Shown piece by piece: positions 1 to 33,338 of a DNA stretch of 33,338 nt. The stretch covers positions 1 to 33,338 of the forward strand of contig JAIELQ010000011.1 in assembly GCA_019752815.1 (NCBI GenBank), given 5' to 3'. The stretch is from Patescibacteria group bacterium. Lineage in GTDB: Bacteria; Patescibacteriota; Minisyncoccia; Phycocordibacterales; UBA918. A program made the position numbers and the translations under genes. Numbering within the stretch: the first letter of the stretch is position 1; each line of letters begins with the position of its first letter. The notes under the pieces were generated by a model that was given only the letters and a program-made list of their open reading frames with translations, made no database searches and was not told where the DNA came from.

Positions 1-52
1 ACTTGCCGCCGATTTGCGTTTTTTTGCCAGTGATGTCGCAGGTTTTTGCCAT
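1..52 (-). CDS. rpmB: Large ribosomal subunit protein bL28, N-terminal fragment (truncated by window edge)
   Basis: Reverse complement of 52..1 reads ATGGCAAAAACCTGCGACATCACTGGCAAAAAAACGCAAATCGGCGGCAAG = MAKTCDITGKKTQIGGK, resembling the bL28 N-terminus (xxCxVTGKxxxxG). Not in the ORF track because it is incomplete. Confidence 0.75.
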   Translation of the reverse strand, partial: MAKTCDITGKKTQIGGK

Positions 53-139
53 ATAAAAAGTATTAAGTTGTGCCATACTACCAGCATCATCCATATTTTG
101 CAACCCCTTGTCGTCCATCCACTAACCCATCATCTACGT

Positions 140-440
140 TGTGGAATGAAGAAACGAGCGTAGCGACTATTCTGAATTTCTTTCCCGATTTTTTCTTTCC
201 TTGGGAAAATCGCTGGATGCTACGAACTTTTAAGCCATCACCGTGAGAAAGTGCCCAATGGCACTTTTGCAAGAGGTTGCCAGCTCTTTTGTTAAAAAGA
301 GCGACAACCTGAACAGCTTCTGTAAGAAGCAAAAAGTATGGCTCGAACATTAAAATCCTAGACTTCTTACAGAAGCTGTCCACTCATTGGGTATTTTTGC
401 AAAATCTCTCAATGAGTCTTGCGGAAGCTAAACGCTTCCT
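140..440. other. Hairpin-dense intergenic region between rpmB and the M50 protease gene
   Basis: Inverted repeats read directly: ACAGCTTCTGTAAGAAG (313-329) / CTTCTTACAGAAGCTGT (363-379), perfect 17 bp; GTTG..AGCTCTTTT/AAAAGAGC..CAAC (~276-307); AAGTGCCcaatGGCACTT (~249-266); ACTCATTG/CAATGAGT (~382-417); GGAAGC taaac GCTTCC (423-439). Confidence 0.6.
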
Positions 441-520
441 CACCTAGTATCTGACGGATTATTGGACGGACTCTATTGAGGTAATAGCGTGTTGATTTTT
501 ACGGACTCGCCCCGGTAATG

Positions 521-526
521 TATACT
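521..526 (+). promoter_or_regulatory. -10 element TATACT (extended TGTATACT), 8 nt before ATG; candidate -35 TTTACG with 17-nt spacer
   Basis: tttacg(498-503)-17 nt-TATACT(521-526)-agtaaaat-ATG(535). Confidence 0.6.
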
Positions 527-534
527 AGTAAAAT

Positions 535-1167
535 ATGGAACCACTTCAAATTGCGCTGATACTTGCCCTCATTATTTCAGTTATTATTCACGAAATGGCG
601 CATGGGTATGCGGCTAACTACCTCGGTGACCCAACAGCGCGGTTGCAGGGACGGCTTTCTCCTAATCCAATCGTCCACATTGACCCAATGATGTCGGTCA
701 TTTTGCCGGCGATTCTTATACTATCTGGTTCTAGTTTCGTCTTTGGTGCCGCCAAGCCTGTGCCCTATAACCCGTACAATTTCCGCAACCAAAAGTGGGG
801 TGAGGCGTTTGTGGCGTTTGCTGGACCACTGTCTAATATATGTCTCGCGATTATTTTTGCGGGGTTAATTCGTTTTTCGGACGTACTGAATTTATCTGAA
901 ACCTTTGTGTATTTGGCGTTTCAAATTGTTGCCCTCAATATCTTTTTGGCGGTGTTTAACCTCGTACCGTTGCCGCCACTTGATGGGTCAAAGATATTCC
1001 CAAAGTTCCTGCCATTTTCACTCCAAATGAAATACGAACGATTTCGGGAGTTTATGGAACAAAACGTCGCTTTGGCGTTTGGGCTCGTAATTGTGGTATT
1101 TATTCTATTCTTGGGCGGCCCACTGTCTGATTTGACCCGCACTATCTCGTTTTGGCTGGTTAGTTAA
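535..1167 (+). CDS. Site-2 protease / M50 family zinc metalloprotease
   Basis: 210 aa, multi-TM; HEMAHGY (HExxH) and NLVPLPPLDGSKIF (NxxPxPxLDG) motifs typical of M50B. Confidence 0.9.
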   Translation: MEPLQIALILALIISVIIHEMAHGYAANYLGDPTARLQGRLSPNPIVHIDPMMSVILPAILILSGSSFVFGAAKPVPYNPYNFRNQKWGEAFVAFAGPLSNICLAIIFAGLIRFSDVLNLSETFVYLAFQIVALNIFLAVFNLVPLPPLDGSKIFPKFLPFSLQMKYERFREFMEQNVALAFGLVIVVFILFLGGPLSDLTRTISFWLVS

Positions 1168-1258
1168 CCTTCGATTAAAAATTGCCAGGTACTGCCCGGC
1201 GATTTTTGTCTACGAGCCTTGCAAATTATAGGTAATAGTAGTATCTTATGCGGGCTTT

Positions 1259-1672
1259 ATGGCAACAATAAATCAATTAACAAAGAAGAAGCGTGTCGAC
1301 CCAGCTACTAAGCGCAAGACTGGTGCGTTGTACATGGGCTTTAACTCAATCGAGAACAAGCCTAACTACTACAACTCTCCATTCAAGCGTGGTGTATGTA
1401 CTCGTGTAACGACCAAGACTCCGCGTAAGCCGAACTCAGCGATTCGAAAGATTGCTCGTGTACGTCTCTCAAATGGAATGGAAATTACTGCGTACATCCC
1501 AGGTATTAAACACACTTTGCAGGAACACTCTGTAGTACTCGTACGCGGAGGTCGTGTGAAGGACATCGGCGTGAACTACACTATCGTTCGTGGTAAATAC
1601 GATGCGACTGGAGTAGCAGAACGACGAATGGGACGATCTCGATACGGAGCAAAAAAGCCAAAGGCAAAATAG
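1259..1672 (+). CDS. rpsL: Small ribosomal subunit protein uS12
   Basis: [68 protein letters not shown] is diagnostic of S12. Confidence 0.98.
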
Positions 1673-1793
1673 CAATTTCCAAAATAAGCGATAGGCAGTG
1701 TTGAACTTCGGCAAAATGAAGTTCACCGTACTCAGGTATGGCTCACTCCATTTTCCTCGTTCGCCTCGCCTCTCATCTTATTTTGAAAATCGC
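1672..1793 (+). repeat. Stop-codon-proximal long hairpin element, copy A (after rpsL)
   Basis: GCAATTTCCAAAATAAG ... CTTATTTTGAAAATCGC arms; apex TTCA-CCGTAC-TCAG-GTATGG-CTCA (1722-1745). Same apex and length as three other loci. Confidence 0.8.
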
Positions 1794-1979
1794 ACAGTGC
1801 TGATGGAGAACCTTGGAACATAATGTATTCCAAGTAAAAATTACAAATAGTCTATATTCGCTACAGATAATGAAAGAGCTCAACTAGTAATAGTACGGAG
1901 CAGAATATGCGAAGAATGAAACAGGAGGCTTTGCCATACTATTCATTCTTAATTATCAAAACAATTAAGAAACTAATCC

Positions 1980-2450
1980 ATGCGACGTCCAATCAAAAAA
2001 CGACCAGTCGTCAAGCCAGACATCCAATTCGGATCGGTTGACATTGAACGCTTGATTAACTACATCATGCTTCGTGGTCAGAAGGAAACAGCTCGAAAGA
2101 TTGTGTACGCAGCTTTCGCTGAAATCAAAGAACGAAAAGACGGAGGAGACCCAATCGAAGTATTTAATACTGCAATTCGTAACGCTGGTCCAATGATGGA
2201 AGTTCGCTCACGCCGCGTTGGTGGAGCTAACTACCAGGTGCCGCGTGAAGTTCGTCCAGAACGACGTTTGGCACTTGCCCTCCGTTGGATTATTACCGGA
2301 GCACGCAACCAAAAAGGTGTCCCAATGCACAAGGCCCTCGCTCAAGAGCTAATCTTGGCAGCCAAGGAAGAAGGAAATGCGGTGAAGAAGAAGGAAGATA
2401 CGCATAAGATGGCTGAGGCTAACCGAGCTTTCGCCCACTTCGCTTGGTAA
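1980..2450 (+). CDS. rpsG: Small ribosomal subunit protein uS7
   Basis: MRRPIKKRP..INYIMLRGQKETARKIVYAAF..NAGPMMEVRSRRVGGANYQVPREVRPERRLALALRW: S7 family. Confidence 0.98.
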   Translation: MRRPIKKRPVVKPDIQFGSVDIERLINYIMLRGQKETARKIVYAAFAEIKERKDGGDPIEVFNTAIRNAGPMMEVRSRRVGGANYQVPREVRPERRLALALRWIITGARNQKGVPMHKALAQELILAAKEEGNAVKKKEDTHKMAEANRAFAHFAW

Positions 2451-2570
2451 ACCACATTCTCGGAAGATAACTTTGTCGAAAGCCCCAAAATTTTGTTCAC
2501 CGTACAATCAGTACGGCTCACAAAATTTTGGGGCTTTCTTCGCGTTCTCTCCTCGAGAATCTGGTTTACC
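2446..2570 (+). repeat. Stop-codon-overlapping long hairpin element, copy B (after rpsG)
   Basis: GGTAAACCACATTCTCG ... CGAGAATCTGGTTTACC and GAAAGCCCCAAAATTTTGTTCACCGTAC-aatca-GTACGGCTCACAAAATTTTGGGGCTTTC; the left arm includes the rpsG TAA. Confidence 0.85.
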
Positions 2571-2679
2571 AACATCGTCCTATCTAGACTAATGTCCCGG
2601 TCGGGATTTCGAGTTTTTAAAGACGGATAACATCTTTGTGGTATATTGCTAATCAACGTCAACCAGTTAGAAGGGAAGA

Positions 2680-3228
2680 ATGATGAGTTCTCCAGAAGAA
2701 GATTTCTCACGGGCGCTTAAATCTGGCTCGTGGACGAGCTTGCTCGGCAAGTATGAACACGACCAGATCTTGGGCTGGATCATGGATGACAGTTTCTGCA
2801 CTGATGCGAAAAGGCGCCCTTCAGAAGAATCACTTGCCAAGCTCCTGAAGGGTATGAATTTGGAGCGGCTCAGTTACCTGTTTGTCTGCTATAAACCTGA
2901 GCCACTCTTGCTTTTTGATTGGTACCATAATGTCACTGGTATTGCCTGCGATGTTTTGGTGCGTAAGTTCGCCCGATTGTCGGCATCGTTTAGGGTTTCG
3001 ATTTTCCGAAAAAAGTGTTTCGAAAACTATAAGGACAATTCCCCCCAAAAAAGCTCGCAGGCTATCCTCCTGCAGTATTTGGCGGAGAATATGTGGTGGC
3101 CTGCTCTGGTGAGGCCGGTGTTCCGGCTTGTTACTGGTTTGCAGCTGGGGCAAGACTCAGTTGCAAATGCAGAGGATATTGTTGACTCCTATCGTCACCT
3201 CTGTCACTATCTGTCTCCAGCCGTCTAA
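2680..3228 (+). CDS. Hypothetical protein (182 aa)
   Basis: Complete ORF with purine-rich SD-like AGAAGGGAAG before ATG; followed by an intrinsic terminator. Confidence 0.75.
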   Translation: MMSSPEEDFSRALKSGSWTSLLGKYEHDQILGWIMDDSFCTDAKRRPSEESLAKLLKGMNLERLSYLFVCYKPEPLLLFDWYHNVTGIACDVLVRKFARLSASFRVSIFRKKCFENYKDNSPQKSSQAILLQYLAENMWWPALVRPVFRLVTGLQLGQDSVANAEDIVDSYRHLCHYLSPAV

Positions 3229-3239
3229 CATGAAAAGGG

Positions 3240-3272
3240 TACGCCCGACTCAATGTTGGGCGGCTTTTTTTA
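3240..3272 (+). terminator. Intrinsic terminator
   Basis: cGCCCgactcaatgttGGGCgg followed by cTTTTTTT. Confidence 0.8.
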
Positions 3273-3389
3273 TAAAGCTCTGTCCGGGACTCTTTTAGTC
3301 TAGATGTGTCTCAGATGCAGATTTTTTATACTGACATTTGTTTCACCCATTTATCCCCTTAAATATAACTAAAATTTGCAAATTCATTA

Positions 3390-3395
3390 TATTAT
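3390..3395 (+). promoter_or_regulatory. -10 element TATTAT exactly 6 nt before ATG 3402
   Basis: TATTAT-aagtgt-ATG. Confidence 0.4.
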
Positions 3396-3401
3396 AAGTG
3401 T

Positions 3402-3638
3402 ATGCAAAAAAGTGCCATCACTATACTCGTCAGTTTTGGTATTGTAGCGTCAGTTTTAACTGCATACATATTGTATGGCATGGCGGTTGCAAAAAAGGAA
3501 AGTGCCAGTGTTCCTGTGGTAGATACTCCAGTTATGATTGACGCTACATCTGCCCAGCGCGCACTGCTTGAAGCTGTACCACCAATGTCAGAAGACGAGT
3601 ACCAAGACTTGCATACTCGTTTGGAAGCTGCCAATTAA
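3402..3638 (+). CDS. Small single-TM protein with YGM-A motif (78 aa)
   Basis: N-terminal TM helix, YGMAVAKKES, C-terminal AQRALLEAVPPMSEDEY; immediately upstream of a surface-protein gene; resembles the 20589 ORF. Confidence 0.65.
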   Translation: MQKSAITILVSFGIVASVLTAYILYGMAVAKKESASVPVVDTPVMIDATSAQRALLEAVPPMSEDEYQDLHTRLEAAN

Positions 3639-3655
3639 TTACTAATACATTTTCT

Positions 3656-4342
3656 ATGTTTAAATCAATTGAACTCAGTAGTCTCGTCACGTTAGTTCTG
3701 GTTGTTCTGGGTCTGTTTGCCTACTCTTTTTCAGGTGCTCAAAATTGGGCAGCACCATCGGCCACTCCACCTGGGGGTAATACCTTGGCACCAATTAATG
3801 TTGGAACTGATGTTCAGGTAAAGCAGGGTAATTTAGGAGTGAATGTACTTGCTACCGCACCGACCACTGGTCAGGTCTGGTCTAGGCAGTATTGTGATGA
3901 AAATGGTGCTAACTGCTTTACAGCGAGTCAGGTTGCAGGAGGTGGAGGTACTGCCACCACTACACTCGATCTTGTTAATGGTCTTCACTCATCACAGCAG
4001 TGTCGAAATCTCGGGGGGCAAGTAGTTACTTCAAGCGGCGCCAGTTTTTGTAGGTTTGATGGTGCGTCTTGTCCGACTGGTTGGATACAGTATGAAAATT
4101 GGCGGACAACTGCTGCAAATACTTGCAGACACACTTTTAATGATCCGCTCAGCGGTTCTCGCTCATGCGCACCCTGTACAACTGGCTCAAACCCATGGAG
4201 TAATACAGCTGTGGCAACCTGTAATTACCAGGGTTCCAGTTATTATAGAAACGCGGATGGTGATCGTTACCTAATCTGTGGTGGTTTAGGGGGAGGAAGT
4301 TTTACATGTAATGCCACAATTAATCAGGTTGGATGTTACTAG
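3656..4342 (+). CDS. Secreted/surface protein, modular paralog family (member 1)
   Basis: N-terminal TM followed by QNWAAPSATPPGGNTLAPINVGTDVQVKQGNLGV and QYCDENGANCF; same modules in 23127 and 27380 ORFs. Cys-rich C-terminus. Confidence 0.8.
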   Translation: MFKSIELSSLVTLVLVVLGLFAYSFSGAQNWAAPSATPPGGNTLAPINVGTDVQVKQGNLGVNVLATAPTTGQVWSRQYCDENGANCFTASQVAGGGGTATTTLDLVNGLHSSQQCRNLGGQVVTSSGASFCRFDGASCPTGWIQYENWRTTAANTCRHTFNDPLSGSRSCAPCTTGSNPWSNTAVATCNYQGSSYYRNADGDRYLICGGLGGGSFTCNATINQVGCY

Positions 4343-4544
4343 ATTTGCCTCCCACTTCTTCATTAAAGCCTCGTTAAGGACTCACCTAAGCAAGGTGCTA
4401 GTAAGTTGTACCAGGTTTTAATGTAAATGCTGATGTACGACATATTTTAATTCGTGATGGGGGAGAGACCCATTGTCTCGATGTTATCGGCACTCATGCA
4501 CAGTTGTACTAGTGAACTAAGCAAATTCTGATTGGTCTGATGGT

Positions 4545-5041
4545 TTGCTATACTACACACCTGTGGCTCATAACAATTATTATCTCGACTTGTGTGTTGA
4601 TACGTATGTGGTGTGTGGGGATCGGGTGTTGATTCGGATGCATGAAAAATATCATAACTGGGGTTCAGTGGGTGGTCATATTGATGCGGGGCAAGATGCG
4701 AACGAAGCGGCGATTCGTGAGAAGAAGCCGGCTTAAAGGTGGAGCTCGTCGGTCCAATTGGTTGGACCAAGATTGATACCGAAACTAATACAGATCTCGT
4801 GCCGCCGATGTTTGTGAATCGTCATACGATTAAGGGTGATCATGACCACTCGGCTTTTGTGTTTGCAGCCAAATCAGATAGTATGGAAATTAACCCGCAA
4901 GCAGATGAGGATCAGGGGGCGGAATGCCGCTGGGTTACTCAAGCCGAGCTCGATGAACTACTCGCTACCGACTCAAAGATGCGAAAAGAAATTCACCGCT
5001 ATGCGAGTGAAGCGCTCCGAGTAGTTCAGGCACGCACGTAG
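4545..5041 (+). pseudogene. NUDIX hydrolase split by a frameshift inside the Nudix box
   Basis: Frame 1: ...WGSVGGHIDAGQDANEAAIRE, then shift; frame 2 reads EEAGLKVELVGPIGWTK...HRYASEALRV. Net 7-nt deficit relative to GX5EX7REUXEEXGU. Confidence 0.75.
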
Positions 5042-5147
5042 ATTTTTCTAATGTACTGATGATGATAGATGTGACAAGCTCGTTTAGTCTTGAGTTTTGA
5101 AAACGAATAGGGCATAGTACCTATAGATGTATCAGAGGAGGTGTAAG

Positions 5148-5579
5148 ATGATTTGGGTATACCTATGGGCCCTTTCAATTTTGCCAGCTATCTACATTGG
5201 GCGTGAGTTAGACCATGCTCTGTCATGTGATGGTTGTAAGACAAAGTTTTGGCGGCGTTTGCGCCAGGATTTCTGGCTGTCGCGTCCAGGAGAAAAAGGG
5301 AACCTGGCCCGTATTACAAAGGTGCGTCAGTACGTGAGGCATTATGCTCGTATGGAACGAGGAGGTGGGATTGTGCAGGTTGGAAAACTCTGCACGCTAT
5401 ATCATCCTTTTCGACTGATTGTTTCTGAGGGGAACTTTCAAGCCTACGAAAAACACTTCATCCCTTCCAAAAAAGTATTTTGGATTGAGTTGGTAGCTTT
5501 TACATTCTGGCCAATATCTGTACCTCTGTTGGCTGGCTACGTACTTTTTAAAAGTCTATATAGAACATTCGCGTGGTGA
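5148..5579 (+). CDS. Hypothetical membrane-associated protein (143 aa)
   Basis: ATG 5148 with strong SD AGAGGAGG just upstream; hydrophobic N- and C-terminal segments. Start moved from ORF-track 5127. Confidence 0.7.
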   Translation: MIWVYLWALSILPAIYIGRELDHALSCDGCKTKFWRRLRQDFWLSRPGEKGNLARITKVRQYVRHYARMERGGGIVQVGKLCTLYHPFRLIVSEGNFQAYEKHFIPSKKVFWIELVAFTFWPISVPLLAGYVLFKSLYRTFAW

Positions 5580-5618
5580 TAGTAGCAATGCTATCCCTCA
5601 TGCAGACTCATTAAAAAC

Positions 5619-5650
5619 TAAGACCAGTGGCAACACTGGTCTCTATTTTA
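5619..5650 (+). terminator. Intrinsic terminator-like hairpin
   Basis: AGACCAGTGgcaaCACTGGTCT followed by cTATTTTATT. Confidence 0.6.
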
Positions 5651-5786
5651 TTCATTTTACCTACCAAGCAATTAATCTTCCCTACCATTATTATCTTGAT
5701 GCTAAAAGTAGGTAATCTTGTATTTGTAAAATGTTTAGGTATTGTAGTGGGTAGTAGACACACTGTTCTTGAAGGAGAACAAAATA

Positions 5787-6323
5787 ATGCCAAATGACAC
5801 GCTTGATGAAATTTGGATGGTGCGAGACATTACTCGAACCATGATTAAGAAGCTTGAATCTGGTGGCTTGCGCCCTGGTATCAAAGCTTTGTTCTACGAC
5901 CCGGATAGAGGTGAGACGCTCCTAGGGACATTGCCTGAGGGTTATCCGCTCCGATTCAATTTACCTGGCGGTGGGATTGACGCGGATCAGACCGCAGCCA
6001 TGGCTCTGTGTCGGGAGATTGAAGAAGAGCTTGATATATCTCTGTATCGGCCAAAGATGGTGATGTCGCTACCGGTAGTTGCTCATGGGGAGCTACCGTT
6101 CAAACGTGATGAATTTCGTGGCAAGTACGAATTTATTATAGCTGTACCTCACTTCAGTCTGGGATCTATCAAGGCTCTGCCTGACAGCAAGATGTTGTTC
6201 TGGCCGGCAATGGCTTGGCAGGAGGCTTTGGAAAAAATCCGTAGTCTGGCCTATGGTGGACCGGAAATGGTCGCGCTCTATGAAAAAGCCTTTAACCGCA
6301 TTCCCGACCTAATGTATCGGTAG
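5787..6323 (+). CDS. NUDIX-like hydrolase with degenerate Nudix box
   Basis: LPGGGIDADQTAAMALCREIEEELDI matches REUxEE but with E->Q and G->D. SD AAGGAG upstream of ATG 5787. Confidence 0.7.
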   Translation: MPNDTLDEIWMVRDITRTMIKKLESGGLRPGIKALFYDPDRGETLLGTLPEGYPLRFNLPGGGIDADQTAAMALCREIEEELDISLYRPKMVMSLPVVAHGELPFKRDEFRGKYEFIIAVPHFSLGSIKALPDSKMLFWPAMAWQEALEKIRSLAYGGPEMVALYEKAFNRIPDLMYR

Positions 6324-6335
6324 ACCACAAAGAGT

Positions 6336-6364
6336 AAAGCGAGCCCCCCAGGGCTCGCTTTTTC
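6336..6364 (+). terminator. Intrinsic terminator
   Basis: GCGAGCCCcccaGGGCTCGC + TTTTTC. Confidence 0.85.
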
Positions 6365-6408
6365 ATTGGTTATCAGTAGTTTCTTATGTCGATTTGCCGT
6401 CCGTGCGT

Positions 6409-6414
6409 TATACT
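6409..6414 (+). promoter_or_regulatory. -10 element TATACT, 7 nt before ATG 6422
   Basis: gcgtTATACTactggtaATG; lies inside the longer ORF-track call (6386), supporting start at 6422. Confidence 0.6.
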
Positions 6415-6421
6415 ACTGGTA

Positions 6422-6850
6422 ATGGAAAAGCTACCAAAAAAGGAGAAGATGGAGACTGTGTCACTTGTTGAACAAAAGCGAGTTGAAGCGTTAGCTTCGG
6501 TCCTCGACGAGCTCGAGAGTCGGTTTCCGGTGGAGATGAAACGAACGTTTATTTCTAATGAGCGTGAGTATGCGCTGACCAGTCCGGCTGACTGTATGGT
6601 GGCGTTTGCACAACAGAATCGAGAAGCGGTGGAAGCATTGTATAAAGAAGTGCTAGGTAAAGATGACTACCGGGCAGAACAAGCGGCGGTTAAATTACTC
6701 AAACTATTTGAAGCCTACGAAAAAACCGTTGCGCTTTATGCGGAACTGCAAAGTTACTACCCAGCCGCCGCCGCTCGCGTTACCGAAAAATTACCGCCAC
6801 TGTCTGAAATAACAGCACACGGGAAGGCGGTGTGGGATGATATTAAATAA
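6422..6850 (+). CDS. Hypothetical protein (142 aa)
   Basis: Start revised to 6422 by promoter position: MEKLPKKEKMETVSLVEQKRVEALASVLDELESRF... Confidence 0.7.
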   Translation: MEKLPKKEKMETVSLVEQKRVEALASVLDELESRFPVEMKRTFISNEREYALTSPADCMVAFAQQNREAVEALYKEVLGKDDYRAEQAAVKLLKLFEAYEKTVALYAELQSYYPAAAARVTEKLPPLSEITAHGKAVWDDIK

Positions 6851-6871
6851 TGTTCTTTAGCTCCTTATAGT

Positions 6872-7933
6872 ATGACAATTGATTTTGATGCTGAAATAAT
6901 TGCCCACCTTGAACAAGTACGAAGACTGCAAAAGCCGTCTGGGGTATTTACTGCATCAGCTCATGATGTAGCAACCGGTTACGACAAGGCGTGGCTGCGT
7001 GATATCTATTTTATGACGCTGGGATTCCTCGAAACTGGAGAAATTGAAGTGGTACAAAAGGCCGCCCGCGCCTTGCTCGAAGTGTTTGTGAGGCACGAAG
7101 CAAAAATCAGTTGGGCCATAGAACACCGTCCACACGAAACCTGGCAGCGCATTCATGCCCGCTTTAATCCGGAAACTTTTGAAGAGTACTGGGAGGAGTG
7201 GGGGAATAGTCAAAATGATGCGGTGGGTGAAGTTTTAAATATTTTAGTCGAACTCGAGCTGCGAGGTGCGAGTGTGATTAAAACAGATGAAGAACGTGAG
7301 GTGGTACAGAAAATCATCAACTACCTGGTGGCGCTTGAGTATTGGCAAGATCCCGACAACGGCATCTGGGAAGAGAATATGGAAGTTCACGCCTCATCAA
7401 TTGGTTCGTGTGTAGCTGCCTTGGAGAAGGCAACTCACGTAGCGTGGCTGTCGGTTCCGCCGGAAGTGATTGAAAAAGGAAAAGCTGCCTTGCGGACGCT
7501 GTTGCCGCGGGAATCAAAAACCAAGTTTGCAGATTTGGCACTGTTGTCACTCATTTATCCATTTGCAGTCACGACCGAAGATGAAACGTTGGAAATACTG
7601 CGTAATGTTGAATATCATCTCACCCGCGACAAAGGGGTGATTCGCTATAAACTTGATCGCTATTATAATCAAAATGAAGATGGCTATAGTGAAGAGGCTG
7701 AATGGTGTTTTGGACTCGCGTGGCTCGCTATAATCTATGCAGAACGGGGCGAAAAGGAAAAAGCCTACTACTATCTACGTCGTGCCAAAATGACGGTGAC
7801 TCCAGCGGGACAGGTACCAGAGCTGTATTATTCGCATACCGACATTCCTAATGACAATACTCCGCTCGGGTGGGCCGAAAGTATGTATGTGGTGGCGTTG
7901 CATAAGGTAAAAGAGCTTGAAGCGAGAGGGTAG
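6872..7933 (+). CDS. Glycoside hydrolase family 15-like (glucoamylase/phosphorylase-kinase-like) protein
   Basis: GVFTASAHDVATGYDKAWLRDIYFMTLGF, YWEEWGNSQNDAVGEVLNIL, DNGIWEE..VHASSIGSCVAAL, (alpha/alpha)6 barrel-type motifs of GH15-like proteins. Confidence 0.75.
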   Translation: MTIDFDAEIIAHLEQVRRLQKPSGVFTASAHDVATGYDKAWLRDIYFMTLGFLETGEIEVVQKAARALLEVFVRHEAKISWAIEHRPHETWQRIHARFNPETFEEYWEEWGNSQNDAVGEVLNILVELELRGASVIKTDEEREVVQKIINYLVALEYWQDPDNGIWEENMEVHASSIGSCVAALEKATHVAWLSVPPEVIEKGKAALRTLLPRESKTKFADLALLSLIYPFAVTTEDETLEILRNVEYHLTRDKGVIRYKLDRYYNQNEDGYSEEAEWCFGLAWLAIIYAERGEKEKAYYYLRRAKMTVTPAGQVPELYYSHTDIPNDNTPLGWAESMYVVALHKVKELEARG

Positions 7934-7989
7934 AAAACTAGTTGCTTGCAATAGCAACAATCGAGATATCAGTGGGTGGATGGCGGTGG

Positions 7990-7995
7990 TATACT
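7990..7995 (+). promoter_or_regulatory. -10 element TATACT, 6 nt before ATG 8002
   Basis: ggTATACTgtatacATG. Confidence 0.6.
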
Positions 7996-8001
7996 GTATA
8001 C

Positions 8002-8586
8002 ATGATAAAAGCGATATACATTTTCCTTGCGATAGCCTTCTTGGCTGCACTTACTAGTTTGATTCTGGCGGGTCGAGCAGCTGCTCCCGTTACCACCCCG
8101 GCTCCAGCCCCAAAAGAACCAGTGGCTGTCATGTGTACGGCCGATGCGATGCAGTGTCCGGATGGAAGTTACGTGGGACGTACGGGGCCAAATTGTGAAT
8201 TCGTTTGTCCTGAGGCATCAACTCCAGTGGAGCAAGATAACTCGAATATGATTGTGCTCACGTCTCCAGTTAGTGACGCTGTGGTAACGAACCCCCTTAC
8301 CATCACTGGTCAGGCACGTGGAGGTTGGTATTTTGAGGCGTCGTTCCCGGTCACGTTGACTAATTGGGATGGGTTGATTATTGCTGAAGGTCCAGCCACA
8401 GCCCAAGGAGATTGGATGACGAGTGAGTTTGTGCCTTTTACAGCGACGCTTAATTTTACCAATCCATACAAAGCGGGAGACCCAGATTTTATGAAGCGGG
8501 GATCATTAATACTTCAGAACGATAATCCTTCAGGATTACCAGAAAATGACCGAGCCATCGAAATTCCGGTGCGCTTTGCACCGTAG
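8002..8586 (+). CDS. Secreted protein with Gmad2-type immunoglobulin-like domain
   Basis: Signal/TM N-terminus; IVLTSPVSDAVVTNPLTITGQARGGWYFEASFPVTLTNWDG..GDWMTSEFVPFTATLNF..LILQNDNPSGLPENDRAIEIPV. Start revised from 7942. Confidence 0.8.
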   Translation: MIKAIYIFLAIAFLAALTSLILAGRAAAPVTTPAPAPKEPVAVMCTADAMQCPDGSYVGRTGPNCEFVCPEASTPVEQDNSNMIVLTSPVSDAVVTNPLTITGQARGGWYFEASFPVTLTNWDGLIIAEGPATAQGDWMTSEFVPFTATLNFTNPYKAGDPDFMKRGSLILQNDNPSGLPENDRAIEIPVRFAP

Positions 8587-8707
8587 ACCACTACTCGGTT
8601 TTAATTTCTTTGCTTATAATAGAAGTATTATCAACATTAAGGATACAATAACGTGTAATTCCTGCTTGAAAACCTAAACTCTCAGATTAGCAACTAACAA
8701 TATTTGT

Positions 8708-8782
8708 ATGGCAAAAGGAAATGACATGCGGAAAGAAAAAAAGAAACCAAAGAAAGACAAAATTAAAGACATTAAAATATAA
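8708..8782 (+). CDS. 24-aa Lys-rich micro-protein (candidate)
   Basis: ATGGCAAAAGGAAATGACATGCGG...ATATAA = MAKGNDMRKEKKKPKKDKIKDIKI; ends just before a terminator hairpin; below the ORF-track size cutoff. Confidence 0.5.
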   Translation: MAKGNDMRKEKKKPKKDKIKDIKI

Positions 8783-8787
8783 ATAAT

Positions 8788-8832
8788 AAATACGAGTCGT
8801 GTGTCGCAATTGAACACATGACTCGTATTTAA
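8788..8832 (+). terminator. Intrinsic terminator / long hairpin
   Basis: AAATACGAGTCGTGTGTcgcaattgaACACATGACTCGTATTT. Confidence 0.75.
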
Positions 8833-8844
8833 ATTGGTACCACT

Positions 8845-9492
8845 ATGAAAAAAATAATTATTACTATTGTTGTTGGTCTCCTAGCTTCAGTTCTTGTTGG
8901 GTATGTGTATTTTAGTAATCTTGATACAAGTATGCAGGGTACAGATGAGGTTGCGGTGACCGAAGAGGGGGAGACGTTGACTCTGACCACCGATGAAACT
9001 ATCAAGGGCAAAAACAGTATCATGTCGCTATTTAAATTAGGGAAAAGTATGGAATGTACCTTCTCATTTAGTAGTGATGGGATGCGTGGTGAAGGAACAG
9101 GATTTTTTGCCGATGGGAACGCCCGGGTGGATTCGCTCTACACCGGAACGACTGAGGCCCCAACAGCGTCATATATGATAAGTGATGCTAAAAACAAAGT
9201 CATGTACACGTGGACTCTGGTTGATGGTGTGGCCCAAGGTGTAAAAATGGCTATCCCTGATGAAGTGCCTGAGGATGAAGCCAATACTCCTGATGCAACC
9301 GCTATGACTCCATCGCCTGAAGGCGGAGTGACTCCAGAAACTGATGTTGAATACAACTGCAAACCGTGGAACGTAGACAATTCTGTCTTCGTGCCCCCGT
9401 CAGATGTTGAGTTTATGGATATGACCAACATGCAGGCACAAATGGAAGAGATGCAGCGTTCAATGGGTGGTATGACGATTCCAGGAATGTAA
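8845..9492 (+). CDS. Secreted/membrane-anchored hypothetical protein (215 aa)
   Basis: N-terminal TM/signal MKKIIITIVVGLLASVLVGYVYF; Met-rich C-terminus; flanked by terminators. Confidence 0.8.
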   Translation: MKKIIITIVVGLLASVLVGYVYFSNLDTSMQGTDEVAVTEEGETLTLTTDETIKGKNSIMSLFKLGKSMECTFSFSSDGMRGEGTGFFADGNARVDSLYTGTTEAPTASYMISDAKNKVMYTWTLVDGVAQGVKMAIPDEVPEDEANTPDATAMTPSPEGGVTPETDVEYNCKPWNVDNSVFVPPSDVEFMDMTNMQAQMEEMQRSMGGMTIPGM

Positions 9493-9510
9493 CCAATTGA
9501 TTAGATCGTA

Positions 9511-9541
9511 AAAAATACTCCTCATGAGGAGTATTTTTTTG
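9511..9541 (+). terminator. Intrinsic terminator
   Basis: AAAAAATACTCCTCATGAGGAGTATTTTTTT. Confidence 0.85.
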
Positions 9542-9585
9542 TCACAATTTCACAAAATGTCAAAACTAGTGTATGGTATGGTCCT

Positions 9586-11070
9586 ATGTCAAAAATGGAA
9601 GGACTCATAGTTTTTAATGAAGTGTCATACGAGTATGACGCTACACGGCCAATCCTTAAAGAGGCAAATTTTGTGGTACGCCGGGGATCTAAATTAACGT
9701 TGATGGGTCAAAACGGTGCCGGTAAAAGTACCTTGTTTGCGCTCATTACGGGTACGCTCAAAGTAGATGAGGGTGATATCAATATTCAGCCCCGTACGAC
9801 TATCGCAATTTCACGACAGATAATTCCTCGCGATGAGCTCACTCTGACGGTGCGAGAATTTTTTGCCCAGTGTTTCCCAGAAAAAGTGTATGATATTGAC
9901 CCAAAAATTGATGCGGTCTTGGAGATTGTGAACTTGGTTCCGACTGAAAAAATCAAAGATACTTTTAATGATCGCGTGATTGGTAGTTTTTCTGGTGGAC
10001 AACAAGCGCGGTTGCTTTTGGCTTCGGCACTTATTCAAAACCCGGATGTATTGTTGCTCGACGAACCAACAAACAATTTAGATGTCGCCGGTATCGACCA
10101 CCTGACACAATTTCTCAAAGAGTATAAAAAAACCGTACTGGTTATTTCCCACGATGCTGACTTCCTCAACTCATTTACTGATGGGGTGTTGTATCTCAAT
10201 GTCCAAAACCGCCAAGTAGAGCAGTACAACGGTAACTACCATGCAGTACTCAAAGATATTGCTGCTCGTGTCGAAAAAGAACAACGTCAAAACGCCCAAC
10301 TAGCCAAAGAAATTCAAGCGAACAAAGACAAAATCAACTACTTTTCTAACAAGGGAGGTAAGATGCGTTTAGTTGCTAAGCGGATGCGCGAAGAAGTCGA
10401 AGAGGCCGAAGAAAATAAAGTAGATGTGCGTCGTGAAGATAGAACTATTAGACCGTTTACGATTGAAGCCCAAACTGACATTCCGGTTGATGTGGTAAAA
10501 CTCACGTCATATAAAGTCATCCGTAACCACCAACCAAAAGATGTGGAATGTAACTTGGTACTCAAACGAGGTAGTCATCTCCAAATCATTGGTCCAAACG
10601 GTATTGGTAAAACTACGCTTCTTGAATCGCTCGCCTCGGGACATGCAAAGGGGGAGCATATTGCCGATGGGGTTAAAATTGGCTACTATCGCCAAGATTT
10701 CTCGAACCTGGAGTTTGATAAAACAGTGTTTGAAACATTGATGGATTCAATGCCGCGTAAAATAGAAGAAGAAATGCGCTCAATTGCCTCAGGCTTCTTG
10801 CTCACAAACGACGTTATGAAAACACGCGTGGGGAATCTATCTGAAGGTCAAAAGGGGTTGGTCGCATTTGCAAAATTAACTATGGAACGACCGGGGCTAC
10901 TCATTCTCGATGAGCCGACCAACCACATTAACTTCCGTCATATTCCCGTAATCGCCACTGCCCTCCATGAATACAAGGGAGCGATGATCCTCGTGTCACA
11001 CGTTCCAGAGTTTGTTGAACAAATTCGTATTGATGAGGTGCTGGATTTAGGAAAAGAGAGGAAAAAGTAA
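9586..11070 (+). CDS. ABC-F family ATPase (tandem ATP-binding domains)
   Basis: Two Walker A (GQNGAGKST, GPNGIGKTT), signatures FSGGQQARLLLA and LSEGQKGLVAFA, Walker B LLLDEPTNNLD and LILDEPTNHIN, no TM region. Confidence 0.92.
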   Translation: MSKMEGLIVFNEVSYEYDATRPILKEANFVVRRGSKLTLMGQNGAGKSTLFALITGTLKVDEGDINIQPRTTIAISRQIIPRDELTLTVREFFAQCFPEKVYDIDPKIDAVLEIVNLVPTEKIKDTFNDRVIGSFSGGQQARLLLASALIQNPDVLLLDEPTNNLDVAGIDHLTQFLKEYKKTVLVISHDADFLNSFTDGVLYLNVQNRQVEQYNGNYHAVLKDIAARVEKEQRQNAQLAKEIQANKDKINYFSNKGGKMRLVAKRMREEVEEAEENKVDVRREDRTIRPFTIEAQTDIPVDVVKLTSYKVIRNHQPKDVECNLVLKRGSHLQIIGPNGIGKTTLLESLASGHAKGEHIADGVKIGYYRQDFSNLEFDKTVFETLMDSMPRKIEEEMRSIASGFLLTNDVMKTRVGNLSEGQKGLVAFAKLTMERPGLLILDEPTNHINFRHIPVIATALHEYKGAMILVSHVPEFVEQIRIDEVLDLGKERKK

Positions 11071-11103
11071 AACAACAACCGTTAGGTTGTATGATTTTAC
11101 TTT

Positions 11104-11210
11104 GTTCCGAGTTTGTCCCCTTCCTAGGACAAACTCCTGGAACTTGTAATCGTTGAGATTTGTTGATTGAAGTCAATGTATGCTGAGGAACTTGGTCAAT
11201 TTACCAAGTT
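11104..11210 (+). other. Tandem hairpins in intergenic region
   Basis: GTTCC.GAGTTTGTCC ccttccta GGACAAACTC..GGAAC (~11104-11142) and AACTTGG tcaattta CCAAGTT (11189-11210) + cTTTTgc. Confidence 0.6.
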
Positions 11211-11251
11211 CTTTTGCTATTAAATACTCAGTTGTTATAATCAAGAAACTT

Positions 11252-12271
11252 ATGAAAAAAATTATCATCGCAGTTGTAGCGCTCATTGTCTTGGCTCTTG
11301 CAGGGGGAGCGGGGTATTACTTTTTTGTCTACGATGATGGTAAAAGTGAACCTCGTCCGCCAAAGGATCTTACCGGTATTATTGTCCTGCCAGTAGAGTT
11401 TCCGATGAAAGGAAAAACGTTTGTCATACCAAACACCGCCACGAACACGGCAACGACCTCGCAAGTGATTCTTGATCTAGTTTTTCCAACGGCCAAACGG
11501 GATTACCCCATGGCCCGCTTTACCGGGAGCGATGGTATTACGGTGAGTCAGTTAGTGGCACTCGATGACTTCACTACGTCAGTACAAAACAATGTTCGCG
11601 CCGTACCAATAATGGTAAGCAGTAGCGAAATTGACCAAGCGTATTATCTAGCGATTCTTGAGGGTGACGAAATGAAGCATACGACCTCGCTCCCGATTGG
11701 TGACATGATTAAAATCCAATCAGTTACTCGTGAGGGTAATACGGTAACGGTAAACTATTTGGTGCACGACCGGTTACAAGAGGTGACGGAAATTCCTCGC
11801 GTACCAACGACCGCCATTTTTGATATTGCGGCTAAATCTATTGTGCAGGCCGGGCGTATTCCAAAAAATGAAACCTACGTTGAGACAAAATCGTTTGCTG
11901 GTGAGTACTTGTGGCAAGAAACATCAAATGCTGATGGTTCAACAGTTACCCCCGGCAAACCGGATACCTTCACCCTTTTGTTTGACGCTAACCGGATTAA
12001 TTTAGGAACTGATTGTAATAGTGGTAGCGCGACATTTGTGGCCGAGAGTGGTTCATCAACCAAATTTACCATAGATACAATCGCGCAAACTAAAATGTTC
12101 TGTGAAAGTGCTCAAGAAGCTGACTACTTTGCCATGGTAGCCAAGATTTCTAATTACGACGAAGCAAGTGACGGCACACTAACCTTTGACCTCAGTGACG
12201 GCGGTAGTATGGTATTTGCACCCAAGGTAAAGAAACTTGAGTTTGCCGCCACCTCAACTGAGGCGTTGTAA
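11252..12271 (+). CDS. Membrane-anchored protein with META/HslJ-like C-terminal domain
   Basis: Signal/TM start MKKIIIAVVALIVLALAGG at 11252 (TATAAT 11236-11241 upstream); C-term LWQETSNADGSTVTPGKPDTFTLLFDANRINLGTDCNSGSATF..IAQTKMFCESAQEADYFAMV resembles META domain. Confidence 0.75.
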   Translation: MKKIIIAVVALIVLALAGGAGYYFFVYDDGKSEPRPPKDLTGIIVLPVEFPMKGKTFVIPNTATNTATTSQVILDLVFPTAKRDYPMARFTGSDGITVSQLVALDDFTTSVQNNVRAVPIMVSSSEIDQAYYLAILEGDEMKHTTSLPIGDMIKIQSVTREGNTVTVNYLVHDRLQEVTEIPRVPTTAIFDIAAKSIVQAGRIPKNETYVETKSFAGEYLWQETSNADGSTVTPGKPDTFTLLFDANRINLGTDCNSGSATFVAESGSSTKFTIDTIAQTKMFCESAQEADYFAMVAKISNYDEASDGTLTFDLSDGGSMVFAPKVKKLEFAATSTEAL

Positions 12272-12282
12272 GAAATTAGAAA

Positions 12283-12316
12283 AGAAAAAGCCACGCTCAC
12301 AAGGTGTGAGTGCGGC
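12283..12316 (-). terminator. Intrinsic terminator (minus strand)
   Basis: Minus strand: GCCGCACTCACaccttGTGAGCGTGGCTTTTTCTTTT. Confidence 0.65.
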
Positions 12317-12360
12317 CAGTTGGTCGAGGAACTTTTTTACATCGTCAGGTTAGATGATGA

Positions 12361-12960
12361 CTAGACAGTGATGTTGATCGCTCGCACCTTGCGGTTCTCA
12401 CGCAATTGGCGATTGAAACGTGCCTTACGTTGCTTGCGACCATCATCGTGTCCGCGGCGGCCAGGAGCTCCATAAAAGTCCAAGAGCTTGTAGGTCGTAT
12501 GCTTCTTGCCCGAGCCGAAGCCAAAAGATCCAGAACACTTGGACTTGGTTGGAATCGACCACTTACCCTCATCGTTCTGGTAATTACCGTAGGTCTCTTC
12601 TACCCACTTCAGTCCGTCGAGACGGCGGAGGGTCATCAGATCTTTCGGCTTGTAGTACTCGGTCCCGTGCTTGAGGTTGAGCTTATCCATCTCAGCCTGC
12701 TCATCCGGTGACAGATACCAGTCGATATCGTTGTCGATTTCGAGGGCTACATCCTCGTCAGTTTCTAAGCTCTCCTCGCCAACGTCGGAGGTAACGGTTT
12801 CTGCTACCAGAGCGAAAATCGAACCGACGCAGTCATTGCAGTCTTCGTCATCGTCCACAAAGTTGCCGAGAAACCGCCCGAGCTGGTCCCGAGGAGGGAT
12901 AGCAACGGAACTGAAGATGCCGTCATTGTCCAAGACGAAGTCAGCTGCATGTGCGAGCAT
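12361..12960 (-). CDS. Hypothetical protein (199 aa), acidic N-terminal half, basic C-terminal tail
   Basis: Complete ORF with SD-like GAGGGAG before ATG on the minus strand; terminator downstream. Confidence 0.7.
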   Translation of the reverse strand: MLAHAADFVLDNDGIFSSVAIPPRDQLGRFLGNFVDDDEDCNDCVGSIFALVAETVTSDVGEESLETDEDVALEIDNDIDWYLSPDEQAEMDKLNLKHGTEYYKPKDLMTLRRLDGLKWVEETYGNYQNDEGKWSIPTKSKCSGSFGFGSGKKHTTYKLLDFYGAPGRRGHDDGRKQRKARFNRQLRENRKVRAINITV

Positions 12961-13049
12961 ATTTTAGTCTCCCTCGTTGTTGATTTAAATGTGCATTTGG
13001 GTTTGTACCCTTGCCGAATATATTAGCACACTTTACCTAAAAAGTCAAT

Positions 13050-15101
13050 CTAAGGCTTTGAAATTCGTTTGGCTATTACGAGTGAAACAATAAATATTAT
13101 TGCAGAAAGAGCGATGAATGAACCGTCAATTACATCTGCTGTAATACCATTTTTCATAAACTCTTCAACATCGAGTGATGCGCCGATACTGACAAAGGTG
13201 AATGTTCCTAAAATTGTTCCTACTAGTGTCGCGGCTGCATGTTTGAGAAATGGAGCTCGGAAGATTCCCGCAGCGTAATTTACGGCATCAAAGGGCATAA
13301 ACGTTAGATGCATGGTAAGGATGGTCATAAACGGATTAGTCCGCAATGGTCCACTAATGTTTTGCAGTATTTTAGGTAGTTTGTGTTGCGCCACACTAAA
13401 AAATTGACCAATCCCGTGGGCCACCATAGCAGACAGGTTGGCACCTATGAGTGTGTATACAAACCCCCATAATCCAAAGAAAATTCCGGACAAAATGGTG
13501 AGTGCGCTCGCGGGGAAAAAGATAATTGGTCTAAACGTATAAATAAGAATATATATTACTGGCCCCCACATTGTGCCGGTGATAAAGTTAAAAATAGCTA
13601 GAGAGAGCTCACTAAATGTTTGACCCGAATCAACTTTTAATTGCCAAACGTACAGTAAGAGACTAATCCATATACCGGCAACAATTATCTTTGGTAGGAT
13701 ATTTTTTAGTATAGACAGAATATCTGATCGTAGATGTTTAATCTGAGTTGCAAAGAAAACGTCACCGGCCTTTTTGATAACGAGTGCATAGGTTGGATAG
13801 GCGTAGATAGTGCGGCGCAGTTTCCATAATGATAGTTTGTTATCAATAGCCACGGAGAAAACGGCGAGTATTTCTCCCGCCTGTTGCCCTACAATATGAG
13901 CTCCCAGGATCTGTCCTGACAGACGACGTACTAATACAACGAGTAAACCATCAGTTGTATTGTCTGTTACCGCCCGGTCGATGTTTGAAAAAGGGACTTC
14001 GATGCGAAATATAGATTGTTCACCAAACATTTCTTCTGCTTCAAACTGAGACAAACCTACCTGGGCAATTTCAGGAGCGGTATACGTTACTTTAGGGACG
14101 CTGCATTGTTTTACACGTAACAAACTACGACTTGTAATATGGGTTACAACACCGCGGGCAGCGTTATCTGCAGTGTGGGTGAATTTAAATTTATCGGCCA
14201 CATCACCAAGTGCATATACTCGTCGATTGCTGGTGCGGTAATTCTGGTTTACTACGATACCAGATTCAGTTACAGCAATTTTTGCGGTGGCTAACCCTTG
14301 TGGCAGGTTCGGTACTCTGCCGATAGCGACTAACACTTTATCAAAGGGAATAGTGCGTTCCGTATCTGAATCGCGAGTAGAAACAATGGCGGTAGTTTCA
14401 TCGAAGTGGGTGAGTGTTGCATTTTGAATGATGGTGATGCCTAAATCAGTAAATGATTTTTTAATGATCGGCTGCAGGGCCATATCTTCTAATTTGGCGA
14501 ATGTTGGGCCATTATCCAAAATTGTCACCGTGCTCCCTAACATCGCGAGTGCCTGACCCATCTCTAGTCCAATTGGGCCGGCACCAACAATCAGCGTACG
14601 AGCTGGAATAGTATCTAACGTAAATAAGTTTTGGTTGGTGAGAATTTTGTCGGAATCAAGACCGGGCACATCAATCATTCGTGGGGAAGAACCAGTGGCG
14701 ATCACTGCTTTTTTAAATGTGTAGGTGGTGTCATTAACGGTAACAGTGTTTTTGTTAACAAAGACCGCTTCACCCATCACGACATCAATGCCGATATCTT
14801 TGAAATGCTCAGGTGTTTCGTGTTTTAAAATGTCGGCAATTTTACTCCGTACATATAACAGTGCGTTACGACGAAAATTCTCCGTGTTTCCATTAGTGCC
14901 TGAGATAGACACAGCAGTATGGTAGGTTTTGGCATGATGGAGGAGGGCTTTACTCGGAATACAGCCGGAATTGGTGCATTCGCCACCCAGGTGTTCACGT
15001 TCAACGAGGAGAACAGATTTGCCAAGCTTTGATAACCCCACGGCAGCAGTGAGGCCGCCTGAGCCAGCTCCGATGACGACTACATCATAATTTGTTTTCA
15101 T
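13050..15101 (-). CDS. FAD-dependent pyridine nucleotide-disulfide oxidoreductase fused to C-terminal VTT (TVP38/TMEM64, SNARE-associated) membrane domain
   Basis: MKTNYDVVVIGAGSGGLTAAVGLSKLGKSVLLVEREHLGGECTNSGCIPSKALL (redox CxxxxC), YALGDVADKFKFTH; C-term multi-TM ..FRPIIFFPASALTILSGIFFGLWGFVYTLIGANLSAMVAHGIGQ... Start set at ATG 15101 (TTTACA-17-TACAGT promoter 7 nt upstream). Confidence 0.88.
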   Translation of the reverse strand: MKTNYDVVVIGAGSGGLTAAVGLSKLGKSVLLVEREHLGGECTNSGCIPSKALLHHAKTYHTAVSISGTNGNTENFRRNALLYVRSKIADILKHETPEHFKDIGIDVVMGEAVFVNKNTVTVNDTTYTFKKAVIATGSSPRMIDVPGLDSDKILTNQNLFTLDTIPARTLIVGAGPIGLEMGQALAMLGSTVTILDNGPTFAKLEDMALQPIIKKSFTDLGITIIQNATLTHFDETTAIVSTRDSDTERTIPFDKVLVAIGRVPNLPQGLATAKIAVTESGIVVNQNYRTSNRRVYALGDVADKFKFTHTADNAARGVVTHITSRSLLRVKQCSVPKVTYTAPEIAQVGLSQFEAEEMFGEQSIFRIEVPFSNIDRAVTDNTTDGLLVVLVRRLSGQILGAHIVGQQAGEILAVFSVAIDNKLSLWKLRRTIYAYPTYALVIKKAGDVFFATQIKHLRSDILSILKNILPKIIVAGIWISLLLYVWQLKVDSGQTFSELSLAIFNFITGTMWGPVIYILIYTFRPIIFFPASALTILSGIFFGLWGFVYTLIGANLSAMVAHGIGQFFSVAQHKLPKILQNISGPLRTNPFMTILTMHLTFMPFDAVNYAAGIFRAPFLKHAAATLVGTILGTFTFVSIGASLDVEEFMKNGITADVIDGSFIALSAIIFIVSLVIAKRISKP

Positions 15102-15285
15102 TATAGTTACTGTAGCGTACGAATATTGTCGTGTAAAGTAAACTGTACATGACAATTTTGGATAAAATTGCGACTGCTCTTGGCAGTTCGTGTTTTTTCA
15201 ATGGTAGTAAAAGGGGTACAATAGTAACTGTTTAGTGCGTATAGATTGTTATATACGACAGACACTACCCATTAATCATACTTAT

Positions 15286-16611
15286 ATGTCACCTATCACC
15301 GCCATTAGTACGCAGATTCACGCTACCTATCCACACCAGCCAACGTTTCTCCAGGCTGTGGATGAGGTACTCGCTACCCTCGCGCCGGCCCTGGAAGCAA
15401 ATAGCGCCAGCAACGCTGACTATGCGCGCGTAGCTCGCTTACTTTCACCTGAACGGGTGATTAGTTTCAAGGTTATTTGGAGTGATGATGCGGGGACCTT
15501 GCAACATAACATTGGATATCGTATTCAATTCAATTCCGCTCTGGGGCCGTATAAGGGTGGCCTCCGGTTTGATGCGTCTGTTACTGAAGACATTCTGAAA
15601 TTTCTTGGTTTTGAACAAATTTTTAAAAACGCCTTAACGGGACTGCCACTCGGCGGCGGGAAAGGCGGGAGTGATTTTAATCCCAAAGGGAAATCAGAAA
15701 ATGAGATTCGCAGTTTTTGTCGTGCGTTCATGACGGAATTGTATCGACATATTGGAATTGATGTTGATGTGCCAGCGGGCGATATGGGGGTTGGTGGTCG
15801 TGAGATTGGGTACATGATGGGGATGTATAAACAGATAGTAAATCGTTCAGAAGGTGTGATGACGGGCAAAGATCCTTTGATTGGTGGTAGTCTCGGTCGA
15901 ACTGAAGCCACCGGCCACGGCGTGGTGTATTTTGCCGAAGCGATGTTGCGCGAGGCTGGTAAAAATCTCGTAGGTATGACCGCCGTGGTGTCTGGTTCAG
16001 GTAATGTTGCCGAGCATACGGTCCGGATGCTGATTGCAAAAGGGGCGGTGGTACTGACTATGTCGGATCGTGGTGGCTATATCCATAAACCGGAAGGACT
16101 AACTGAGTCTGACGTTAACGCCATTATGAGTCATAAAAATACCGGCAGTGATCTGGCGACGCTTACACATGAAGGCATTGAGTATCGTACCGGCGCTCCT
16201 TGGCAGACGGTGGTAGCAGAAGCATATTTCCCTTGCGCCACTCAAAATGAAATTAGTGAAGCTGATGCCAAGGTAATTGCTAATCACGCTACTCTGGTGG
16301 TTGAGGGAGCAAACATGCCACTTTGTAACGAAGCGGTGTCGGTGCTCAACGCCGCACATATTCCACATGCTCCCGGCAAGGCCAGTAACGCCGGTGGGGT
16401 AGCCGTGTCCGGACTCGAAATGGCACAAAATGCGGGACACTATCCGTGGACTAGAGAACGGGTGGAATCGGAGCTGATGGAAATCATGGAACGCATTCAC
16501 ACTACGTGTAAAGAACACGGCACAGAATCGTGGGGAATAGATTACTTCAAAGGAGCAAATATCGGCGGAGCCAAGCGCGTGCTCGCAGCTATGGAGAAGT
16601 TAGGCTGGTAA
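15286..16611 (+). CDS. gdhA: Glutamate dehydrogenase (probably NADP-type)
   Basis: NIGYRIQFNSALGPYKGGLRFDASVTEDILKFLGFEQIFKNALTGLPLGGGKGGSDFNPKGKS..DVPAGDMGVGGREIGYMMG..TGHGVVYFAEAM. Start at MSPITAIST. Confidence 0.95.
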   Translation: MSPITAISTQIHATYPHQPTFLQAVDEVLATLAPALEANSASNADYARVARLLSPERVISFKVIWSDDAGTLQHNIGYRIQFNSALGPYKGGLRFDASVTEDILKFLGFEQIFKNALTGLPLGGGKGGSDFNPKGKSENEIRSFCRAFMTELYRHIGIDVDVPAGDMGVGGREIGYMMGMYKQIVNRSEGVMTGKDPLIGGSLGRTEATGHGVVYFAEAMLREAGKNLVGMTAVVSGSGNVAEHTVRMLIAKGAVVLTMSDRGGYIHKPEGLTESDVNAIMSHKNTGSDLATLTHEGIEYRTGAPWQTVVAEAYFPCATQNEISEADAKVIANHATLVVEGANMPLCNEAVSVLNAAHIPHAPGKASNAGGVAVSGLEMAQNAGHYPWTRERVESELMEIMERIHTTCKEHGTESWGIDYFKGANIGGAKRVLAAMEKLGW

Positions 16612-16733
16612 AACGCCCAAAATTGTTTAATTTCTGTGTTGCCCTGCGGCAAAATATTTACTCACCGTATAGAAATACGGCTCATAAAATTTTCCTTGCG
16701 CGTCTTGAACTTAAATCAATTTTGAACGTTTTA
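16609..16733 (+). repeat. Stop-codon-overlapping long hairpin element, copy C (after gdhA)
   Basis: TAAAACGcccAAAATTG ... CAATTTTgaaCGTTTTA; apex TCA-CCGTAT-AGAA-ATACGG-CTC. Confidence 0.85.
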
Positions 16734-16835
16734 CGTTAGAAATGGATAAAGGTCCCGAGGGCCTATTGCGTATGTGTTTGATATCTAGTAAAACCCGACA
16801 GTTTAGGGCGAGCTTTTTAAGCGCGACAGCGTGGG

Positions 16836-16864
16836 GTGACAAATTACCTAGGGCGGGGTATAGT
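16836..16864 (+). promoter_or_regulatory. Candidate promoter GTGACA-17-TATAGT
   Basis: GTGACA(16836-16841) aattacctagggcgggg TATAGT(16859-16864). Confidence 0.5.
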
Positions 16865-16873
16865 ACTGGCACC

Positions 16874-16900
16874 TTGCCAAACCTTGGCAATTTTCTTTTC
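16874..16900 (+). terminator. Small terminator-like hairpin in fusA upstream region
   Basis: TTGCCAAaccTTGGCAA + TTTTCTTTTC. Confidence 0.5.
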
Positions 16901-16964
16901 TCGTAAGGCACCCCTATGCACTTTGAAAAAGAAGTTTAATTAACATAATTTACACATATAATAT

Positions 16965-19139
16965 ATGGCTCGAGAATTCCCTATTAATCGCATGCGAAAC
17001 TTCGGTATCGTAGCGCACGTGGACGCTGGTAAAACAACAACTTCAGAACGAGTATTGTTTTACACTGGTATGTCACACAAAATCGGTGAAGTGCACGATG
17101 GTGCAACCGTAACCGACTGGATGGAACAAGAACGTGAACGTGGTATTACCATTACCGCCGCCGCTATTTCTTGTAACTGGTCAAAATCAGAAGTGGTAGA
17201 CCGCAAGGATAAATCACAGATGTACAACTTCAACATCATCGATACGCCCGGTCACATCGACTTTACGGCCGAAGTAAAACGTTCGATGCGTGTGCTCGAT
17301 GGTGCCGTAGTGGTATTTGACTCAGTAGCTGGAGTAGAACCACAATCTGAAACTAATTGGGGGTATGCTGACGAAGCTGGGGTGCCACGTATTTGTTTTG
17401 TTAACAAAATGGACCGTTTGGGTGCTGACTTTGAAAAATCATATGCCAGTATCCTCGACCGCCTTTCTAAAAAGGCCGTGCGAATTCAACTGCCATGGGG
17501 TGCCGAAGATCAACTCAAAGGAGTGGTTGACCTCATTAAAATGAAAGCCTTTGTGTTTGAAGGTGAAATGGGAATGACGGTACGTGAAGTGGAAATCCCA
17601 TCAGAACTCCAAGCTGATGCTGAAAAATACCGCGCTGAGCTCATTGAACGCGTGGTAGAACATGATGACGCAATGATGGAAGCCTTCCTTGAAGGAAATC
17701 TTCCGACTGATGCTGATCTCAAGGCAACATTGCGTAAAGCCGTGCTTGCAAATCAACTGTTCCCAGTAATGACAGGTTCAGCCCTTAAAAACATCGGGGT
17801 ACAGCTCGTACTCGATGCCGTAGTTGATTATTTGCCCGCTCCAACAGATTTGCCAGCCGTACGCGGTATCAATCCAAAAACTGATGAAGAAGTAGAACGA
17901 ACTGCCTCAGATGAAGAACCATTCTGTGCGCTCGCCTTCAAACTTCAAACTGACCCATTTGTAGGACAGCTCACGTTCTTCCGTGTGTATTCAGGTGTGG
18001 TTAAGGCAGGAAGTTACATCTATAACGCAACGACTGGTGAAAAAGAACGATTGGGACGTATTGTGCGTTTGCAAGCTGACAAGCGTACTGAAATTGAAGA
18101 AGTGTACGCTGGAGAAATTGCCGCCGGAGTAGGACTCAAGGACGTAAAGACATCCCACACACTGTGTGATGAGGTAAAGCCAATTGTGCTCGAACAAATT
18201 GTTTTCCCGATGCCGGTAGTGGCGATGCGGGTAGAACCAAAAACCAAGAACGACCAGGAAAAAATGGGAACAGCCCTCAAGAAGTTGGCCGACGAAGACC
18301 CAACATTTATTGTGTCTTCTGATCAAGAAACTATGGAAACGATTATTGCCGGGATGGGTGAATTACACCTTGAAATTCTGGTTGACCGTATGAAGCGTGA
18401 ATTTGGTGTTGAAGCGAACGTTGGTGCACCACAAGTAGCCTATCGCGAAACAATTCAAAACGCCGCCGAAGCAGAACATAAATACATCAAGCAATCAGGA
18501 GGTAAGGGGCAATACGGTCACGTTAAAATTCGCATTAAACCACTGGAACCAATTGCTGATCCAGAAGCTAAAATTGCCAAGAACGTTACGCGGGAAGAAC
18601 ATTTCGAATTCGTTAACAACATCAAGGGAGGAGTAATTCCACAAGAATTTATTCCAGCGGTAATGAAGGGGGCAAAAGAAGCGATGGCGCGTGGACAAGT
18701 GGCGGGATATAAAATGGAAGACGTATCAGTAGAATTGTATGACGGTAGTTACCACGATGTGGACTCGAGTGAAATCGCCTTCCGTCTTGCTGCCATTCAC
18801 GCCTTCCGTGATGCGGCGAAAAAAGCCAACGCTGTCTTGCTTGAACCAGTGATGAAGGTAGAAATTCGTACCCCAGAACAATTCATGGGTGACGTAAACG
18901 GAAACATCAGTAGTAAACGTGGACAGGTAGAAAGTATGGGTGACCTTGGAGACAAAAAAGTAGTAACTGCCTCAGTGCCACTTTCTGAAATGTTCGGGTA
19001 TACCAACACCCTCCGTTCTATGACCCAAGGCCGAGCTAGTATGACCATGACGTTTGACCACTACGACGTAGTACCACCAAACGTGTCGATGGAAATTCGA
19101 AAGGCGCGCGGCGTAAAAGATATTGAAGAGGAGGCTTAA
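16965..19139 (+). CDS. fusA: Elongation factor G
   Basis: RNFGIVAHVDAGKTTTSERVLFYTG, DTPGHIDF, NKMDRLGADF, C-terminal ..MTMTFDHYDVVPPNV. Confidence 0.98.
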   Translation: MAREFPINRMRNFGIVAHVDAGKTTTSERVLFYTGMSHKIGEVHDGATVTDWMEQERERGITITAAAISCNWSKSEVVDRKDKSQMYNFNIIDTPGHIDFTAEVKRSMRVLDGAVVVFDSVAGVEPQSETNWGYADEAGVPRICFVNKMDRLGADFEKSYASILDRLSKKAVRIQLPWGAEDQLKGVVDLIKMKAFVFEGEMGMTVREVEIPSELQADAEKYRAELIERVVEHDDAMMEAFLEGNLPTDADLKATLRKAVLANQLFPVMTGSALKNIGVQLVLDAVVDYLPAPTDLPAVRGINPKTDEEVERTASDEEPFCALAFKLQTDPFVGQLTFFRVYSGVVKAGSYIYNATTGEKERLGRIVRLQADKRTEIEEVYAGEIAAGVGLKDVKTSHTLCDEVKPIVLEQIVFPMPVVAMRVEPKTKNDQEKMGTALKKLADEDPTFIVSSDQETMETIIAGMGELHLEILVDRMKREFGVEANVGAPQVAYRETIQNAAEAEHKYIKQSGGKGQYGHVKIRIKPLEPIADPEAKIAKNVTREEHFEFVNNIKGGVIPQEFIPAVMKGAKEAMARGQVAGYKMEDVSVELYDGSYHDVDSSEIAFRLAAIHAFRDAAKKANAVLLEPVMKVEIRTPEQFMGDVNGNISSKRGQVESMGDLGDKKVVTASVPLSEMFGYTNTLRSMTQGRASMTMTFDHYDVVPPNVSMEIRKARGVKDIEEEA

Positions 19140-19159
19140 GCCGGGGAATATCTTTTACG
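19112..19159 (+). other. Hairpin straddling the fusA stop codon
   Basis: CGTAAAAGATATT (19112-19124, in CDS) / AATATCTTTTACG (19147-19159), 13-bp perfect, with inner GGCTTAAGCC. Confidence 0.7.
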
Positions 19160-19260
19160 GACCGTTTGAGATATTTCTCGAGCTTGCGAAAAGAAATATC
19201 CAAAGGGTGTACTGTTCCTGTAAGGAATGAAGGACATAGAAACCGAAGAATAATTAATAA

Positions 19261-19290
19261 AAAAGCGCCCTCTCGAGGGCGCTTTTTTAT
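19261..19290 (+). terminator. Intrinsic terminator
   Basis: AAAAGCGCCCtctcgaGGGCGCTTTTTTAT. Confidence 0.85.
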
Positions 19291-19380
19291 AATCTCTTAG
19301 TTATAAAAAGTTAAAGTCGAATGAATCCAGTACGCACACATCGTTTGTGTATAAATATAACACATCAGTAAATCTCAGGC

Positions 19381-19386
19381 TATACT
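19381..19386 (+). promoter_or_regulatory. -10 element TATACT, 6 nt before ATG 19393
   Basis: ggcTATACTataactATG. Confidence 0.6.
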
Positions 19387-19392
19387 ATAACT

Positions 19393-20574
19393 ATGCAACA
19401 AGATTCTCATTCATCCATCGTATCACTTAAAAATTTCGGTAAACTTTTAGTGCTACTGATGACGGTTCTTTTTTATACATTGCTCGTAACTCCAACTCAT
19501 GCCCAAGTAGGTATTCCGTCTGGCGGAGTAGATCTCGACGGCTACGCCTGGAGTAGTAACATCGGCTGGATTTCGATGAACTGCCGTACCGGTGGAGCAA
19601 CTGGTAATAACATTTGCGGAACTTCAAACTATAAAGTCTCATTAACTTCCGCTGGCGCACTCACTGGCTATGCCTGGAGTAGTAACATTGGCTGGGTACG
19701 ATTTGATGGTCTCAGTAGTTTTCCTGCATATCCAGGTACCACCGCAGCTAGTGCACAAGTAACGGGGACGTATCCTAATCTAACTACCAGAGGTTGGGCC
19801 CGGGCTTGTGCCGGAACAGTACCTGGTGATTGTAGTTCAATGGCTAGTCGCACCGACGGTTGGGACGGTTGGATTTCTCTCGGTAATACTGGCACCACCA
19901 CTCACAGTATTCAATTTTCTTCTGCTGGAGCGTCTGCAACTTCGTATGCTTGGGCTTCAAATGTTATGGGTTGGATAAATTTTGATGATGTGCGTTTCCT
20001 TATGCCGACAGCTACTCTCTCGGGAACCAACTGTACTATTCCGGCCGGAGCCTCAACTTGTAACAGTTCATTTAGTTGGAATATCCAAAATGCCACCAGT
20101 CCAAACCTTCGTAACAGTACGAGATCAGTCACCTATGCTTCTGTAGCTGCTGGCACCACCACACCATACGCCGTTAGTCAAGGAGCGAATACCATTCAGG
20201 CTCGCGATAATACAACGGTACTACAATCAATTGTGGTGAATGGTACTTGTGCCCCGGGAACTGACTTTAGTAATGGTAGTACCTGCGAAGTGACGGTTGC
20301 GCCAGCTCCAGTCATTACTCTTACGACCAACAAATCCATTGCTCGTAGTGGTGATACGGTGCAGGTTGCCTGGACTATCACCCCTTCACCGCTCGCTTCA
20401 GGTACCTGTACACTCTCTGGTCCTGGGTTGTCAGCTTCAGTTACCAGTAGCGGGTCACAACTAAGTGGTACGCTCTCAAGTAAAACACGATTTACGATGG
20501 TATGTACTGGAGCCTATGGAACAGTACGGGCGAACGCCAATGTTGAAATAATTCCTCGAGCGAGTGAGGTGTAA
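19393..20574 (+). CDS. Secreted protein with GYAWSSNIGW repeats
   Basis: Signal peptide; DGYAWSSNIGWISMNC, TGYAWSSNIGWVRFDG, TSYAWASNVMGWINFDD. Confidence 0.85.
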   Translation: MQQDSHSSIVSLKNFGKLLVLLMTVLFYTLLVTPTHAQVGIPSGGVDLDGYAWSSNIGWISMNCRTGGATGNNICGTSNYKVSLTSAGALTGYAWSSNIGWVRFDGLSSFPAYPGTTAASAQVTGTYPNLTTRGWARACAGTVPGDCSSMASRTDGWDGWISLGNTGTTTHSIQFSSAGASATSYAWASNVMGWINFDDVRFLMPTATLSGTNCTIPAGASTCNSSFSWNIQNATSPNLRNSTRSVTYASVAAGTTTPYAVSQGANTIQARDNTTVLQSIVVNGTCAPGTDFSNGSTCEVTVAPAPVITLTTNKSIARSGDTVQVAWTITPSPLASGTCTLSGPGLSASVTSSGSQLSGTLSSKTRFTMVCTGAYGTVRANANVEIIPRASEV

Positions 20575-20588
20575 CAAAGCATTTAAAC

Positions 20589-20939
20589 ATGAATCCAAAT
20601 TCTCAAACCAAAAACATCAAATTAATGCAATACCTTACGACCTTGCTTTTGGTGTTGATATTGATTGCAATGATAGCAGGATATATTTACTATGGTATGT
20701 ATACCGCTCGCCAAAATGCTGTAGAAGTTGAGTCAATGCCCATCACTACCGATACCACCGACACAGATGATGCGAAACGTGCAGAAATCATAAACGCTCT
20801 TTCACAAGAAGCGCCAACTATCAGCGATGAGAGGAAAAACGACATTGTTGAAAGTCTAACTACGCAATCAGATGAGCAGTTTAGTCCCGAAGCTCAGCAA
20901 AAACGTCAAGAGATTATTGAGGCATTGCAACAGAACTAA
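20589..20939 (+). CDS. Small single-TM protein with YGM-A motif (116 aa)
   Basis: TM segment then YYGMYTARQNAVEVESM, AKRAEIINALSQEAPTISDE; directly downstream of a surface-protein gene. Confidence 0.7.
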   Translation: MNPNSQTKNIKLMQYLTTLLLVLILIAMIAGYIYYGMYTARQNAVEVESMPITTDTTDTDDAKRAEIINALSQEAPTISDERKNDIVESLTTQSDEQFSPEAQQKRQEIIEALQQN

Positions 20940-20957
20940 CGCTAACTTGCGAGATGA

Positions 20958-21066
20958 TTTACCCCATTAGAAGCCTTTATTGTATTTGTTACGTTGGTCT
21001 TTACTATGCTGGTCTTGTTTGCAAATTGATTGTTCAATCATATAACCCGGCTTCTAACGGGGTAAA
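20958..21066 (+). other. Long inverted repeat upstream of tuf
   Basis: TTTACCCCATTAGAAGCC (20958-20975) / GGCTTCTAACGGGGTAAA (21049-21066), 17 of 18 paired, inner TGATTGTTCAATCA. Confidence 0.7.
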
Positions 21067-21282
21067 CTTGCAATAATTACCTGATTTGGTACTATTGCCG
21101 GTACCGCCCAGCTACGTTGGTAGTTGTGTCGGGGCACATAAATGCTCTTTCACACACATTGTGTACTCAGTCTAAGCGCAGACTTGTTCTCGCGTCGCTT
21201 AGAATGTGTATACAAGCACCGCTTTTTTTAATACAAAAAGCAGCTGTGAGCGGTTTATTAACCTATACTAATTTAAATTATT

Positions 21283-22479
21283 ATGGCTCAAGAATCATTT
21301 GATCGCTCAAAGCCGCACGTAAACGTAGGTACTATTGGTCACGTTGACCATGGTAAAACTACCCTTACAGCTGCTATTCTAACGGTGCTTAACCAACGTG
21401 GTAACGGATACTCTGCTACAACAAAAGGAGTAGACGAAATCGATAAGGCGCCAGAAGAAAAGGCGCGCGGTATTACTATTTCTCTTTCACACAGTGAATA
21501 TGGTACTCCAAATCGTCACTACGCACACATCGACGCTCCAGGTCACGCTGACTACATCAAGAACATGATTACTGGTGCTGCTCAAATGGACGGCGCAGTA
21601 CTCGTAGTAGCAGCAACCGACGGTGCGATGCCACAAACACGTGAACACGTACTTTTGGCTAAGCAAGTGGGAGTTCCAAACATTATCGTATTCTTGAACA
21701 AGTGCGATATGGTGGATGATGAAGAAATGCTCATGTTGGTTGAAGAAGAACTTCGCGAACTTTTGACTAAGAACGGATTTGACGGTGCTAACGCTCCAAT
21801 CATCCACGGTTCAGGTCTCAAGGCGCTTGAAGATCCAACATCAGCCTGGGGGGATAAAGTTATTGAGCTCGTTGATGCAATGGACTCATACTTCCCACTT
21901 CCGGAACGACAGCTGGATAAGCCATTCCTTATGCCAGTAGAAGACATCTTCTCTATCGAAGGACGCGGTACAGTAGTAACTGGTCGCGTAGAACGTGGAA
22001 AGGTAAAGGTTGGTGAAAACATTCAAATTGTTGGTATCAAGGATACTCTTGAAACAACAGTAACCGGAGTTGAAATGTTCAACAAGCAATTGGATCAAGC
22101 GCAAGCGGGAGACAACGCGGGTATTCTTATCCGTGGTATCAAGAAAGAAGATGTACACCGTGGTCAAGTTCTCGCTGCTAAGGGTTCAGTAACTCCGCAC
22201 ACCGAATTTGAAGCCGAAGTGTACGTACTCAGTAAAGACGAAGGAGGTCGTCACACACCATTCTTCTCTGGCTACAAGCCACAGTTTTACATCCGAACAA
22301 CTGACGTAACGGGAGAAGTTACGTTGGCTGAAGGTGTTGAAATGACAATGCCGGGAGATACCGCAACATTTAAAGTAAAGCTGGTAGCTCCAGTTGCGCT
22401 TGAACAAGGAGGTAACTTCGCGATTCGTGAAGGAGGGAAGACTGTGGGGGCGGGAGTAGTAACCAAAATCGTAGCCTAA
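21283..22479 (+). CDS. tuf: Elongation factor Tu
   Basis: [66 protein letters not shown]. Confidence 0.98.
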
Positions 22480-22607
22480 GCGCGATTTCTAAAATTACTC
22501 AATCTGCGTTGTTGAACTGCAGAAAATTTAGTTCACCGTACTCAGGTACGGCTCACCAAATTTTCTTTGTTCGCCTAGCATCTCAAGCAATTTAAAAAAT
22601 CGCTCGC
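22480..22607 (+). repeat. Stop-codon-proximal long hairpin element, copy D (between tuf and rpsJ)
   Basis: GCGATTTCTAAAATTACTCAATC ... right arm ...CTCAAGCAATTTAAAAAATCGC; apex TTCA-CCGTAC-TCAG-GTACGG-CTCA. Confidence 0.85.
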
Positions 22608-22646
22608 TAGACTACAAAGTTTGTGTAGATGAAATCTATATTTACC

Positions 22647-23006
22647 ATGGCTACAAAAGCAACTACCACTCCTAAAAAAGTGAAGGCCACTGCTGAAACG
22701 GTCTCAAAATTACGCATTCGCGTCCGCGCGTTTGAACACAAGATTTTGGACAGTTCAGTCAAGCAAATCATCGATACGGCCCTACGTTTTGATGCCCAGG
22801 TAGTGGGACCAATCCCATTACCAACGGAAATCAAAAAGTATACCGTTAACCGAGCATCGTTCGTATACAAAGACGCGCGAGAACAATTCGAAATGCGAAC
22901 GCACAAACGTGTGATCGACATTATGAACCCAAGTCCAAAAGTAGTAGAAGCCCTCACCAATTTGTCGCTCCCATCTGGAGTAAACATTGACGTGAAGATG
23001 CTCTAA
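22647..23006 (+). CDS. rpsJ: Small ribosomal subunit protein uS10
   Basis: [61 protein letters not shown]. Start at MATKATT. Confidence 0.97.
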
Positions 23007-23027
23007 TGCTCATTTGGAAGGCAGATA

Positions 23028-23062
23028 AACAAAACACACCCCACCGGGGTGTGTTTTGTTGT
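23028..23062 (+). terminator. Intrinsic terminator
   Basis: AACAAAACACACCCCaccGGGGTGTGTTTTGTT. Confidence 0.85.
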
Positions 23063-23126
23063 GGGTACAACCAGTCACAATCAACACTCTAAGTATCGTA
23101 CAATTAACTTTATAAGTAATTTCACT

Positions 23127-24104
23127 ATGACCCTCAAACATCAACTCATTATTCTAATTCCACTTGTTATCATCGCCACTGTTTTATTGGGATACAATTT
23201 TATGTCTGCCCAGTGGGCAGGACCGACGGCAACAGCACCAAATAATAATACACTAGCCCCTATCAACGTAGGTTCAAGTACACAGCAAAAGGCTGGGACA
23301 TTAGGTGTTGGTGGTTTAATTGTGTTTGGCCCAGCGTATATTCGTGGTGCTTCAACCAGTGAAGTTTTTGATAACGCGGTAACTTTTGAAGTAGAAGGTA
23401 GAATCGGTGCTGATGCCTATTGTGACGAAAATGGTCTCAATTGTATCAATGTTTTAGGTCAGCAATTAGGTACAACTTCACCAAATTTAGGTGCGAGCCT
23501 CCTTCCTGGTTGGCCAGATATGATCTTGTGTGATTTTAATGTTCGGGAGCAACGGCAAGTTGGCGTTACTTGGAACAATCAGTATCCAATTTATACCACG
23601 GATGATTACATTGTATTTAATTCTGTTTTTGAACGTCAAGGAACTTCTGATAGATCTCCAGGTATCATTAGTTACGGAAGTTTACAATTTAACATCGATG
23701 GATCAATGCGTAATCCGGTCGCCATGAGAGGTAATTGCCACCAATCAATGCAACAGCTTTCGCAGCAAGGTCGTACCTTTGCCTTCGGTGTGAGTCAGTA
23801 TGGTTTTGTCTCTAATGTTCGTTACGTCCCCGGGGGTCATGCCTTAACTAAAACACTCCAGGATGCCGGCGTGCCTGGTATTCAAAATTGGAATGTTTCG
23901 TCAATAGCGGCCCGCAATGCTGAGATGGCTTGGGTGTGTAACTACTTTCACCCTGGCAGTGTTCCAGTTGATGTTCGGATCGGCGCATACAATTCACCAA
24001 GTGATAACGGCATCCATTTGTTAAATGCGAGCAACCAATGGCAGTGGAGTGGGGCGGGGTCTTATAACAGACGTATCGACGGTCTCTATTGTCGGTTACC
24101 ATAA
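23127..24104 (+). CDS. Secreted/surface protein, modular paralog family (member 2)
   Basis: MTLKHQLIILIPLVIIATVLLGYNFMSAQWAGPTATAPNNNTLAPINVGSSTQQKAGTLGVGG; AYCDENGLNCI. Start revised from 23049. Confidence 0.82.
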   Translation: MTLKHQLIILIPLVIIATVLLGYNFMSAQWAGPTATAPNNNTLAPINVGSSTQQKAGTLGVGGLIVFGPAYIRGASTSEVFDNAVTFEVEGRIGADAYCDENGLNCINVLGQQLGTTSPNLGASLLPGWPDMILCDFNVREQRQVGVTWNNQYPIYTTDDYIVFNSVFERQGTSDRSPGIISYGSLQFNIDGSMRNPVAMRGNCHQSMQQLSQQGRTFAFGVSQYGFVSNVRYVPGGHALTKTLQDAGVPGIQNWNVSSIAARNAEMAWVCNYFHPGSVPVDVRIGAYNSPSDNGIHLLNASNQWQWSGAGSYNRRIDGLYCRLP

Positions 24105-24117
24105 TTAAAAATACAGT

Positions 24118-24369
24118 ATGAAACAATACATTATCGGAGGAATCATTGGACTACTACTCGGCACACTTTTTGGTTTATCAGCCGCTGCTCATTCATTATT
24201 CGTGACTGGAGTATCAGCGCCAACTTTTACATCATCACCGACCGCACCAGTTGGGGAGGCGCCGTACGTAGTTGAAGAGCTCGAATTTATCGAAGGTGTC
24301 CCCACCCCAGACCCTGCAACTATCCCACCACCCTCTGATGATCAATTGATTATTCAGCCAGGGGATTAG
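24118..24369 (+). CDS. Small single-TM protein, Pro-rich (83 aa)
   Basis: TM start MKQYIIGGIIGLLLGTLFGLSAAAH; 13 nt downstream of the preceding surface gene. Confidence 0.7.
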   Translation: MKQYIIGGIIGLLLGTLFGLSAAAHSLFVTGVSAPTFTSSPTAPVGEAPYVVEELEFIEGVPTPDPATIPPPSDDQLIIQPGD

Positions 24370-24377
24370 GATATCTC

Positions 24378-24406
24378 AAACCACACTCGTTAGAGTGTGG
24401 TTTTTA
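24378..24406 (+). terminator. Intrinsic terminator
   Basis: AAACCACACTCgttaGAGTGTGGTTTTTAG. Confidence 0.85.
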
Positions 24407-24526
24407 GTTATTCACAGCCAAAGGTATTATTTTCTATAAAAATGGTATAGTAATTAGTAATTGGGGGGCTCTCTTTTGAGGGGCCCTCTTTTTTATAAGA
24501 AAAAAAATCACTAAACAATTTTTACC

Positions 24527-27253
24527 ATGAGTCCCAAACAAACCGTTACAAAAACTTTTCAATTTGTCGGAGCAAGTTTTGTTGCCCTGGCAATGTTGCT
24601 TATCAGTTTTATCATCACCTCAGATGTAATTGCTCGTGGGGCCTCAAATTCGCTAGCCGAGGTAAGTGATTATGTTCGGGAAATGCGTAATAGTTTTGCA
24701 GTAATTGAGATGGCTGATTTACCTGCTCAGGTTATCGGTAGTAACACTACCCCGACAAGCCAAGTCATTACTCGGGGTACTACCCAGAGTTCGATGCCGT
24801 TCCCGCGTGGTGAGCGTTCAATTAATGCGCATGGTTTTCGTTTCTTCTGTGTACCGTCACACTTTAATTATGATGATCCGGTAGTGTATCCAGGACAGTC
24901 AGGACGGGCGCACCTTCACATGTTCTACGGTAATACGGGCGTAGATTTTCGTAGTACCAGTAACAGCATCATCAATACAGGTGCATCAAGTTGCGACGGC
25001 GGTATTACCAACCGTTCAGCCTACTGGATTCCTGCTCTCTATAATGCCGCGGGCGAAGTAGTGTTACCAAGATCAATAAACTTGTACTACAAAAGTTGGG
25101 TAACTGATCGTTCCCGAATTCGTCCGGTACCAGCGGGGTTACAAATTCTGGCTAACCCATCAATTTTGAACTCAGGTGGAGTTGGTATAACTGGACGACA
25201 AACACAACAAGAAATCTGGCAACGTTCAATCCGCGTAACTGATCATGATGGTTTATCAATTGAAATTATCTTCCCTGACTGTATTGCGGTTGATGCTCAG
25301 GGCAATCCAATTTTGACCAGTCCCGGAGGAACGAGTCACGTCGCCTATTCTACAGGAAGTTGCCCAGCTTCTCACCCGTATACCATTCCCCAGCTAACTC
25401 AGATTATTAATTGGGACAATGTGCCGTTTAACTCGAATTGGCAATTAGCTTCTGATGCCAGTCCTGCTGACAAAGGAGGCACTGCCCATGCTGACTATAT
25501 GGCTGCGTGGACACCGGCATCTGCTCAGATTATGGCTGATTGTGTACGTGATATGTACCATGAATGTGGACCAGCGTTGCAACAATTTGCTGCTGACCAG
25601 TTCTACTCACCGAGTGGTCAGCAAGTATATATACCATTTGCAGTGGCTCCCGGTGCTGACACCACACCTTTAAATGGTACGTGGCCAAAGATGTTGACGA
25701 GTGGTGGTACGACTTCAGTGAACCATACGATCGATACTGACCGTGATGGTCATCCAGATATGCATGACAATTGTCCAGCCATTGCCAATCCAACCCAACA
25801 AGATAGTGATAGTGATGGTCAGGGCGATGCCTGTGATACGCCAGCACCGGTAGTTCCACCCGTGGTCACCGCACCATTTGCGGCTGGGGCTCGCGTAGTG
25901 ACGACAGATACAGTGAATATTCGTGCTGTCGCCGGCACTACAGGAACATTGCTGGGACAGCAAGCTCGTGGGGCCATAGGTGTTGTACGACCAAACGCTG
26001 CCGTGTCTGCCAATAACTTCACGTGGCTCAATATTGATTTTGCGAGTGGTGTTGATGGCTGGGTAACAGCGCAATTCCTTGCAGCTGCACCGACGACAAC
26101 GACATCGCCGGTAACTGTGCCGACTACGACACCAGTCACTCCAACACCACCACCTGTACCAGTTGTAGTGGATACAGATGCTGATGGTATTCAGGATGAT
26201 CGTGATAACTGCCCTGCAGTTGCCAATCGTACTCAAATTGATACCGATGCTGACGGTAGGGGTGATGCTTGCGATAGTACTCCGGGTACATTACCACCAC
26301 CTGCGCCACCAACAACTCCAACAACTCCAACAACGCCGCATGATCACGATGCACACTGGAATTTCAGTTTGACTGGTCTCACCAATGGTCAAACAGTCAG
26401 TGGAATTATTAATGTTGCAGCGGTCGTTACTGGTACTACTGAGGTGAATGAAATCCTCTTTACAATTAATGGTCGTCGAGTAAATCGTGAGTACACCGCT
26501 CCGTATTTCCTTAATGGTGACCGACGTGGGGTGCCGATTGGTTACAATACTGCTCGTTTAGGTAATGGTGAACATGTACTACGGATTACGGTAAAGGCCC
26601 ATGGTGGTCAAAAGACCCAAGACATTCGCTTCACAGTTCAAAATGGAACAGTTACAACCCCAACCCCTGCTCCAGCTCCAACTCCAACACCTGTTCCAAC
26701 CCCAACCCCAACCCCTAAACCATCGGTTCCTACCACGACTGTAAATGCCCCTACGGCTCGAACTATCTATACACTCAGTACACTAAGTCCTGACGGAAAG
26801 CCTGGTTCGTACCTTGATCTGCGGCACCGTACCGAATGGGCGGTACAATCTGGTGTTGTCGCTTTTACTTTTAAAGTCGATACAACCGCTGGTATTCAGG
26901 TACTGATGAATAAAGGGGATGCCTTTACGAGTCGAACAAGTGCCTTTGACCTGCGTGTCTATGAGGGTTCATTTGTAGCAACTTTTCGGGATGCTATCGG
27001 CGGTTATAAGACTGGTCAGTTAGCAGTTAACGCGAATACTTGGTATACCGCCCGGTACGAATTTTCACCAACCGGTAGTAAGGTATACCTTAATAATCAG
27101 TTGGTCACCGAAACAGCCGTCTCCTCTAACGGTAGTTGGGCAGGCAATACATCTAATTTGCGTATCGGTGGTAGCAGTTGGAATGATGGTACCAAGACCT
27201 ATTACGAGATCGTAACAGGTCAAATGAAAGACATTTCTATCACAACCCGTTAA
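24527..27253 (+). CDS. Large secreted multidomain protein: DUF1996-like, TSP3-type Ca-binding repeats, SH3b-like, Ig-like, C-terminal LamG/concanavalin-like
   Basis: DUF1996-like: FFCVPSHFNYDDPVVYPGQSGRAHLHMFYGN..NRSAYWIPALYN..IIFPDC..SHVAYSTGSCPASHPYTIPQL. TSP3: DTDRDGHPDMHDNCPAIANPTQQDSDSDGQGDACD and DTDADGIQDDRDNCPAVANRTQIDTDADGRGDACD. Confidence 0.85.
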   Translation: MSPKQTVTKTFQFVGASFVALAMLLISFIITSDVIARGASNSLAEVSDYVREMRNSFAVIEMADLPAQVIGSNTTPTSQVITRGTTQSSMPFPRGERSINAHGFRFFCVPSHFNYDDPVVYPGQSGRAHLHMFYGNTGVDFRSTSNSIINTGASSCDGGITNRSAYWIPALYNAAGEVVLPRSINLYYKSWVTDRSRIRPVPAGLQILANPSILNSGGVGITGRQTQQEIWQRSIRVTDHDGLSIEIIFPDCIAVDAQGNPILTSPGGTSHVAYSTGSCPASHPYTIPQLTQIINWDNVPFNSNWQLASDASPADKGGTAHADYMAAWTPASAQIMADCVRDMYHECGPALQQFAADQFYSPSGQQVYIPFAVAPGADTTPLNGTWPKMLTSGGTTSVNHTIDTDRDGHPDMHDNCPAIANPTQQDSDSDGQGDACDTPAPVVPPVVTAPFAAGARVVTTDTVNIRAVAGTTGTLLGQQARGAIGVVRPNAAVSANNFTWLNIDFASGVDGWVTAQFLAAAPTTTTSPVTVPTTTPVTPTPPPVPVVVDTDADGIQDDRDNCPAVANRTQIDTDADGRGDACDSTPGTLPPPAPPTTPTTPTTPHDHDAHWNFSLTGLTNGQTVSGIINVAAVVTGTTEVNEILFTINGRRVNREYTAPYFLNGDRRGVPIGYNTARLGNGEHVLRITVKAHGGQKTQDIRFTVQNGTVTTPTPAPAPTPTPVPTPTPTPKPSVPTTTVNAPTARTIYTLSTLSPDGKPGSYLDLRHRTEWAVQSGVVAFTFKVDTTAGIQVLMNKGDAFTSRTSAFDLRVYEGSFVATFRDAIGGYKTGQLAVNANTWYTARYEFSPTGSKVYLNNQLVTETAVSSNGSWAGNTSNLRIGGSSWNDGTKTYYEIVTGQMKDISITTR
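26660..26720 (+). repeat. Low-complexity Pro/Thr-coding tandem repeat
   Basis: ccaacccctgctccagctccaactccaacacctgttccaaccccaaccccaacccc; a similar (ccaacaact)n run lies near 26308-26337. Confidence 0.7.
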
Positions 27254-27282
27254 ACAATTCTTGAAGCAGCTTATTGTTCACA

Positions 27283-27309
27283 AAAACCACGCCTTGGCGT
27301 GGTTTTTTG
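27283..27309 (+). terminator. Intrinsic terminator
   Basis: AAAACCACGCCttGGCGTGGTTTTTT. Confidence 0.85.
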
Positions 27310-27367
27310 CATTACAAATACTAGAGAGCGAGTGGGTATAGATCTCAATCGTTGTGATAACAAGTTG

Positions 27368-27373
27368 TATAAT
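27368..27373 (+). promoter_or_regulatory. -10 element TATAAT, 6 nt before ATG 27380
   Basis: ttgTATAATtaattcATG. Confidence 0.6.
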
Positions 27374-27379
27374 TAATTC

Positions 27380-27883
27380 ATGACCCTCAAACACCAACTC
27401 ACCACCCTCATTCCACTCGCAATAATTGTTGCAGGTCTGCTCGGATATAATCTCATGTCTGCGCAGTGGGCAGGACCGACAGCTGTTGCTCCAGACAATA
27501 ATACGTTAGCGCCAATTAATGTTGGTTCAAACTATCAAGCTAAAATTGGCGATCTGGGAGCTATACGAATGCGTGCCGGGGCGTATTGTAACGCTTCTGG
27601 GACATCCTGTTTTGACCCAGCTACCATAAACCAGCAGAGAACATGCCCAGCCAATCAGTTTGTCAGGGGTATAAATACCGACGGTACATTAGTTTGCGCT
27701 ACGGCGACAACAACTGCACCGACAAATTGTACGCAACAAGCAGTAACAGCTCAAGCTTGTGGTGGTGCTACTCCATATTGTCCTGCCGGCTACACCGCTA
27801 CTGGACCTGTATATTATGGGACCAGATGTAGTACTAATTATGAGTGGGCACTTCAAAATTGTATCCGCGTAGTCTGTACCTAA
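27380..27883 (+). CDS. Secreted/surface protein, modular paralog family (member 3)
   Basis: MTLKHQLTTLIPLAIIVAGLLGYNLMSAQWAGPTAVAPDNNTLAPINVGSNYQAKIGDLGA; AYCNASGTSCF; Cys-rich C-terminus. Confidence 0.82.
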   Translation: MTLKHQLTTLIPLAIIVAGLLGYNLMSAQWAGPTAVAPDNNTLAPINVGSNYQAKIGDLGAIRMRAGAYCNASGTSCFDPATINQQRTCPANQFVRGINTDGTLVCATATTTAPTNCTQQAVTAQACGGATPYCPAGYTATGPVYYGTRCSTNYEWALQNCIRVVCT

Positions 27884-27940
27884 TGGTTGGTAATTTTGTA
27901 TTTCGAGAGGCTAATTCCTTGCTTTTTCCTATTGATTCTG

Positions 27941-27946
27941 TATACT
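27941..27946 (+). promoter_or_regulatory. -10 element TATACT of the rplC-rplD-rplW-rplB operon
   Basis: ttctgTATACTagcaac, ~160 nt upstream of rplC ATG. Confidence 0.55.
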
Positions 27947-28011
27947 AGCAACAGCTTTTAAAGACCTACGTTCGCTTATAGGATAGCTCGCTACCCCTAG
28001 AACCAATGGGC

Positions 28012-28067
28012 ACAAATCGCGCTATTTTAGTGTGAGCATGTGCTCGCGCCAAAATAGCGCGATTTGT
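28012..28067 (+). promoter_or_regulatory. Structured 5' leader hairpin of rplC operon
   Basis: ACAAATCGCGCTATTTT (28012-28028) / AAAATAGCGCGATTTGT (28051-28067), 17-bp perfect; loop contains GTGAGCA-TG-TGCTCGC. Confidence 0.75.
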
Positions 28068-28106
28068 CGTTCTGGCCTTAAAGCTTTTATTAGTTATTTC
28101 ATTCGT

Positions 28107-28724
28107 ATGAAATTCATTGTCGGAACAAAAGACTGCATGACACAGATTTTTGACGCAGAGGGTGTTTGTCACCCAGCGACAATTCTCCGTGTTGATCCGG
28201 CTGTTGTGGCACGGATTAAAACAGTTGAGCAAGATGGCTACAGTGCCGTACAGCTGGCTTCTGGATCACAGAAGGAGTCACGTATCGCCAAAGCACAAAA
28301 AGGGCAATTCAGTACACCAAAAGTGGTGATGGAATTTCGTCCAAAAGCTGCGTACAACGAATCAATTGATGGTATGGCCGCAGGCGACACCATCGATGCC
28401 TCAGTGTTTGCAGCGGGCGACACCGTTATTGTGTCTGCCGTCTCAAAAGGTAAAGGGTTCCAAGGTGTAGTGAAGCGTCACGGTTTTGCCGGAGGACGTC
28501 GCTCACACGGACAAAAGCACTCAGAACGTGAACCGGGCTCTATTGGAGCAACAGGTATTAACCGCGTTATGAAAGGTATGCGTATGGCGGGACGTATGGG
28601 TGGTGATCGGATTACGGTCAAGAACCTAACCGTTCTCCAAGTAAACGCAGCCGAAAATCTGCTTCTGATTAAAGGAGCTATCCCTGGTCGAAAGGGTACA
28701 TTAGTAGAAGTCCGTGGTGTCTAA
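28107..28724 (+). CDS. rplC: Large ribosomal subunit protein uL3
   Basis: MKFIVGTKDCMTQIFD..GKGFQGVVKRHGFAGGRRSHGQKHSEREPGSIGATGINRVMKGMRMAGRMGG. Start revised from 28032. Confidence 0.97.
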   Translation: MKFIVGTKDCMTQIFDAEGVCHPATILRVDPAVVARIKTVEQDGYSAVQLASGSQKESRIAKAQKGQFSTPKVVMEFRPKAAYNESIDGMAAGDTIDASVFAAGDTVIVSAVSKGKGFQGVVKRHGFAGGRRSHGQKHSEREPGSIGATGINRVMKGMRMAGRMGGDRITVKNLTVLQVNAAENLLLIKGAIPGRKGTLVEVRGV

Positions 28725-28734
28725 GTCAAATACT

Positions 28735-29424
28735 ATGAATACAAAAATATATTCTGTAGACGGTAAGGAGGCGGGATCAATTGATTTGCCAACTTCTGTT
28801 TTTGAAGTTTCGTGGAATGCTGACTTGGTGCACGGAGTGGTACTGATGATGCAAGCCAACGCACGCGCTGGTACTGCAAGTACCAAAGGTCGCGGCGATG
28901 TTTCTGGAGGTGGTAAAAAGCCTTGGAAACAAAAAGGTACTGGACGCGCTCGTCATGGCTCAACTCGGTCACCGATTTGGGTAGGTGGTGGAGCAGCGCA
29001 CGGTCCAAAGAGTGAAAAGGACTACTCAAGTAAAATCAATAAAAAAGTGAAGGCAAAAGCTCTCGCGACTGTATTGTCAAAGAAATTTGCTGATACGGAA
29101 ATGATTTTCGTGAACGCTCTCACACTAGCTGAAACTAAAACTGCGCTCGCAAAAACTGCTATCAAAGCGTTGGCCACCGGTACAGGTAAAACTGACCTGG
29201 CTACCAAGCGAAAGAATGCTGCTCTTGTGGTTATTCCAACTCGCGACGAAGCAGTTGAAATGAGTTTCCGCAATTTTGGAAACATCGAAGTAGTTCAAGC
29301 AAAAGATATTAACCCAGTTGATCTCCTTACGTACAAATACGTAATCGTAGCTAATCCGGCCGATACGCTCTCTATTCTAGAAAAACGTATTGCCCCAGTT
29401 GCGGCAACTGCTAACGTAAAATAA
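28735..29424 (+). CDS. rplD: Large ribosomal subunit protein uL4
   Basis: RAGTASTKGRGDVSGGGKKPWKQKGTGRARHGSTRSPIWVGGGAAHGPKSEKDY. Start revised from 28714. Confidence 0.97.
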   Translation: MNTKIYSVDGKEAGSIDLPTSVFEVSWNADLVHGVVLMMQANARAGTASTKGRGDVSGGGKKPWKQKGTGRARHGSTRSPIWVGGGAAHGPKSEKDYSSKINKKVKAKALATVLSKKFADTEMIFVNALTLAETKTALAKTAIKALATGTGKTDLATKRKNAALVVIPTRDEAVEMSFRNFGNIEVVQAKDINPVDLLTYKYVIVANPADTLSILEKRIAPVAATANVK

Positions 29425-29425
29425 T

Positions 29426-29791
29426 ATGGCTCTCTTCAGTCGAACAAAAGAAAAAACTGTTGAGGCTGCGCCAGAAGTGGTCAACACTTCAAAAGCATTA
29501 GCCACTGATAGAAATGTAGCAGCGGTTTTGATTAAACCACTGATTACAGAAAAGTCGGTAAATCTCGGAGGCAATAACGTCTATGCGTTCTTGGTTGCGA
29601 AAAATGCCACGAAATACTCAGTCGCTGATGCGGTAACAGCTCTCTACAAACTGACGCCGGTGAAAGTAAACATCGTCAACAAAAAACCTGCCACTACAAT
29701 GTCACGTGCGCGTGGCCGAGAAGTGACAGTCGCTGGTTATAAGAAAGCATATGTGTACCTGAAAAAAGGTGACACAATAACTCTTGTGTAA
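29426..29791 (+). CDS. rplW: Large ribosomal subunit protein uL23
   Basis: LIKPLITEKSVNLGGNNVYAFLVAKNATKYSVADAVTALYKLTPVKVNIVN, followed by uL2. Confidence 0.95.
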   Translation: MALFSRTKEKTVEAAPEVVNTSKALATDRNVAAVLIKPLITEKSVNLGGNNVYAFLVAKNATKYSVADAVTALYKLTPVKVNIVNKKPATTMSRARGREVTVAGYKKAYVYLKKGDTITLV

Positions 29792-29794
29792 CAT

Positions 29795-30655
29795 ATGAAA
29801 AAATATAAACCTACATCTGCTGGTCGTCGAGACGGATCAGTAATTGAATACAAAAAGAAGCTCACAACTACCAAGAGTAACCCACTGAAGTCTCTGACAA
29901 TTGGTGGAAAAAGTACTGGTGGACGTAACAGTTACGGACGAACCACAGTTCTAAACCGTGGCGGTGGAAACAAGCGAACGTACCGTTTAGTTGACTTCAA
30001 ATACAACAAAAAAGATATCCCAGCTGTTGTCGAGTCAGTTGAATACGACCCATACCGAACCGGCTTCATTGCCCTCGTATTGTTCAAGGATGGGGAACGA
30101 CGCTATGTACTAGCTCCACAAACAATGGTCAAAGGAGACGACATGATCGTGTCTGAAACAGCCAAGCCAAAAGTGGGGAATCGTTTGCCATTAGGAAATA
30201 TTCCTGTTGGTACAATGGTGTTCAACGTAGAAATCAAGCCGGGAGCTGGTGCGAAACTAGCACGAAGTGCCGGTAACTACGCTGAAGTGGTAGCGCAAGA
30301 CAACGGCTACACATTGGTAAAAATGCCATCAACTGAAATCCGAAAAATCATCAGTTCATCTTGGGCTACGATTGGAGCTGTATCAAACGAAGAAAACCGT
30401 TTGGTAGATCTCGGTAAGGCAGGACGGGCACGACACCGTGGTATCCGTCCAAAGACACGTGGTTCTGCCAAGAACGCTGTGGACCACCCACACGGAGGAG
30501 GTGAAGGACGTGCTCCACGAGGACATCGACGGGCTCGAACGAAACAAGGTCGTCCAGTAGGAAAGGGACAAAAGACTCGTTCACCAAAGAAATACAGTAA
30601 CAAGTTTATTGTTACCCGACGTAAACCAGGCCGACTAATGACTTCACGAAAGTAG
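29795..30655 (+). CDS. rplB: Large ribosomal subunit protein uL2
   Basis: KPTSAGRRDGSV..RTTVLNRGGGNKRTYRLVDF..GRARHRGIRPKTRGSAKNAVDHPHGGGEGRAPRGH. Confidence 0.98.
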   Translation: MKKYKPTSAGRRDGSVIEYKKKLTTTKSNPLKSLTIGGKSTGGRNSYGRTTVLNRGGGNKRTYRLVDFKYNKKDIPAVVESVEYDPYRTGFIALVLFKDGERRYVLAPQTMVKGDDMIVSETAKPKVGNRLPLGNIPVGTMVFNVEIKPGAGAKLARSAGNYAEVVAQDNGYTLVKMPSTEIRKIISSSWATIGAVSNEENRLVDLGKAGRARHRGIRPKTRGSAKNAVDHPHGGGEGRAPRGHRRARTKQGRPVGKGQKTRSPKKYSNKFIVTRRKPGRLMTSRK

Positions 30656-30663
30656 GTCGCAGG

Positions 30664-30698
30664 AAACAAAAACACCCCTAACGGGGTGTTTTTGTTTA
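30664..30698. terminator. Bidirectional-looking intrinsic terminator
   Basis: AAACAAAAACACCCCtaacGGGGTGTTTTTGTTT. Confidence 0.85.
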
Positions 30699-30881
30699 TT
30701 TTATAAGTTACGCATCCCTCTAAAAAGAGCTGTTTTTTAATAGTTCTAAACGATACATAGTTCTGTAACATAAAACACATGATGTAAAGTCATTTTTGGT
30801 AACTATATCCTCTTATTTGCGTACTTTATTGCCGTAAATCACTCAAAATACTGTTAAAATATAAGGGTGTCGCATTCAATC

Positions 30882-33338
30882 ATGCCTTATTCAAAAAGGC
30901 TTTTTGCAGTAATGCAACAGTTTCTTCTCCTTACTACTATCGTAGTGGCTGTTTTCTCTTGTTTTACATCTTTGACAGAGGCGCAATTCAATCAACAAAT
31001 GAACTATCAAGGCAAGCTGGTTACCTCGACGGGAGTTGCGGTGCCTGACGGTACCTACCAGATTGCGTTCCGACTATACACCACTCCGACGGGCGGTAGT
31101 GCAATTTGGACTGAAACGTTAAGTGGCGCTAACGAAGTGTCCGTACAAAATGGACTCTTCTCAGTGATGCTCGGTTCAACAACTCCACTCACCGGCGTTG
31201 ATTTCAACCAAACCCTTTATCTCGGAGTCACCGTCGAAGCAGACAGTGAAATGACTCCGCGCAAAGTCTTGGGTGCAGTACCGGCAGCCTTTCAAGCAAA
31301 TAATGCTAATACCGTTGGAGGAGTAGCCTCAACTTCGTTATTGCGAAATGATCGAATTGGCACGATCTCAACCACGTCAGCATCAACTCTGCTTACCATT
31401 ACCCAAAGTGGCACTGGTGATATTTTAAATTTGTTTGATGGCGGCACTGAGGTTTTTACGGTTCTTGATGGCGGGAATGTTGGGATTGGTACCAGCTCAC
31501 CAAGTGCTCGCCTTACTGTTGCTGGCAACACGCTCATCACGGGAACAACGACTCTCGCGACTACCACCATTTCGTCTTCAACAATTACAACTTTGAATCT
31601 CGTCAATGCTCTCGCAATAACGAGTGGTGGTACCGGCGCTACAACCTCAGCCGGTGCTCGCACTAACCTCGGTGCTACCACCGTCGGGTCAAACATCTTT
31701 ACGCTCACAAACCCCGGCACCCTTTCATTCTTACGCATAAATGCAGATAACACCGTCTCCGCTGTCGCCACCTCAACCCTTGGTATCGCGCTCTCAGACA
31801 CCACTGGCACCTTAGCTGCTACTCGTGGCGGAACCGGACTCTCCACCATTACCCAAAACCAACTCTTGATTGGGGGTGCGGGGAATACCTGGACACAAGT
31901 TGCAACGAGTTCATTGGGGTTGTCTCTTCAGACACTAGTTGACACCCTCATTACTGATAACTCAGTTTTTATTAATCCAGTCAGTACCCTTGGTACTAAT
32001 GCTGACGAGAGTGTTGTTATTGGGGTTGGGACGGGAGCTACAGTGGGTAATATTGACGGTAATACCGCTATTGGTTATCGTGCTATAGCATCGAGCACTA
32101 ACCCAGGCGGTGGTGTTGGAAACAACACTGCGATTGGTCGTAACATTGGGCAATTTGTTACGAGCGGTTCAAATAACGTCTTGATTGGCGCTAATAATGC
32201 CCAGGCTCTTACCACAGGCAATAACAACGTACTTCTTGGTTACAATATCAATGTAGCTGCCTCAACAACGAGTAACTTTTTAAGTATTGGTAACCTTATT
32301 TTTGGTACCGGCATTAATGGAGAAAATACTACTATTTCTAGTGGTAATATCGGTATCGGTACTACAACACCATCTTCACGTCTCAGTGTCGCGGGCTCAT
32401 TCCTCGCAACTGGAACTACTACTCTTGCCACCACCACCATCTCCGACCTCACCCTCGCTGGTGCGTTCCGCGACGCAACCAACGCCAGCGGTACTCTTGG
32501 CCAAATCCTCCAAACAACCGGAACATCAACTCGCTGGGTATCAACCTCGACCCTTGGTTTCTCTGGCATCTTCACCACCATTGCCGAACTCGACACCCTC
32601 ATCACAGACGTCACCGGTGTGACCGGTACCGGCAGCTTTGTGCTTTCAACTTCACCGACGTTTACGGGGACTGGTATCTTTGCGAACTCAAGTACCACCA
32701 ACGCTACGACCACCAACGCCACCACCACTAACTTCGCGATTACCGGACTCACCTCAGGCCGCGTACCATTTATCACAACTGGCGGACGACTAACTGACTC
32801 TGCGAACTTTACCTTTGACGGTTCACGACTCTCAACCCTCAATCTTAATGTGACCGGCACCAGTACCTTTACCGGGACTTCGACATTTGCGGGAAATGTG
32901 GGGATTGGGACTACAACGCTCACCCCAACCGCTCGACTTACTCTTGCTGGTGGAGGAATTGATGCTAATCAGCCAACGAACCCAACCCTCACCGGTACTT
33001 TTGACACCAGTGGTTCTGCGATCGACGTTACTACTGTCGGCCGCTTCGCCTACGTCGCAGATTTGGCTAGTGGCCTCCAAATCATCGACATCAGTAACCC
33101 GGCCAGCCCAACCCTCACTGGTACCTTTAACACCAGTGGAGACGCCTATGGTGTCACCGTCGTCGGCCGCTATGCCTATGTAGCTGATGGCGCTTCTGGC
33201 CTCCAAATCATCGACATCAGTAATCCTGCTAGCCCCACTCTCACTGGTACCTTTAACACGAGTGGTGCTGCCACTGGTGTCACCGTCATCGGCCGCTTCG
33301 CCTATGTTGCGGATTTTGGTACCGGCCTCCAAATCATC
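30882..33338 (+). CDS. Large secreted fibre-like protein with GIGT..RLxVxG modules and LVIVD-type repeats (3' truncated by window end)
   Basis: ATG 30882: MPYSKRLFAVMQQFLLLTTIVVAVFSCFTSLTEAQFNQQMNYQGKLVTSTGVAVPDGTYQIAFRLYTTP...; frame stays consistent to repeats GTFNTSGDAYGVTVVGRYAYVADGASGLQIIDISNPASPTLT (42 aa period). Absent from ORF track because it has no stop in the window. Confidence 0.85.
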   Translation, partial: MPYSKRLFAVMQQFLLLTTIVVAVFSCFTSLTEAQFNQQMNYQGKLVTSTGVAVPDGTYQIAFRLYTTPTGGSAIWTETLSGANEVSVQNGLFSVMLGSTTPLTGVDFNQTLYLGVTVEADSEMTPRKVLGAVPAAFQANNANTVGGVASTSLLRNDRIGTISTTSASTLLTITQSGTGDILNLFDGGTEVFTVLDGGNVGIGTSSPSARLTVAGNTLITGTTTLATTTISSSTITTLNLVNALAITSGGTGATTSAGARTNLGATTVGSNIFTLTNPGTLSFLRINADNTVSAVATSTLGIALSDTTGTLAATRGGTGLSTITQNQLLIGGAGNTWTQVATSSLGLSLQTLVDTLITDNSVFINPVSTLGTNADESVVIGVGTGATVGNIDGNTAIGYRAIASSTNPGGGVGNNTAIGRNIGQFVTSGSNNVLIGANNAQALTTGNNNVLLGYNINVAASTTSNFLSIGNLIFGTGINGENTTISSGNIGIGTTTPSSRLSVAGSFLATGTTTLATTTISDLTLAGAFRDATNASGTLGQILQTTGTSTRWVSTSTLGFSGIFTTIAELDTLITDVTGVTGTGSFVLSTSPTFTGTGIFANSSTTNATTTNATTTNFAITGLTSGRVPFITTGGRLTDSANFTFDGSRLSTLNLNVTGTSTFTGTSTFAGNVGIGTTTLTPTARLTLAGGGIDANQPTNPTLTGTFDTSGSAIDVTTVGRFAYVADLASGLQIIDISNPASPTLTGTFNTSGDAYGVTVVGRYAYVADGASGLQIIDISNPASPTLTGTFNTSGAATGVTVIGRFAYVADFGTGLQII

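Follow-up and report, generated by a model that had tools for sequence, protein, structure and literature searches.

A folded repeat dispersed behind stop codons in a Patescibacteria genome, with its conserved shape on the strand opposite the host gene

What is the long imperfect hairpin that begins at the stop codon of the glutamate dehydrogenase gene (gdhA) of a Patescibacteria (CPR) bacterium, and on which strand does it act? We examined the locus within a 33,338-nt stretch of contig JAIELQ010000011.1 (assembly GCA_019752815.1), hereafter the window, and then searched for relatives of the hairpin in the rest of this 1.04-Mb genome and beyond. The hairpin turned out to be one of about 80 copies of a 125-base folded repeat, nearly always placed just after a gene's stop codon, and its conserved fold belongs to the strand opposite the gene. 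We read it as a new family of small, structure-conserved mobile repeats that settle at gene 3' ends, although a host function remains the main rival.

The repeat behind gdhA and its copies

The first-pass annotation had described an element whose basal stem contains the gdhA stop codon and whose apical closing C-G pair is replaced by a compensatory U-A pair within an otherwise invariant motif, and this observation is correct to the base: TAAAACG lies at 16609-16615 (of which the TAA at 16609-16611 is the gdhA stop), CGTTTTA at 16727-16733, and CCGTAT-AGAA-ATACGG at 16665-16680. The motif CCGTAN(4-10)TACGG occurs three times in the window against 0.14 expected, and its longer version occurs 12 times in the genome and 0 times when read backwards. 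These 12 first copies nearly all fold as long rods, and an alignment of ten copies on a structure named by hand showed changes on both sides at 19 of 28 pairs, with a covariation score of 0.527 against 0.152 in shuffles and at most 0.129 when the structure was slid, and with 0 of 500 shuffles reaching any measure. Two corrections apply: the annotated element is a single copy of a family of about 80, and the motif is not invariant, since the U-A for C-G exchange recurs in 14 of 80 copies in this genome and other pairs of the cap also covary.

Table 1. Copies of the repeat and neighboring features, in window coordinates (R2 is the covariance model of the opposite strand described below)
Position	Strand	Feature	Support
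16609..16733	-	Copy C, whole rod including the gdhA stop codon; model core 16623-16719; folded strand minus, host gene on plus	R2 75.3 bits on minus, E 3e-17; bottom fold -45.3 vs top -32.4 kcal/mol
16661..16684	-	Apical part of copy C: hairpin CCGTAT/ATACGG flanked by UGAG...UGAG (tandem G.A pairs on the minus strand)	
15235..16611	+	gdhA (Glu/Leu/Phe/Val dehydrogenase), host gene of copy C	Pfam PF00208, E 9e-69
1673..1800	-	Copy B behind rpsL (core 1685-1780); outer ends approximate	R2 72.0 bits
2448..2572	-	Copy A behind rpsG (core 2460-2556); outer ends approximate	R2 73.3 bits
22480..22608	-	Copy D between tuf and rpsJ (core 22496-22590); outer ends approximate	R2 92.9 bits
about 250-450		Compound multi-hairpin element of a second repeat family, upstream of the M50-protease gene	
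19140-19240	sense	Related module behind fusA (GTGTACTGTTCCTGTAAGGAATGAAGGAC at 19207-19235)	
16950-16965; 15290-15300; 22615-22629		TATAAT-like boxes at fusA, gdhA and rpsJ, respectively	

A covariance model (R1) found about 80 copies in the genome and copies in 22 of 23 congeners, at 1 to 48 each, with few in other families of the order. Of the 80 copies in this genome, 62 start 2-22 nt after the stop codon of a co-directional gene, and only about four, by our count, have the stop of a convergent gene equally close on the other side. Random placement relative to gene ends, including inside ORFs, had been named beforehand as the outcome that would refute the annotation, and it was not observed: 62 of 80 copies lie within 25 nt after a co-directional stop, and 7 of 80 overlap an ORF call by more than 30 nt. 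The host genes are of all kinds, including those for RNA polymerase beta' (rpoC), gyrase A (gyrA), an ATP synthase alpha/beta-type subunit, LepA, RNase J, NusB, FtsA, malic enzyme, photolyase, a glucoamylase-like protein and a glycosyltransferase, as well as tuf, such that the repeat is not tied to ribosomal-protein genes, as the annotation had proposed, and its hosts are genes in general rather than highly expressed genes. In one locus (L180, 2376-2597; L numbers denote the stretches extracted around hits), two different units lie in tandem behind one gene. Two similar 3' ends of what looks like the same gene (rpoC at L021), each with its own unit, occur on contigs C1 (L021) and C19 (L205) of this assembly, and C19 may be a contaminant from a related species. 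TATAAT-like boxes a few nt before start codons in the window (Table 1) suggest leaderless transcripts.

Six copies in this genome carry extra arms, including ACAG-CTTC-TGTAA-GAAG and a GGTTG...CAACC hairpin. The same module occurs alone on either strand, as in the compound element near the start of the window, where GCAAGAGGTTG...CAACCTGAACAGCTTCTGTAAGAAG and its inverted counterpart lie back to back, enclosing about 30 nt, and again behind fusA, on the sense strand here and in several congeners (loci L338, L352 and L355). Similar compound forms are present in Syntrophomonas (see below), and hairpin units appear to sit inside one another.

Strand of the conserved fold

At the paired columns of the 80 copies, leaving out two columns beside a loop, the sense strand shows about five times more A.C than G.U, and more pyrimidine-pyrimidine than purine-purine mismatches; read on the opposite strand, these become G.U pairs and G.A mismatches. 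In a CPR-wide alignment of 75 sequences, the opposite strand has G.U 207 vs A.C 35 and G.A/A.G 105 vs C.U/U.C 16, and the loops TCA/CTCA become UGAG/UGAR, i.e., tandem G.A pairs, which are invariant or nearly so. RNA folding energy is lower on that strand in 80 of 80 copies (mean -48.2 vs -34.6 kcal/mol), and with DNA parameters in 79 of 80. Such asymmetry is not expected from a double-strand DNA function, and indicates that the constraint acts, or acted, on the single strand that is antisense to the host gene. However, no promoter-like signal is enriched on that strand beside the copies: TATAAT-like sites to the right of the units are flat and no more common than on the other strand. The interpretation offered by the first-pass annotation is therefore only partly supported: the element is structured, begins at stop codons, carries compensatory changes and is not restricted to ribosomal-protein genes, but its operation as a sense-strand mRNA element is not supported.

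Distribution and signs of dispersal

To determine how far the repeat extends, we scanned 85,462 species genomes for exact matches to the cap motif, which returned 103 stretches; among 80 of these, those with a named group were almost all from CPR lineages (Kaiser-, Zambryski-, Uhr-, Vogel-, Lloyd-, Kerfeld-, Yanofsky-, Sacchari-, Gracili- and Peregrinibacteria), and the model confirmed 88 copies in them. A covariance model of the bottom strand (R2; 29 of 31 pairs with double changes, score 0.662 vs at most 0.154 when slid) hits 35 of 290 genomes of the phylum, scattered over many families, with copy numbers cut because only 14 candidates per genome were scored. In the CPR-wide loci, 64 of 82 copies have a co-directional gene upstream, most of them within -2 to 23 nt. 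Viral contigs contained 0 exact motif hits. Among the non-CPR records with an exact motif hit, Streptomyces and Bipolaricaulota genomes have no copies, but a 3.9-Mb Syntrophomonas MAG, taken here as binned, has 22 on many contigs. The repeat matches no Rfam 15 family: hits over the gathering score were only tRNA and a c-di-GMP-I riboswitch away from the units, and permissive thresholds returned nothing sensible.

Copies that are 84-90% alike share the unit but not the flanks, homology ending near the unit ends, and orthologous sites differ in occupancy. The end of tuf is occupied in 4 of 20 congeners and empty in 11, where a short spacer remains and the next gene starts a few tens of bases on; fusA is occupied in one; and among gdhA orthologues only this genome carries a unit, whereas most others have a plain terminator. 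In contrast, the rpsG end is occupied in about 15 of 21 congeners, and rpsL ends are likewise occupied in many, which also fits a retained host function. At rpsG of two congeners (L233, 1995-2065, and L245, 1404-1475), the apical part of the rod is flipped, with the tandem G.A motif on the sense strand while the outer arms look normal.

In Syntrophomonas, where units occur in both orientations relative to genes, 17 of 21 copies sit by inspection between two direct copies (18-33 nt) of the locus's own terminator-like hairpin, 13-14 nt from the model end on one side and about 40 nt on the other, where an extra hairpin, TTGTCGACAAAGTCGGCAA, lies. One locus (L411, 2540-3000, on contig C9 of the genome numbered G330) is a tandem triple with a period of 182 that includes the terminator hairpin. 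A formal cross-locus test placed 7 of 21 above the 95% level, its threshold being inflated because the extra hairpin is shared between loci, such that the statement rests on reading the repeats, which are different hairpins at different loci. CPR copies show no such direct repeats (2 of 78 and 1 of 22 above the 95% level); instead, their outer arms are locus-specific inverted repeats that often include the stop codon (37 of 62 in the predicted fold) and sometimes the last codons. Avoidance of UGA, as a possible sign of a TA target, was not evident (2 of 62 vs 12 of 139, p 0.23).

Neither of the candidate mobilizing enzymes that we considered tracks or flanks the units. Reverse transcriptase genes are present in only 6 of 24 congeners, with no unit beside them, and the Y1/RAYT-type transposase gene of this genome (207 aa; L257, about 1280-1965, near position 193,563 of contig C1) is flanked by its own palindrome, TCTTAGGGGTTTAACCCCTAAGA, a separate REP-like pair, with no unit nearby.

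Explanations and comparison with known systems

Cumulatively, we consider it moderately likely that copy C belongs to a family of small (about 125 bp, sometimes longer), non-coding, dispersed mobile repeats conserved in shape rather than in sequence. Presence or absence at orthologous sites, similar copies with unrelated flanks and, in Syntrophomonas, copies flanked by duplicates of the local terminator hairpin point to a dispersed, mobile element, and its distribution across congeners and CPR families is patchy, with high copy numbers. The analysis itself establishes that each unit folds into a rod of fixed geometry (outer arms, G.A mismatches, 3 bp, asymmetric loop, 4 bp, loop, about 12 bp, tandem G.A, 6-7 bp cap), that the conserved fold is on the strand opposite the host gene, that units sit directly behind stop codons and come and go between related species, and, from reading the repeats, that related units in Syntrophomonas lie between two copies of the local terminator hairpin. 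What we infer is that the folded single strand, whether ssDNA or an RNA intermediate, is recognized by an as yet unidentified nuclease, recombinase or reverse transcriptase, and that insertion goes to hairpins or stop-proximal sites at gene 3' ends. In this view, staggered cuts at both feet of a terminator hairpin would leave the hairpin duplicated on both sides, whereas in CPR the unit would land just behind the stop codon, its outer arms being kept or made complementary, and any effect on the host mRNA would be secondary. Counting against this view are the absence of direct target repeats from CPR copies, the lack of an associated enzyme among the RAYT and RT genes examined, the frequent occupancy of rpsG and rpsL ends, and the maintenance of structure in situ while sequence diverges. 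A broader reading, which we hold only tentatively, is that of an undescribed class of mobile element spanning CPR and at least one member of the Bacillota, recognized and moved as a folded single strand marked by tandem G.A pairs, which inserts into or beside hairpins at the 3' ends of genes (terminators, stop-proximal palindromes, and one another), duplicating a whole terminator hairpin in one host and anchoring to the stop codon in the other.

The main rival, which we regard as possible but less likely, is a host-serving boundary element: in antisense or read-through transcripts coming from the right, the bottom-strand RNA rod would form just before RNA polymerase enters the gene backwards, and would stop that transcript or mark it for decay. 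This would explain the strand, the place behind the stop codon, the lack of a promoter and the mixed host genes, and it agrees with the roughly 10% of G.U pairs, as is usual for RNA, and with the occupancy of rpsG ends; however, the patchy distribution, both orientations in Syntrophomonas, the terminator-hairpin duplication there and the empty sites at tuf speak against it. A sense-strand 3'-UTR element (mRNA stabilizer, processing site or terminator), as implied by the first-pass annotation, is unlikely. The units do lie in transcribed 3' regions, the top strand also folds, and some rpsG units of congeners have an A-run/G+C/T-run inner stem, but the top-strand fold is the weaker in 80 of 80 copies, and A.C is at least as frequent as G.U on that strand, and far more so outside two loop-side columns. 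Nor are the units plain terminators, since a G+C hairpin followed directly by a T run lies inside 3 of 80, about the shuffled rate, while 22 of 80 have a separate terminator within 200 nt downstream, and the tuf unit lies inside the tuf-rpsJ operon. A by-product of palindrome-perfecting mutation (template switching) without selection, suggested by outer arms that are locus-specific yet complementary, is very unlikely, because perfecting would erase the mismatches and loops that are kept at the same length across CPR and Syntrophomonas and would leave the strand asymmetry unexplained. We also rejected group II intron domain V, which GAGCCGUA...UACGGU resembles, because the C-G positions vary and the distal helix is absent, and TGA recoding or SECIS-type readthrough, because the stops are TAA/TAG in ordinary genes.

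CPR genomes are small and poorly annotated between genes, and a repeat that follows about 8% of the genes of one such genome (80 copies; gene number estimated), keeps one shape across the radiation and nearly always sits at the stop codon is a large unannotated feature. If mobile, it offers a case of shape-based recognition of gene ends, with Syntrophomonas as a host in which the target duplication is visible; if it serves the host, it is a widespread 3'-end control element that acts from the opposite strand. In either case, models R1 and R2 make annotation and tests straightforward.

Among known systems, REP/BIME repeats with RAYT (Y1) transposases (PMC3733652) are likewise imperfect palindromes in intergenic regions, but REPs are 20-40 bp, and the units are not GTAG/CGTC-tagged palindromes flanking a Y1 transposase. 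IS1272/TnSha1 of the IS1182 family (PMC4923244) provides a precedent for terminator hairpins as targets without sequence consensus, but it encodes a transposase and removes part of the hairpin instead of duplicating it, and no link to the present family has been shown. Integron attC sites are recognized by the shape of their folded bottom strand and are located behind a stop codon, and the present units also fold on the bottom strand; by inspection, however, the attC core boxes RYYYAAC/GTTRRRY are not in place, the apical end is the conserved part, and the hosts are housekeeping genes rather than cassettes. The MITE-type small repeats of bacteria (ERIC/RU-1, 127 bp; Ypal/RU-2, 168 bp; RUP, 107 bp; Correia/NEMIS; PMC2229807) are, like the present repeat, about 100-170 bp, non-coding, intergenic, present in many copies, able to fold as RNA and mobile by inference. 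In Syntrophomonas, copies of the end hairpin located away from rod hits showed mostly further hairpin units, in an inspection short of a systematic transposase search. The repeat described here, with no TA or other target duplication seen in CPR, differs from those repeats in being conserved in shape rather than in sequence, in its strand-specific fold with tandem G.A pairs, in its anchoring at stop codons, and in its span across distant bacteria, from CPR to one Syntrophomonas MAG.
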